Source of the DNA: Sphaerotilus mobilis
GTDB taxonomy: Bacteria > Pseudomonadota > Gammaproteobacteria > Burkholderiales > Burkholderiaceae_C
NCBI RefSeq assembly: GCF_004216565.1
Contig: NZ_SGWV01000009.1
Location: 124,001-188,000 of the forward strand
Length of the DNA stretch: 64,000 bases
Direction: 5' to 3'
The number at the start of each line of letters is the position of its first letter. Position 1 is the stretch's first letter. Below the pieces are notes generated by a model that saw nothing but the letters and a program-made list of their open reading frames with translations, did no database searches and was not told the origin of the DNA. Positions 1 to 64,000 of this stretch are shown here, piece after piece. Position numbers and translations under genes: made by a program.

Positions 1-453
1 TATGGCCAGTGCGCCGAGCTGTGCGGCAAGGAACACGCCTACATGCCGATCCATGTGAAGGTGCTCTCGCAAGAGGACTACAGCGCATGGGCAGCCGAAG
101 AGAAGAAGAAGCTTGCCGCCAAGGCCGATGATCCTGCCAAGGTCTGGGCGCTGCCCGATCTGGTCGCCCGTGGCGAGAAGGTCTACGCCGCCAACTGCCA
201 GGCCTGCCACCAGGCCAACGGCAAGGGCGCCGGCCCGATCAAGCCGGTGGACGGCTCGCCGGTCGTGCTCGATGCCGACAAGACCAAGCAGATCGCCGTG
301 CTGCTGAACGGCCAGAACAATGGTGCGATGCCTGCCTGGAAGCAGCTGTCCGACACCGAGATCGCCGCCGTCATCACCTACACGAAGAACAACTGGTCCA
401 ACCAGACTGGGCAAATCGTGCAGCCGGCCGACGTCGTCGCGGCACGCAAGTAA
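1..453 (+). CDS. coxB: Cytochrome c oxidase subunit II, C-terminal part (cut by window start)
   Basis: The visible 150 residues are the end of subunit II of an aa3-type oxidase, which takes electrons from cytochrome c in the periplasm. The CuA site is present in the motif [16 protein letters not shown], with ligands at visible residues C4, C8, H12 and M15. A fused cytochrome c domain follows, with a CxxCH heme site (CQACH, visible C66-H70) and a likely axial Met in NNGAMPAW. This CuA plus heme c architecture is the caa3-like form common in proteobacteria. The start lies outside the window. The gene is 29 bases upstream of ctaD and heads the oxidase cluster. Confidence 0.95.
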
Positions 454-482
454 CACAGGCTCAACCGAGAGGTACACGAACC

Positions 483-2120
483 ATGAGCGCAGTTCTTCAC
501 CCCGGCGGCCACGCCCACGACGGTCACGGTCATGACGACCACCACGACCACCATGCGCCGCATGGCTGGCGTCGCTGGGTCTTTGCGACCAACCACAAGG
601 ACATCGGCACGCTGTATCTGCTGTTTGCCTTTGCCATGCTGATGATCGGCGGCATCCTGGCCCTGCTGATCCGCCTTGAGCTGTTCCAGCCGGGCCTGCA
701 GTACGTGAACCCCGAACTGTTCAACTCGTTCACGACGATGCACGGGCTGATCATGGTGTTCGGCGCGATCATGCCGGCCTTCGTCGGCTTCGCGAACTGG
801 ATGCTGCCGCTGCAGATCGGCGCCTCCGACATGGCCTTCGCCCGGATGAACAACTTCAGCTTCTGGCTGATGATCCCGGCGGCCATCATGCTGGTGGCGA
901 GCTTCTTCATGCCCGGTGGCGCTCCCGCCGCTGGCTGGACGCTCTACGCGCCGCTGACGCTGCAGATGGGCCCGTCGATGGATGCCGGCATCTTCGCGAT
1001 GCACATCCTCGGCGCCTCGTCGATCATGGGTTCGATCAACATCATCGTCACCATCCTCAACATGCGCGCCCCTGGCATGACGCTGATGAAGATGCCGATG
1101 TTCGCGTGGACCTGGCTGATCACGGCCTATCTGCTGATCGCCGTCATGCCCGTGCTGGCCGGTGCCATCACGATGACGCTGACCGATCGCCACTTCGGCA
1201 CCACCTTCTTCAACCCCGCCGGCGGCGGTGACCCGATCCTGTACCAGCACGTGTTCTGGTTCTTCGGTCACCCCGAGGTCTACATCATGATCCTGCCGGC
1301 CTTCGGCATCGTGAGCCAGATCGTTCCGGCCTTCGCGCGCAAGAAGCTCTTCGGCTACGCCTCGATGGTCTATGCGACCGCCTCGATCGCGATCCTGTCT
1401 TTCATCGTGTGGGCCCACCACATGTACACGACCGGCATGCCGCTGACCGGCCAGCTGTTTTTCATGTACGCGACGATGCTGATCTCGGTGCCCACCGGCG
1501 TGAAGATCTTCAACTGGGTCGCCACGATGTGGAAGGGCTCGATGACCTTCGAGACCCCGATGCTGTGGGCCGTCGGCTTCATCTTCGTGTTCACGATGGG
1601 CGGCTTCACCGGCCTGATCCTGTCGATGGCACCGATCGACCAGCAGTTGCACGACACCTACTACGTGGTGGCCCACTTCCACTACGTGCTGGTGGCCGGC
1701 TCGCTGTTCGCGATGTTTGCGGGCGTCTACTACTGGGGTCCGAAGTGGACCGGTGTCATGTATTCCGAGACGCGCGGCAAGATCCACTTCTGGGCCTCGA
1801 TGTTCTTCTTCAACCTGACCTTCTTCCCGATGCACTTCCTCGGCCTGGCCGGCATGCCGCGCCGCTACGCCGACTACCCGCTGCAGTTCACCGACTTCAA
1901 CATGGTCGCGTCGATCGCCGGTCTGGGTTTTGGTCTGTGCCAGGTCTACTTCTTCCTGTTCGTCGTCGTCCCGATGATGCGCGGCCAGGGCGAGAAGGCC
2001 CCGCAAAAGCCGTGGGAAGCCGCTGAAGGCCTGGAGTGGGAAGTGCCGTCGCCGGCCCCGTTCCACACCTTCGAGAACCCGCCCAAGCTCGACGCCACCG
2101 CGACCCGCGTGATCGGCTGA
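483..2120 (+). CDS. ctaD: Cytochrome c oxidase subunit I
   Basis: This 545-residue polytopic membrane protein is the catalytic heme a/a3-CuB subunit. The proton-pump and metal-site signatures are visible: the heme a ligand in TMHGLIM, the CuB His and cross-linked Tyr in [12 protein letters not shown], the His pair in WAHHMYTTG, and the heme-ligand motif [13 protein letters not shown]. Length and order fit family A heme-copper oxidases. A His-rich N-terminus (residues 6-24) precedes the first helix. A GAGAGG Shine-Dalgarno lies just upstream of the ATG. It is followed by a 39-residue assembly gene and ctaG, as is usual in Burkholderiales. Confidence 0.98.
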
Positions 2121-2170
2121 GCATCCGCTACAGCGATCCCGCGATCCATCGAAACCCAGCAGTCCCCGCC

Positions 2171-2290
2171 ATGTCCCTGCCTTCCGATGACAAGCGCCGC
2201 CAGAACCGCAAGCTTGGCCTGATCCTGGCAAGCGTGGCGGTGGTCTTCTTCCTTGGCTTCTTCGCCAAGGTCGTGATGTTGGGCAAGTGA
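2171..2290 (+). CDS. Cytochrome oxidase small assembly protein (39 aa)
   Basis: A short ORF starts with MSLPSDDKRRQNRKLGLIL and encodes a basic N-terminus followed by a single hydrophobic helix (about residues 15-35). It lies 50 bases after ctaD and 4 bases before ctaG. Small single-helix proteins at this position in Burkholderiales are annotated as cytochrome oxidase small assembly proteins; the assignment here rests on position, size and topology. A longer in-frame reading from 2036 would overlap the end of ctaD, so the internal ATG at 2171 is preferred. Confidence 0.75.
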   Translation: MSLPSDDKRRQNRKLGLILASVAVVFFLGFFAKVVMLGK

Positions 2291-2294
2291 CGCG

Positions 2295-2930
2295 ATGACA
2301 CGAGAGCAACGACCCAGCGCCGGTGTCGCGGTCCGCCGCGACAACGTGCGCATGCTGGGCAAGCTGGCACTGGTCGCCGGCCTGATGTTCGGCTTCGGCT
2401 ATGCGCTGGTGCCGATGTACCGGGCGATCTGCGAGGCGATGGGCATCAACGTGCTGTCGGTCTCGGAGCTCCGCCAGGCTGGCCGCAGCCAGGACGCCGA
2501 GACGCTGCGCAACACCCAGGTCGACCGCAGCCGCACGATCACGGTCGAGTTCGATGCCAACGCGCGTGGCCCCTGGGACTTCAAGCCGGCGCAGCGTTCG
2601 GTGCAGGTGCACCCGGGCGAGGTGACCACCGTCATGTACGAGTTCCGCAACGTGCAAAACCGGACCATGGCGGCCCAGGCCATCCCGAGCTACGCACCGC
2701 GCAACGCCTCGCCGCACTTCAACAAGCTCGAGTGTTTCTGCTTCAACGAGTACACGCTCGCGCCCGGTGAGGCCAAGAGCTGGCCGGTGGTCTTCGTGAT
2801 CGACCCGAAGCTGCCCAAGGACGTCACCACCATCACCCTGTCCTACACCTTCTTCGAGGTCGGGGCCAAGGTGAAGGGTGCCAATGGCAGCAGCGCGGCC
2901 GCCGCGCCGATCGTGGTGCCGGGCTCATGA
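2295..2930 (+). CDS. ctaG: Cytochrome c oxidase assembly protein CtaG/Cox11
   Basis: This 211-residue protein is the copper chaperone that delivers CuB copper to subunit I. It has one N-terminal membrane helix (about residues 22-40) and a periplasmic domain of immunoglobulin-like fold. The copper-binding CFCF pair is visible in LECFCFNEYTL, and the family motif with PSYAPRNASPHFNKLE precedes it. It starts 4 bases after the small assembly gene. Its stop overlaps the start of the next gene (ATGA at 2927-2930), so the three genes are probably translationally coupled. Confidence 0.96.
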   Translation: MTREQRPSAGVAVRRDNVRMLGKLALVAGLMFGFGYALVPMYRAICEAMGINVLSVSELRQAGRSQDAETLRNTQVDRSRTITVEFDANARGPWDFKPAQRSVQVHPGEVTTVMYEFRNVQNRTMAAQAIPSYAPRNASPHFNKLECFCFNEYTLAPGEAKSWPVVFVIDPKLPKDVTTITLSYTFFEVGAKVKGANGSSAAAAPIVVPGS

Positions 2931-3202
2931 ACTCGCCGATGCAAACACCCGAGCCACACGACCCACACGCGCCCGGCGCGGACCTGAAGGCGGCAGCGCA
3001 GCGCGAGCTGTCCTTCCGCCAGACCGCCGCGGCAGTCGCCTGGTCCTTCCTCGGCATCCGACGCGGGCGCGACTACCAGAACGACGTGAACCGGCTCAAC
3101 CCGGTGCACGTGATCATTGCTGGCGTGATCGCCGCCCTGCTGTTCGTGCTGGGCCTGGTCATGCTGGTGAAGTGGATCGTCGCCAGCGGTGCGGCGACCT
3201 GA
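2927..3202 (+). CDS. DUF2970 family membrane protein
   Basis: This 91-residue protein has a polar N-terminus, the family core FLGIRRGRDYQNDVNRLNPV and one C-terminal membrane helix (about residues 62-84). DUF2970 proteins occur between ctaG and ctaE in many betaproteobacterial oxidase clusters. The molecular role is unknown, and a part in oxidase assembly is inferred from position alone. The start codon overlaps the ctaG stop (ATGA). ctaE follows after 76 bases. Confidence 0.85.
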   Translation: MNSPMQTPEPHDPHAPGADLKAAAQRELSFRQTAAAVAWSFLGIRRGRDYQNDVNRLNPVHVIIAGVIAALLFVLGLVMLVKWIVASGAAT

Positions 3203-3278
3203 CCCCGACATCCGAACGAACCCTTCCGGTTCACCACGACAGACAACCACAGACATCAGCCAGTTTCAGGAGCTAGAC

Positions 3279-4160
3279 ATGTCGGCAGCGAGCAAGGGCG
3301 TCACGCCCTACTACTACGTCCCGGCGCCCTCGCGGCACCCGGTCATGATGGCCATTGGCCTGTTCTTCGTGATTCTTGGCGCCGGCCAGTGGATCAACGG
3401 CCACGGCTGGGGTGCCTATTCCCTGATGCTGGGCCTGGCCTGGGTGGCGGTGGTGCTGCGCCAGTGGTTCGGCGAGGCCGCCGGCGAGAGCGAAAGCGGT
3501 CTCTACAGCGACCGCATCGACGTCTCCTACCGCTGGAGCATGGCCTGGTTCATCTTCTCCGAGGTGATGTTCTTCGCCGCCTTCTTCGGTGCGCTGTACT
3601 GGCTGCGTGTGCAGTCGGTGCCGAGCCTGGGCAGCCTGGAGAATGCGCTGCTGTGGCCGGACTTCAAGGCGCTGTGGCCCAGCGCCGGCGTTGGCATCAC
3701 GGCCGCGCCGGCCGGAACGGTCGATGCGTTCAAGACGATGGGCCCGTGGCCGATCCCGACCATCAACACCGCCCTGCTGCTGACCTCGGGCGTGACGCTG
3801 ACGATCGCGCACCATGCGCTGATCGCTGACCAGCGCGCCAAGTGCATCCGCTGGATGTGGGTCACCGTGCTGCTGGGCATCGTCTTCCTGGGTTTCCAGG
3901 GCTATGAATACGCCCACGCCTACAGCGACCTGAACCTCAAGCTGTCCTCGGGCGTGTTCGGCTCGACCTTCTTCTTGCTGACCGGCTTCCACGGCTTCCA
4001 CGTGTTCGTCGGCATGCTGATGCTGTTGTTCATCACGCTGCGTCTGCAGAAGGGCCACTTCAGCGCCAAGCGCCACTTCGGCTTTGAAGGCGCGGCCTGG
4101 TACTGGCACTTCGTCGACGTCGTCTGGCTCGGCCTCTACATCGTCGTCTACTGGTTCTGA
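3279..4160 (+). CDS. ctaE: Cytochrome c oxidase subunit III
   Basis: This 293-residue subunit III is a seven-helix integral membrane protein that stabilises the oxidase core. Signature segments include PYYYVPAPSRHPVMM at the N-terminus, FSEVMFFAAFFGALYW, and the C-terminal HFVDVVWLGLYIVVYWF. The ATG at 3279 is chosen because AGGAG (3268-3272) sits 6 bases upstream; an earlier in-frame start at 3189 would overlap the previous gene and has no comparable site. It is the last gene before a strong hairpin terminator at 4235-4265. Confidence 0.97.
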   Translation: MSAASKGVTPYYYVPAPSRHPVMMAIGLFFVILGAGQWINGHGWGAYSLMLGLAWVAVVLRQWFGEAAGESESGLYSDRIDVSYRWSMAWFIFSEVMFFAAFFGALYWLRVQSVPSLGSLENALLWPDFKALWPSAGVGITAAPAGTVDAFKTMGPWPIPTINTALLLTSGVTLTIAHHALIADQRAKCIRWMWVTVLLGIVFLGFQGYEYAHAYSDLNLKLSSGVFGSTFFLLTGFHGFHVFVGMLMLLFITLRLQKGHFSAKRHFGFEGAAWYWHFVDVVWLGLYIVVYWF

Positions 4161-4234
4161 GGCGGACCCCGGCGGTGCCCGGCACCGCCGTCTGCCACCC
4201 ACCCGGAGAGCGGCCCTAGACCGCAGCAGGGAAG

Positions 4235-4265
4235 AAAAAAGAGCGCCTCGCGGGCGCTCTTTTTA
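4235..4265. terminator. Bidirectional rho-independent terminator after ctaE
   Basis: A perfect 7-bp stem, GAGCGCC (4241-4247) with GGCGCTC (4253-4259), encloses a 5-base loop. It is followed by a T run (4260-4264) and preceded by six A (4235-4240), so it can end transcripts from both sides. It separates ctaE from the converging DUF2909 gene. Confidence 0.9.
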
Positions 4266-4295
4266 TTGGCGGGGCAGACGCTGAACGGCCGTCGA

Positions 4296-4526
4296 TCAGA
4301 TCGGCTTGAGCGGCACGCCGGTCGGCTGGATCCAGCCCATGAACCAGCTCAGCAGCACAAACAGGAAGACCGCGACCGACACGCCGATGCGCACCGTCAG
4401 GGCACGCGCCATGTGCGAACGCCCATCCTGATCGTCGCCCTCGCGGGGACGCCTGAGCATGAAGACACCGGCTGAGGCCAGCGCTCCGAGAATGACGACG
4501 AAGGCCAATCCGATGATGAGTTTCAT
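4296..4526 (-). CDS. DUF2909 family twin-transmembrane protein
   Basis: This 76-residue protein has two membrane helices (about residues 2-22 and 45-66) joined by a charged loop, RRPREGDDQDGRSHMAR. It matches the DUF2909 pattern of small proteins placed between ctaE and SURF1 in Burkholderiales. Function is unknown; a role near oxidase assembly is inferred from the neighbourhood. It runs opposite to the cluster. Its ATG (complement of 4524-4526) shares the bases CATG with the SURF1 ATG at 4525, so the two start codons overlap head to head. Confidence 0.85.
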   Translation of the reverse strand: MKLIIGLAFVVILGALASAGVFMLRRPREGDDQDGRSHMARALTVRIGVSVAVFLFVLLSWFMGWIQPTGVPLKPI

Positions 4527-5307
4527 GGCGACCGATTATTCCACCCACCCCCCGCCCGAGCCCCGTCCGTCACGCCGCGGCCAGCAGCTGTTCGTGTTGG
4601 CGGCCGCCGTGGTGGTCTGTGCAGTGACCGCACGGCTCGGCGTCTGGCAACTCGACCGCGCCGACCAGAAGACGCGGCTGCAGCAGCAGATCGCCTCGCG
4701 CCACGCCCTGCCCCCGCTCTCAGCGGCAGACTGGCCGGTCGAACGCGCAGCTGACCCGTCCCTGCACGATCGCCTCGTGACGTTGCGGGGGCAGTGGCGC
4801 CACGACGGCACGGTCTACCTGGAAAACCGGCAGATGCAGGCCCGCCCCGGCTTCCACGTTGTCACGCCGCTGGTGCTGGCGCCCGGCGATGCCGTGATGG
4901 TCGTGCGCGGCTGGATCCCGCGCGATGGGCAGGACCGCACCCGGCTCGCGCCCTTGCCCCAGCCGGCGGGCGATCAGGAGGTCCAGGGCAGGATTGCCCC
5001 GCCACCGTCCAAGCTCTACGACTTCGGTGACGCCGGTCAGGGACTCATCCGCCAGAATCTCGACCTCGCCGCCCATGCCTCGGCCCTGGGCCTGCCGCTG
5101 CGGCCGGCGTCGATCCTGCAGACCGATCCGGTCCGTGCCGACGAGGCGCCACTGTTGCGCGACTGGCCGGCGCCGGCCGTCGACATCCACAAGCACCTGG
5201 GCTACGCCGCCCAATGGTTCGCCCTGAGCGCCCTGAGCGCAGGACTCTATGTCTGGTTCCAACTCATCCGTCCCCGCCTCCAGCAGCGTCGCAGCGCCAC
5301 GGCCTGA
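4525..5307 (+). CDS. SURF1 family cytochrome oxidase biogenesis protein
   Basis: This 260-residue protein has the SURF1 layout: an N-terminal helix, a large periplasmic domain and a C-terminal helix. Family motifs are GVWQLDRADQK, VYLENRQMQARPGFHV, VMVVRGWIPRDGQDR and HLGYAAQWFAL. SURF1 proteins assist heme A insertion into subunit I. The ATG at 4525 gives the expected N-terminus; in-frame ATGs at 4513 and 4516, with AAGG upstream at 4501, are alternatives. The next gene overlaps its end by 59 bases. Confidence 0.92.
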   Translation: MATDYSTHPPPEPRPSRRGQQLFVLAAAVVVCAVTARLGVWQLDRADQKTRLQQQIASRHALPPLSAADWPVERAADPSLHDRLVTLRGQWRHDGTVYLENRQMQARPGFHVVTPLVLAPGDAVMVVRGWIPRDGQDRTRLAPLPQPAGDQEVQGRIAPPPSKLYDFGDAGQGLIRQNLDLAAHASALGLPLRPASILQTDPVRADEAPLLRDWPAPAVDIHKHLGYAAQWFALSALSAGLYVWFQLIRPRLQQRRSATA

Positions 5308-5977
5308 CGAGGACGCACCGCTCGGCCTGACGGTGCATAGCCTGCCGGTCCAGCCCATCGAGGTAGACCAGCGCACCCGCAGCGGCCGCTTGCGCATGCT
5401 GCTTATCCTGCTGATGTGCGCCGCACCGGTGATCGCCTCCTACTTCACGTATTACGTGATCCGGCCTCAGACGCACTCCAACTACAGCACGCTGATCTTG
5501 CCGCCACGCTCGGTGCCCTCGGCCACCCAGCTGAGCCTGCAGGACCTCGCCGGCCGGCCGGTCGATCCGGTCACCTTGCGCGGCCAGTGGCTGCTGGTGG
5601 TGGTGTCCGATGGCGCCTGCGACAGCAACTGCGAGACGCTGCTCTATGCCCAGCGCCAGCTGCGCGAAGGGCTGGGACGAGAGAAAGAGCGGCTGGACCG
5701 CGTCTGGCTGGTGACCGGCGAAGCAGCGCCGCGCCCGGAGCTGTTGCCGGCGATGGCACAAGCCACCGTGCTGCGCGCCGTCGAGGGCCAGGTTGCCAAC
5801 TGGCTCGAAGCGGAAGCGGGTCGCCGGCTGGGTGATCACCTCTATCTGGTCGACCCGCACGGGCAATGGATGATGCGGGTGCCCGCCGACTTCGACCCGG
5901 CCAAGGTCCGCCGTGACCTCGAACGGCTGCTGCGCGCCGCCGCGTCCTGGGACCGGGCGGGTCGCGACACCCTCTGA
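5249..5977 (+). CDS. Sco-like membrane protein of the oxidase cluster
   Basis: This 242-residue protein has a polar N-terminus, one membrane helix (about residues 50-70) and a periplasmic domain that looks like a thioredoxin fold. A CxxxC pair, CDSNC in SDGACDSNCETLL, occupies the place of the Sco copper site, and LYLVDPHGQWMMRV resembles the late strand of Sco proteins. A copper or thiol role in oxidase assembly is inferred. Similar genes are sometimes misnamed cytochrome oxidase subunit I. It overlaps SURF1 by 59 bases and ends 9 bases before ctaA; the far upstream start could be shortened to the ATG near 5396. Confidence 0.75.
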   Translation: MSGSNSSVPASSSVAAPRPDEDAPLGLTVHSLPVQPIEVDQRTRSGRLRMLLILLMCAAPVIASYFTYYVIRPQTHSNYSTLILPPRSVPSATQLSLQDLAGRPVDPVTLRGQWLLVVVSDGACDSNCETLLYAQRQLREGLGREKERLDRVWLVTGEAAPRPELLPAMAQATVLRAVEGQVANWLEAEAGRRLGDHLYLVDPHGQWMMRVPADFDPAKVRRDLERLLRAAASWDRAGRDTL

Positions 5978-5986
5978 GTCGACACC

Positions 5987-7237
5987 ATGAACGCGGAGCT
6001 GATCGACATGAGCCCCGTCCTGCTGCTCGCCGGCATCGGCCTGCTGCTGGCCGGCGGGCCGCTCCTGTGGCTGTTGCGCCGCCATCGCCATGCCGGCACG
6101 CCAGAACGGCTGCGGGCGCTGACCCTGCTGGCGCTGTTCCTGACCTTCGACCTGATCGTGTTCGGCGCCTACACCCGCCTGTCCGACTCGGGCCTGGGTT
6201 GCCCCGACTGGCCGGGCTGCTACGGCAGCGTCAGTCCGCTTGGCGCCCGCAGCGAGATCCAGGCGGCCCAGTCCGCCATGCCAACTGGCCCGGTGACACA
6301 CGGCAAGGCCTGGATCGAGATGATCCACCGCTACCTCGCCACCGGCGTGGGCATGCTGCTGATCGTGCTGTGTGCCTGGACGTGGCGGGCTGCACGCCGG
6401 TCGGTGCGCACCAGCGGTCATGCCACGGCTGCGATCTCGCCCGGCTGGGCCACGCTGAGCCTGTTCTGGGTCTGCCTGCAGGGTGCCTTCGGCGCGCTCA
6501 CGGTGACCATGAAGCTCAACCCCGGGATCGTCACGCTGCACCTTCTGGGCGGCATCGGCCTGCTGGCCCTGCTGGCGGTGCAGGCGCAGCGCTACACCGC
6601 CGGCCTGGCCACGCCGGGCAGTGCGGTCACGGGTGACGGGCTCTGGCCCAGCCCAGTCGCCCTGAGTGCCGGCCTGCGCCGTGCCGTGCTGGCGGTGCTG
6701 CTGCTGGTGATCGTGCAGGTGATGTTGGGCGGCTGGGTGAGCACCCACTATGCCGTGCTGGCCTGCACCGAGTTCCCGACCTGCCAAGGCCGTTGGTGGC
6801 CGGAGATGGACTACTCGCACGCCTTCGAATGGCGCCCGGCCCTGGGGCTGAACGCTGCCGGCCAGCAACTCTCGCTGGCCACACTGACCGCCATCCACAT
6901 GACCCACCGTTTGGCCGCCTTCGTCGTGCTGGCCGCGATGCTGGCGCTGGGCATCGCGCTGCGACGGGACGTTGACGTCCGCGCACGGCCCTACGGCACC
7001 TGGCTGATCGCCCTGGCGGCCTGGCAATTCGTCAGTGGTCTGTCCAATGTGGTGCTGGGCTGGCCACTGGTCGCCGCACTCGCCCACACCGCCGGCGCTG
7101 CAGCGCTTGTCGCGGTGCTCGCTGCGTCGCTGGCCGCCTCGACCCGCCTCACCGTTCCCGAACCTGGCGGCCAATGGCCGTCCCGCCCGGCCACGCGCGT
7201 CCGCGCCACGCCGGGTGCCACACCCGAGTCCGCATGA
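5987..7237 (+). CDS. ctaA: Heme A synthase (COX15/CtaA)
   Basis: This 416-residue, eight-helix protein oxidises heme O to heme A. Visible landmarks are [20 protein letters not shown] in the first half, the His-containing [16 protein letters not shown], a Cys pair in [14 protein letters not shown], and a second-half His in [12 protein letters not shown]. Internal duplication of the four-helix unit is typical. Its TGA overlaps the ATG of ctaB (ATGA at 7234-7237), so the two heme-modifying enzymes are coupled. Confidence 0.95.
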
Positions 7238-8148
7238 ACGCCACCTCGAGCGCCGCCGCGCCGTCCCTCTCGCCCTGGCGACAGTACCTCGCCCTGACCA
7301 AGCCACGGGTCGTCCAGCTGATCGTCTTCTGCGCAGCCATCGGCATGCTGTTGGCCGTCCCGGGCCTGCCCGACCTGGAACAGGCCCGGCTGGCGCTCTG
7401 GGGCACCGTCGGCATCTGGCTGGTCGCCAGCGCGGCGGCGGCCTTCAACTGCCTGATTGAGCAACACATCGACGCCCGCATGAAGCGCACCGCGTGGCGC
7501 CCAACCGCCCGCGGTGAACTGAGCCGCACGCAGGCGCTGGTGTTCTCGGCCGTGCTGGGCGGCGCGGGCATGGTGGTGCTGCACGCAGGCGTCAACCCGC
7601 TCACGGCCTGGCTGACCTTCGGCACCTTCGTGGGCTATGCGGTGATCTACACCGTCGTGCTCAAGCCGCTGACGCCGCAGAACATCGTCATCGGTGGCGC
7701 TTCGGGCGCCATGCCACCGGTGCTGGGCTGGGCTGCACTGACCGGCGACGTCGGCCCCGAATCGATGATCCTCTGCCTGATCATCTTCCTGTGGACGCCA
7801 CCGCACTTCTGGGCCCTGGCGCTCTACCGCGCCGACGACTACGCCCGCGCCGGCCTGCCGATGCTGCCGGTCACGCACGGCAACGAGTTCACCCGGCTGC
7901 AGATCCTGCTCTACACCCTGGTGCTGCTGGCCGCCACCTTGCTCCCCTTCGTGCAGGGCATGAGCGGCTGGCTCTATCTCGCCGCTGCGCTGGTGCTGGG
8001 CGCCCGCTTCATCCACTACGCGTTCAAGCTCTGGCGCCACTACAGCGAGACGCTGGCGCGGGCCACCTTCCGCTTCTCGATCTGGCACTTGTCGCTGCTG
8101 TTCGCGGCGCTGCTGGTCGACCACTACACGCTGCCTTGGCAACGGTGA
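7234..8148 (+). CDS. ctaB: Protoheme IX farnesyltransferase (heme O synthase)
   Basis: This 304-residue UbiA-family prenyltransferase converts heme B to heme O. The first polyprenyl-diphosphate/Mg site is in [15 protein letters not shown], and [18 protein letters not shown] gives the second conserved region. Multiple membrane helices fit the family. The start at 7234 overlaps the ctaA stop; an earlier in-frame start at 7174 lies inside ctaA. The sco gene follows, possibly with a GTG start at 8145 overlapping this stop. Confidence 0.96.
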
Positions 8149-8156
8149 ACCGCCCC

Positions 8157-8792
8157 ATGCCCACGCCACGGCTGGCGATGCCGATAACGCCGCGTCGACT
8201 ACTGCTGGCCCGCGCCCTGGCGCTGGCGGGACTGTCGGTCGGCCTGACGGGCTGCGACGAGCCCCCACGAGCGCCCTTCAAGGCCGTCGACATCACCGGC
8301 GCCGACTACGCCAACCGCTTCGAGATGCCCGACCTCGACGGTCGCATGCGCACGCTGGCCGACTTCAAGGGCCGGCTGCCGGTGGTCTTCTTTGGCTACA
8401 CACATTGCCCGGACGTCTGTCCGACGACGCTGGCGATGCTGGCCGAGGTCCGCCAGCTGTTGGGCGCCGATGGCGACAAGGTGGTCGCGGTGCTCGTCAC
8501 CATCGACCCCGAACGCGACACCGCCGAACTGCTGAAGCCCTACGTCGCCAGCTTCGGTGCGGACTGGGTGGCCCTGCGGGGCGACGCCGCCCAGACCCAG
8601 GCCATGGCGCGGATGTTCAAGGTCTTCTACCGCAAGGCGCCGGGCCGCGAGCCCGGCAGCTACACCATGGACCACACCGCCGCGTCCTATGTGTTCGATC
8701 CGCGCGGACGCATCCGGCTGTATGTGCGCAACGGCATGCCGGCCGCCGACCTGGCGGCCGACCTGCGTCAGCTGCTGGCCGAACGGGGCTGA
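8157..8792 (+). CDS. SCO1/SenC family copper chaperone lipoprotein
   Basis: This 211-residue protein carries an N-terminal lipoprotein signal with lipobox LTGC (Cys33). It then has a Sco thioredoxin-like domain with the copper pair C84-x3-C88 (THCPDVCPT) and the third ligand His173 in MDHTAASY. Sco proteins deliver copper to the CuA site of subunit II. The ATG at 8157 is used; a GTG at 8145, overlapping the ctaB stop as GTGA, would add four residues and is a plausible coupled start. It is the last gene of the oxidase locus. Confidence 0.94.
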   Translation: MPTPRLAMPITPRRLLLARALALAGLSVGLTGCDEPPRAPFKAVDITGADYANRFEMPDLDGRMRTLADFKGRLPVVFFGYTHCPDVCPTTLAMLAEVRQLLGADGDKVVAVLVTIDPERDTAELLKPYVASFGADWVALRGDAAQTQAMARMFKVFYRKAPGREPGSYTMDHTAASYVFDPRGRIRLYVRNGMPAADLAADLRQLLAERG

Positions 8793-8812
8793 GTCGGGCG
8801 CAAACCTCGGCT

Positions 8813-8828
8813 GGGCGCCTCAGCGCCC
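8813..8828. terminator. Short hairpin between convergent sco and uup
   Basis: A 6-bp GC stem, GGGCGC/GCGCCC, with a CTCA loop sits in the 43-base gap between the converging genes. There is no T run, so its action as a terminator is uncertain. Confidence 0.35.
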
Positions 8829-8835
8829 CAGCGCG

Positions 8836-10716
<1,881 letters not shown>

Positions 10717-10769
10717 CGCGCAGATTTCCGTTCATGGCCTCGCGCCCGCACGGCGGGAATCGAGGCACC

Positions 10770-10812
10770 AAAGAAAACGCCCGAACAGCCGGAGCAGCCG
10801 GCCATTCGGGCG
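10770..10812 (-). terminator. Rho-independent terminator of pal
   Basis: CGCCCGAA (10778-10785) pairs with TTCGGGCG (10805-10812), with an inner GCCGG/CCGGC stem around loop AGCAG. Read on the reverse strand, the hairpin is followed by a T-rich tail (complement of 10770-10777). It lies between the pal stop and the uup start. Confidence 0.85.
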
Positions 10813-10860
10813 TGTGGAGGCGGGACCGTTGCGTGGCGCGTCAGGTCCCTGCCCGCTGGA

Positions 10861-11418
10861 TCAGCGGTACTTGACGTCGGCGCGGCGGTTCTTGGCCCAC
10901 GCTTCTTCGGTGCTGCCGGTGGCGACCGGACGCTCTTCGCCGTAGCTGACGGCTTCCAGCTGCGCGTCACGGGCGCCCAGCAGCTTGAGCGACTGCACGA
11001 CGGCCTGAGCGCGCTTGTTGCCCAGAGCCAGGTTGTATTCGCTGCTGCCGCGCTCGTCGGCATTGCCTTCGATGACGACCTTCACCGCCGGGGCCGAAGC
11101 CAGGTACTTGCCGTGCAGTTCGACGACCGGACGGTCATCGGCGCGGATCACGAACTGGTCGAAGTCGAAATAGATGCTGCGCTTCTTGGACAGGTCGCTG
11201 TTCGGATCCAGGTGCGGCGCCAGGGCGGCGGCGGCGTTGTTGCTGGTCGCTGCGGCGGCCGGAGCAGCCGGGGCGGGAGCCGGGGCTGGGGCGGGCGCGG
11301 GAGCCGGTGCCGGGGCGGCGGCCGGAGCCGGGGCGGGCGCGGGGGCCGGCGCCGGGGGCGTGCTGGAGCATGCAGCCAGCGTCAGTGCGATGAGGGCGGC
11401 GGAGGTCAGACGGATCAT
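10861..11418 (-). CDS. pal: Peptidoglycan-associated lipoprotein Pal
   Basis: This 185-residue outer-membrane lipoprotein links the membrane to peptidoglycan in the Tol-Pal system. The signal peptide ends in lipobox LAAC (Cys17). An Ala/Pro-only linker of about 37 residues (21-57) follows, then an OmpA-like domain containing GNADERGSSEYNLALG and the tail WAKNRRADVKYR. The ATG at 11418 is chosen because it starts the signal peptide and has AGGA upstream; an in-frame ATG at 11463 would add 15 residues in front. The tol genes are not adjacent in the visible sequence. A promoter-like pair lies at 11476-11503. Confidence 0.93.
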   Translation of the reverse strand: MIRLTSAALIALTLAACSSTPPAPAPAPAPAPAAAPAPAPAPAPAPAPAPAAPAAAATSNNAAAALAPHLDPNSDLSKKRSIYFDFDQFVIRADDRPVVELHGKYLASAPAVKVVIEGNADERGSSEYNLALGNKRAQAVVQSLKLLGARDAQLEAVSYGEERPVATGSTEEAWAKNRRADVKYR

Positions 11419-11475
11419 TGTTGGTCCTGGTGGCAGCAGTGGGTGGGGCCGCATGCGGAACACACGGAGCCAAAT

Positions 11476-11503
11476 ATTTTAGCGTGACGAAGTGACGGTT
11501 CAG
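11476..11503 (-). promoter_or_regulatory. Possible sigma-70 promoter of pal
   Basis: Reading the reverse strand, CTGAAC (complement of 11498-11503) and TAAAAT (complement of 11476-11481) are separated by 16 bases and lie about 58 bases before the pal ATG. The -10 is good and the -35 is weak. Confidence 0.4.
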
Positions 11504-11528
11504 GACATGCCCTGTCAACCAGTTCACG

Positions 11529-13100
11529 TCAATGCGTGTCGAACCTGATCCCAAGCGAACGACGCCGCAGCCGCCACACGATGGTCACCAGCGCAAACGC
11601 CCAGGCCGGCCAGAGTCCCAGGCGGCCAGCCCAGACGGCGTAGGGCGTCAGGCCCGTCCGGGCTTCGACCTCGCCGACCAGCACGCCGCGCCGATGGGCC
11701 GGCAGGGCGTGCCGGACCTCGCCGCGGTGGTCGATCACCACGGTGGCGCCGGTGTTGGTCGCCCGCAGCATCGGCCGCTGCAGTTCGAGCGTGCGCATGC
11801 GCGAGATCTGCAGGTGCTGCGGCACGGCGACGCTGCGGCCGAACCAGGCGATGTTGCTGACGTTGGCCAGCACGCCGGGCACATCTTCCGGCGCGCCGAC
11901 AAAGCGGGCCGCGAGTTCCTCGCCAAACAGGTCCTCGTAGCAGATGTTGGGCGCCACCGCGACGCCCTTGACCCGGAACGGCGGGGCGATCAGCGGGCCG
12001 CGCGTGAAGTCGCCCAGGGGGATGTGCATCGCGTCGACGAACCAGCGGAAGCCTCGCGGCACGAACTCGCCGAAGGGCACCAGATGGTGCTTGTCGTAGC
12101 GGTAGGGCGGCGTGCCGGCTGGCCCGAGTCCGGCCACCGAGTTGGTGTAGCCGCGCTCGAAGTCGCCGAGGGGCACACCGACCAGCACATGACGGTCGCT
12201 GCGCGCGACCTGCGCGGTCAGTGTCTGCCACAGACCTTCTGGCAATTGGGCAGGCAGCAGCGGGATGGCGGTCTCGGGCGCGACGACCAGATCGGTTTGG
12301 GCCGCCAGCAAGGTCTGGAGATGCCAGTCGAGCGCCTCGGGCAGGCGCTCGGCGCTAAATTTTTCGTCCTGACTGACGTTGCCTTGCAGCAGGGAGACGC
12401 TCAGGCGTGTCCCCGCCACGGTGAAGTCATGGCCCCGCCAGGCCGGCGCCCAGCCAGCCGCTCCCAGGACCAGTGCGGACAACAGCAGCGCGATGCGGCG
12501 CTCCCGGCCGCCGGACAGCCAAGCCGCCGACTCGCCGGCGAACCAGGCGGCCAGTCCAGCCGCGACGGCACCGACGCCGTACACACCCAGCCATGGCGCC
12601 GCTGTGGCCAGCACGCCATCGGTGTGCGCATAGCCGCTGGCGCCCCAGGGGAAACCGGTGAACCACTCGCCACGCGCCAGTTCGATGAACAGCCACAACG
12701 CCGCAAACAAGACCGCATCAGGGACCGGCAGGCCGCATCGGGCGCGCTGCCAGAGTGCCAACGCGGCGGCTGGCAACAGCGCCAGCGCAGCGGCCAGCGC
12801 CAGCACCGCCAAGGCGGCCAGTGGCGCTGCCAAGCCGCCGTAGTCGTGCATGCTGATGTAGAGCCACCAGAAGCTGCCTGCCATCCAGCCGGTGCCGGCC
12901 AGCAAACCTAGCCACGCAGCCCGGCCGGTGCCGGCACGTCCGGCGACGACCAGCAACAACAAGCCCGCCAGCGACAGCAACTGGAGACCCGGCAACGATG
13001 CGGGCGCCAAGGCCAGCGCCTGCCCCAGGCCGCAGAGCACAGCAGCTGGCGCGGTCAAGCGCGACGGCCAGGGGGCCGCAAGGGCAGGGCTCGGACTCAT
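11529..13100 (-). CDS. lnt: Apolipoprotein N-acyltransferase
   Basis: This 523-residue protein catalyses the last step of lipoprotein maturation, N-acylation in the inner membrane. An N-terminal block of hydrophobic helices (about residues 10-215) precedes a carbon-nitrogen hydrolase domain. The catalytic triad is recognisable as Glu in VVAPETAIPL, Lys in YDKHHLVPFGE and Cys in NICYEDLFGEE. A final C-terminal helix follows. It starts 13 bases after corC on the same strand, the classic corC-lnt pair. Confidence 0.95.
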   Translation of the reverse strand: MSPSPALAAPWPSRLTAPAAVLCGLGQALALAPASLPGLQLLSLAGLLLLVVAGRAGTGRAAWLGLLAGTGWMAGSFWWLYISMHDYGGLAAPLAALAVLALAAALALLPAAALALWQRARCGLPVPDAVLFAALWLFIELARGEWFTGFPWGASGYAHTDGVLATAAPWLGVYGVGAVAAGLAAWFAGESAAWLSGGRERRIALLLSALVLGAAGWAPAWRGHDFTVAGTRLSVSLLQGNVSQDEKFSAERLPEALDWHLQTLLAAQTDLVVAPETAIPLLPAQLPEGLWQTLTAQVARSDRHVLVGVPLGDFERGYTNSVAGLGPAGTPPYRYDKHHLVPFGEFVPRGFRWFVDAMHIPLGDFTRGPLIAPPFRVKGVAVAPNICYEDLFGEELAARFVGAPEDVPGVLANVSNIAWFGRSVAVPQHLQISRMRTLELQRPMLRATNTGATVVIDHRGEVRHALPAHRRGVLVGEVEARTGLTPYAVWAGRLGLWPAWAFALVTIVWRLRRRSLGIRFDTH

Positions 13101-13113
13101 CGGGGGAGAACGT

Positions 13114-14004
13114 TCAGCGGTTCTCGTCGCGCTCGTCAGCCGGAACGCGGGTGACCTTGAACCAGCGCACCGCCCCGCCCCGGGTCAGCATGACGGTGAA
13201 GCGCAGGCCGGCCACATCGACCGATTCGCCCCGACGCGGGACCTGGCCATGCTGGTGGGCGACCAGGCCGCCGATGGTCTCGAACGCATCGACCGGCAGG
13301 CTCACCGCGAAGGTCTCGGCCACCGCCGCGATGTCGGCATCGCCGGCCACGCGCTGGCTCCCGTCGGCGAGCGTGTAGATGCCGGCCTCGGTGTCCTTCT
13401 CGTCGAACTCGTCCTCGATCTCGCCGACGATCTCTTCCAGCACGTCCTCGATCGTGATCAGGCCGGCGACGCGGCCGAACTCGTCGACCACCAGGGCCAG
13501 ATGATTGCGGTTGGAGCGGAAGTCGCGCAGCAGTTCGTTGAGGCCCTTGGACTCGGGGACGAACACCGCCGGTCGCAACAGGGTGCGAAGGTTCAGCTCC
13601 GGTGCCCGCTGCAGCTTGAGCAGGTCTTTGGCCAGCAAGATGCCGATGATGTTCTCGCGCTCGCCGTCGTAGACCGGGAAGCGCGAATGGGCGCAGTCGA
13701 TCACGTTGGCCAACAGCTCGTCGTAGGGCGAGGCGATGTCGAGCAGGTCCATCCGGGGAGCAGCGACCATCGCATCGCCGGCGGTCAGGCCCGCCATGCG
13801 GATCACGCCTTCGAGCATCGCGCGCGACTCGGGGTCGATCAGCTCACGTTGCTCGGCCTCGGCCAGCGATTCGATCAACTCGGCGGTGGAGTCCGGGCCG
13901 GGCGAGATGAATTCGAGCACGCGCTCGAACAGCGAGCGCCGGTCTGGGGGGCTGGAGCGCCCCGATTCGCGTGGAGAACGCGAACCTGGCTGAGGTTCGG
14001 ACAC
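13114..14004 (-). CDS. corC: CorC/HlyC family CBS-domain protein
   Basis: This roughly 296-residue protein has two CBS domains (starting near MVAAPRMDLLDI and RPAVFVPESKGLNELL) and a C-terminal CorC_HlyC transporter-associated domain ending around LRFTVMLTRGGAVRWFKV. It lacks the membrane DUF21 domain, so it is the short CorC type linked to magnesium/cobalt efflux. A GTG at 14004 gives VSEPQPGS, the usual short N-terminus; an ATG at 14061 would add 19 residues of unusual sequence. It probably forms an operon with lnt. Confidence 0.88.
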   Translation of the reverse strand: MSEPQPGSRSPRESGRSSPPDRRSLFERVLEFISPGPDSTAELIESLAEAEQRELIDPESRAMLEGVIRMAGLTAGDAMVAAPRMDLLDIASPYDELLANVIDCAHSRFPVYDGERENIIGILLAKDLLKLQRAPELNLRTLLRPAVFVPESKGLNELLRDFRSNRNHLALVVDEFGRVAGLITIEDVLEEIVGEIEDEFDEKDTEAGIYTLADGSQRVAGDADIAAVAETFAVSLPVDAFETIGGLVAHQHGQVPRRGESVDVAGLRFTVMLTRGGAVRWFKVTRVPADERDENR

Positions 14005-14103
14005 GGCGGGATGCCGGAAGTGGAGACGCGCAAAGAATACCCGATGGTCGTGACGGGCCATGCGCTCGCAGCCCGTCCTTCGCGCCTTGACGACACCCGG
14101 GCC

Positions 14104-14132
14104 TTGACAGACAGTGCATCATCCCCATGTCA
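14104..14132 (+). promoter_or_regulatory. Possible promoter of the COG0523 GTPase gene
   Basis: A consensus -35 TTGACA (14104-14109) lies 17 bases before a poor -10 (ATGTCA, 14127-14132), 58 bases upstream of the start codon. I found no convincing AT-rich Zur-type palindrome in the divergent gap. Confidence 0.35.
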
Positions 14133-14190
14133 GGGGTCGCTTGCCACAACCGTGCGCCGGCCCCGTCCATTCCTGCGAAAGTCGTCCGTC

Positions 14191-15243
14191 ATGTCCACCG
14201 GCCTCATCCCCGCCACCATCCTCACGGGCTTCCTCGGCTCGGGCAAGACCACGCTGCTCAAGCGCGTGCTGTCCGAGTCACACGGCCAGAAGATCGCGGT
14301 GATCGAGAACGAGTTCGGCGAGGAAAACATCGACAACGACATCCTCGTGGCCGAGACCGAGGAGCAGATCATCCAGATGAGCAACGGCTGCATCTGCTGC
14401 ACCATCCGCGAAGACCTGCGCGCCACGCTCACCGACCTGGCTGCGCGACGCCGCAAGGGCGAGATCCAGTTCGATCGCGTCGTCATCGAGACCACCGGCC
14501 TGGCCGATCCGGGCCCGGTCGCGCAGACCTTCTTCATGGACGACGAGATCGCCGAGAGCTACTTGCTTGATTCGGTCCTGACGCTGGTTGACGCCAAGCA
14601 CGCGGCGCAGCAGTTGAACGACCGCCAGGAAGCGCGCCGCCAAGTCGGCTTCGCCGACCAGATCTTCATCAGCAAGACCGACATCGCCGATGCCGCATCG
14701 GTCGACGCGCTGGCCCATCGCCTCAAGCACATGAACCCGCGTGCACCGCAGCGACGGGTCCACTTCGGCGAGGTGCCGATCGCCGAGGTCTTCGACCTGC
14801 GCGGCTTCAACCTCAACGCCAAGCTCGAGATCGATCCGGACTTCCTCAGCGGTGACGGCCACGGCCCCGCCCATGAGCACCACGATCACGACCATGACCA
14901 CGAGCATGGCGAGCACTGCGATCACCCGCACCATCACCACCACGACGACGACGTGAAGTCCTTCGTGTTCCGCTCCAACCGGGCCTTCAGCCCGGCCAAG
15001 CTGGAAGACTTCCTTGGCTCCATCGTGCAAATCTACGGCCCCAAGATGCTGCGCTACAAGGGTGTCCTGCTGATGCAGGGCACCGACCGCAAGGTGATCT
15101 TCCAGGGTGTGCACCAGTTGATGGGCAGCGATCTGGGCCCGAAGTGGGCCACCGGCGAGGAGCGTGGCAGCAAGATGGTCTTCATCGGCATCGACCTGCC
15201 GCGCGAGGTGTTCCAGCAAGGGCTGGAACACTGCCTCGTGTGA
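14191..15243 (+). CDS. COG0523/CobW family GTPase with His-rich metal-binding loop
   Basis: This 350-residue protein belongs to the G3E P-loop GTPases that act as metal chaperones. Walker A is GFLGSGKTT (13-21). The metal-binding CxCC motif is C67-I-C69-C70 (NGCICC), and the G4 motif is SKTD. Residues 223-250 hold 15 His among Asp/Glu, a likely zinc-binding loop, before the CobW C-terminal domain. The ATG at 14191 is used because upstream in-frame sequence overlaps the divergent corC region. Zinc is the likely metal, by inference from the His loop and from the cysteine-poor DksA next door; cobalt or nickel cannot be excluded. Confidence 0.9.
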   Translation: MSTGLIPATILTGFLGSGKTTLLKRVLSESHGQKIAVIENEFGEENIDNDILVAETEEQIIQMSNGCICCTIREDLRATLTDLAARRRKGEIQFDRVVIETTGLADPGPVAQTFFMDDEIAESYLLDSVLTLVDAKHAAQQLNDRQEARRQVGFADQIFISKTDIADAASVDALAHRLKHMNPRAPQRRVHFGEVPIAEVFDLRGFNLNAKLEIDPDFLSGDGHGPAHEHHDHDHDHEHGEHCDHPHHHHHDDDVKSFVFRSNRAFSPAKLEDFLGSIVQIYGPKMLRYKGVLLMQGTDRKVIFQGVHQLMGSDLGPKWATGEERGSKMVFIGIDLPREVFQQGLEHCLV

Positions 15244-15316
15244 CGCCTGACACGTCGACCTGAGCCTAGCCATGACGCGCACCTTGCCCCACCGATGCGC
15301 GCCAGGGCTGCGTGGC

Positions 15317-15322
15317 TACAAT
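15317..15322 (+). promoter_or_regulatory. Possible -10 element upstream of dksA
   Basis: GGCTACAAT gives a -10-like TACAAT, a form common in Burkholderiales promoters. No good -35 lies 17 bases upstream, and the dksA start is 215 bases downstream. The rest of the 294-base gap (15244-15537) shows no gene or clear structure. Confidence 0.3.
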
Positions 15323-15537
15323 CCGCGCGCCCGACGGGGCCGGCAACACCGCAGCGGCGATCCAGTCCCGCAGCCGGTGACGGCATCCGAAACCGGTCGG
15401 CACACCGTTCGAGACGGGCGTGCCGCCGGTCACACACAAGCATCAGAAGCACATCCGGATCGGCCCGAGATGTCCGCAGTTCGACCGCCCTGGTGGTCGC
15501 AGCGCCCTCCAACCTGCCAACCTCCTCGAGTCGTCCC

Positions 15538-16026
15538 ATGCCTGTGAACGAAGCCACCCGCGCGGCCCAAAAAGCCGACCCGAAACTCGCCAATGCCTGG
15601 AAGAACAAGGCCGGCCGCGACATGAGCGAGCCCGAGCTGATGGCCATGCCCGACAGCGAGTACATGAACGAGAAGCAGCTCGAGTTCTTCCGCGTTCGCC
15701 TGGAAGCCCAGAAGAACGACCTGCTGAGCAATGCCGGCGAGACCACCGAGCACCTGCGCGAAGACACCTCCATCGTCCCCGACCCGGCCGACCGCGCCAC
15801 GATCGAGGAAGAGCACGCGCTGGAACTTCGCACCCGCGACCGCGAGCGCAAGTTGCTCAAGAAGATCTCGCAGGCGCTGTCACGGATCGAATCTGGTGAC
15901 TATGGTTACTGCGACGAAACAGGTGAACCCATCGGTCTCGGCCGCTTGCTGGCACGACCGACCGCTACACTTTCCCTCGAAGCGCAACAGCGCCGGGAAC
16001 TGAAGCAGAAGCTCTTCGGCGACTGA
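15538..16026 (+). CDS. dksA: RNA polymerase-binding transcription factor DksA, cysteine-poor type
   Basis: This 162-residue DksA works with ppGpp in the secondary channel of RNA polymerase. The coiled-coil tip motif VPDPADRATIEEE carries the two acidic residues (D82, D85) and following Ala. The zinc-finger region keeps only Cys125: the other three positions read Thr128, Ser146 and Ala149 (YGYCDETGEPIG and PTATLSLEAQ). It should therefore not bind zinc in the usual C4 way. Non-zinc DksA paralogues are known, for example DksA2 of Pseudomonas aeruginosa. The ATG at 15538 gives the family N-terminus. Confidence 0.93.
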   Translation: MPVNEATRAAQKADPKLANAWKNKAGRDMSEPELMAMPDSEYMNEKQLEFFRVRLEAQKNDLLSNAGETTEHLREDTSIVPDPADRATIEEEHALELRTRDRERKLLKKISQALSRIESGDYGYCDETGEPIGLGRLLARPTATLSLEAQQRRELKQKLFGD

Positions 16027-16089
16027 TCCCGCGCACCCGCCGCAGCCACCCTTCGTACAGCCTCCAGCGCGCGGCATCGCACAGCCCTC

Positions 16090-17847
16090 ATGTCTGAACC
16101 CAAGGAACCCCAGAAGAGCGGCTTCCTCCGAAAGGTGGTGCGGTTTGCGCTCAACCCGACCACCGATTGGGCAGACCTGAACGGCAATCCACAAGAGCAG
16201 AAAGAGGACGATCAGGCCAAGACCGAGCTCAAGGCCATGATCGAGCGCAAGCGCCGCAATGACTTCGTGCGCAAGCGCGAGTTCGACATGCTGCGCAAGA
16301 TCCGACGTGAAGGCCTGACCGGCGAGGGACTTGCCGGCTTGGAGGGGCTTTCGCACCTGGACGACTCCGAGGTCCGAACGCAGGACAGCGGTGCGCGCGC
16401 CGAGGGCGACGTCAAGGACAAGATCGACGCGATCGAACGCATGATGGTCGGCGAGTCTGGCGGCAATCGGCGCGGCGCGGCGGTGATGCGTTCAACGACG
16501 CCGTCGATGTCCGATGCCTTCTTTGCCGCCACCACCGCTCCGCAGGTGATGATGCCGGCCCACGCCGCCGATGCGTTCAAGCCGACGACGCCGATGCAGA
16601 TGCTCGAAGGCTCGCTGCAGCTGAACCTGCCCGACCCTTCGTCGGGGCCTGGCGGCGACGCTGGCGCGCCGGCGCGCATGATGAGCAAGGGCATCTCGGC
16701 CCTGTCGCCACTGATGGGTCTGGGTGAAGGCTCGAATGCCTTCGCCGTCGAGGTGACCGAGCTGGCCCATGACCCCGAGCTGGACGAGGCGGTGATCGCC
16801 TTTGCCAACGCCGACTTCGAGCAGTGCGAGCACACCCTGCAAGGCCTGATCGCGCCGGGCGCGCAGCGTTCCCAGCACACCGAGACCTGGTTCGCGCTGT
16901 TTGACCTCTACCGTGCCACCGGCCTGCAAGCCAAGTTCGACGCGCTGGCCATGGACTATGTGCAGCGCTTCGGCTGGTCGCCGCCGCAGTGGTTCTCGCT
17001 GCCGCGCATGGTTGCCGAAGCGGCTGCCGGCGACGCCCCCAAGACGGCTCGCAAGCCCTCGCAAATCGATGGCTCGATCGGCTGGGTCGCCCCCGATCTG
17101 GTCGACGTGCCGGCCGTCCAGCAGCTGCGCAACCAGCTGCTGCGCATGCCGCTGCCCTGGGTGCTGGACTGGCGCCAGGTGCGCCGCATCGACGCCCAGG
17201 CCAGCGCCGCGCTGACCAAGCTGCTGACCGACTGGTCCAACGAACCGATCGAGATGCGCTGGATCGGCGGCGAGAAGTTCTTTGCCCTGCTTGCCGATCT
17301 GGCGCCGCCCAACAGCCGCAACGCCGATCCGGCCTTTTGGCTGCTGCGTCTCGAAGCGCTGCGCTTGGCCAACCGAGCGCCCGACTTCGATCAGGCCGCG
17401 ATCGACTACTGCCTGACCTACGAGGTCTCGCCGCCGTCCTGGTCCAACGCTCGCTGCTCGCTGCGCGTGTCCGGCGGCAGCGGCGTGACCGTCTCCCCGC
17501 CGACCCAGCCAGCCGACAGCGGCCTGGCCTTCCCCGAGGTCGATGCGGCCGAGGACAGCGTGCCGATGGTCTCCACCGTTGAGCTCAACGGCCAGCTGGT
17601 TGGTGACATCGGTGCCCTGCTCAAGGGCCTCGAGAACAAGGTCGGCACCGCCTCGATGATCCACGTGTCGTGCGCCCGCCTGATCCGCATCGACTTCATC
17701 GCGGCGGGTGACCTGCTGAACTGGGTGCTGGCACGCCGCACCGAGAACCGCAGTGTCAGCTTCATCGACGCGCACCGGCTGGTCGCGCTGTTCTGTGGCG
17801 CGATGGGCATCACCGAACACGCCCGCGTGACGGTCCGCAACATCTGA
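16090..17847 (+). CDS. Uncharacterised protein with C-terminal STAS-like domain
   Basis: This 585-residue, apparently cytosolic protein has a charged N-terminus (about residues 1-110, many Lys/Arg/Glu) and a low-complexity middle. A helical region around [17 protein letters not shown] to DYVQRFGW looks tetratricopeptide-like. The last part, ending [19 protein letters not shown], resembles a STAS domain; an earlier segment, [19 protein letters not shown], may be a second copy. No catalytic motif or membrane segment is visible. The gene lies between dksA and hslV, reading the same way. Function is unknown; a protein-interaction role is inferred from the folds. Confidence 0.7.
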
Positions 17848-17962
17848 GCGTCCCGTCGACCCAGCCTTGGGTCGACACCTCGCCGGACTTGTGATCGACG
17901 GCTTCGGCGCCAGCTTCCACCGACGACACCGCACCGCGCAGCTCGCCCTGCGCCCTCCCCTC

Positions 17963-18499
17963 ATGGAATCCTTCCACGGCACCACCATCCTGAGCGTGCG
18001 TCGCGGCAGCCAGGTCGCGATGGGCGGCGATGGCCAGGTCACGCTCGGCCACATCGTCGTCAAGTCCAGCGCCCGCAAGGTCCGCAAGCTCTACCGTGAC
18101 CAGGTGCTGGCGGGCTTCGCCGGTGCCACCGCCGACGCCTTCACGCTGTTCGAGCGCTTCGAGGCCAAGCTCGAGAAGCATCAGGGCCACCTCGTGCGAG
18201 CCGCTGTCGAACTGACGCGCGACTGGCGCACCGACCGCGTGCTGCGCAAGCTCGAAGCCATGCTGGCGGTGGCCGACCGCACGGCCTCCCTGATCATCAC
18301 TGGCAACGGCGATGTGCTCGAACCCGAACACGGCATCGTCGCGATCGGCTCGGGTGGCGCCTACGCCCAGGCCGCCGCGCGCGCCCTGCACGAGCACACG
18401 CAGCAGAGCCCGGCCGAGATCGTCAAGCGCTCGCTGGAGATCGCCGGCGACCTGTGCATTTACACCAACCAGTCGCACGTCATCGAGACGCTGGACTGA
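17963..18499 (+). CDS. hslV: ATP-dependent protease peptidase subunit HslV
   Basis: This 178-residue subunit is the proteolytic chamber of HslUV, a proteasome-like N-terminal threonine protease. The mature N-terminus TTILSVRRG starts at Thr7, after a six-residue leader MESFHG, so removal of a short propeptide is needed. [11 protein letters not shown] and the Gly-rich [14 protein letters not shown] are family motifs. The ATG at 17963 is preferred over an earlier in-frame start at 17867, which would give a long unusual extension. hslU follows after 20 bases. Confidence 0.97.
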
Positions 18500-18519
18500 C
18501 CCGTCACGAGTCCCATCCC

Positions 18520-19896
18520 ATGGCCCTGACCCCGCAAGAGATCGTCGCCGAGCTGGATCGCCACATCGTCGGCCAGCACGGCGCCAAGCGTGCCGTCGCC
18601 ATCGCACTGCGCAACCGCTGGCGGCGCCAGCAAGTTGAAGGCGCGCTGCGCAGCGAGATCACGCCCAAGAACATCCTGATGATCGGCCCGACCGGCGTCG
18701 GCAAGACCGAGATCGCGCGCCGGCTGGCGCGGCTGGCCGATGCGCCCTTCATCAAGGTCGAGGCCACCAAATTCACCGAGGTCGGCTACGTCGGCAAGGA
18801 CGTCGACAGCATCGTGCGCGACCTGGTCGAGAGCGCCATCAAGCAAGAGCGTGAACGCCAGGTGATCGCCTTGCGCAGCCGGGCCGAGGACGCTGCCGAG
18901 GATCGCCTCCTTGACGCCCTGGTGCCGCCGCCGCGCAGCGCCTCGCGGGCGCCCGACAACCTGTTCGGCTTCGCCGCCGAACCCGCGCCGCCGCCCGCCC
19001 CCGTGCCCGACAGCACCGCCCGCCAGGTCATGCGCAAGCGCCTGCGCGAGGGCACGCTGGACGACAAGGAAATCGAGATCGACCTGGCCGACCCCAAGCC
19101 GACGATCGACGTGATGGCGCCAGCCGGGATGGACGGCATGGCCGACCAACTCAAGGGCCTGTTCGCGCAGATGGGCCAGGCTCGCCGCACGACCCGCAAG
19201 CTCAAGATCGCCGAAGCCCGCACGCTGCTGATCGACGAGGAGGCCGGCAAGCTCGTCAACGAGGACGAGATCCGCAGCCGCGCGGTCGCCAACGCCGAGC
19301 AGAACGGCATCGTCTTCCTCGACGAGATCGACAAGGTCGCCAGCCGTAACCACGACGGCGGTGGCAGTGGCGCGGAAGTGAGCCGCCAGGGCGTGCAGCG
19401 CGACCTGCTGCCACTGGTCGAAGGCACCGCCGTGCAGACCAAGCACGGCCTGGTCCACACCGACCACATCCTCTTCATCGCCTCGGGCGCCTTCCACCTG
19501 TCCAAGCCCAGCGACCTGATCCCCGAACTGCAAGGCCGCTTCCCGATCCGGGTCGAGCTGCAGGCCCTGTCGGTCGAGGACTTCGAGGCCATCCTGACCC
19601 GCACCGACGCCAGCCTGATCAAGCAGTACCAGGCCCTGCTGGCGACCGAAGGCGTGACCCTGGACGTGGCGCCCGACGCCATCCGCCGCCTCGCCCAGAT
19701 CGCCTGCGACGTCAATGAACGCACCGAGAACATCGGCGCGCGGCGCCTGTCGACCGTGCTCGAACGCCTGCTCGACGAGATCAGCTTCGACGCCCCGGCC
19801 CGCGCCGGCCAGACCATCACCATCGACGCCACACTGGTCGACGCCCGCCTGGCCGATCTCGCCGCCAACGAGGACCTGTCGCGCTACGTGCTGTGA
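18520..19896 (+). CDS. hslU: ATP-dependent protease ATPase subunit HslU
   Basis: This 458-residue AAA+ unfoldase feeds substrates to HslV. Walker A is GPTGVGKTE and Walker B is VFLDEID. The inserted I domain runs between the two (including [20 protein letters not shown]), and the C-terminus ends NEDLSRYVL, the tail that docks into HslV. The ATG at 18520 ([13 protein letters not shown]) fits the family; an earlier in-frame start at 18454 lies inside hslV. It is probably co-transcribed with hslV. Confidence 0.98.
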
Positions 19897-20004
19897 GCGC
19901 AAGCACCCGCGCAAAGTCTGGCCAGCGACCGGTTGTTGAACTCGCAGGTCCTGTCGGGGATCGAGGATGGGCGGCTTTCGCTCGCGGTCTTGCCGCTGGC
20001 GGCG

Positions 20005-20042
20005 CACGAGTCTAGGCAAGTCGGCACCCGCCTAGACTCGTG
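20005..20042. repeat. Perfect 13-bp inverted repeat overlapping a -10-like sequence
   Basis: CACGAGTCTAGGC (20005-20017) and GCCTAGACTCGTG (20030-20042) are exact inverse complements around a 12-base spacer. Each arm contains TAGACT, a possible -10, on its own strand. No T run follows. The site is 108 bases after hslU and 54 bases before the SRPBCC gene. It may be an operator or a weak terminator. Confidence 0.7.
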
Positions 20043-20096
20043 GCTCCGGCGCCTGACCCTGTCGCGCTTTCTCGCCTCTCCCTGGAGCCACCCAGC

Positions 20097-20540
20097 ATGC
20101 CCAACACCATTCGCCTCCACCGCGTCCTGCGCGCACCGCCCGAGCGGGTTTATCGGGCTTTTCTGGATGCCGATGCGCTGGTCAAGTGGATCGCGCCGCA
20201 TGGCTTCACGGCCAAGGTCCATCACCTCGATGCGCGGGTCGGCGGGACCTACCGGATGTCGTTCACGAACTTCGCGAGCGGCCACAGCCATGCCTTCGGT
20301 GGCGAGTACCTGGAGCTGGTGCCCGGCGAGCGCATCCGCCACACCGACGTGTTCGACGACCCCAACCTGCCCGGCACGCTGACGGTCACCTTGACCTTCC
20401 GCCAGGTGTTCTGCGGCACCGAGCTGGACATCGTGCAGGAAGGCATCCCCGATGTGATCCCGGTCGAGGCCTGCCACATGGGCTGGCAGGAATCGCTGGC
20501 GCTGCTGGCCTTGCTGGTCGAGGCCGAGATCCCCGGCTGA
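20097..20540 (+). CDS. SRPBCC (AHSA1-like) family protein
   Basis: This 147-residue protein fits the Activator of Hsp90 ATPase homologue 1-like branch of the START/Bet v1 fold. Typical features are the N-terminal RVLRAPPERVYRAFLDADAL, WIAPHGFTAKVHHLDARVGG, the strand-rich centre and a C-terminal helix around GWQESLALLALLVEAE. Members bind small hydrophobic ligands in a cavity; no specific ligand can be named. The ATG at 20097 follows the palindrome at 20005-20042. A GTG-started gene begins 7 bases after its stop. Confidence 0.85.
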   Translation: MPNTIRLHRVLRAPPERVYRAFLDADALVKWIAPHGFTAKVHHLDARVGGTYRMSFTNFASGHSHAFGGEYLELVPGERIRHTDVFDDPNLPGTLTVTLTFRQVFCGTELDIVQEGIPDVIPVEACHMGWQESLALLALLVEAEIPG

Positions 20541-20547
20541 GCGTCCC

Positions 20548-21294
20548 GTGGACGACAGGGTCCGGCGCGAACTGGCCGCGCTCAACAACGCCTGCTGGTG
20601 CGAGGCCGTCTGCGCCGCCCACGGTGCCGGCGGGGTGATCGGGCCAGCTTTCTGGCTGACCCGGCATCGACCGCCGCCCTTCCATTCCAACCTCGTCACC
20701 GTCGCCGCCGACTTCGGCCGGGACGAGCTGGACGCGGTCCTGGCGTCGCTGGCCTCAGCGCCGATCGCACCGGACTGGACGATCAAGGACAGCCACGCCG
20801 CCTTCGACCTGGTCGAGGCCGGCTGGGGCGAGTTGTTCTCGGCCCACTGGATCTGGCGTGACGACCTTGCCGCCTTTCCCTTGTCGACGGCGCCTGCGGT
20901 GCGCCTGCACACCCCCGCCGACCGCGTGCGCTGGGAACGTGCCTGGCATGGGCTGCGCCACGACGACCGCGCCGAGCTGCCCTGGCGGCAGTTCCCCGAT
21001 GCCGTCTGGACGGACCCGCGCCATGGCTTCTACGCGGTGCTCGACGCGCAGGGACACATCAGCGCTGGCGCCATCGCCAACCGGTCGCCGGGCGTGGTCG
21101 GACTCTCCAACCTGTTCGTCGTCACCGGCGACCGGATGCGGGCGTGGGCCGCCTTGACCGATGCGATCGCCCGCGATCAGCCGGGCCGTCCATTGGTCGG
21201 CTACGAACGCGACGGCGACGACCTCGACGCCGCCCGCGCCGTCGGCTTCGAGCGCATCGGCGCCTTGCGGGTCTGGCAGCACCGCCCGGCATGA
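20548..21294 (+). CDS. Putative GNAT-fold protein
   Basis: This 248-residue protein starts with GTG, 7 bases after the previous stop. The C-terminal part, with GFYAVLDAQGHISAGAIANR, GVVGLSNLFVVTGD and the final LDAARAVGFERIGALRVWQ, resembles a GNAT acetyltransferase core. The N-terminal half (NNACWCEAVCAAHG onward) is not recognised. A substrate cannot be inferred. Tight spacing suggests co-transcription with the SRPBCC gene. Confidence 0.6.
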   Translation: MDDRVRRELAALNNACWCEAVCAAHGAGGVIGPAFWLTRHRPPPFHSNLVTVAADFGRDELDAVLASLASAPIAPDWTIKDSHAAFDLVEAGWGELFSAHWIWRDDLAAFPLSTAPAVRLHTPADRVRWERAWHGLRHDDRAELPWRQFPDAVWTDPRHGFYAVLDAQGHISAGAIANRSPGVVGLSNLFVVTGDRMRAWAALTDAIARDQPGRPLVGYERDGDDLDAARAVGFERIGALRVWQHRPA

Positions 21295-21363
21295 CGTGGC
21301 TGATACCCTGCCCGCACGTCTTCCGCCCACCGTCCCCATCCAACCTAAACCCGACCTGTCCAC

Positions 21364-21780
21364 ATGACCAGCTACGTCGAAGGCGCCCTGATCCAGGACG
21401 AACGCATCGTGCACATGGGCCGCATCAGCCTGTGGTCGCTCGCCCACCTGATTGCCCTGGGCGTACTCCTGCTGCCGGCCTTCGGTCTGGGCCTGATCTT
21501 TCTGATCAAGGCCTGGGTCCGCTACCGCACCACCGAACTGGCCGTGACCACGCGCCGCGTGATCGTCAAGTTTGGCCTGATCCGGCGCAGCACCGTCGAG
21601 ATCAACATCAACAAGGTCGAGAGCATCCAGGTCGACCAGGACATCCTCGGCCGGCTGTTCAACCACGGCACCCTGATCATTGCCGGCGCCGGCAACCCGC
21701 AGGCGCCGGTCAGCGGCATCTCCGACCCGATGGCCTTCCGGCGCGCCTTCATCGAGGCGCAGGATCAGGCGCGGGCCTGA
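21364..21780 (+). CDS. Bacterial PH-domain (bPH2/DUF304) membrane protein
   Basis: This 138-residue protein has one or two hydrophobic helices (about residues 22-50) followed by a bacterial pleckstrin-homology-like domain. Motifs are TTELAVTTRRVIVKFGLIRR, INKVESIQVDQDILGRLF and GTLIIAGAGNP. The arrangement matches YdbT/YvbH-like membrane PH proteins of unknown function. A promoter-like TGATACCCT lies near 21301, but no clear -35 was seen. Confidence 0.85.
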   Translation: MTSYVEGALIQDERIVHMGRISLWSLAHLIALGVLLLPAFGLGLIFLIKAWVRYRTTELAVTTRRVIVKFGLIRRSTVEININKVESIQVDQDILGRLFNHGTLIIAGAGNPQAPVSGISDPMAFRRAFIEAQDQARA

Positions 21781-21859
21781 ACCCAAGGCGTTGAACGCTG
21801 ACACGTCTCGTGTGGCTAGCCCGGATGCGGCTGACACAGGGGTCTGCTGAAATGCCGCC

Positions 21860-22477
21860 ATGCTGATGGAAACCTTGTCCTTCCGACGGATGACCCTGGT
21901 GCTGGGCCTGAGCCTGGCCACGCTTCTGACCGGCTGCGCCGCCACCCAGGTCCAGTCGACCGGTGAGCTGCTGCGCGGGCCGCTGTGCCAGCCTGGCTCG
22001 CCGCCGGTGTCGACGGTCATCTACTGGGCGCCGCAATGGCGGGTCGACCAGAAGGAGCCGGTGCGGCGTGAGCTGGCCGCGCTGCGGGGCATCCAGGACT
22101 TCGCGGCCCGCACCGACTGCCTGGCGGTGCGCGGCATCCACCGCCTCTCGGCCACGCAGCCGCTGTCCAACGACGCCGAGTTGCAGCGCCTGCCGGGCGG
22201 CGGCCGGGACGCGCCGGCGCTGCTGCTGCTGGTGGTTGTGCGCGAGCTTGGGCCGCGCCTGGAGATCGGCCTGCCGTGGGTGCTCGAAGGCGGCACCGAG
22301 GCCAGCATCGAGGTCCGTGTGCTCGACACCCGCACGTCGACCCGCCTGGCGAACGCGCAGACCTTGTGGCGCAACGGCGGGCGCTGGGTCATCAAGGGCG
22401 TCGGCACGCTGGACCGCGACATGAGCGCGGCGCTGACGGCCACGCTGATGGCGACGCCGTCGACCGGCACGCCCTGA
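21860..22477 (+). CDS. Hypothetical lipoprotein
   Basis: This 205-residue protein has a signal peptide with lipobox LTGC (Cys26), so it is probably a membrane lipoprotein. The mature part contains YWAPQWRVDQKEPVRRELA and a hydrophobic strand LLLLVVVRELGPRLEIGLPW. It ends in a region rich in Thr/Ala. I do not recognise the family. It is separated from its neighbours by 79 and 26 bases and could be transcribed with the downstream DUF1801 gene. Confidence 0.65.
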   Translation: MLMETLSFRRMTLVLGLSLATLLTGCAATQVQSTGELLRGPLCQPGSPPVSTVIYWAPQWRVDQKEPVRRELAALRGIQDFAARTDCLAVRGIHRLSATQPLSNDAELQRLPGGGRDAPALLLLVVVRELGPRLEIGLPWVLEGGTEASIEVRVLDTRTSTRLANAQTLWRNGGRWVIKGVGTLDRDMSAALTATLMATPSTGTP

Positions 22478-22503
22478 TCGGGCCGGACCGGAAGAGGTCG
22501 AAG

Positions 22504-22914
22504 ATGGGCCGTCCCGACACCGACCCGGTCACCGCGACCTGCAGCGACATCGATGCCTACATCGCGGCCCAGCCCGAAGCCGTGCGGCCATTGCTGGAAC
22601 AGGTTCGCGCCGCCGTCCGTCGGGCGGCTCCGGACGCGACCGAGGTCATCAGCTACCGGATCCCCGCCCTCCGACAGCACGGCGTGTTGGTCTACTTTGC
22701 CGGCTTCAAGCGCCACATCGGCTTCTACCCGCCGGTCCAGGGCGACGTCGACCTGCAGGCCGCTGCAGCGCCCTATGCCGGCGAGAAGGGCAACCTGCGC
22801 TTCCCGCTCGACCAGCCGCTGCCGCTGGACCTGATCGAGCGCATCACGCGGCTGCGGCGGGCACAGGATCTGGCGCTGCAGGCGACGCGGACGTCCCGGC
22901 AGCGTCGACCATGA
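22504..22914 (+). CDS. DUF1801 family protein (YdhG-like)
   Basis: This 136-residue protein shows the DUF1801 pattern: IDAYIAAQPEAVRPLLEQVR, then APDATEVISYRIPAL, and VYFAGFKRHIGFYPPV. The fold is known structurally, but the function is not established. The ATG at 22504 fits the domain start. Its TGA overlaps the ATG of the next gene (ATGA, 22911-22914). Confidence 0.85.
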   Translation: MGRPDTDPVTATCSDIDAYIAAQPEAVRPLLEQVRAAVRRAAPDATEVISYRIPALRQHGVLVYFAGFKRHIGFYPPVQGDVDLQAAAAPYAGEKGNLRFPLDQPLPLDLIERITRLRRAQDLALQATRTSRQRRP

Positions 22915-23315
22915 CCGGCCACGCCGCGAGCGACTTCGTCCGCATCGCCACCTGCGCCACGCCCACCGAAGCGCACCTGTTGCACGGCATGCTCGCCGCG
23001 GTCGGCCTTCATCCGCGCGTGGCCGACGCCAACTTCATCCAGGCCGACCCGTGGATGACCCAGGCCACCGGCGGCGTGCGTGTGCTGGTGCCCGCCGACG
23101 AGGTGGACGCCGCCCGGCGCGCGCTGGCCGACTTCCACGGCGGCGCACTCGCCTTGTCCGACGACGGCCCGGAATCCGGCGCGATCGACCGCGAGCCGCC
23201 CGAACCCACACCGCGCACGGTCGGCACGGGCTGGCGCTGGACCTTCCTGCTGCTGGCCGTGCTGGTTGCCGCCACCCACCTGGCCCGCAGCTGGTTCGCG
23301 CACCAGCCGCTTTGA
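22911..23315 (+). CDS. DUF2007 domain protein with C-terminal membrane helix
   Basis: This 134-residue protein has an N-terminal DUF2007 (putative signal-transducing) domain, IATCATPTEAHLLHGMLAAV to VRVLVPADEVDAARRALADF. A linker and one C-terminal helix (about residues 107-126) follow. The start overlaps the preceding DUF1801 stop. Function unknown. Confidence 0.8.
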   Translation: MTGHAASDFVRIATCATPTEAHLLHGMLAAVGLHPRVADANFIQADPWMTQATGGVRVLVPADEVDAARRALADFHGGALALSDDGPESGAIDREPPEPTPRTVGTGWRWTFLLLAVLVAATHLARSWFAHQPL

Positions 23316-23347
23316 GCTCTCCCACGCCACGATCGCTGGGAAGCCCG

Positions 23348-23842
23348 ATGAACACGCATGACACGCCCGATGAACGGTTTGCGCGGCTGGCCGCCGGGGT
23401 CGGTCTGGACCCGCAGGCCGAGATCCGCATCGGCGGGCACTATGTGCCGCTGCTGCGCCACGCCGACCAGGTCTGGATCAGCGGCCAGGTGCCGCGGATC
23501 GGCGATCGGGTGGTCGTCTGCGGCCGGGTCGGCGAGACCGTCACGCTGAACCAGGCCCGCCACGCCGCCCGCGTCGCCGTGCTGCGTGCGCTGGCGCTGA
23601 TTCAGCGCGAGCTGGGCAGCTTGTCGCGGGTGGCGGTGGTGCTGCGGTTGACGGTCTTCGTGCAGTCCGCATCCGACTTCACCCAACACAGCGAGGTCGC
23701 GGACGGCGCCTCCGACCTGCTGCACGAGGTGCTCGGAGAGTCAGGGCGGCACACGCGCACCTCCGTGGGCGTCCATCAGTTGCCCAAGGACGCGACGGTG
23801 GAGATCGACCTCGTCGCTGCCGTCATGCCCGCTTTCGCATGA
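23348..23842 (+). CDS. RidA/YjgF family protein
   Basis: This 164-residue protein matches the RidA family, whose best known member deaminates reactive enamine/imine intermediates. Typical segments are ADQVWISGQVPRIGD, TVTLNQARHAARVAVLRAL and the late TSVGVHQLPKDATVEIDLVA. The canonical catalytic Arg region reads RTSVGV, as in many members. The ATG at 23348 gives the normal length for the longer (about 155-aa) subgroup. The stop overlaps the next start (ATGA at 23839-23842). Confidence 0.9.
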   Translation: MNTHDTPDERFARLAAGVGLDPQAEIRIGGHYVPLLRHADQVWISGQVPRIGDRVVVCGRVGETVTLNQARHAARVAVLRALALIQRELGSLSRVAVVLRLTVFVQSASDFTQHSEVADGASDLLHEVLGESGRHTRTSVGVHQLPKDATVEIDLVAAVMPAFA

Positions 23843-24630
23843 AGCCATCGGCTCACCGCGCCCCATCGCGCCACGCATCCCTCGCCCAGCTGCGCCGCCA
23901 GCTGGAGCGACTGTCCTCGCCGCGGCTGCAGATGAGCCTGATCGTCGCGGTCACGGGGCTGGCCGGCTGGCTGGCGTCGGCCTTGTTGCTGGGTGTGTTC
24001 GGCGTCGATGCGATGGCGTGGCGCTATCCGCTGGCGGTGGGGTTCGCCTACCTGGTCTTCCTGGCCTTGTTGTGGGCCTGGCTGCGGCTGGATGTGTGGG
24101 ACGTGGCCGATCTGGTCGTGCAGGGGCCGGGCGGCATGGGCCGCAGCGGGGCGGGCTGTGCGCCGTCGGGCGGGGGCGGTGACTTCGGCGGCGGGGGCGT
24201 CACGGCATCGTTCGCGGCGCCCGATGCGGGCTTGGTCGAAGGTTGGCCGGGCGCTGTCGGCGATGTGGTCGGCGAAGCGGCCAGCGCCAGCCTGGAGGCC
24301 GATGAAGGCGCGATTCCGCTGCTGGCGCTGCTGGTGGTCGCCGCGATGGCGCTGGGCCTGGTCGTGACCGCAGCTTGGCTGGTGCAACTGGCGCCTGTGC
24401 TGTTCGCGGAACTGCTGCTGGACGGCACCTTGTCGTATGCGCTCTACCGCCGGCTCGATCGCCAGAGGCGGACCGACGACCGGCCGCACTGGCTGTCGAC
24501 CGCCGTGCGGAGGACCGCCTGGCCTTTCGTGCTGACCGCCGTGCTGATGGCGCTGACGGGCGCCGGACTGGCGCTGTCCGCACCGGGCGCGCACAGCCTG
24601 GGCGAGGTCATCGCGCGCTGGCGCGCCTGA
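23839..24630 (+). CDS. Hypothetical membrane protein with Gly-rich loop
   Basis: This 263-residue protein has about four predicted membrane helices (near residues 34-54, 58-80, 155-180 and 230-252). Between the second and third is a loop rich in Gly, including SGGGGDFGGGG. The family is not recognised. It is coupled to ridA through an ATGA overlap and converges on coaX across 28 bases. Confidence 0.65.
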   Translation: MKPSAHRAPSRHASLAQLRRQLERLSSPRLQMSLIVAVTGLAGWLASALLLGVFGVDAMAWRYPLAVGFAYLVFLALLWAWLRLDVWDVADLVVQGPGGMGRSGAGCAPSGGGGDFGGGGVTASFAAPDAGLVEGWPGAVGDVVGEAASASLEADEGAIPLLALLVVAAMALGLVVTAAWLVQLAPVLFAELLLDGTLSYALYRRLDRQRRTDDRPHWLSTAVRRTAWPFVLTAVLMALTGAGLALSAPGAHSLGEVIARWRA

Positions 24631-24658
24631 GGCCCGGGGGTGTCGTCGCTGAAGTGGT

Positions 24659-25450
24659 TCAGCCCGGCATCAACAGGCTGCGTTCGCGCGCCAGCCGCAG
24701 CAGGCCCTCGAAGACCAGCGTGTCGATGACCTCGATGTCGCGGTCGTGCAGGAGCTGGGCGAGCTTCACGGCCGCGCCGCCGCTCATCAGGATGCGGGGC
24801 GTGGCGCCGCAACGCAGCGTGAGCTGGCGGTGCATGCGTTCGACCGCACCGGCGATGCCGCTGGCGCCGCCGCTCATCAGGGCGTCGCTGGTGTTGGTCG
24901 GGAAGTCCTGCACCTCGCCGGTGGGCACGCGCAGGCCGGCGGTACCGGATTCGAGCGCCTTCAGCATCAGGCCGAAGCCCGGCAGGATCAGGCCACCGAG
25001 GAAGCAGCCCGACGGGTCCAGCGCGTCGACGGTGACCGCCGTGCCGACCATCACGACGATGGCGGGTGGCACCGGCGCGCCGACTGGCGTGTCGGCCTGC
25101 AGACGGGCTCGGGCACCCACCATCGCCACCCAGCGGTCGCTGCCCAGCCGGCTCGGGTGGTCGTAGCGGTTGACGATGCCGCCGCCGGTGGCCTGCGGCA
25201 CGACCCATTGCGGCGTCAGGTCCCAGAGTTCGAGCTGTTCTTCGACCCGCCGGCGCACCGCGTCACCGGCGACGACGCAGCCCAGCATTGCGCTGGGGTG
25301 CGGCAGGCGGGCCCAGTCGGTCTCGGCCAGCACGTCGATGGTTTCTAGGAAGACGGCGCCATGCGCCAGCAGCGTCGCACCGGGCGTCGCGGCGTCGTAG
25401 AGGCCCCACTTGAGACGGGTGTTGCCGATGTCGAGGGCCAGGAAACTCAT
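24659..25450 (-). CDS. coaX: Type III pantothenate kinase
   Basis: This 263-residue enzyme phosphorylates pantothenate, the first step of coenzyme A synthesis. ASKHA-family motifs are present: [15 protein letters not shown] (phosphate 1), [21 protein letters not shown] (phosphate 2) and [15 protein letters not shown], then [11 protein letters not shown]. CoaX is often downstream of birA, but here no birA is adjacent upstream (toward 25582). Confidence 0.95.
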
Positions 25451-25582
25451 GGGGTGCCGCAGCGGGAGGATCGGTCCGGGCCAGTCACACGACCACCCGG
25501 GCGGGCTGCGATCGTAACGGCGGGTCGGTGAGCGCCCGCTGCGGGGCTGTCCCGCTGCCTGAGCGCGGCCGGGCGTGTTAGG

Positions 25583-26164
25583 TCAGCCTGCCAGCAGACG
25601 TTCGACCTGGGCGATCAGCTGGCGCGCCTCGGCCAGTCGCTGCGGGCGTGACAGCCGGGCCTGGACCTCGGGCAGCAGCACCATCAGGTCGTGCCGGTTG
25701 CGGGTCCGGCGCACGCGCAACAAGGTGACCGCGCCGCTGACCGGCACCTGGGTCAACAAGGCGTGCTGGATCAGGCTGCGGGCCTGCGCCAGGCCGGCGT
25801 CATGCTCGGCCAGATCGGCCAACTGGGTTGGCGACATCGGCGGCGCGAGCCCGATGGTGTCGAGCGAACCGGGGGCCGAACCGTCGACCGGTGGATGGGT
25901 GTGCGGCCGGGACAGCGACGGCGGCCAGCCGGTCATCTCTTCGGCGACCGGCGGCAAGGGGGCGCAGACGACGATCAGGCCGAGGGCTTCCAGCTCGTCG
26001 AGGTAGCCACGCGAGACGCCCTGCTGACGGGCGAGGCGCTGGACCTCGTCAACATCACGCCGCCCATCAACCAGCAGCAGCACCGTCCGGTGGCGCTGGG
26101 ACAGGCTGCGCTGGCTCGCCACAAGTTCGGCATGGCCGGCGGCCGTCTTGCACGGTATCCCCAA
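25583..26164 (-). CDS. Conserved hypothetical protein with TTG start
   Basis: This 193-residue protein is read from a TTG at 26164 with GAGGGGA just upstream, giving the N-terminus GIPCKTAAGHAELVASQ. The sequence has a helical, winged-helix-like region (RHRTVLLLVDGRRDVDEVQ to SRGYLDELEALGLI), a Pro-rich linker and a second helical domain ending EARQLIAQVERLLAG. The reading frame continues open upstream to 26608, but that part is Arg/Pro-rich, crosses the intergenic region and looks non-coding. The family is not named; function unknown. Confidence 0.65.
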   Translation of the reverse strand: MGIPCKTAAGHAELVASQRSLSQRHRTVLLLVDGRRDVDEVQRLARQQGVSRGYLDELEALGLIVVCAPLPPVAEEMTGWPPSLSRPHTHPPVDGSAPGSLDTIGLAPPMSPTQLADLAEHDAGLAQARSLIQHALLTQVPVSGAVTLLRVRRTRNRHDLMVLLPEVQARLSRPQRLAEARQLIAQVERLLAG

Positions 26165-26639
26165 GGTGTCCCCTCGTGCTGTGTGCCACCGTTGCCACAC
26201 TGGCACGGACGGCGGCCGGATTCTGCGCCGTTTTGACACCCCCGAACGGATGAGGTTCATGGCCCGCGCGGCACCGATGCCCGAACGCGACGGACAGTTC
26301 AGATTCATCAGACTCGGTCGGCAAGCGGACAAAAAGGCGGCGTCACGATCGTTGGTCCGGTCGGGAAGCTCGCGCCGCCTGCCCGGGACGATCGGACGCC
26401 GTTGTCCAAAAATGTCCCACCTAGTGAGGCCACCGTGAGGCGACCTCGCTAGAGATATCGCAGGAGCCGTGCCAGCGGCCGGCACCCGGCGATTCATGAC
26501 ACAGATCACGCTTGACACGGCCGATCGCCCATCGGCGCACCGAAGCGCGGCCTGGTGAACGTCCGGAATCCAGCGCCACGCACCAGGACCGTGCATAGCC
26601 AGCAGCAATAGGGTTACCCCGAGGTTGGCGCTGGCGCGA
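26165..26639. other. Gene-free region upstream of icmF
   Basis: No convincing ORF or RNA gene is seen in these 475 bases. They contain an imperfect inverted repeat, CTAGTGAGG (26421-26429) with CCTCGCTAG (26444-26452), inside a relatively AT-rich patch. A promoter for the reverse-strand TTG gene probably lies here, but I could not place one. Confidence 0.5.
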
Positions 26640-26668
26640 TGACGTTTACGTAAACGTCAACCTAGAAT
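26640..26668 (+). promoter_or_regulatory. Palindromic operator overlapping the icmF promoter
   Basis: TGACGTTTACGTAAACGTCA (26640-26659) is a perfect 20-bp palindrome. It is followed by a -10 element TAGAAT (26663-26668); an ATGACG at 26639-26644 can serve as a -35 with an 18-base spacer. The operator therefore fills the space between -35 and -10, the arrangement used by MerR-type regulators. From memory it resembles the LiuR motif of branched-chain amino acid genes; that identity is an inference. icmF starts 53 bases downstream. Confidence 0.75.
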
Positions 26669-26721
26669 CCGTTTTCGACCGCACCGTCCATCGCCCGGAC
26701 CACCCCACGGAGACATCCCGC

Positions 26722-29700
26722 ATGACCCAGCTCAGCGCCGACTACCAGGCCCTCGCGGCCTACCGCCCGACCCAGAAAGTGCGCTTCGTGACGGCCGCCA
26801 GCCTGTTCGACGGGCATGACGCGGCGATCAACATCATGCGGCGCATCCTGCAGGGCATGGGCGCCGAGGTGATCCACCTGGGTCATAACCGCTCGGTCGA
26901 CGAGGTGGTGACCGCCGCGCTGCAGGAAGACGCGCAGGGCATCGCGGTCAGCTCCTACCAGGGCGGCCACGTCGAGTACTTCAAGTACATGGTCGAGCTG
27001 CTGCGCGCGCGCGGCGGTGGCCACATCCAGGTCTTCGGCGGTGGCGGCGGGGTGATCGTGCCGGCCGAGATCCGCGACCTGGCCGACCACGGCGTGCGCA
27101 TCTTCAGCCCCGAGGACGGCCAGCGCATGGGCCTGCAAGGGATGATCGGCGAGATGGTCATGCGCTGCGACGTCGACCTGTCGCCGCACGCACCGACCGC
27201 CGTCGGCGCCCTGAAGGGCCACACCGAGTCGGCCTGGCGGGCGCTGGCGCAGCTCATCACCGCGCTTGAGAACGGCAAGGCCGACCCGACGCTCGCCGCT
27301 GCCGTGCGCGAGGCCGCCACCGTCGACAAGGCACCGGTCATCGGCATCACTGGCACCGGCGGCGCGGGCAAGTCCAGCCTGACCGACGAGCTGATCCGGC
27401 GCATCCGGCTCGACCAGGATGACCGCCTGCGCATCGCCGTCATCAGCATCGACCCGTCGCGCCGCAAGAGTGGCGGCGCCTTGCTGGGCGACCGCATCCG
27501 CATGAACGCGACGGGGCCGTGGCGCCACGGCCCGCGCGTCTACATGCGCAGCCTGGCCACCCGCGACACCGGCAGCGAGATCAGCGCCGCGCTACCCGAC
27601 GTGCTGGCGGCCTGCCAGGCGGCCGGCTTCGACCTGATCGTGGTGGAGACCTCCGGGATCGGTCAGGGCGACGCGGCGATCGTGCCGCTGGTCGATGTGC
27701 CGGTCTACGTGATGACGCCCGAGTTCGGCGCGGCCAGCCAGCTCGAGAAGATCGACATGCTGGACTTCGCCGAGTTCGTCGCCATCAACAAGTTCGACCG
27801 CAAGGGCGCGGCCGACGCGCTGCGCGACGTCGCCAAGCAGGTCCAGCGCAACCGCGAGGCCTTTGGCGTGCGGCCCGAGCAGATGCCAGTCTTCGGCACC
27901 ATGGCCAGCCGCTTCAACGACGACGGCGTGACCGCCCTCTACCAGGCGATCAAGGCCCGGCTGGTCCAGGCCGGTCTGGCGCTCGACGAGGGCCGGCTGC
28001 CGCAGGTCGACACCCGCCACAGCACGCACCAGACGCCGGTGGTGCCGGGCGCCCGGGTGCGCTACCTGGCCGAGATCGCCGACACCGTGCGCGGCTACAA
28101 GGCCCGCGCCCGCGCCCAGGCCCGGCTGGCGCGCGAGGTCCAGCAGCTGCGCGAAAGCGCCCGCATGCTGTTCGAGGCGATCCCCGAAAAGCACCGTGCC
28201 CGCGACGCGGTCACCGATCTGGCCGAGCAGCGCGACGCCCGCCTCGATGCCGACGCCCGCAAGCTGCTGGCCCAGTGGCCGCAGATGCAGGCCGCCTACG
28301 CGGGTGACGAGTACGTCGTGAAGATCCGCGACAAGGAAATCCGCACCCAGCTGACCCACACCACGCTGAGCGGCAACAAGGTCCGCAAGGTCGTGCTGCC
28401 ACGCTACGAGGACCACGGCGAGATCCTGAAGTGGCTGATGCTGGAGAACGTGCCCGGCAGCTACCCCTACACGGCCGGCGTGTTCGCCTTCAAGCGCGAG
28501 GGCGAGGACCCGACGCGCATGTTCGCCGGCGAGGGCGACGCCTTCCGCACCAACCGGCGCTTCAAGCTGGTCAGCGAGGGCATGCCGGCCAAGCGCCTGT
28601 CGACAGCCTTCGACTCGGTCACGCTCTACGGCAACGACCCGGACCCGCGCCCGGACATCTACGGCAAGGTCGGCAACTCGGGCGTCAGCATCGCCACGCT
28701 CGACGACCTGAAGGTGCTCTACGACGGCTTCGACCTGTGCTCGCCGACGACCAGCGTCAGCATGACGATCAACGGCCCGGCGCCGTCGATCCTGGCGATG
28801 TTCATGAACACCGCGATCGACCAGCAGCTGGCCAAGTTCAAGGCCGACAACGGCCGCGAGCCCACCGACACCGAGGCCGCCAAGATCCGCGCCTGGGTGC
28901 TGGCCAATGTGCGCGGCACCGTGCAGGCCGACATCCTCAAGGAAGACCAGGGCCAGAACACCTGCATCTTCTCGACCGAGTTCAGCCTGAAGGTGATGGG
29001 CGACATCGCCGAGTACTTCGTGCACCACGACGTGCGCAACTTCTACTCGGTCTCGATCAGCGGCTATCACATCGCCGAGGCCGGCGCGAACCCGATCAGC
29101 CAGCTCGCCTTCACGCTCAGCAACGGCTTCACCTTCGTGGAAGCGTATCTGGCGCGCGGCATGCACATCGACGACTTCGCGCCCAACCTGAGCTTCTTCT
29201 TCTCCAACGGCATGGACCCGGAATACACCGTGCTGGGCCGGGTCGCGCGGCGCATCTGGGCAGTCGCAATGAAGGACAAGTACGGCGCCAACGAGCGCAG
29301 CCAGAAGCTCAAGTACCACATCCAGACCAGCGGCCGCAGCCTGCACGCGCAGGAGATCCAGTTCAACGACATCCGCACGACGCTGCAGGCGCTGATCGCG
29401 ATCTACGACAACTGCAACTCGCTGCACACCAACGCCTTCGACGAGGCCATCACCACGCCGACCGAGGAGAGCGTGCGCCGGGCCATGGCCATCCAGCTCA
29501 TCATCAACCGCGAGTGGGGTCTGGCGAAGAACGAGAACCCGAACCAGGGCGCCTTCGTGATCGACGAGCTGACCGAGTTGGTCGAGGAAGCCGTGCTGGC
29601 CGAGTTCGAGAAGATCGCCGAGCGCGGCGGCGTCCTGGGCGCGATGGAGACGGGCTACCAGCGCAGCAAGATCCAGGAAGAGTCGATGCACTACGAGATG

Positions 29701-30012
29701 CAGAAGCACACCGGCGAGTACCCCATCATCGGCGTCAACACCTTCCGCAATCCACACGGCGAACCGGTGCCCGAGCACATCGAGCTGGCCCGTTCGACCG
29801 ACGAGGAAAAGCAGTCGCAGCTGCAGCGTCTGGCCGACTTCCACGCCCGCCACGCGGCCGAAGCGCCAGCGCTGCTGGCGAAGCTGCAGCAAGCCGTGAT
29901 CGAGAACCGCAACGTCTTCGAGGTCCTGATGGACGCCGTGCGCTGCTGCTCGCTGGGACAGATCACCCATGCGCTGTTCGAGGTGGGCGGGCAGTACCGG
30001 CGCAGCATGTGA
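26722..30012 (+). CDS. icmF: Fused isobutyryl-CoA mutase IcmF
   Basis: This 1096-residue B12-dependent enzyme fuses three parts. The N-terminal cobalamin domain (about 15-150) includes [13 protein letters not shown], with the base-off His32. A MeaI-type G-protein chaperone follows, with Walker [10 protein letters not shown] near residue 210. The C-terminal part is the mutase barrel. The mutase region reads [20 protein letters not shown], as in IcmF, rather than the methylmalonyl-CoA mutase sequence. IcmF interconverts isobutyryl-CoA and n-butyryl-CoA, and also isovaleryl- and pivalyl-CoA, so a role in branched acyl-CoA breakdown is likely. It is preceded by a palindromic operator and seems to be monocistronic. 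Confidence 0.95.
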
Positions 30013-30107
30013 GGCGCCCGGTCGGGTTGCCGACTGCCTCAAACCGGTAGGTCACTCACAGGTTCACGGCATTTCGGGACGAAGGCCTTTCCTGCATCTT
30101 CGAGGGG

Positions 30108-32156
30108 ATGAAAACACCCCTCGACACCCGAACCTTGCCCAAGGCCAGCCACACGGCGGGCAAGGTCGCTGCTGCCCTCCTGGCCCTGCTGCTGAACGCC
30201 TGCGGTGGGGGCGACACAGACCCGGGCAGCCTCCCCGGCAACGGCAACCCGAACCCTGATGCGGGCACACCCCAGGTCAGCGCGGTGCAGATCGGCACGC
30301 CGGCCGGCGGCCGCGTCACCTTGCGCGCGACCGCCACGGACGATGTCGGCGTGACGGGCTTCTGCTTTCGTTCTGACGCGACCGCACCCGCCGCCAGCGA
30401 TGCCTGCTTCCAGGCCGCCGCCACGTTCACGGTGGACGTGAGCGCGACGCACGCGACCTGGCGCGCCTATGCCCGCGACGCCGCCGGCCGTGTCAGCGCC
30501 GCGTTCGACCAACTGGTGGACCTGCAGGCGCCCGTGGTGACCGCGCTGGCACCGATCGCACTGGCCAGCGGCCGGGTGAGCATGAAGATCTCCGCGTCGG
30601 ACTCGCACGGCGTCGGCGCGGTCTGCCTGCGCGCGGACACGACGGTGCCCCTCGCCAACGATCCCTGCTTCACGGTCGGCGACACGGTCAGCGTGGCGGC
30701 GGTGGTCGGCTCGGTCAGCTACCGCGCCTATGCCCGCGATGGCTCGGGCAACGTCAGCACGGCCTTGGCGCGCGACGTCGACGTGTACGCCGCGCTGGAC
30801 ACGGGCCTGCCAGCCGTCACGGCCGTCGCGGCGGCTCGACAGGCCGATGGCCGCTATGCGCTGACCGCCTCGGTACGCGACGACCAGGGTGTGTCGGGCG
30901 TGTGCTTCAGGACGGATGCGACGCTTCCTGCGGCCACGGACGGCTGCTTCCAGACCACGCCCGCCGTGGTCGATGCACCGGTGACCTTCCAGGCCTACAA
31001 GGTCTACGCCCGCGACAACGCCGGGCATGTCAGCTCAGCCATCGAACACGTGCTCGATGGCGTGGCGCCGGTCGTGCAGGCCGCCGTCACGAACGACATC
31101 GGCGCCACCCAGGTGAGCGTGCGGATCGACGCGCAGGATGCCCACGGCGTCAGCGCCGTCTGCCTGAGCCTGGCCAGCAAGGCGGCGCCGTCCGCGTCGG
31201 ACGCCTGCTTCGTCACCGGGCCGACCGTCACCGTCAACAAGCCGATCGACTTCCGGCGCTACCTGGCCTTTGCCCGCGACGCGTCCGGCAATGTCAGCGC
31301 CGGCCTGCCCTACACGCTGGACATGGTCTCGCCTTCGGTGGTGTCGGTCACGCTGGGCGCGCCGGTCAGCGGCATCGTGCCGGTCAAGGCCAAGGCAGTC
31401 GACAGCGTCGGAGTGACCGGCTTCTGTTTGCGCAGCGACGAGTCGGTGCCGACGGCGGCTGACCCTTGCTTCGCGGCCGTGACGCCCAGTCAGACGGCAC
31501 ACACGACCTTGAACCTGCCCCTGCCTGCGACCAAGACGACGGTGAAGGTCTATGCCCGCGATGGCACCGGCCACGTCAGCGTCGCCGCAGCGCGCACGCT
31601 GTCCGCCTGCAGCGAAGCCGGCAAGACGGCATCTGCCGCGAGCAGCCTGCCAACGGTGTGTTTCCTGACCACGCTGGGCGAGTTCGTGATCGCGCTGGAA
31701 AACGTGAAGGCGCCGATCTCGTCGAGGAACTTCCTGGCCTACGTCGACGAGGACTTCTACGGCGACACGCAGTTTCACCGGGTCATGAGCAACTTCATGG
31801 TCCAAGGTGGTGGCTACACGGCAGCAGGCTTCTACAAGACACCGACGCGGGCGGCCATTACGCTGGAGAAGACTTCGATCACCGGCCTGTCGAACACCGT
31901 GGGCACCGTCGCCATGGCGCGCTTGACCGCTGCCAATACCGGCACCAGCCAGTTCTTCATCAACGTCGTTGACAACACCGACAAGCTGAACGGCAGTTCC
32001 ACGGTCGACGGCTACGCCGTCTTCGGCCGCGTGATCTCGGGCATGGCCTCGACGGTGCAGGCAATCCGCAACGTGAACGTGAAGGACAACGGGGACGACG
32101 AGATCAGCAAGCCGCTGGATCCGCCGAAGATCCTGTGGGCCTACCGTCTGAAATGA
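30108..32156 (+). CDS. Lipoprotein with five Cys-pair modules and C-terminal cyclophilin domain
   Basis: This 682-residue protein starts with a signal peptide and lipobox LNAC (Cys32), followed by a Gly/Pro/Asn linker. Five modules of about 87 residues follow (approximately 56-141, 142-232, 237-318, 319-407, 408-500). Each has a Cys pair 14-15 residues apart (86/100, 173/187, 266/280, 352/367, 440/454) and ends with a YARDxxGxVS-like motif. Residues 513-682 form a cyclophilin-type peptidyl-prolyl isomerase with FHRVMSNFMVQGGGY and SQFFINV. It should be an exported, membrane-anchored foldase. The modules look like Ig/cadherin-like beta domains, each with a likely disulfide. I know no named protein with this layout. 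Confidence 0.85.
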   Translation: MKTPLDTRTLPKASHTAGKVAAALLALLLNACGGGDTDPGSLPGNGNPNPDAGTPQVSAVQIGTPAGGRVTLRATATDDVGVTGFCFRSDATAPAASDACFQAAATFTVDVSATHATWRAYARDAAGRVSAAFDQLVDLQAPVVTALAPIALASGRVSMKISASDSHGVGAVCLRADTTVPLANDPCFTVGDTVSVAAVVGSVSYRAYARDGSGNVSTALARDVDVYAALDTGLPAVTAVAAARQADGRYALTASVRDDQGVSGVCFRTDATLPAATDGCFQTTPAVVDAPVTFQAYKVYARDNAGHVSSAIEHVLDGVAPVVQAAVTNDIGATQVSVRIDAQDAHGVSAVCLSLASKAAPSASDACFVTGPTVTVNKPIDFRRYLAFARDASGNVSAGLPYTLDMVSPSVVSVTLGAPVSGIVPVKAKAVDSVGVTGFCLRSDESVPTAADPCFAAVTPSQTAHTTLNLPLPATKTTVKVYARDGTGHVSVAAARTLSACSEAGKTASAASSLPTVCFLTTLGEFVIALENVKAPISSRNFLAYVDEDFYGDTQFHRVMSNFMVQGGGYTAAGFYKTPTRAAITLEKTSITGLSNTVGTVAMARLTAANTGTSQFFINVVDNTDKLNGSSTVDGYAVFGRVISGMASTVQAIRNVNVKDNGDDEISKPLDPPKILWAYRLK

Positions 32157-32264
32157 CCGTTCTGACCGACCCTGCGGCCGCGGGCCCGAGTTTTGTGGCC
32201 TAATTGAGGGTTCGCGGGTCTGCAGCACTCGCTCGTTTACCTCAACAGACCCCCGGAGCCAGTC

Positions 32265-32432
32265 ATGGGCAACAAGATCATCACCGAAGCCGACCGCAAG
32301 GCCACCCCCCGTCCCGCCGCCCCGACCGGCGTTGCCTTCACCGCGCCGCATGGCCAGAAGGTGAGCCTCGAGCGTGGTTCGCACACCCGCTCGAAGAAGA
32401 ACCCGGGCAAGCGCGCCAAGAAGGGCGGTTGA
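32265..32432 (+). CDS. Small basic protein (55 aa), unknown function
   Basis: A short ORF starts at an ATG with CGGAG 7 bases upstream. It encodes a soluble protein that begins MGNKIITEADRKATPRP and ends in a Lys/Arg-rich tail, SKKNPGKRAKKGG. An intrinsic terminator follows at 32484-32514, which supports a separate short transcript. The charge pattern suggests nucleic-acid or ribosome binding, but this is inference. No family is recognised. Confidence 0.65.
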   Translation: MGNKIITEADRKATPRPAAPTGVAFTAPHGQKVSLERGSHTRSKKNPGKRAKKGG

Positions 32433-32483
32433 TGCGTCGGCGCTGACGCGCCTTGCATCTCGCGCCTTGACGACGCGACCTCG

Positions 32484-32514
32484 AAGACGGCCATTGGCCG
32501 TCTTTGTCGTTTCT
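32484..32514 (+). terminator. Rho-independent terminator after the 55-aa ORF
   Basis: AAGACGGCC (32484-32492) pairs perfectly with GGCCGTCTT (32496-32504) around loop ATT, followed by a T-rich tail. It lies 52 bases after the small ORF stop and just before the FAD-dehydrogenase gene. Confidence 0.85.
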
Positions 32515-32536
32515 GAGCCCCAGCCCTCACAACGCC

Positions 32537-34249
32537 ATGATCCGCATCACCGAACTGCGCCTGCCGCTGAACCATGCCGAGCCGGCGTTGCGTGCCGCCA
32601 TCGTTGCGCGACTTGGGCTGGCGCGGGACACGGACCTGGCCGCGTTCAGCGTCTTCAAGCGGGCCTACGACGCACGCAAGAAGACGGCGATCCTGCTGAT
32701 CTACACGGTCGATTGCACCTTGGCCGAGGGCCTGGACGAGGCCGCCACACTGGCGCGCTTCGCGGCGGATCCGCACGTCAAGGTCAGCCCCGACACCGGC
32801 TACCACTTCCTCGGCCATGCGCCGGTGGACTTCGGCTCGGGCGACGGCCGCTTGCGTCCACTGGTGATCGGCTTCGGACCCTGCGGGCTGTTCGCCGCGC
32901 TGATCCTGGCGCAGATGGGGCTGCGGCCCATCGTGCTCGAACGCGGCAAGGTGGTGCGCGAACGCACCCAGGACACCTGGGGCCTGTGGCGACGCCAGCA
33001 GCTCGAACCGGAGTCGAACGTGCAGTTCGGCGAAGGCGGCGCCGGCACCTTCAGCGACGGCAAGCTCTGGAGCCAGATCAGCGACCCGCGCCACCTGACC
33101 CGCAAGGTGCTGACCGAGTTCGTCAAGGCCGGTGCGCCCGACGAGATCCTCTACGTCAGCAAGCCCCACATCGGCACCTTCCGGCTGGTCAGCATGATCG
33201 AGAAGATGCGGGCCGAGATCGAGGCCCTTGGCGGCGAGATCCGCTTCCGCCAGCGTGTCACCGACCTGCAGGTCGAGACGGCAGCCGACGGCGCCCGCCA
33301 GGTGCGCGGCGTGACGCTCGAATCGGGTGAACAGATCCGCGCCGACCATGTCGTGCTGGCCCTGGGCCACAGCGCCCGCGACACCTTCACGATGCTGCAC
33401 GGACGCGGCGTGGCGATGGAGGCCAAGCCCTTCTCGGTGGGCTTCCGGATCGAACATCCGCAGGGCGTGATCGACCGAGCGCGCTTCGGCCCGAACGCCG
33501 GCCATCCGATCCTCGGAGCGGCCGACTACAAGCTGGTCCACCACGCCGGCAACGGCCGTTCGGTCTACAGCTTCTGCATGTGCCCGGGCGGCACCGTGGT
33601 GGCGGCGACCTCCGAGCCGCTGCGGGTGGTCACCAACGGCATGAGCCAGTACTCGCGCAACGAGCGCAACGCCAATGCCGGCATCGTCGTGGGCATCAAC
33701 CCGCAGGACTACCGGCAAGACGGCCGCAGCGACGGGCCCGTCAGCCCGCTCGACGGCATGGCCTTCCAGCGCCACTGGGAGTCGCGGGCCTACGAGCTCG
33801 GCGGTGGCGGCTACATCGCGCCGGGCCAGCTGGTCGGCGACTTCATCGCCAACCCGCGCAAGGGCCGGCGCGGTCAGGACTTCGGCGACGTCATGCCGTC
33901 CTACAAGCCGGGCGTGAACCTGACCGACCTGAGCGAGCCCGGCCGCGAGAGCCTGCCGACCTATGTGCTGGACGCGATCCGCGAGGCCCTGCCGGCCTTC
34001 GAGCGCCAGATCCACGGCTTCTCGATGCACGACGCGGTGCTGACCGGCGTCGAGACGCGCACCTCATCGCCGCTGCGCATCAACCGCGGCCGTGACCACC
34101 AGAGCCTGAACACGCGCGGCCTCTACCCGGCCGGCGAAGGCGCGGGTTATGCCGGCGGGATCATGTCGGCCGGCGTCGACGGCATCGAGGTGGCCGAGTC
34201 GGTGGCGCGGTCCATCCTGGGTCTCGCGACCCTGCCGGACCGCCGCTGA
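32537..34249 (+). CDS. Uncharacterised FAD-dependent dehydrogenase (COG2509)
   Basis: This 570-residue protein has an N-terminal domain (about 1-85), then a Rossmann FAD-binding motif, VIGFGPCGLFAALILAQMG, with the downstream ERGK. Other family motifs are EGGAGTFSDGKLW, LALGHSARDTF and the late GLYPAGEGAGYAGGI. COG2509 proteins are widespread but lack a defined substrate. The ATG at 32537 is preferred over one at 32504, which lies in the terminator. It converges on the CBS-protein gene. Confidence 0.9.
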   Translation: MIRITELRLPLNHAEPALRAAIVARLGLARDTDLAAFSVFKRAYDARKKTAILLIYTVDCTLAEGLDEAATLARFAADPHVKVSPDTGYHFLGHAPVDFGSGDGRLRPLVIGFGPCGLFAALILAQMGLRPIVLERGKVVRERTQDTWGLWRRQQLEPESNVQFGEGGAGTFSDGKLWSQISDPRHLTRKVLTEFVKAGAPDEILYVSKPHIGTFRLVSMIEKMRAEIEALGGEIRFRQRVTDLQVETAADGARQVRGVTLESGEQIRADHVVLALGHSARDTFTMLHGRGVAMEAKPFSVGFRIEHPQGVIDRARFGPNAGHPILGAADYKLVHHAGNGRSVYSFCMCPGGTVVAATSEPLRVVTNGMSQYSRNERNANAGIVVGINPQDYRQDGRSDGPVSPLDGMAFQRHWESRAYELGGGGYIAPGQLVGDFIANPRKGRRGQDFGDVMPSYKPGVNLTDLSEPGRESLPTYVLDAIREALPAFERQIHGFSMHDAVLTGVETRTSSPLRINRGRDHQSLNTRGLYPAGEGAGYAGGIMSAGVDGIEVAESVARSILGLATLPDRR

Positions 34250-34264
34250 GCGTTGCCGGGTGCC

Positions 34265-34855
34265 TCAGGCCCGCAAGGCCTGCTGGATCTCGGCAAACGT
34301 GGACGCGATCTCGGTCGCGTCGATCGAACGTCCGAGCTGGCGTTCGATCTGTGCCTGCGAGATCACCCCGCGCACCCGCGCCGGCCCGTCCAGGCCCGCC
34401 TTCTGGACCACCAGCAGGTGCCGCCGGCCCACCATCTTGAGGGTCTCGATCAGGTCGGCAACCCGGCTGTGGGCCAGGGTTTCGAAGTCGATCGCATCAA
34501 GCGCCGACAGGCCGGTCATCACGTCGGACACGACCAGGTCGTCGTGGCGCACGCCGCGCCGCGCGATCACCTGCATCGGCCGGTCGCCTTCCAGGTCGGT
34601 CGAGGTGATCAGGCCCTCCACGCAGGGCATCTGCTCGACCACGAAGAGCAGCCGCACGCCCTGCTGGATCATGGTCTGACGCGCCTCGCGCAGCGACAGC
34701 GTCGGGGCGATGGTGGCCGCCTTCACGCGCGCCAGGTCGGTCATCACCGACAGCGCCGGCGATTCGGTCGTGACCACCGCCGCCAGAGGCGGCTGGGCCT
34801 GGGCGATGCAGGTGCCTTCGGGGAAGCGGAAGGTGCGCAACGTCGACGTGTTCAT
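34265..34855 (-). CDS. CBS-domain protein
   Basis: This 196-residue soluble protein has two CBS domains, about residues 40-100 (ATIAPTLSLREARQTMIQQG, LITSTDLEGDRPMQV) and 108-175 (VSDVMTGLSALDAIDFETL, VVQKAGLDG). Such pairs bind adenosine nucleotides as energy sensors; the partner is unknown. The ATG at 34855 gives MNTSTLRTFRF; an in-frame start at 35092 would run through the intergenic region. It lies 142 bases downstream of aroG on the same strand, with an inverted repeat (GGTCGCC at 34922, GGCGACC at 34937) between. Confidence 0.88.
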   Translation of the reverse strand: MNTSTLRTFRFPEGTCIAQAQPPLAAVVTTESPALSVMTDLARVKAATIAPTLSLREARQTMIQQGVRLLFVVEQMPCVEGLITSTDLEGDRPMQVIARRGVRHDDLVVSDVMTGLSALDAIDFETLAHSRVADLIETLKMVGRRHLLVVQKAGLDGPARVRGVISQAQIERQLGRSIDATEIASTFAEIQQALRA

Positions 34856-34997
34856 GGCGATCGGGGTCCTTGCAGGTCGGGTGGATCGGAGGGGCGGGCC
34901 GCGTGTGGCGTCGTCGGCCCAGGTCGCCAAGGTAACGGCGACCCCACGTATCCATCCACACCGATCCGGTGTCAGGACGCAAGAACCTGTCGCGCCA

Positions 34998-36122
34998 TCA
35001 ACCCCGTCGGGCCCGCACCGCCTGCGCCAACTGGTGCAGCACCGGCTGGGTCTGGGCCCAGCTGATGCACGCGTCGGTGATCGACACGCCATGCGCCAGC
35101 GGCTGGCCGTCGACCAGGTCCTGCCGGCCTTCCTGCAGGTGGCTCTCGATCATCACGCCGGTGATGCGGCGCTCGCCGGCCGCCATTTGCGCGGCGATGT
35201 CGGCGGCGACCTCAATCTGACGGCGGTGCTGCTTGCTGCTGTTGGCGTGCGAGCAGTCGACCATGACCTGCTCGCGCAGGCCCGCTGCACGCAGGTTGGC
35301 GCAGGCCGCCTCGATGTGCTCGGCGCCGTAGTTCGGCGCCTTGCCGCCGCGCAGGATGACGTGGCAGTCGGCGTTGCCGCGGGTCTCGAAGATCGCGGCC
35401 TGGCCCATCTTGGTCATGCCCATGAAGGCATGCGGCGCGCTGGCCGACTGGATGGCGTCGCTGGCGACCTTCAGGTTGCCGTCGGTGCCGTTCTTGAAGC
35501 CGACCGGACAGGACAGGCCCGACGCCAGCTGGCGGTGCGACTGGCTCTCGGTGGTGCGCGCGCCGATGGCGCCCCAGCTGATCAGGTCGGCGATGTACTG
35601 CGGGCTCAGCAGGTCGAGGAACTCGGTGCCGGTGGGAAGGCCCAGCTCGCCGATCTCCAGCAGCAGGCGACGCGCGCGTTCCAGGCCCTCGTTGATGGCG
35701 AAGCTGCCGTCCAGATGCGGGTCGTTGATGTAGCCCTTCCAGCCCACCGTCGTGCGCGGCTTCTCGAAGTAGACCCGCATGACGATGGCCAGCGCGTCGC
35801 TGAGCTGCGGCACCTCGTGCTTGAGGAAGCGCGCATAGGCGATCGCCTGGTCGTGGTCGTGGATCGAGCAGGGACCGACCACGACGATCAGGCGGTCGTC
35901 GCGGCCGTGCAGGATCTCGGCCAGCTCGGCGCGGCTGCGTTCGACCAGCGCCAGCGTGGCCTCGGGCACCGGCAGGCGTTCCTGCAGCAAGGCCGGGTTG
36001 ATCAGCGGTCGGACCGCGCGGATGCGCACGTCGTCGATGCGGGTGGTGTCGAGCGTGCGTTCGTCTTCATTCCAGCGCGTGCCGGCTTCGCGGTCGTGGC
36101 GGGGGTCGTCCAAGGAAGGCAT
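34998..36122 (-). CDS. aroG: 3-deoxy-7-phosphoheptulonate synthase (class I)
   Basis: This 374-residue enzyme condenses phosphoenolpyruvate and erythrose 4-phosphate, the entry to the shikimate pathway. AroG-type motifs include VVVGPCSIHDHDQA (metal Cys), MRVYFEKPRTTVGWKG, GARTTESQSHRQLASGLS, CPVGFKNGTDG and VDCSHANSSKQ. The ATG at 36122 gives MPSLDDPRHD; a longer in-frame reading to 36323 overlaps the divergent histidine kinase gene. Feedback type (Phe, Tyr or Trp) cannot be judged here. Confidence 0.96.
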   Translation of the reverse strand: MPSLDDPRHDREAGTRWNEDERTLDTTRIDDVRIRAVRPLINPALLQERLPVPEATLALVERSRAELAEILHGRDDRLIVVVGPCSIHDHDQAIAYARFLKHEVPQLSDALAIVMRVYFEKPRTTVGWKGYINDPHLDGSFAINEGLERARRLLLEIGELGLPTGTEFLDLLSPQYIADLISWGAIGARTTESQSHRQLASGLSCPVGFKNGTDGNLKVASDAIQSASAPHAFMGMTKMGQAAIFETRGNADCHVILRGGKAPNYGAEHIEAACANLRAAGLREQVMVDCSHANSSKQHRRQIEVAADIAAQMAAGERRITGVMIESHLQEGRQDLVDGQPLAHGVSITDACISWAQTQPVLHQLAQAVRARRG

Positions 36123-36204
36123 GGCAAATCTCGGGAGCGTCAGGGGCAAGACCGGGATTATCCCGGCCGTCCAGACCCCCTGGGCTCGGGCACCATCGCC
36201 GCCG

Positions 36205-37743
36205 ATGAGCTGGAGCCCGCCCTTCGATCTGCCGCGCCTGGTGATGCGGCGTGCCTTTGCCACCGGCCTGGCGGGCTTGCTGCTGGCCGCCGCGCTGGGG
36301 CTGATGCGGGTCAACCAGAACATTGCCGAAGAGGTCGATGCCGCGATGTCGCTGGCCAGCGTGATGGCGCGGCTGGGCGCGCTCGATCAGGTCGACGACC
36401 GCAGCGCCCTCGCCAGCGTGCGCGAGACGCTGGCCCAGGAGGGCCTGCGCCACCTGACGCTGCACATTGTCGACAGCCACGGCCGGGTCATCCTGCGCCC
36501 CCTGCCACCGCCGCCCGACCCCGGCCCGCTGGGCTGGCTCTACGAGCTGCACCGGCAGACCCTGTCGGCGCCCGATGGTCGCCGCGCCACCTGGGCCGTG
36601 CGGCGGCCCGATGGCGGGCGCTGGGTGGTCTCGCTGGCGGCCTCGCACGAGAGCGAGCGCATCGAGGCCCTCAACGACCTGGCCGGCGCGCTGGCATTGC
36701 TGCTGGCCTGCTTCGGTGCGCTGCTGCTGGCGATGGCCTGGAACGTGCGCCGCGCCTTCGCGCCACTGACCGCGCTGCTGGCCGCCATCGGCCGGCTCGA
36801 ACACCAGGACGACACCGGCGTGCGCCAGCTGCCACGCATGCCGATCCGCGAGCTGGAATCGATCGCCACCGCCCTGCGCGCACTGGTGCAGGCGCTCGAT
36901 GCGGCCGAGTCCGAACGGCGCGTGCTCAGCCAGCAGGTGCTGACGCTGCAGGAGGACGAGCGCCACCACCTCGCGCGCGAGCTGCACGACGAGTTCGGCC
37001 AGCGCCTGACCGCCCTGCGCCTGGACGCCGCCTGGCTCGGCCGCCGGCTGGCCGACCAGCCCGAACTGCATGGCGTGGTCACCGGCATGGCCGAACGCTG
37101 CGCCGAGGTCCAGCGCGACATCCGCGACCTGCTGGTGCGGCTGCGCCCGCTCGGTCCGGTCGACGACGGCGATGACGACGAGTCCAGCCTGCTGCCCCTG
37201 GCGCGGCTGGTGCAGTTGCTCGACAGCCTGGTCGCGGGTTGGCAGGCCAGCGCCCGTGGCGATGGGGAAGGCGAAGGCGCTGCGGCACAGGACAGCGCCG
37301 CGCCGACCCGATGGCGCCTGACGCTGACGCAGATCGGCCACCCGGCGATGCTCGGGGCGCTGGCCTTGCCGCTCGATCCGGCGGTCGCCGCGTCGACCCG
37401 GATCCCGCGCGACCTGGCGCTGGCGGTCTACCGCATCAGCCAGGAAGCCCTGACCAATGCCGCCCGCCATGCCGGCGCCCGCGAGGTCGAGCTGTCGCTG
37501 ACGCTCGGACTCGTGAGCCAGCCGCCGACGCTCGAATGGTCGGTGCAGGACGATGGCATCGGCCTGCCCGACGCGGCGCTGGCCCGCCAGCGGGGCAATG
37601 GCCTGGGCGGCATGCAGGAACGGGTCTGGGCCTTGGGTGGCACCTGGACGGTCGGGCCGGCGCACGCGGCCGACGGATCTGCCGGATCGACCCGGCCCGG
37701 CCTCAGACTGTCCGCCCGCCTGACCTGGAAACCCACCCCATGA
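36205..37743 (+). CDS. NarX/DegS-type sensor histidine kinase
   Basis: This 512-residue membrane kinase has two helices (about 15-34 and 159-178) bounding a periplasmic sensor of roughly 125 residues. A HAMP-like region, a HisKA_3 dimerisation domain with the phosphoacceptor His261 in ELHDEFGQRL, and an HATPase domain with N box SQEALTNAARHA and G box GIGLPDAA follow. The sensed signal is unknown. The stop overlaps the start of the response regulator (ATGA at 37740-37743), so they form one cognate pair. Confidence 0.93.
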   Translation: MSWSPPFDLPRLVMRRAFATGLAGLLLAAALGLMRVNQNIAEEVDAAMSLASVMARLGALDQVDDRSALASVRETLAQEGLRHLTLHIVDSHGRVILRPLPPPPDPGPLGWLYELHRQTLSAPDGRRATWAVRRPDGGRWVVSLAASHESERIEALNDLAGALALLLACFGALLLAMAWNVRRAFAPLTALLAAIGRLEHQDDTGVRQLPRMPIRELESIATALRALVQALDAAESERRVLSQQVLTLQEDERHHLARELHDEFGQRLTALRLDAAWLGRRLADQPELHGVVTGMAERCAEVQRDIRDLLVRLRPLGPVDDGDDDESSLLPLARLVQLLDSLVAGWQASARGDGEGEGAAAQDSAAPTRWRLTLTQIGHPAMLGALALPLDPAVAASTRIPRDLALAVYRISQEALTNAARHAGAREVELSLTLGLVSQPPTLEWSVQDDGIGLPDAALARQRGNGLGGMQERVWALGGTWTVGPAHAADGSAGSTRPGLRLSARLTWKPTP

Positions 37744-38399
37744 CGCTCCGTGAGACCAGCCCTGACACGCCCCCGACGGCACCGGCGCGGCTTGCGCTGG
37801 TCGACGATCACGCCATCGTCCGGGCCGGCTACGCCCGCCTGATCGAGCTGGAGGACGACCTCGTGGTGAGCGCCGAGTTCGGCGACTCCGAACAGGCGCT
37901 CGCGGCACTCGCCGGCCCGCTGCGCGGTCGCATCGACCTGCTGGTGCTGGACCTGTCGATGCCCGGCCGCAGCGGCCTGGAACTGCTGCGCAGCATCGTG
38001 CGCGCCGGCCTGCCGCTGCCGGTGCTGGTGGTCTCGATGCACGACAGCGCCGCGCTGGTCACGCAGTGCCTGCAGGCCGGTGCGCGCGGTTTCGTCTCCA
38101 AGAGCGCCGATCCGCAGGCCCTGATCGACGCGCTGCGCCGGGTCCTGCGCGGCGACCTGGTGCTGCCACCGGGCCACGGCGAGCCGGCGCTGCGCCCTCC
38201 TCACCACGACCTGACCGCCCGCGAGGTCGAGGTGCTGCGCCGCTTGCTGACCGGCATGGCCTTCGAGGAGATTGCCCATCAGCTCGGCGTGAGCGAGAAG
38301 ACCGTGTCCAACCACCAGACCCAGATCCGCCAGAAGCTGGGCGTGGGCAACGCCGTCGAGCTGCTGCACTACGCACGCAGCCATGGGCTCATGCCGTGA
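37740..38399 (+). CDS. NarL/LuxR-family response regulator
   Basis: This 219-residue regulator has a receiver domain with acidic pair VDDH, phosphoacceptor Asp71 in VLDLSMPG and Lys in FVSKSADP. A LuxR-type helix-turn-helix, LTAREVEVLRRLLTGMAFEE to SEKTVSNHQTQIRQKLG, completes it. It is translationally coupled to the kinase. The downstream secreted beta-propeller gene is a candidate target by position. Similar NarL regulators control PQQ-dependent alcohol oxidation in pseudomonads, but no such dehydrogenase is in this window. Confidence 0.94.
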   Translation: MTLRETSPDTPPTAPARLALVDDHAIVRAGYARLIELEDDLVVSAEFGDSEQALAALAGPLRGRIDLLVLDLSMPGRSGLELLRSIVRAGLPLPVLVVSMHDSAALVTQCLQAGARGFVSKSADPQALIDALRRVLRGDLVLPPGHGEPALRPPHHDLTAREVEVLRRLLTGMAFEEIAHQLGVSEKTVSNHQTQIRQKLGVGNAVELLHYARSHGLMP

Positions 38400-38562
38400 G
38401 CCCCACGCGGGTGTTCCGGACCGGCGCCGCCTTGCTCCAGAACGACGCACCGTCGCCCGCAGGCATCGGGACTTTCCATCGATCAGGAAGATTTCCCTGG
38501 TGGCCCGTGAGACCGGTCGCTACGGTAGAGCCCACGTTCAACGCTCAACGACGTCCACCAAC

Positions 38563-39552
38563 ATGACCACTGCCCGCCGCGCCCCCGTCACCCTCGCCCT
38601 GCTGGCCCTGGCCGCATCGGCCACCTTCTCCGGCGCCAGCCTGGCGCAAGGCGTGGCCTATGTGTCGAGCGAGAAGGACAACACCCTGTCCGTGTTCGAC
38701 CTCGCCACCCAGGCCGTCACGGGCACCGTCGCCACCTGCAAGCGCCCGCGCCACATGCGCACGACGCCCGATGGCAAGCAGCTGGTGGTCGCCTGCGGCG
38801 ATTCCGGCGAGGCCGACGTGATCGACCTGTCCACGCGCAAGTCGGTCGGCCGCATCGACCTGGGCGAAGACCCGGAGATCTTCGACCTGTCGCCCGATGG
38901 CAAGACGCTCTACGTCAGCAATGAGGAAGACGCCGAGATCGGCGTCATCGACGTCGCCAGCGGCAAGCGCAGCAAAGCCGTCAAGGTCGGTCAGGAACCC
39001 GAGGGCGTGATCGTCAGCCCGGACGGCAAGAAGGTCTACGCCACCTCCGAGGTCGCCAGCATGGTCCACGTGATCGACACGGCCACTGGCAAGGTCACGC
39101 ACAACATCAAGGTCGGCAAGCGCCCGCGCCGCTTCGCCATGACGCCCGATGGCGCGCAACTCTGGGTCAGCAACGAACTGGGCGCCAGCGTGAGCGTGAT
39201 CTCCACGGCCGACAACAAGGTGATCGAGACGATCAAGTTCGCCGTCAAGGGCGCCCGCGCCAGCGACATCACGCCGGTCGACGTCAAGATCAGCGCCGAC
39301 GGCAAGCGCGCCTATGTCGGCCTGGGCAATGCCAACCACGTCGCCTTCGTCGACGTGGCCACCCGCAAGACGACCGACCTGGTGCTGGCCGGCAAGCGGG
39401 CCTGGGGCCTGGGTCTGAACAAGGCGCAAGACCGCCTCTACGTCGCCAACGGCTTGTCCGATGACCTGACGGTCATCGATACCGGCGCGGCCAAGGCGCT
39501 GAAGACCGTGCGTGTCGGCCGCGTGCCGCACAGCGTGGTGGTGGTCGAGTGA
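38563..39552 (+). CDS. Secreted YVTN-type beta-propeller protein
   Basis: This 329-residue protein has a signal peptide (cleavage likely after Ala28, ASLAQG) and about seven blades with repeating AYVSSEKDNTLSVFDLA-like strands. Each blade includes SPDGK or TPDGA turns. Two Cys (in TVATCKRP and LVVACGDSG) could form a disulfide in the first blades. It resembles the beta-propeller family associated with PQQ-dependent catabolism (TIGR03866). The ATG at 38563 is chosen for the signal peptide; an in-frame start at 38383 overlaps the regulator gene. Confidence 0.87.
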   Translation: MTTARRAPVTLALLALAASATFSGASLAQGVAYVSSEKDNTLSVFDLATQAVTGTVATCKRPRHMRTTPDGKQLVVACGDSGEADVIDLSTRKSVGRIDLGEDPEIFDLSPDGKTLYVSNEEDAEIGVIDVASGKRSKAVKVGQEPEGVIVSPDGKKVYATSEVASMVHVIDTATGKVTHNIKVGKRPRRFAMTPDGAQLWVSNELGASVSVISTADNKVIETIKFAVKGARASDITPVDVKISADGKRAYVGLGNANHVAFVDVATRKTTDLVLAGKRAWGLGLNKAQDRLYVANGLSDDLTVIDTGAAKALKTVRVGRVPHSVVVVE

Positions 39553-39616
39553 CGGCGCGCAACGATTGAAGGTTGGACGACGGGGCTGCCTGCCCGGGTG
39601 ACGGACCCGGCGGCGG

Positions 39617-39671
39617 GTGACAAGGGCGGGCGCATGGCGTCCGCCCTTGTCACGTCTGCCCTTGTCACGTC
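39617..39671. repeat. Hairpin with a duplicated right arm
   Basis: GTGACAAGGGCGG (39617-39629) pairs perfectly with CCGCCCTTGTCAC (39641-39653). The right arm is then repeated nearly exactly: CGCCCTTGTCACGTC (39642-39656) and TGCCCTTGTCACGTC (39657-39671). It lies in the gap between convergent genes and may terminate transcription, although no T run follows. Confidence 0.75.
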
Positions 39672-39680
39672 AGGGGCGGC

Positions 39681-40805
39681 TCAGGGAAAGACGGCCAGGA
39701 ACAGAAAGACCGCGAACAGCACGAGGTGGACGGCGCCCTGCAGCACCGTGGCGCGGCCGCGTCCCAGCGTCAAGGTGCCGACCATGAAGGTCAGCACCAG
39801 CATCACGATGGCGCTGGCATCCAGGCCGAGCACCAGCGGATGCGGATAGAACAACGACAGCACGGCGACCGCCGGGATGGTCAGCCCGATGCTGGCCAGC
39901 GCCGAGCCGATCGCCAGGTTCAGGCTGGTCTGCAGCCGGTTGTGTGCGGCTGCGCGCACCGCCGCCCAGGTCTCGGGCAGCAGCACCAGCAAGGCCACCA
40001 GCACACCGACCAGCGACTGCGGCGCCCCCAGCGCGCTGACACCGGCCTCCAGGCTGGGCGCCAGGGTCTTGGCCAGACCGACGACGCCGACCAGGCAGAC
40101 CATCAGCAGGCTCAGCGCGACCCAGGCGACCGCCGCGCTGGGCGGCTCGGCATGGGCGCTGGCATCCGCCAGGTCTTGCGCATCGGCCGGCAGGAAGTAG
40201 TCGCGGTGGCGCACCGTCTGCACGAACACGAAGACGCCGTAGAGCGCCAGCGACACTACCCCGGCAAAGGCCAGCTGCGGCCCGGAAAACGTCGGCCCCG
40301 GCGTGCTGGTGGTGAAGACGGGCAGCACCAGCGTCAAGGTGCACAAGGCGGCCAGCACCGCCAGCGACGGGCTGGTGCCCTCGACCCGGAAGGCCAGCAC
40401 GCCGTGGCGGATGCCGCCCACCAGCAGGCACAGGCCGACCACGCCGTTGCAGACGATCATGACGGCAGCGAACACCGTGTCGCGCGCCAGCGCACTGGCC
40501 GAGGCGCCACCGGCCAGCATCAGCGAGACGATCAGCGCCACCTCGATCACCGTCACCGCCAAGGCCAGCACCAGCGTGCCGAAGGGCTCGCCGACCCGGT
40601 GGGCAACGACCTCGGCGTGGTGGACCGCCGACAGCACCGCCGCGATCAGACCAGCCGCCGCCAGCAGGACCGCCCACCAGGCCTGCGAGCCAAGGCCCTG
40701 CAGCGCCACCAGCAGGACCAGCGCCAGCGCCGGCAGTTGCAGGCTCCACATCGGCAAGGCGTGCGGAAGCCGGGAAGCGATCGACGGGCGGGGTGGGCTG
40801 CTCAT
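39681..40805 (-). CDS. chaA: ChaA-like Ca2+(Na+)/H+ antiporter
   Basis: This 374-residue protein with about 11 membrane helices belongs to the CaCA exchanger superfamily. The first alpha repeat reads GEPFGTLVLALAVTVIEVAL and the second includes VLLPETWAAVRAAAHNRLQ and NLAIGSALASIGLTIPAV, giving the paired acidic sites of the exchanger. ChaA proteins expel Na+ or Ca2+ in exchange for protons. The ATG at 40805 gives MSSPPRPS; an ATG at 40874 would add 23 Pro-rich residues. The promoter is unclear. Confidence 0.9.
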   Translation of the reverse strand: MSSPPRPSIASRLPHALPMWSLQLPALALVLLVALQGLGSQAWWAVLLAAAGLIAAVLSAVHHAEVVAHRVGEPFGTLVLALAVTVIEVALIVSLMLAGGASASALARDTVFAAVMIVCNGVVGLCLLVGGIRHGVLAFRVEGTSPSLAVLAALCTLTLVLPVFTTSTPGPTFSGPQLAFAGVVSLALYGVFVFVQTVRHRDYFLPADAQDLADASAHAEPPSAAVAWVALSLLMVCLVGVVGLAKTLAPSLEAGVSALGAPQSLVGVLVALLVLLPETWAAVRAAAHNRLQTSLNLAIGSALASIGLTIPAVAVLSLFYPHPLVLGLDASAIVMLVLTFMVGTLTLGRGRATVLQGAVHLVLFAVFLFLAVFP

Positions 40806-41003
40806 GCCAAAAGCATACGGGAGGGGGCCGCAGCGGGGCGCGGGCGGCGGCAGATGTCCCCGGGTCGGCGGCATCGGGCATGATGTCGGCCGTCGTCAGG
40901 CCGCTGTACCCGGGCCGGCGTATGGTCCCGAATCACGGTTCCTGATCGCACGGAACCTGAATTCCGTTCCCGTCACTCCCCCGATTTCCAGCAGGAGACT
41001 CAC

Positions 41004-42188
41004 ATGAGCAAGCGCGACGTCGTCGTTCTGGGCGCAGCCCGTTCCGCCATCGGCACTTTCGCGGGTTCGCTCGCCGACATGGAGCCGGCCGACCTGGCTG
41101 GCGCGGTCATGAAGGCCACGGTCGAGCGTTCGGGCGTCGACCCGAAGTCGATCAACTACGTGACGGTCGGCAACTGCATCCCGACCGAAAGCCGTTATGC
41201 CTACGTGGCCCGCGTGGCCTCGATCCAGGCCGGCCTGCCGATGGACTCGGTCGCCATGGCCGTCAACCGGCTGTGCTCGTCGGGCCTGCAGGGCATCGTC
41301 ACCACGGCGCAGAACATCCTGCTGTCGGACTGCGACTACGGCGTCGGCGGCGGCGTCGAAGTCATGAGCCGCGGCGCCTACCTGTCGCCGCAGATGCGTT
41401 CGGGTGCCCGCATGGGCGACGCCAAGATGCTCGACGCGATGGTCGCCGTGCTGACCGACCCGTTCGGCGTCGGTCACATGGGCATCACCGCCGAGAACCT
41501 GGTGACCAAGTGGGGCATCAGCCGTGAAGAGCAGGACGCCGTGGCCGTCGAGTCGCACCGCCGCGCCGCGCTGGCCATCGCCGAAGGCCGCTTCAAGAGC
41601 CAGATCGTCCCGATCGTCAAGCAGACCCGCAAGGGCGAAGTGACCTTCGACACCGACGAGCACGTCAAGGCCAGCACGACGATGGAGACGCTGGCCAAGA
41701 TGAAGCCGGCGTTCAAGAAGGACGGCTCGGTCACCGCCGGCAACGCCTCGGGCATCAACGACGGCGCCGCCTTCCTGGTGCTGGGCGACGCCGCCCGCGC
41801 CTCGGCCGACGGCCACAAGCCGCTGGCCCGCCTGGTGTCCTACGCCGTCGCTGGCGTGCCCAACGACGTGATGGGCGAAGGCCCGATCCCGGCCACCAAG
41901 ATCGCCCTGAAGAAGGCCGGCCTGACGCTCGACCAGATCGACGTGATCGAGTCCAACGAAGCTTTCGCCGCTCAGGCGATCGCCGTGGCGCGTGGCCTGG
42001 AGTTCGACCTGTCCAAGGTCAACCCCAACGGCGGCGCGATCGCCCTGGGTCACCCGGTGGGCTGCTCGGGCGCCTTCCTGGCGGTCAAGGCCATCTACGA
42101 GCTGCAGCGCACGCAACAGCGCTACGCGCTGGTGACGATGTGCATCGGCGGCGGCCAGGGCATCGCGGCGATCTTCGAACGCCTGTGA
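41004..42188 (+). CDS. bktB: Acetyl-CoA C-acyltransferase (BktB-like thiolase)
   Basis: This 394-residue thiolase cleaves or forms beta-ketoacyl-CoA, and in Burkholderiales BktB feeds polyhydroxyalkanoate synthesis. Catalytic Cys91 is in NRLCSSGLQG, His350 in GHPVGCSGA and Cys380 in MCIGGGQGIAAIFERL. Similarity to Cupriavidus BktB, remembered rather than aligned, runs along the whole chain. Residue 354 is Cys where Ala or Thr is more usual (GHPxGA/T). AGGAG upstream decides the start. Inverted repeats of GGTTCC/GGAACC lie at 40936-40970. Confidence 0.9.
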   Translation: MSKRDVVVLGAARSAIGTFAGSLADMEPADLAGAVMKATVERSGVDPKSINYVTVGNCIPTESRYAYVARVASIQAGLPMDSVAMAVNRLCSSGLQGIVTTAQNILLSDCDYGVGGGVEVMSRGAYLSPQMRSGARMGDAKMLDAMVAVLTDPFGVGHMGITAENLVTKWGISREEQDAVAVESHRRAALAIAEGRFKSQIVPIVKQTRKGEVTFDTDEHVKASTTMETLAKMKPAFKKDGSVTAGNASGINDGAAFLVLGDAARASADGHKPLARLVSYAVAGVPNDVMGEGPIPATKIALKKAGLTLDQIDVIESNEAFAAQAIAVARGLEFDLSKVNPNGGAIALGHPVGCSGAFLAVKAIYELQRTQQRYALVTMCIGGGQGIAAIFERL

Positions 42189-42220
42189 TCCACGTCCGAT
42201 CCGTCGGACGCATCAATAAC

Positions 42221-42246
42221 AAAGGGGCCTCTGGCCCCTTTTTTCA
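42221..42246 (+). terminator. Rho-independent terminator of the thiolase gene
   Basis: AAAGGGGCC pairs with GGCCCCTTT around loop TCT, followed by further T (to 42244). It lies 33 bases after the thiolase stop. The A run on the left could let it serve the converging gene too. Confidence 0.92.
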
Positions 42247-42262
42247 TGCGGCGGCGGACGCC

Positions 42263-42568
42263 TCAGTCGGCCGACTTCGCCAGCAGGTCGAAGTGCTCCA
42301 CCACCGGCGGCTGCGCGAAGAAGGGGCCGACGATGGCGCGCCACTGCGCAAAGGCCGGCGACTCGCGGAAGCCGACGGTGTGGTCCTCCAGCGTGGCCCA
42401 CCAGATCGTCAGCAGGTAACGCTCGGGCGACTCGATGCCCTTGTGGACCTTGAAGCCGTGAAAGCCCTTGGCATGGGCGATGACGGTGGCCAGCCCGTGC
42501 TGGATGGCGGCATCGAACTCGGCCTGGCGGCCAGGCTGGATGCGGATGTCGGCGACTTCGAGAATCAT
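42263..42568 (-). CDS. Antibiotic biosynthesis monooxygenase-fold protein
   Basis: This 101-residue protein has the ABM dimeric alpha/beta-barrel pattern: MILEVADIRIQPGRQAEFDA, GFHGFKVHKGIESPERYLLT and IWWATLEDHTVGFRESPAFA. Such proteins range from monooxygenases to heme-degrading enzymes; substrate unknown. The ATG at 42568 gives the domain start. Immediately upstream are four tandem units of GGGGCGTT (42584-42614). Confidence 0.88.
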   Translation of the reverse strand: MILEVADIRIQPGRQAEFDAAIQHGLATVIAHAKGFHGFKVHKGIESPERYLLTIWWATLEDHTVGFRESPAFAQWRAIVGPFFAQPPVVEHFDLLAKSAD

Positions 42569-42583
42569 GGTGGGGCTCCTGAT

Positions 42584-42614
42584 GGGGCGTGGGGCGTTGG
42601 GGCGTTGGGGTGTT
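42584..42614. repeat. Four tandem GGGGCGTT units
   Basis: Units of 7-8 bases (GGGGCGT, GGGGCGTT, GGGGCGTT, GGGGTGTT) are repeated head to tail just upstream of the ABM gene on the opposite strand. They lie in the divergent promoter gap with yaeQ, so copy number might affect expression. Confidence 0.7.
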
Positions 42615-42686
42615 GAGTAGAGGCCGACGGCGCGGTTCGGCAAGGCCGGCATCGTAGCGAGGCCGGGTCGCCCGGGACCCCCCACC

Positions 42687-42692
42687 TAGAAT
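42687..42692 (+). promoter_or_regulatory. -10 element of yaeQ, suggesting a leaderless transcript
   Basis: ACCTAGAAT gives TAGAAT six bases before the ATG at 42699. With normal spacing the transcript would start at or next to the start codon. No Shine-Dalgarno is seen and the -35 is poor. Confidence 0.45.
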
Positions 42693-42698
42693 CCCCCG

Positions 42699-43247
42699 AT
42701 GGCCATACGCTCCACCATCCACAAGGCCGAACTGGCCATCGCCGACATCGACCGGGGCTACTACGCCGACCACGCGCTGACGATCGCGCGGCATCCATCC
42801 GAGACCGAACAGCGGCTGATGGTGCGCATCCTGGCCTTCATGCTCCACGCCGACGAGCGCCTGACCATGGCCGGCGACATCTCCACCGACGACGAGCCTG
42901 CCCTCTGGCAGCGCGACGACACCGGCGCGGTGCTGCACTGGATCGAGGTCGGCCTGCCCGATGAACGGGTCATCCGCAAGGCCTGCGGCCGGGCCGACCG
43001 GGTCACCGTGCTGACCTATGGCGCACGCAAGGCCGAGGCCTGGTGGGCCGACAACAAGAACACGCTGGCGCGCCACCGCAACCTGACGGTCGACTTCCTC
43101 AACGAGCCCGCCTGCGAGGCGCTGACCGCGCTGGTCGACCGCTCAATGCGGCTGTCGGCCACGATCCAGGACGGCCACATCCTCGTCAGCACCGCCAAGG
43201 GAAGCGCCGAGCTGGCGCTGGAGCACTGGCAGGCGCCGCCTGCCTGA
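42699..43247 (+). CDS. yaeQ: YaeQ family protein
   Basis: This 182-residue protein follows the YaeQ family along its length: MAIRSTIHKAELAIADIDRG, HPSETEQRLMVRILAFML, GLPDERVIRKACGRADRV and the final SAELALEHWQ. YaeQ has a PD-(D/E)XK nuclease-like fold and was linked to transcript elongation as an RfaH suppressor; its activity is not settled. The start lies directly after a -10-like element, which suggests translation from a leaderless mRNA. prfC follows after 91 bases. Confidence 0.93.
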   Translation: MAIRSTIHKAELAIADIDRGYYADHALTIARHPSETEQRLMVRILAFMLHADERLTMAGDISTDDEPALWQRDDTGAVLHWIEVGLPDERVIRKACGRADRVTVLTYGARKAEAWWADNKNTLARHRNLTVDFLNEPACEALTALVDRSMRLSATIQDGHILVSTAKGSAELALEHWQAPPA

Positions 43248-43338
43248 TTCAAGCGGCGGCAAGCACCGCTGGCGGCGCTGCGAGAATCACGGGTTCGCCC
43301 GATGACACCGGGCCCTGCAGACCCCAGAGCGCGCCGCC

Positions 43339-44979
<1,641 letters not shown>

Positions 44980-44986
44980 ACGGACA

Positions 44987-45004
44987 AGCCGCCCGAAGGC
45001 GGCT
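44987..45004. terminator. Short hairpin between convergent prfC and lldD-like genes
   Basis: AGCCGCC and GGCGGCT pair around a CGAA loop. The tail is CTCTGG rather than a T run, so terminator activity is only possible. Confidence 0.45.
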
Positions 45005-45027
45005 CTCTGGATGGCGTCGCAGCGGGC

Positions 45028-46191
45028 TCAGTCGCGCGGCGCCACCGGGTAGGTGCCCGGCACCAGGATCGAGCGGTCGACGTTGACCAGCTTGGTGTGG
45101 CCGCAGAAGGCCATGGTCACGTCGAGTTCCTTGTGCAGGATCTGCAGCGCCTTGCTGACGCCGGCCTCGCCCATGGCGCCCAGGCCGTAGACCATGGCGC
45201 GGCCGATCATCGTGCCGCGTGCGCCCAGGGCCCAGGCCTTGAGCACGTCCTGGCCGCTGCGGATGCCGCCGTCCATCCAGACCTCGACCTTCGAACCCAC
45301 CGCGTCGACGATGGCCGGCAGCGCATCCAGGCTGGCCGGCGCACCGTCGAGCTGGCGACCGCCGTGGTTGCTGACCACGATGGCATCGGCACCGGCCTGC
45401 GCGGCCAGCACGGCGTCCTCGACCTCCATGATCCCCTTGAGGATGAGCTTGCCGCCCCAGCGCTCCTTGACCCAGGCCACATCGGCCCAGGACAGGCGCG
45501 GGTCGAACTGCTCGTTGGTCCAGGCCGACAACGAGCGCATGTCGCTGACACCCTGCACATGGCCGACCAGGTTGCGGAAGGTGTGGCGGCGCGTGCCGGC
45601 CATGCCCAGGCACCAACGCGGCTTAGTCATCAGGTTGACGATGTTGGCCAGCGTGGGCCGCGGCGGTGCGGTCAGGCCGTTCTTCAGGTCCTTGTGACGC
45701 TGGCCGATCACCTGCAGGTCCAGCGTCAGCACCAGCGCGCTGCACTTCGCGGCCTTGCAGCGGTCGATCATGCGGGCCATCGCCTCGCGGTCACGCATCA
45801 TGTAGAGCTGGAACCAGAAGGGCGCGGTGGTGTGCTCGGCGATGTCCTCGATCGAGCAGATGCTCATCGTCGACAGCGTGAACGGGATGCCGAACTTCTC
45901 GGCCGCCCGCGCGGCATGGATCTCGCCGTCGGCGTGCTGCATGCCGGTCAGGCCAACCGGGGCGATCGCCACAGGCATCTTCGCGGCCTGGCCGATCATC
46001 TCGACGGCGGTGCTGCGGTTCTCCATGTTCACCGCCACGCGCTGACGCAGCTTGATGCGGGCAAACGCGCTCTCGTTGTCGCGGTAGGTGCCCTCGGTCC
46101 ACGAGCCCGAATCGGCGTAGTCGTAGAACATGCGCGGCACGCGTTTCTCGGCCAGCACGCGCAGGTCCTCGATGTTGGTGATCACGGGCAT
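45028..46191 (-). CDS. lldD: FMN-dependent 2-hydroxy-acid dehydrogenase (LldD-like)
   Basis: This 387-residue flavoprotein oxidises L-lactate or a related 2-hydroxy acid. FMN and active-site motifs are APVGLTGMQHADGE, STMSICSIEDIAEH, PFWFQLYMMRDRE, LILKGIMEVEDA and VVSNHGGRQLDGAP, with the catalytic His in SNHGG. Its tail, GPGTYPVAPRD-like, fits membrane-associated lactate dehydrogenases. The exact substrate is not certain. It lies 87 bases downstream of a LysR gene on the same strand and may be regulated by it. Confidence 0.9.
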   Translation of the reverse strand: MPVITNIEDLRVLAEKRVPRMFYDYADSGSWTEGTYRDNESAFARIKLRQRVAVNMENRSTAVEMIGQAAKMPVAIAPVGLTGMQHADGEIHAARAAEKFGIPFTLSTMSICSIEDIAEHTTAPFWFQLYMMRDREAMARMIDRCKAAKCSALVLTLDLQVIGQRHKDLKNGLTAPPRPTLANIVNLMTKPRWCLGMAGTRRHTFRNLVGHVQGVSDMRSLSAWTNEQFDPRLSWADVAWVKERWGGKLILKGIMEVEDAVLAAQAGADAIVVSNHGGRQLDGAPASLDALPAIVDAVGSKVEVWMDGGIRSGQDVLKAWALGARGTMIGRAMVYGLGAMGEAGVSKALQILHKELDVTMAFCGHTKLVNVDRSILVPGTYPVAPRD

Positions 46192-46278
46192 GGCGGGTCT
46201 CCTCGGGTGTTTGATGTGGGATGGGCAGCAGGCGCCGCGATGCTAGCGAGCGCCCCGCCCAGGTCGCCGGAAAGAAAT

Positions 46279-47214
46279 TCAGGCGCGACCGGAAAGCGCG
46301 GCGTGGCCTTGCGCGACAGCCGCCTCGCAGACGCTCGCCAGCCAGTCGGCAAAGGCGGCAGCGGCGAGGTCGCCCGACCGGATGCGGACCTGGTACTGCT
46401 GCGCCGGCCGAGCCGGCAGGTCGAACAGCGCACACAGTTCGCCCCGCTGCAGCCAGCCGCGTGCCAGCGACGGCCGCACCAGCGCGACGCCCTGGCCACC
46501 GAGCGCGGCTTCGAGCGTCAGGCCCAGGTCGACCAGGCGCGGGCCGTCGACGGGCTCGGGCCAGTCCAGCCCGGCCGCGCGGAACCAGGGCTGCCACGGC
46601 TCGACCGGGGTGCGCAGCAGCGGCCAGCCCGCCAGATCGGCGGGCAGGCGCGGCCGGCCGTGGCGCTCGATCAGCGCCGGGCTGGCGGCCGGCAGCACCG
46701 CCTCGTCCATCAGCAAGGCCATGCCCGGCGAGCCAAGCGGGCCGTGGCGGACCTCGACATCGGCTTCGACCCCGGCGCCGTCCTGCAGATAGGGAATGGA
46801 CAGCACCACCTCCAGCTCGACCTCCGGATGCATGGCGGTCCAGGCTGGCAAGGCCGGCACCAGCACATGGCGCGAGAAGGTCGGCGGCGCGCTGACCCGC
46901 AGCGTGCGCCGGCGCTGTCGGGCCCGCTGATGCAGCGGCACGGCCGCCAGCAGGCCGAGCGCGGCGCGCACCTGGCCGAGGTATTCCTTGCCCAGCGCGG
47001 TCAAGGTGAGCGCTCGCCCACCGCGCGAGAGCAAGGCCGCGCCGAGCAGGTCCTCCAGCGTCGCGATGCGCTTGCTGACGGCGCTGGCGGTGACGGCAAG
47101 TTCGTCAGCCGCCCGCTCAAAGCTGCCCAGCCGCGCAGCGGCCTCGAAGGCACGCAAGGCCTCGATCGACGGAAATCGCAGGTCAGCGGACGGTGGCAGC
47201 ACGGGCTCGTTCAT
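46279..47214 (-). CDS. LysR-family transcriptional regulator (GcvA-like)
   Basis: This 311-residue regulator has an N-terminal winged helix-turn-helix (about 15-75: IEALRAFEAAARLGSFERAA, ASAVSKRIATLEDLLG) and a LysR effector domain. The DNA-binding region is of the GcvA/AmpR type. The effector is unknown. It is upstream of the hydroxy-acid dehydrogenase and divergent from the str operon, whose promoter lies 51 bases beyond its start codon. Confidence 0.92.
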   Translation of the reverse strand: MNEPVLPPSADLRFPSIEALRAFEAAARLGSFERAADELAVTASAVSKRIATLEDLLGAALLSRGGRALTLTALGKEYLGQVRAALGLLAAVPLHQRARQRRRTLRVSAPPTFSRHVLVPALPAWTAMHPEVELEVVLSIPYLQDGAGVEADVEVRHGPLGSPGMALLMDEAVLPAASPALIERHGRPRLPADLAGWPLLRTPVEPWQPWFRAAGLDWPEPVDGPRLVDLGLTLEAALGGQGVALVRPSLARGWLQRGELCALFDLPARPAQQYQVRIRSGDLAAAAFADWLASVCEAAVAQGHAALSGRA

Positions 47215-47264
47215 GTCCCCACTCTAGAGGACGCCCCGCCGCTCGGCCGTCCGGGCGCTCCGCC

Positions 47265-47294
47265 TTGCCACGTTTTTGAGCAGCCCCCTATAAT
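47265..47294 (+). promoter_or_regulatory. Strong sigma-70 promoter of the str operon
   Basis: TTGCCA (47265-47270) and a consensus TATAAT (47289-47294) are 18 bases apart. Transcription should start near 47301, giving a leader of about 220 bases before rpsL. Confidence 0.85.
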
Positions 47295-47327
47295 CGCGAG
47301 CTTTTCGCTCGGTCCATGGACGACAAC

Positions 47328-47355
47328 TGGCTACACATCCTTGGCTACAAATCCT
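47328..47355 (+). repeat. Tandem 14-base repeat in the str leader
   Basis: TGGCTACACATCCT (47328-47341) is followed directly by TGGCTACAAATCCT (47342-47355), 13 of 14 identical, and then a partial third TGG. The TACAAAT could also act as a secondary -10. Confidence 0.75.
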
Positions 47356-47414
47356 TGGGTGCATCCAGCCAGACCGAACGGGGACGCGACACCAGAAGCC
47401 AGGGCCATGCCCCG

Positions 47415-47451
47415 AAGCCTGCGACGGCCATGAGCCGCACGCAGGCTTTTC
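47415..47451 (+). terminator. Terminator-like hairpin inside the str leader
   Basis: AAGCCTGCG (47415-47423) pairs with CGCAGGCTT (47440-47448). An inner CGGC/GCCG stem lies between them, and the T stretch continues to 47450. It is about 115 bases after the predicted transcription start and 69 bases before rpsL, so it may attenuate the operon or end a small leader RNA. Confidence 0.6.
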
Positions 47452-47519
47452 TGCTGGTCGAGACCCGGGCACCGCGCGAGAAGAACCACCACGTAACTTC
47501 AAACGGGAACAAGTTACCC

Positions 47520-47894
47520 ATGCCAACCATCAATCAGCTCGTGCGCCACGGCCGTGAGGTCGAGCCCACGAAATCCAAGTCACCTGCGATGCAGAACTGC
47601 CCGCAGCGACGCGGCGTCTGCACCCGCGTGTACACCACGACCCCGAAGAAGCCGAACTCGGCGCTCCGGAAGGTCGCCAAGGTGCGCCTGACCAACGGTT
47701 TCGAGGTCATCTCGTACATCGGCGGTGAAGGCCACAACCTGCAGGAACACAGCGTCGTGCTCGTGCGCGGCGGCCGTGTCAAGGACTTGCCGGGTGTGCG
47801 CTATCACATCGTGCGCGGTTCGCTCGACCTGCAAGGCGTCAAGGATCGCAAGCAGTCGCGTTCCAAGTACGGCGCCAAGCGCCCGAAGAAGTGA
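47520..47894 (+). CDS. rpsL: 30S ribosomal protein S12
   Basis: This 124-residue protein sits in the decoding centre. It shows the universal [17 protein letters not shown] with Lys43, and Lys88-Asp89 in [11 protein letters not shown]; these are the wild-type residues at positions where streptomycin-resistance changes occur. The ATG at 47520 gives the exact family length; the frame remains open upstream to 47316, but that is leader sequence. It is the first gene of the str operon. Confidence 0.99.
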
Positions 47895-48081
47895 TCGTCT
47901 GATCATCATCCCGTCACGCCGCATCGTCACGATAGGCGCCCGACGGAACCAGCGGCAGCCGACCCATTGGGGCGTGTCTGTCGAGTAAGCGGATGTCCAG
48001 GCTTGTGAGTGACATCTCGGTGGCAGCAGGGGCGCAGGACGCGCACCGCAGCAACCCGCTGAAGCCTCGAAAGGAATAGAA

Positions 48082-48552
48082 ATGCCACGTCGTCGCGAAG
48101 TACCGAAGCGCGAGATCCTCCCGGACCCGAAGTTCGGTTCGGTGGACCTGTCCAAGTTCATGAACGTGATCATGGAATCGGGCAAGAAGGCCGTCGCCGA
48201 ACGCATCATCTACGGTGCGCTCGAGCAGGTCGAGAAGAAGGCCGGCAAGGATCCGATGGAGATCTTCCTGACCGCGCTGAACAACGTGAAGCCCATGGTC
48301 GAAGTGAAGTCCCGCCGTGTCGGTGGTGCGAACTACCAAGTTCCCGTGGAAGTTCGCCCCATCCGCCGGATGGCCTTGGCCATGCGCTGGCTGAAGGAAT
48401 CGGCCCGCAAGCGCAGCGAGAAGTCGATGGCCCAGCGCCTCGCCAACGAGCTGCTCGAAGCCTGCGAAGGCCGTGGTGGCGCGATGAAGAAGCGCGACGA
48501 AGTGCACCGCATGGCCGAAGCCAACAAGGCGTTCTCGCACTTCCGTTTCTGA
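48082..48552 (+). CDS. rpsG: 30S ribosomal protein S7
   Basis: This 156-residue primary-binding protein organises the 16S 3' domain. The N-terminus [20 protein letters not shown] and [16 protein letters not shown] are typical. AAGGAAT upstream supports the start. It is 187 bases after rpsL, a longer gap than usual and without a gene, and 85 bases before fusA. Confidence 0.99.
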
Positions 48553-48637
48553 TCCGGTCAACCCGACCTTGAACCCCCCGGCTGCCCCATCCGGTCCGAT
48601 CGACCGGCCAGGGCGGCCTTCGTATTTGGAGTGACAC

Positions 48638-50740
<2,103 letters not shown>

Positions 50741-50749
50741 GCAGTACCC

Positions 50750-50785
50750 GCGGCCGCCTGAGACGGGCGGCCGCACTTCGTGCGG
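50750..50785 (+). other. Overlapping hairpins in the fusA-tuf spacer
   Basis: GCGGCCGCC (50750-50758) pairs with GGCGGCCGC (50766-50774). CCGCAC (50771-50776) pairs with GTGCGG (50780-50785). The two share bases 50771-50774, so only one can form fully. No T run follows. The spacer to tuf is 148 bases. Confidence 0.6.
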
Positions 50786-50888
50786 TCTCCGCAGCGCCAG
50801 CCTCCGATTGCCCGTGCCCGGGGGATCCACAGCGCCGCGAGAGACCTAAAACCGCCCACGGGCATTGTTCTTTGATCAGGAATCTGAC

Positions 50889-52079
<1,191 letters not shown>

Positions 52080-52170
52080 GTCTTTGCATGGCCGCCGGAC
52101 GATCCCCAGCGGGTCGGCCGGCGTCCTGTATCGGCGGCCGCAAGGCCACCCTGCTCTTTAAGGAATCACC

Positions 52171-52482
52171 ATGCAAAAGCAAAAGATCCGCATCCGCCTG
52201 AAGGCCTTCGATTACAAGCTGATCGACCAATCGGCTCTGGAAATCGTCGACACGGCCAAGCGCACCGGCGCGATCGTCAAGGGCCCCGTGCCGCTGCCGA
52301 CCCGCATGCAGCGCTTCGACATCCTGCGTTCGCCGCACGTCAACAAGACCTCGCGCGACCAGTTCGAGATCCGCACCCACCAGCGCCTGATGGACATCGT
52401 CGACCCGACGGACAAGACCGTCGACGCGCTGATGAAGCTGGACCTGCCGGCTGGCGTGGACGTCGAGATCAAGCTGCAGTGA
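52171..52482 (+). CDS. rpsJ: 30S ribosomal protein S10
   Basis: This 103-residue protein (NusE) is part of the 30S head and also acts in antitermination. [20 protein letters not shown] and the loop [20 protein letters not shown] are canonical. AAGGAAT precedes the start. In many bacteria rpsJ begins the S10 operon; here it ends the str operon, because a strong terminator and an unrelated peptidase gene follow instead of rplC. Confidence 0.99.
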
Positions 52483-52525
52483 TGCAGCCGCGCTGAGTCC
52501 GGCCCAGCCGGTCCTCGGTGCACAC

Positions 52526-52566
52526 AACCCCTGTCGGGCTTAGGCCTGACAGGGGTTTTTTGTTTT
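52526..52566 (+). terminator. Strong rho-independent terminator after rpsJ
   Basis: AACCCCTGTC pairs with GACAGGGGTT, the stem continuing inward with GGC/GCC around loop TTAG, followed by TTTTTTGTTTTT. It closes the rpsL-rpsG-fusA-tuf-rpsJ unit. Confidence 0.95.
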
Positions 52567-52677
52567 TCCGGCCCAACTGTCCAACCCGGCACGGATCCTG
52601 GCCATCCAACACCCGATCGACGGGTGGTCATCAAGCTGTCACCTGCCTATGCTGGCCTGAACCAGGAGGGCAGTGCC

Positions 52678-53502
52678 ATGGCCGCGTGGGCTCGAACGAT
52701 CGTCGACTGGATCCGCCGTCGCGGCGGCCTGTGCCTGAGCACCGCCGCCGTCTGCTGCGCAGCCATCACGGACCCCGCCAGCGCCGCACAACCCCGCTTG
52801 GCCGATCCACCGGTGGGTCTCGCCTGGTCGGCCGAGGAGATCGACCACGCCACGCGCGACACCGCCACCGTGCTGATCGATGACGCCCGGCGGCGTGACC
52901 AGCTGGGCTGCCAACGGCATTGCGAGATGCTGACGCGGGTCTTTGACCGCCTGATGACCCAGGTGCGCGAGGAAGCCCCGCAAGCCGCTGGGCTCAACTG
53001 GCAGTTGACGGTGTTGCGCAGCGCGTCGGTCGAGGCCATGGCGCTGCCCGGTGGCCATGTGATCGTCTCGGAACACTTCATCGACGAGGCCGTGCCGAAC
53101 GAGGACGCCCTCGCCTTCGTGCTCGCGCACGAGATGGCGCACAGCATCCTCGAACATGAGCGCCAGGCCCTGACCTTTGCCCGCATGCTGCTGCCGCGCC
53201 AGGTGCCGCGCACGGTGGCCGACATCTATGTCGAGATCGACCACAACCTCGGCCTGCTCAAGGCCATGGAGCCGGTGATGCAGCAGGGCGAGCGCGAGGC
53301 CGACGAGCTGGGACTGCTGCTGGCCGCCGCCGCCGGCCATGAGCCGCAGCGCCAGCTCGCCTTCCTCGAACGCGCCGCTGCCCAGGGCGAGCCGCGACGC
53401 GGCCTGGTCCAGACCCACCCGACGCTGGTCGACCGGCTGGGCTGGCTGCGCGAGCGGCTGCCACTGGCGCAGCGGCTGCACCAGGGACGCCCGGCCGACT
53501 GA
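52678..53502 (+). CDS. Exported M48-family metallopeptidase
   Basis: This 274-residue protein has a signal peptide ending near ASAAQP (residue 37) and a gluzincin domain. The zinc motif is HEMAH (His151, Glu152, His155), with the third ligand Glu207 in EREADELG. Periplasmic M48 proteins of the BepA/LoiP type degrade misfolded outer-membrane proteins; that role is inferred. The ATG at 52678 is decided by AGGAGGG at 52664-52670; an in-frame start at 52624 is less likely. Confidence 0.9.
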   Translation: MAAWARTIVDWIRRRGGLCLSTAAVCCAAITDPASAAQPRLADPPVGLAWSAEEIDHATRDTATVLIDDARRRDQLGCQRHCEMLTRVFDRLMTQVREEAPQAAGLNWQLTVLRSASVEAMALPGGHVIVSEHFIDEAVPNEDALAFVLAHEMAHSILEHERQALTFARMLLPRQVPRTVADIYVEIDHNLGLLKAMEPVMQQGEREADELGLLLAAAAGHEPQRQLAFLERAAAQGEPRRGLVQTHPTLVDRLGWLRERLPLAQRLHQGRPAD

Positions 53503-53512
53503 GCCCGGCGAC

Positions 53513-54787
53513 TCAGGCCGACGCCGCCAGCGCCCGGTCCAGATCCTCGATCAGGTCGTCGATGTGCTCGACGCCGACGCACAGGCGCACCGTGTCCTCG
53601 CCGACACCGGAGCGGGCCAGTTCGTCCGGCGAGAGCTGGCGGTGCGTGGTCGAGGCCGGATGTGTCGCCAGCGACTTGCAGTCGCCGATGTTGACCAGCC
53701 GGGTGAACAGCTGCAGGGCGTCCAGGAAACGCTCGCCAGCCGCCCGGCCGCCCTTGACGCCAAAGGTCAGCAGGCCCGACGCCCGCCCGCCCATCAACGA
53801 CTGCGCCAGCGCATGGTCCGGGTGCTCGGGCAGACCGGCGAAGTTGACCCAGCCGACCTGGGCGTGTTGCTGCAGGTGTCGCGCCACGGCCAGCGCGTTG
53901 TCGCAGATGCGGTCCATGCGCAGCGGCAGCGTCTCGATGCCCTGCAGGATCAGGAAGGCGTTGAACGGCGAGATCGCCGCGCCCATGTTGCGCAGCGGGA
54001 CCACGCGGGCCCGGCCGATGTAGGCCGCCGCCCCGAGCGCCTCGGTGTAGACGACGCCGTGGTAGCTGACGTCCGGCTCGTTGAGGCGCTTGAAGCGTTC
54101 CTTGTGTTCGGCCCAGGGGAACTTGCCCGAGTCGACGATGGCCCCGCCGATGGAATTGCCGTGGCCGCCCAGGTACTTGGTCAGCGAGTGCACGACGATG
54201 TCCGCGCCATGTTCAAACGGCCGGCACAGATAGGGGCTGGGCACCGTGTTGTCGACGATCAGCGGCACGCCGTGGCGATGCGCGATCTCGGCCAGCGCGG
54301 CGATGTCGGTGACATTGCCTTGCGGGTTGCCGAGCGACTCGACGTAGATCGCCTTGGTGCGCGCATCGATCAGCGGCTCGAAGCTGGCCGGGTCGCGGTG
54401 GTCGGCGAAGCGGGTCTGGATGCCGTACTGCGGCAGCGTGTGGGCGAACAGGTTGTAGGTGCCGCCGTACAGCGCGGTGGACGAGACGATGTTGTCGCCG
54501 GCCTCGGCGATCGTCTGGATCGCATAGGTCACCGCCGCCTGGCCGGACGCCAGCGCCAGCGCGGCGATGCCGCCTTCGAGCGCGGCGACCCGCGCCTCCA
54601 GCACGCCCTGGGTCGGGTTCATGATGCGCGTGTAGATGTTGCCCTGCACCTTCAGGTCGAACAGGTCGGCGCCATGTTGGGCGCTGTCGAAGGCATAGGC
54701 CGCCGTCTGGTAGATCGGCACCGCCACCGCCTTGGTGGTCGGGTCGGGCTGATAGCCCGCGTGCACGGCAAGGGTCTCGAACTTCAT
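53513..54787 (-). CDS. metY: O-acetylhomoserine aminocarboxypropyltransferase
   Basis: This 424-residue PLP enzyme joins O-acetylhomoserine with sulfide or methanethiol to form homocysteine or methionine. MetY features are [40 protein letters not shown], the PLP Lys in [17 protein letters not shown], and the C-terminal [25 protein letters not shown] before the ATG at 54787 sets the start; the frame stays open far upstream but in non-coding sense. I saw no recognisable SAM riboswitch in the 201-base gap to the divergent tatT. Confidence 0.95.
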
Positions 54788-54943
54788 CGTCTGTCTCCTG
54801 GGTCGTTGCTGGCGCTGCGCGCGGTCCGCACCGGACCGCGCCACGATCCTGACGGCAGACGCCGATCGCCGCAGCAGGACCATCCCTGCAGACCTGGCGA
54901 TGTCGGCACGCCACGGTGTCACCGTCGCTACACGATGAGCGCC

Positions 54944-54949
54944 TAGATT
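54944..54949 (+). promoter_or_regulatory. Possible -10 of the TRAP cluster
   Basis: GCCTAGATTG gives TAGATT, 40 bases before the tatT ATG. The matching -35 is weak. The gap is shared with the divergent metY promoter. Confidence 0.35.
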
Positions 54950-54988
54950 GCGGCCGGTCTGGCGCTGTGCCGCTCTGGGTGTCCTGCC

Positions 54989-55945
54989 TTGTCCTTCCTC
55001 GACCGATCCGCTGCCGGGCCCCGCCGGGCGCTGCCCCTGCTGCTGCTGTGCCTGGTCACGCTGCTGGCGGCCTGTTCGCCGCGCCACTTGGTCGTGCGCA
55101 GCCTGGCCGATGAGCTGGCCACCCAGGGCGCCGCATCCGAAGACGATCCGCAGTTGGCGCGCGAGGCGGCGGCCTTCTACCTGAAGCTGTCGGAATCCGT
55201 GCTGCGCCAGACCCCTGAACATGCCGCGCTGGCCGAGGCGGTCGCCGGCGGCTACACGCAGTACGCCTACGCCTTCGTCGCCAGCGAGGCCGAGCGCCTG
55301 GACGAGCAAGACGCCCGCGCCGCCCAGGCCCTGCGCGAACGCGCCGCCCGGCTCTACCTGCGCGCCCGGCGCCACGCGCTGGCTACGCTCGAACGCCGCC
55401 AGCCGGGTCTGATCGCGACCTTGGCCGCACCGGCATCTGGCGCCGCCACGCTGCGTCTGGATCCTTCGCTGGCCGGCCTCGCCTACTGGGCCGCCGCCGC
55501 TTGGGGCGGGCAGATCTCGCTGTCCAAGGACCACCCGGACATCGTCGCCGACCTGCCCCAGGCGATCCGGCTGGCGAACCTCGCCTGGCAGGCCGCTCCT
55601 GACCACGGCGACGGCGCGCTGGCCGTGCTGATGGCGCAGTTCGAGTCCGCCCGCCCCGGCGGCAGCCGGCAACAGACCGAGGCCTATCTGGCGCACGCCC
55701 TGCGCGTGAGCCGCCACCACCCGGCCGGCGCCTGGCTGGCCCGCGCCGAGCTGATCGCCCAGCCGGCCGGCGACCGCGACGGCTACGTCGCCGACCTGCA
55801 GCGGGCGCTGGACGCCGCGCGGCAGGCCGACGCCGAGGCCCGCCGGGCCGCGCCCGATGCCATTCCCGGCGGCGCCGACCTGGCCAACCGCGTGCTCGAA
55901 GCGCGTGCCCGCTGGCTGCTGGGTCGTGTCGACGACCTGTTCTGA
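54989..55945 (+). CDS. TRAP transporter TatT-component lipoprotein
   Basis: This 318-residue lipoprotein (lipobox LAAC, Cys29) is all-helical and matches TatT, a trimeric protein that associates with the TRAP substrate-binding protein in some systems. Segments such as SVLRQTPEHAALAEAVAGGY, TQYAYAFVASEAERLDEQDA and WLARAELIAQPAGD fit. It is followed by dctP after 42 bases. Its job in ligand handling is inferred from the family. Confidence 0.85.
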   Translation: MSFLDRSAAGPRRALPLLLLCLVTLLAACSPRHLVVRSLADELATQGAASEDDPQLAREAAAFYLKLSESVLRQTPEHAALAEAVAGGYTQYAYAFVASEAERLDEQDARAAQALRERAARLYLRARRHALATLERRQPGLIATLAAPASGAATLRLDPSLAGLAYWAAAAWGGQISLSKDHPDIVADLPQAIRLANLAWQAAPDHGDGALAVLMAQFESARPGGSRQQTEAYLAHALRVSRHHPAGAWLARAELIAQPAGDRDGYVADLQRALDAARQADAEARRAAPDAIPGGADLANRVLEARARWLLGRVDDLF

Positions 55946-55987
55946 CGCGGCCGCTGGTCGCGCACACCCCGTTCCCCGAAAGCCACC

Positions 55988-57040
55988 ATGACCGCCGTCC
56001 TGCGCCACCGCCTGCGCCCCGCCCTGCTCGTCCTCACCCTGCTGGCCGGTCTGGTCGGCAGCAACGGCACCGCCCTCGCCGCCGACCCCAAGCCGCTGCG
56101 CATCGGCACGCTGGTGCCCAAGAACTCGCTCTATCACCGCCAGCTGCTGGAGATCGGCGAAGCATGGCGGGCGGCCCAAGGCGGCGCGGGCAAGTTCCTG
56201 GTCTTTCCGGACGGCAGCCAGGGCGGCGAGGCCGAAATGGCCCGCCGCATGCGGATCGGCCAGTTGCAGGGCGCATTGATGTCGGTGGTGGGGCTGCAGG
56301 AGATCGAACCCTCGATCGCCGCGCTGCAGTCCCTGCCGCTGGCCTTCCGCAGCTGGGAAGAGGTCGACCATGTGCGCGAGAAGATGCGCGCGACGATGGA
56401 GCGCAAGTTCCTCGACCGCGGCTTCGTCGTGCTCGCCTGGGGCGACGCCGGGTGGGTGCGCTTCTTCTCGAAGGAGCCGGCCTTTCGTCCGACCGACTTC
56501 CAGCGCATGAAGTTCTTCGCCTGGGGGAGCGAGCCGGCCCAGCAGGAGATCATGAAGAGCCTGGGCTACACGCCGGTGCCCCTGGAGACCAACGACATCC
56601 TGCCGGCGATCCAGACCGGGATGATAGGCGTGGTGCCCTCGACGCCCTACTTTGCGCTGGCAAGCCAGATCTACGCGAGCGCACCGAACATGCTGGAGAT
56701 CAACTGGGCGCCGATCGTCGGTGCGCTGGTCGTTACCCGCAAGGCCTGGGACGAGATGACACCCGAGGCCCAAACCGCCCTGCGCAACGCGGGCGAGAAG
56801 GCCGGCGTGCAACTGCGCGCACAAGCCCGTCGCGAGGTCGACGAGGCGGTCGACGCCATGAAGAAGCGCGGCTTGACCGTCAACCGCCCCAGCCCCGAGC
56901 AGCTGAAGGAATGGACCGCGCTGGCCGAGCAGCTCTACCCGCGCATCCGCGGCACGCTGGTCGATGCGGCCACCTTCGACGAGGTCTTCGCGCTGCTCAA
57001 GGCCTACCGCGCCAGCGCCCCGGCGGGCAAGACCCGGTGA
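55988..57040 (+). CDS. dctP: TRAP transporter substrate-binding protein (DctP family)
   Basis: This 350-residue periplasmic binding protein has a signal peptide ending near ALAADPKP (residue 32) and the DctP fold. LRIGTLVPKNSLYHRQLLEI, FPDGSQGGEAEMARRMRIGQ and VPLETNDILPAIQTGMIGVV are typical. The ligand cannot be named; hydrophobic ligands have been suggested for TatT-linked systems. The stop overlaps the GTG of the permease gene (GTGA, 57037-57040). Confidence 0.92.
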   Translation: MTAVLRHRLRPALLVLTLLAGLVGSNGTALAADPKPLRIGTLVPKNSLYHRQLLEIGEAWRAAQGGAGKFLVFPDGSQGGEAEMARRMRIGQLQGALMSVVGLQEIEPSIAALQSLPLAFRSWEEVDHVREKMRATMERKFLDRGFVVLAWGDAGWVRFFSKEPAFRPTDFQRMKFFAWGSEPAQQEIMKSLGYTPVPLETNDILPAIQTGMIGVVPSTPYFALASQIYASAPNMLEINWAPIVGALVVTRKAWDEMTPEAQTALRNAGEKAGVQLRAQARREVDEAVDAMKKRGLTVNRPSPEQLKEWTALAEQLYPRIRGTLVDAATFDEVFALLKAYRASAPAGKTR

Positions 57041-58911
57041 GCGCCGCAGGGGCACACAGCGGCTGGCGCAGCTGGCGCGACTGGCAAGCAATAGGCCGCT
57101 TCGACGAGGTGCTGGCCGGCCTGGCGCTGCTGCTGATGATGGCGATCCCGCTGATCGAGATCGCGCTGCGCCCGTTGCACGGCAGTGGCATCGCCAACGC
57201 GCCGGTGCTGGTCCAGCACCTGGGCCTGGTGCTGGCGATGGCCGGTGCGCTGGCCGCCGAGCGCGGTGGGCACCTGACGACCCTGGGCGGCGGCCTGGGC
57301 GGCCTGGGTGGCGCGCGCTGGCAGGCCGCGCTCAAGGTCGTCGCGCAGACCGGATCGGCGGCCTTGTGTGGCGTGCTGGGCTGGGCCAGCTGGCAGTTCG
57401 TCGCCAGCGAGCTGGACGCCGGGCTGACCCTGGCCTATGGCCTGCCGGTGGCCTGGGTGCAGATGACGATGCCGGTCGGCTTCGCGCTGATCGGCCTGAA
57501 GCTCGCCGCGCGCGCGCTGCCGGTTCTAACGCCTCTGCCGGCCCGGCTGGCCGTGGCGGTGCTCGCGCCGCTGGCGGGCGCCGCGCTGGCCGCATCCTTT
57601 GACGGCGCCAGCCTGCCGCTGCTGCCGGCGGTGCTCGCGCTGGTCGCCCTGCTGTTGGCCGGCGCGCCGGTGTTCAGCGTGCTCGGTGGCCTGGCGCTGG
57701 CGCTGTTCTGGAACGAGGGCGCGCCGCTGGCCTCGGTGCCGCTGTCGCACTACCAGATCACTGTCAACCCGTCCTTGCCGGCGCTGCCGCTGTTCACGCT
57801 GGCCGGGCTGGTGTTCGCGCGCACGGGGGCCTCGCAGCGGCTGGGCACGCTGTTTGTCGCGCTGTTCGGCTCCGGCGTGACCGGCACCGTGCTGGCGGCG
57901 GCCGTGTTGTGTTCCTTCTTCACCGCGCTGACCGGCGGCAGTGGCGTGACCATCCTGGCGCTGGGCGGCCTGCTGCTGCCCCTGCTGCGTCAGGCGGGCT
58001 ATCCGGAAGACCGCGGCATCGGCCTGGTGACCAGCGCCAGCGCGCTGGGCGTGCTGCTGGCGCCGTCGGTGCCGCTGATCCTCTACGCGGTGATCGCGCG
58101 GGTGCCGATCAACACGATGTTCCTGGCCGGCGTCGTGCCCGCCGTCGTGATGGTCGGCTTCCTGCTGGTGTTTGGCGGCTTCCTGCGCCGCACGCCGGGA
58201 CTGGCGCCGACACCGGCCCATGCACCCGGCGAACGTGGCCGCGCCATCCGCACGGCGCTCTGGGCTGCTCGCTGGGAGCTGCTGGCGCCGGTGGTGGCGA
58301 TCGGCTCGCTGGTCAGCGGCATCGCCACACCGACCGAGAGCGCGGCGCTGACCGCCGCCTACGCCGTGCTGACGCAGGCCTGGGCACACCGCGAGCTGGA
58401 CACGCGCCGGCTGGCCGGCTGCCTGAGCGACGGCACCCAGGTGATCGGCGGCGTGATGCTGATCCTGGGCATGGCGCTGGGGCTGACCAACTACCTGGTC
58501 GACGCCGGCATCCCGGACGCCGCGATCGAATGGGTGCAGGCGACGATTCCCGAGAAGTGGATGTTCCTGCTGGCCCTCAACGTCTTCCTGTTCGCCGCTG
58601 GCGCGCTGATGGAGATCTATGCCGCGCTCGTCGTGCTGGTGCCGCTGCTGCTGCCGGTCGCGCTCAGCTACGGCATCGACCCGGTGCACTTCGGCATCAT
58701 CTTCCTGGCCAGCATGGAGCTGGGTTTCCTGTGTCCGCCGGCCGGCATGAACATCTACTTCGCCTCGGCGATGTTCGGCAAGCCGATCGGCACGGTGGCG
58801 CGTTCGGTGCTGCCCTCGCTGCTGGCGATCTTCCTGGGCACGCTGGCGATCTCTTGGCTACCCGGCCTGGCCACCGCGCTGCCAAGCTGGCTGCAGCTCA
58901 TGCCACGCTGA
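57037..58911 (+). CDS. TRAP transporter fused permease (DctQ-DctM)
   Basis: This 624-residue membrane protein fuses the small DctQ domain (about residues 15-180, four helices) to the large DctM transporter domain (about 185-620, some 12 helices). DctM signatures are LPLFTLAGLVFARTG, LTGGSGVTILALGGLLLP and GFLCPPAGMNIYFASAMFGK. It uses the ion gradient to import the DctP-bound substrate. The start is a GTG at 57037 overlapping the dctP stop; the frame is open further upstream but is antisense to sense in dctP. Confidence 0.92.
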   Translation: MSAAGAHSGWRSWRDWQAIGRFDEVLAGLALLLMMAIPLIEIALRPLHGSGIANAPVLVQHLGLVLAMAGALAAERGGHLTTLGGGLGGLGGARWQAALKVVAQTGSAALCGVLGWASWQFVASELDAGLTLAYGLPVAWVQMTMPVGFALIGLKLAARALPVLTPLPARLAVAVLAPLAGAALAASFDGASLPLLPAVLALVALLLAGAPVFSVLGGLALALFWNEGAPLASVPLSHYQITVNPSLPALPLFTLAGLVFARTGASQRLGTLFVALFGSGVTGTVLAAAVLCSFFTALTGGSGVTILALGGLLLPLLRQAGYPEDRGIGLVTSASALGVLLAPSVPLILYAVIARVPINTMFLAGVVPAVVMVGFLLVFGGFLRRTPGLAPTPAHAPGERGRAIRTALWAARWELLAPVVAIGSLVSGIATPTESAALTAAYAVLTQAWAHRELDTRRLAGCLSDGTQVIGGVMLILGMALGLTNYLVDAGIPDAAIEWVQATIPEKWMFLLALNVFLFAAGALMEIYAALVVLVPLLLPVALSYGIDPVHFGIIFLASMELGFLCPPAGMNIYFASAMFGKPIGTVARSVLPSLLAIFLGTLAISWLPGLATALPSWLQLMPR

Positions 58912-59040
58912 GGCGCCGCTGGCGCGATACCCACCCGGACAGGGCTGGAGCAGGGGCTCTCGTCAGCCCGAACTGGCCCCGCAATGCGGGCTTGATGCCC
59001 CGAACGACGGGCGGCAGGCAGCAGGACACTTGGCAGTGCC

Positions 59041-60717
59041 ATGAACGCTCCCCTGCCCCTCGCCCGCCAGACCGCCCTGGCCGAACGCTGGCTGGCCGCC
59101 ATCGTCGAATCGTCGGACGACGCCATCGTCAGCAAGACGCTGGACGGCATCGTCACCAGCTGGAACGGAGGCGCCGAACGCATCTTCGGCTGGCGGGCCG
59201 ACGAAATGATCGGCCGGCCGATGGTGTCCATCTTCCCGGCCGACCGGATCGACGAGGAGCCGCAGATCCTCGCGCGCATCGCCCGCGGCGAGAAGGTCGA
59301 ACACTTCGAGACCGTGCGGCGGCGCAAGGACGGCAGCCTGGTCGACATCTCCGCGACCATCTCCCCCCTGCGCGACGAGACCGGGCAGGTGATCGGTGCC
59401 TCGAAGATCGCGCGTGACATCACCGAGCGCATCCAGGCCGAACGCACGATCTGGCGGCAGGCCAACGTCGACACGCTGACCCAACTGCCCAACCGGCGCC
59501 AGTTCCACGAACGCCTGCAACAGGAACTCGTGCTGGCGCGACGCCGTCACCGGCATCTGGCGCTGCTGTTCATCGACCTCGACCGCTTCAAGGCGGTCAA
59601 CGACACCCTCGGGCACCAGGCCGGCGACGACCTGCTGCAGCAGGCCTCGCGCCGCATCCAGTCCTGCGTGCGGGCGGTCGACACCGTCGCCCGGATCGGT
59701 GGCGACGAGTTCACCGTCGTGCTGCCCGACCTCGACACGGCGTCGATCGCCAGTGAGATCGCGCAGCGCCTGAATGCCACGCTGTTCGAGCCCTTCCAGC
59801 TCGGCAACGTGCCGGTGCACATCTCCGGCAGCATCGGTGTCGCGCTGTTCCCCCAGGACGGCGAGTCGACCGAAGAGCTGCTGCAACACGCGGACCTCGC
59901 CATGTACGCCTCCAAACAGCAGGGCCGCAATCAGGCGCGCCACTACCACCATGCGCTGGAATCGGCGGCCCGCCAGCGCGTCGCGCTGATCGGCGACCTG
60001 CGCGTGGCCATCGAACAGGACACGCTCGATCTGGCCTGCCAGTCGGTCTACAGCCTGAACGACGGCGCGGTCGACCACCACGAGGTGCAACTGCGCTGGG
60101 ACCATCCCGCGCACGGCCACCTGGATGCGGACACGCTGTTCAAGGTCGCCGAGGAGGCCGGCCTGATGCTGCGGCTGGGCGACTGGATCTTCGACCGCGC
60201 CCTCGCGCTGCTGCAACGCGGCACCGGCGGTGGCCCGCTGACCGCGTCACCGCGGCTGGCGATGCGGGTCTCACCGATCCAGCTGCAGGCCGAAGCGGAC
60301 TATTTCAGCCGCTGGCTGGATCGCCTGGACACGCTGGGCCTGGCCCGCGACAGGATCGTGCTGGGCATCGCCGAGCCGACCCTGACGGCCCGCGCCGACA
60401 CCCTGCTGCCGGCGCTGACGCGGCTGCGCGCGGCCGGTCTGCAGATCGCCTTCGACCACTTCGGCGGCGCCAGCAGCATGGTCCACCTGCACCGTCTGGG
60501 TGCCCGCACGCTCAAGATCGATCGCGACATGCTGCGCGACATCGAACACGACGCCCAGGTGCTGGCCCTGTGCGAAGGGCTGGTCGAGCTGGCACACAAG
60601 CTGGGCCTGCGGGTCATCGCCGGGGGCATCGAATCGGCGGCGCAGCGCCATGTGCTGGAGGCCATCGGCTGCGACCTCGGCATGGGCCATCACGTCGTGC
60701 GCGCCACCCACGACTGA
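59041..60717 (+). CDS. PAS-GGDEF protein with degenerate EAL domain
   Basis: This 558-residue cytosolic protein has a PAS/PAC sensor (about 13-130), a diguanylate cyclase domain (about 140-300) and an EAL-like domain (about 305-555). The cyclase looks intact: RIGGDEF at 218-224 and the inhibitory I-site RAVD at 211-214. The EAL domain has lost most catalytic residues: EVQ for EAL (348), RVSP for NLSP, LGIAEP for LELTE, FDHF for DDFG (471), GGIES for AEGVE and GMGHH for QGY. It should make c-di-GMP and not break it down; the EAL part may bind the nucleotide or partners. Confidence 0.9.
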   Translation: MNAPLPLARQTALAERWLAAIVESSDDAIVSKTLDGIVTSWNGGAERIFGWRADEMIGRPMVSIFPADRIDEEPQILARIARGEKVEHFETVRRRKDGSLVDISATISPLRDETGQVIGASKIARDITERIQAERTIWRQANVDTLTQLPNRRQFHERLQQELVLARRRHRHLALLFIDLDRFKAVNDTLGHQAGDDLLQQASRRIQSCVRAVDTVARIGGDEFTVVLPDLDTASIASEIAQRLNATLFEPFQLGNVPVHISGSIGVALFPQDGESTEELLQHADLAMYASKQQGRNQARHYHHALESAARQRVALIGDLRVAIEQDTLDLACQSVYSLNDGAVDHHEVQLRWDHPAHGHLDADTLFKVAEEAGLMLRLGDWIFDRALALLQRGTGGGPLTASPRLAMRVSPIQLQAEADYFSRWLDRLDTLGLARDRIVLGIAEPTLTARADTLLPALTRLRAAGLQIAFDHFGGASSMVHLHRLGARTLKIDRDMLRDIEHDAQVLALCEGLVELAHKLGLRVIAGGIESAAQRHVLEAIGCDLGMGHHVVRATHD

Positions 60718-60718
60718 G

Positions 60719-60745
60719 GCGCCGCACGACGCCGGCCAGCGGCGC
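60719..60745. terminator. Hairpin between convergent GGDEF and multicopper oxidase genes
   Basis: GCGCCGC (60719-60725) pairs with GCGGCGC (60739-60745). It fills the 28-base gap between the two stop codons. There is no T run, so its strength as a terminator is uncertain. Confidence 0.5.
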
Positions 60746-63700
60746 TCAGTTCACCTTGAACAGGCCCCACATGCCCGATCCGATCATCGGCGTCGGGCCG
60801 TCGCGGTAGTGCCAGTAACCGCGCTTGGCGCCGCCTTGCAGGCTGGCGCTCACGCCCTTGCCGGGGGCGATCAGGCTGGCGCCCGGGGCGATGAAGCGCT
60901 CGATGCCCAGGTCGGCGTAGCTGTGACCGATGACCCGGAAGCTGTGCTGGCGCGCCCGTCCGTCGGCCTGCAGGACGCGGAAGGTGACCGCCTCGCCGGC
61001 CGTCGCGCTGAACACGGGCGTCTCCACCGGCAGGCCGCGCAGCGTCGACGGCAGGCGGGCATCGTTGTCGGTCATCAGCGTGGCCGGCAACACGCAGGGG
61101 TTGACGTCGCCCGCCAGCACCAATGCCTGCGAGCAGTTGGCCGAGGGCTGGCCGTTGAAGTCGATGCGCGACCACAGCGGCTCGGTGCGGTAGTTCAGCG
61201 CCCGCTCGCCCTGGTCGTAGGAATCGTCGCCATCGGCCGATGAGGGCAGTGCCGTCGCCCCCCCGGCGCCCAGGCGCAGGTTCAGGCCGTCCTGGAAGTG
61301 CAGCACGAACTCGCGGAAACGTGTGCCGTCGGCGCGGCGGATCACCGCCTCGGTCGAGCGTTCCGCACCCGCCGTGCTGGTGCCAGCCGCGTTCAGCCAG
61401 CTGCTGCCCTGCGGCTCGACGATCAGCGCGCCGATCAGGCCCTGGCTGCCCTGCTTGACCACGTCGCTCATCGCACGCAGCGGGATGGTGCCGAAGGCCT
61501 CGGGCTTGCCGCCCTTGGCCACGCCGTTGAGCAGGTCCCACTCGATGCGGCCGGCATACCAGACCAGGTTGCGCGACTGTCCGGGCGCCACCAGCTGTTC
61601 CGGGTTCAGGCCGACGTTGGCCGAATCGCTGCTGCGCGGGTCGAAATGGACCAGTTGCGCGTGCAGGCCAACCTGGTGCGAGGGCTTGATGTCGTCGACC
61701 CGCAGCGAGGTGACGGTGGGCAGTTCCGCATCACCGGGCAGGTCCGGCACCGGCTTGTTGGCGGGCAGACGGTTGGTCAGGCGCACGGTGATGCAGTCAC
61801 CGGCGTTGGCCCGCATCACCAGCGGTTCGGGCTGGCGGGTGCCGGCACGCAGGCCGGCGACGTCGGCGGCATGCACATAGAGCAGTGCGCTCGGATCGGT
61901 GATGCCGGCCCGCCGGTTGTAGACCAGCGCGCCACCGGGCAGCAGGTCACGCGCGGCCCAGACCTCGATGTTGTGGCTGCGCGCGGGCGAACCCACCGGG
62001 CAACCGTTGAGGCCCAGCACCGAGCTGACCGTGTTCAGCAGCCCGCCCAGCAGGCCACCGCTCAAGCTGCCGACCGTGTTCGTCAGCGGCTGGATCAGCC
62101 CGCCGGCCAGCGTGCCGGTCAGGCCGTCGACCGCGTTGGCATCGGCATAGGTGCGCAAGATGCCCCAGGCGCCGTTCCACAGTGCATCGGTGCTGCCGTA
62201 GTGGAACAGGTGGTCGGTCTGCTTCGCCCCGCCGCTGACCTTGGCCAGCAAGCCCAGGTCCATCTCCATGTGTTCGGAGATGCCGAGTTCCTGCGCGGCC
62301 ACGTAGGGGCCGTTCGGGTCGGACACCTCGCGGCGCCAACGCTGGCCGTGCAGCGTGAAGACATGCTGGACCTCCTGCGCGCCATGGATCAGCTTGAGCT
62401 GGACCCGCTCGCCTTCATAGGCCCGCAACACCGGCGTGTACGGATCGCCGTGGACGCGCGAGCTGAACACATAGGCCGGGTCGGCGCGCTGATCGAGGTG
62501 CAGGCCGGAACGGCTGCCGTCGGCCGACAGGCGCAGCGGCAGCGGCTCGTTGCGGTAGTTGACGAGGTAGGGGTTGTGGTGACGCGCCGAGACCGCCTCG
62601 GGCACGGCCGGCGGGTCGACCGGTTGGCCGTCCTGCGTGTAGAGCAGCGCGAAGTCGGCGCTGGCGAGCATGAACTCGCGGAAGTCGGGATGGGTCTGCT
62701 GATCGGTGGCACCGCGCACCAGCGCCTCGGTGCCCACGCCGCCGGCCAGCGGCTGGCCGCTGCGCGTGTCGAGCCACTGGCTGCCCTTGGGCTCGACCAC
62801 CAGCGCGCTGTAGAAGCCGTGCTGCTGGATCGACGAGGCGCCGAAGTGGTCGTGGGTGAAGACCGTGCGCAAGGTGCGGTCACGGCCGTCCTTGTCGAAC
62901 AGCTCGTCGGCCCACCAGCGCTGCACCGAGGTCTGGAAGCCGATGGCCGCCGGCTCGGGCAGCACGGCATGGCCGTCGACCGGTCGGACCACGCCGTCCG
63001 GCCCCATCTGGCGCACCGCGCCGCCCGGCGCCAGCGCGGCTTCGGCCCGCTCGACCAGCGCGCCGCGGGCGAAGGTGCCGTCCTCGTAGTTCCAGCCGTT
63101 GCCGCCGCCGTCGGAGGCCATCACGTCGAACTTCACCAGGTGGATGTGCTGGCTGATCGTGTCGGTCGGCACCAGCGCCTGGAAGGCGTCGCGCTGGAGC
63201 ACCTCAGGGGTGCGGTTGGTGTGGAAGAAGTTGATGCAATCGCCGGAATGGGCGCGGAAGAAGAAGGGGTCGGCCGGACGGGTCTTGCCCTCGAACGCGG
63301 CGACGTCGCTGCTCAGCACGTTGATGCGGGCCTGCGGGTCGTGCCAGCCGGCCTTGTTGACGACCAGATCAAGCTCGATGGCCGAGACGTCGTAGCGCCG
63401 CGTCGGCGCGGTCGCCGGGCACGGGTCGGCAAACGGGGCGCCGGGTGCGGCCGGGCGGCCGTTGACCTTGAAGGTCGCCGCCGTGCCGTCGACGGTCCGG
63501 CTGGCATGGCCGCCCGGACGGCCGTGGAAGGCCATGGCGGCACGTTCCAGCGGCGTGCCTTGATGGGGCAGCAGCGTCAGGTCGACCGTCTCCAGGTGCG
63601 AGGACAGGTCGGCCGCCGCCACGCCGGCACCCAGGGTGCGGCTGCCGGCCGTGATCAGGTGGCGGCCGAGGCCGTTCGGGCCGAGCTGGCTGTCAGCGCT

Positions 63701-64000
63701 CAGGTCCAGCGGCGGCTGCGGCGGGCGGTGGCCGGCCGCGCCGGGCACGAAGAAGGGGAAGCCGGGAGCGGCCGCCGCGCCATAGGTCGGCGCGGGCGCC
63801 AGCGCGGTGCCGCGGATCGGCAGCAGCGCCGGGCTGTAGGCGCCGCCGCGGGTCTCGCCGGTCAGCGGGTCGGTGCCGGGGCCCAGTTCGCCGTCGGGCA
63901 GGCGCCGGGTGCCGTCCTCCAGCACGTCATGGACCCGCCACAGGCCCCACATGCCTTGGGCGAAATGCGGGTACATGTGGCAATGGAAGATCGCATCACC
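60746..64000 (-). CDS. Multicopper oxidase, MofA/MnxG-like putative Mn(II) oxidase (N-terminus beyond window)
   Basis: The visible 1084 residues are the C-terminal part of a very large multicopper oxidase. The first visible residues hold a complete type 1/type 3 copper motif, HCHMYPHFAQGM (6-17). Then come HIHLVKFD (285-292), HDHFGASSIQQHGFY (383-397), the degenerate HLFHYGSTDALWNGAWGILR (597-616) and, near the C-terminus, YWHYRDGPTPMIGSGMWGLF (1062-1081), which lacks the Cys ligand. Size and EHMEMDL, HYGSTDALWNGAWG segments resemble MofA of Leptothrix and bacterial MnxG. A Gly/Leu-rich stretch (626-666) links two halves. Mn(II) oxidation is inferred from the family. The gene converges on the GGDEF gene, and no mofB/mofC-like genes lie downstream. 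Confidence 0.85.
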   Translation of the reverse strand, partial: GDAIFHCHMYPHFAQGMWGLWRVHDVLEDGTRRLPDGELGPGTDPLTGETRGGAYSPALLPIRGTALAPAPTYGAAAAPGFPFFVPGAAGHRPPQPPLDLSADSQLGPNGLGRHLITAGSRTLGAGVAAADLSSHLETVDLTLLPHQGTPLERAAMAFHGRPGGHASRTVDGTAATFKVNGRPAAPGAPFADPCPATAPTRRYDVSAIELDLVVNKAGWHDPQARINVLSSDVAAFEGKTRPADPFFFRAHSGDCINFFHTNRTPEVLQRDAFQALVPTDTISQHIHLVKFDVMASDGGGNGWNYEDGTFARGALVERAEAALAPGGAVRQMGPDGVVRPVDGHAVLPEPAAIGFQTSVQRWWADELFDKDGRDRTLRTVFTHDHFGASSIQQHGFYSALVVEPKGSQWLDTRSGQPLAGGVGTEALVRGATDQQTHPDFREFMLASADFALLYTQDGQPVDPPAVPEAVSARHHNPYLVNYRNEPLPLRLSADGSRSGLHLDQRADPAYVFSSRVHGDPYTPVLRAYEGERVQLKLIHGAQEVQHVFTLHGQRWRREVSDPNGPYVAAQELGISEHMEMDLGLLAKVSGGAKQTDHLFHYGSTDALWNGAWGILRTYADANAVDGLTGTLAGGLIQPLTNTVGSLSGGLLGGLLNTVSSVLGLNGCPVGSPARSHNIEVWAARDLLPGGALVYNRRAGITDPSALLYVHAADVAGLRAGTRQPEPLVMRANAGDCITVRLTNRLPANKPVPDLPGDAELPTVTSLRVDDIKPSHQVGLHAQLVHFDPRSSDSANVGLNPEQLVAPGQSRNLVWYAGRIEWDLLNGVAKGGKPEAFGTIPLRAMSDVVKQGSQGLIGALIVEPQGSSWLNAAGTSTAGAERSTEAVIRRADGTRFREFVLHFQDGLNLRLGAGGATALPSSADGDDSYDQGERALNYRTEPLWSRIDFNGQPSANCSQALVLAGDVNPCVLPATLMTDNDARLPSTLRGLPVETPVFSATAGEAVTFRVLQADGRARQHSFRVIGHSYADLGIERFIAPGASLIAPGKGVSASLQGGAKRGYWHYRDGPTPMIGSGMWGLFKVN

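Follow-up and report, generated by a model that had tools for sequence, protein, structure and literature searches.

Manganese-oxidising multicopper oxidases (MCOs) of very large size have been described in several bacteria. MnxG of Pseudomonas putida GB-1 and the Bacillus Mnx enzyme are Mn oxidases (PMC11930936, PMC5622069). The former belongs to the family of the protein described here and has 1944 aa (PMC3600357). Its operon, as tabulated in PMC11409713 (Table 4), includes genes for a beta-propeller protein, two SCO proteins and an ABC-binding/cytochrome c protein. MnxG of Bacillus sp. PL-12 has 1227 aa and acts in complex with MnxE and MnxF (PMC5622069). In Leptothrix discophora SS-1 the giant MCO tied to Mn oxidation is MofA; PMC3618234 and PMC7734401 report that oxidation is affected when mofA is disrupted or mutated. 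The order of the four copper motifs separates these proteins. According to PMC3618234, motifs C and D precede A and B in MnxG, whereas MofA and MoxA have A and B at the N-terminus and C and D at the C-terminus. For Leptothrix cholodnii SP-6, PMC3600357 (2013) gives three six-domain proteins of 1569, 1581 and 2016 aa, and for some bacterial proteins it locates a trinuclear site between domains 2 and 3. The genes mnxG, mcoA, moxA and mofA are named for this group in PMC13386937. The six-domain Leptothrix MCO is thus a kind already known from PMC3600357 and PMC13386937, and the gene analysed here joins it.

The DNA analysed is a stretch of 64,000 nucleotides (hereafter the window; G000:C3:124001-188000, where G000 is the window's own genome). 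The initial annotation had placed a giant MCO of MofA/MnxG type at its right end, in a frame of more than 1080 residues that runs past the window and is the last gene before a convergent GGDEF gene. Its description of the frame was accurate. The open reading frame list gives 1084 aa plus a stop codon inside the window, with the 5′ end open, and 28 bases separate this stop from that of the convergent gene (Table 1). As that annotation had proposed, upstream DNA was added (locus L006, which covers the whole gene) and the full protein was predicted. The complete frame of the gene, which we call copy A, is L006:746-5578(-) and encodes 1610 aa from a GTG. The ATG at L006:5422 (65422 in window coordinates, outside the window) is the more likely start and gives 1558 aa. 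The N-terminus of this shorter product looks, by eye, like a signal peptide. Residues are numbered below as in P0001, the copy A protein.

Table 1. Positions of copy A, its copper motifs and adjacent features (window coordinates unless a contig or locus is named)
Feature	Position	Strand	Source or remark
Copy A, MnxG-like MCO gene, 3′ two thirds	60746..64000	minus	ORF list; remainder outside the window, to ~65422
Copy A stop codon, TGA	60748-60746	minus	
Motif D, HCHMYPHFAQGM, residues 532-543 of P0001	63950..63985	minus	alignment and motif scan
Motif A, HIH, residues 811-813, putative trinuclear copper cluster	63140..63148	minus	alignment and motif scan
Motif B, HDH, residues 909-911, putative trinuclear copper cluster	62846..62854	minus	alignment and motif scan
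PAS/GGDEF-type regulator, convergent neighbour of copy A	59041..60717	plus	ORF list; domains by eye
mofA-mofB-mofC-SCO-112aa operon	G000:C3:109360-118334 (L142:3360-12334)		just left of the window

At a GC content of 71%, long frames arise by chance. We generated 40 order-1 Markov sequences, each 20 kb long; their longest ORFs had a mean length of 454 aa and a maximum of 616 aa. The real antisense strand over copy A is itself open for 1379 aa. Hence, frame length alone is weak evidence for a gene. That copy A is real follows instead from homology along the protein, a GC3 of 0.92 and a dN/dS of 0.20 against its nearest orthologue. The best related loci are those of Leptothrix discophora CCM 2812, in keeping with the taxonomic hints that the initial annotation had drawn from the window. 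The convergent PAS-GGDEF protein has, by eye, EVQLRW in its C-terminal part at the place of an EAL motif; its phosphodiesterase half may be degenerate.

The assignment to a giant MCO of MnxG type stood up to profile, sequence and structure searches. Pfam recognised Cu-oxidase_2 alone in copy A. The NCBIfam MnxG model (NF041487) matched with an E value of 4.7e-217 and 723 bits; the curated cut-off is 3100, so copy A is not an MnxG equivalog. A sequence search of the PDB returned MnxG (9bxa) with an E value of 1e-133, and the next hit had 0.59. The 9bxa alignment is broken into nine segments, all within residues 89-1471, mostly co-linear and some between different repeats. It covers the C/D, A and B motif regions. 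The last 131 residues of copy A align weakly (E 9.1e-05). We used AF2 to model domains 1-4 of an 89% identical orthologue (L008, from L. discophora CCM 2812; pLDDT 81.2, pTM 0.85). With this model as query, Foldseek again ranked 9bxa first, the Mnx H340A complex from Bacillus PL-12 (E 4.3e-62; TM 0.62, normalised by query length; rmsd 5.6); ceruloplasmins came next (5e-18). By homology, copy A belongs to the prokaryotic six-domain MnxG-like MCOs; the number six comes from the MnxG alignment and PMC3600357, and the model covers domains 1-4 only.

The copper motifs of copy A run in the order C (HxxHxH, residue 477), D (532), A (811), B (909). Both the fold and this C-D-A-B order are shared with MnxG of Bacillus sp. 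PL-12. Within motif D, we take Cys533, His538 and Met543 to belong to the type 1 copper, and His532 and His534 to the type 3 copper. All 86 aligned rows, copy A included, retain the 11 His/Cys positions of the copper motifs, and the motif D Met is invariant in a separate alignment of 33 rows. To enter the 86 rows, a frame had to reach 700 aa and have a BLASTP E value of 1e-20 or less; L148 and L149 were left out as copies of L008 and L009.

A search of G000 with copy A returned two genes, copy A itself and a second one, copy B, at G000:C1:269786-274435 (76% at the DNA level). Matches occur in three of the 13 genomes of the genus (G000, G001 and G002), and two of the ten genomes without a match are less than 90% complete. 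Each of the three carries one A and one B. In addition, G001 encodes a 2067-aa MnxG. Copy B scores 761 bits with NF041487 and the 2067-aa protein 2400, so both, like copy A, lie under the cut-off. The copy A orthologue of G001 has 1581 aa and is 83% identical to copy A. It equals in length the 1581-aa protein of SP-6 (PMC3600357) and, going by length, may be that protein; the 1569- and 2016-aa proteins given there may correspond to copy B and to the larger MnxG of G001. Among the literature matches listed, no title describes the A/B pair, and we do not claim the pair as unpublished.

We built a quick tree from 25 of the 86 rows, rooted on the long-branched 2067-aa MnxG. The A and B sequences each formed a clade of three with an SH-aLRT of 100. 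The two clades and the Rubrivivax pictus copy form an open fork. The R. pictus copy, the one found among the best 80 of 537 related stretches, has B-type neighbours. Hence, copy A is probably the relocated copy.

Copy B is adjoined in G000, G001 and G002 by genes for a beta-propeller/YtkA protein, SCO1/SenC and a cytochrome c with Peripla_BP_6, a cassette like that of the GB-1 mnxG operon. Further neighbours read by eye as a two-component system. We had expected the genes downstream of copy B to be mofB and mofC; by eye they are a response regulator and a histidine kinase. Copy A differs from the GB-1 arrangement, as its locus in the window lacks the cassette. In G000, no cassette neighbours of copy A were found in the window or L006. 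What these hold is a partial beta-propeller similarity 21 kb from copy A (window 38383-39552) and, 52 kb away, a similarity to the SCO protein of the mof operon; a full-length match to the beta-propeller protein occurs in G000 at copy B only. The SCO-like protein, at window 7791-8792(+), is 41% identical to the mof-operon SCO over 102 residues. In G002, no cassette gene lies in the 9.9 kb upstream or 3.7 kb downstream of copy A, and in G001 none lies in the roughly 15 kb upstream or 16 kb downstream. These searches used BLASTP at an E value of 1e-6 with Leptothrix B-locus and mof proteins as queries, a setting that distant homologues may escape.

Across the family, counted over the best 80 of 537 confirmed related stretches plus the loci of the genus genomes, at least one of the three cassette genes is present at 64 of 83 loci. 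At 49 loci the sequence extends 4 kb or more upstream and 5 kb or more downstream; among these, the beta-propeller gene was found at 41, SCO at 31 and cytochrome c at 28. All three genes are present at 28 of these loci and none at eight, among them copy A of G001.

Several other genes were seen around these loci. ORF458, at L007:18575-19951(+), has no Pfam match and, by eye, a signal-peptide-like start; its AF2 model is poor (pLDDT 54). It recurs beside MnxG-like loci of several phyla (L009, L147, L146, L010, L021, L025, L070, L081, L085 and L086) and is divergent from copy A in G001. Some 8 kb separate copy B from the response regulator in G002 (L149:4589-12853), against about 0.2 kb in G000 and G001. 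This interval holds a 270-bp tandem repeat of 8.8 copies (L149:9909-12288), perhaps an adhesin-like gene. Secretin-like and pseudopilin-like genes, recognised by eye, lie beside copy B (L007:461-4517(+)) and beside the R. pictus copy (L011:135-2068(+)) and are perhaps a secretion route.

The MnxG model matched in seven of 299 genomes sampled from the taxonomic family, G000 included, and no match was above the cut-off. Plasmid records also gave matches to copy A by tblastn, 30 in all and each below 60% identity. The best 80 of the 537 related stretches include Acidobacteria, Myxococcota, Nitrospira, Nitrosomonas, methanotrophs and Methanoperedens archaea. We know of no Mn oxidation in Nitrosomonas.

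We consider it probable that copy A is a secreted six-cupredoxin MnxG-like MCO, one of two paralogues, and that it most likely oxidises Mn(II). The computed ground for this is homology, the copper motifs and their order, the fold of domains 1-4 of the orthologue, paralogy, neighbourhood and purifying selection; secretion, the substrate and the use of accessory proteins in trans are what we infer. The most likely function would be extracellular metal oxidation coupled to the reduction of O2. We put Mn(II) first as the substrate because GB-1 MnxG and Bacillus Mnx are Mn oxidases, and by this analogy copy A is likely to oxidise it. Electrons would enter one by one at the type 1 copper of domain 2, donated by a metal ion, in the most likely case by Mn(II) first and Mn(III) afterwards. 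They would travel on to a trinuclear copper cluster set between domains 2 and 3 and reduce O2 to water there; insoluble Mn oxide would form outside the cell. Copy A would be an orphan, related by duplication to copy B of contig C1, and would probably be loaded with copper in trans, by the cassette of copy B or by another SCO of the genome.

Some observations tell against Mn oxidation by copy A. The MnxG score is far under the curated cut-off. No cassette accompanies copy A, whereas at least one cassette gene is present at 41 of the 49 well-flanked loci. Some family members come from organisms not known to us to oxidise Mn, Nitrosomonas among them. Finally, this genome encodes other candidate Mn oxidases: copy B, MofA and a haem peroxidase that falls in the MopA superfamily. 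The last of these is of animal type (PF03098, above cut-off), lies at G000:C4:443861-445849(+) in a 1683-aa frame, and is also found in G001 and G002; it is itself a candidate Mn oxidase.

An enzyme of the same kind could have Fe(II) or another metal as its physiological substrate, as a ferroxidase or metal-detoxifying oxidase. The ceruloplasmins, the second group of structural matches, are six-domain ferroxidases, and PMC11412304 suggests a role for mofA in Fe oxidation in L. ochracea. Furthermore, G000 has a DmeF-type Co/Ni efflux gene that scores above the NCBIfam cut-off, L006:6211-7296(-), upstream of copy A, and G002 has a 79% identical gene in the same place. However, the structural match to MnxG is far stronger than that to ceruloplasmin, 788 bases separate the end of the DmeF gene from the copy A ATG, and the search around copy A of G001 found no DmeF homologue. 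We therefore regard a different metal as unlikely, and Mn(II) remains our preferred substrate for copy A.

No promoter is proposed for copy A. A sigma-70 scan upstream of the gene found no site, and neither did one sigma-54 pattern applied upstream of three A, three B and two mofA genes. A terminator-like site, L006:5786-5765(-), falls in the 788-base region before the likely start, where 0.4 would be expected by chance; an attenuator is possible.

The isolation of copy A from accessory genes, together with surroundings in G001 that differ from those in G000 and G002, could mean that copy A is a duplicate of copy B that is inactive or in decay. We compared substitution rates using simple counts of the Nei-Gojobori type. 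Among A copies, dN/dS was 0.20 (G000 versus G002), 0.31 and 0.38. The corresponding values for B were 0.20 (G000 versus G002), 0.27 and 0.30. Comparisons of A with B gave 0.51 and 0.46, and those of mofA 0.32 and 0.58. Copy A and copy B are under purifying selection. Because of these ratios we judge decay of copy A very unlikely; its frame is also open in three species and its copper motifs are complete.

The genome has a mofA of its own. A Cu-oxidase_2 search of G000 found a separate frame of 1725 aa. This frame is mofA (1687 aa from the first start codon; G000:C3:113271-118334), which lies on the window's contig, 66 kb from copy A and 5.7 kb left of the window. Next come mofB, which encodes an FKBP isomerase, mofC, which encodes a cytochrome c protein, then SCO1/SenC and a gene whose 112-aa product has no match in Pfam. 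We compared copy A with MofA of SS-1 through this gene, the likely orthologue. BLASTP found no similarity between the two products (E 3.4). McoA of GB-1 (PputGB1_2665) has very low similarity to MofA. The motifs of the mofA product are A at 330, B at 415, C at 1193 and D at 1298, the reverse of the order in copy A. A PDB search relates this product to CotA and bilirubin oxidases, with MnxG not among the matches. A similar size (1661 aa for MofA; PMC3618234), a fitting host genus and membership of the multicopper oxidases speak for copy A as Leptothrix MofA at a rearranged locus. Given the separate operon, the dissimilar sequence, the opposite motif order and the different structural relatives, we see next to no chance of this. 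Here the initial annotation erred, both in the MofA label and in reading the absence of mofB and mofC as an altered mof locus. No homologue of either gene was found in the window or L006 at an E value of 1e-5; both adjoin the real mofA. Since copy A is a different gene, their absence says nothing of a different mof locus.

The gene usually named for Mn oxidation in Leptothrix is mofA. Three genomes of the genus carry two further giant oxidases of a family with proven Mn oxidases, one beside an mnxG-type cassette and one without it. Hence, a test of mofA only is open to redundancy. Bocioaga et al. in 2014 reportedly found that disrupting candidate genes in SS-1 did not stop Mn oxidation, and a redundant set of oxidases would fit that outcome. 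We tentatively raise the possibility, one we would not call probable, that Mn oxidation in Leptothrix is shared by unrelated or duplicated giant oxidases (MofA, A, B and perhaps the haem peroxidase). Copy A may then be specialised and separately regulated, borrowing the cassette of B in trans, and single-gene disruptions may for this reason have been unclear. The A/B pair would permit a direct comparison of an enzyme with adjacent accessory genes and one without them.
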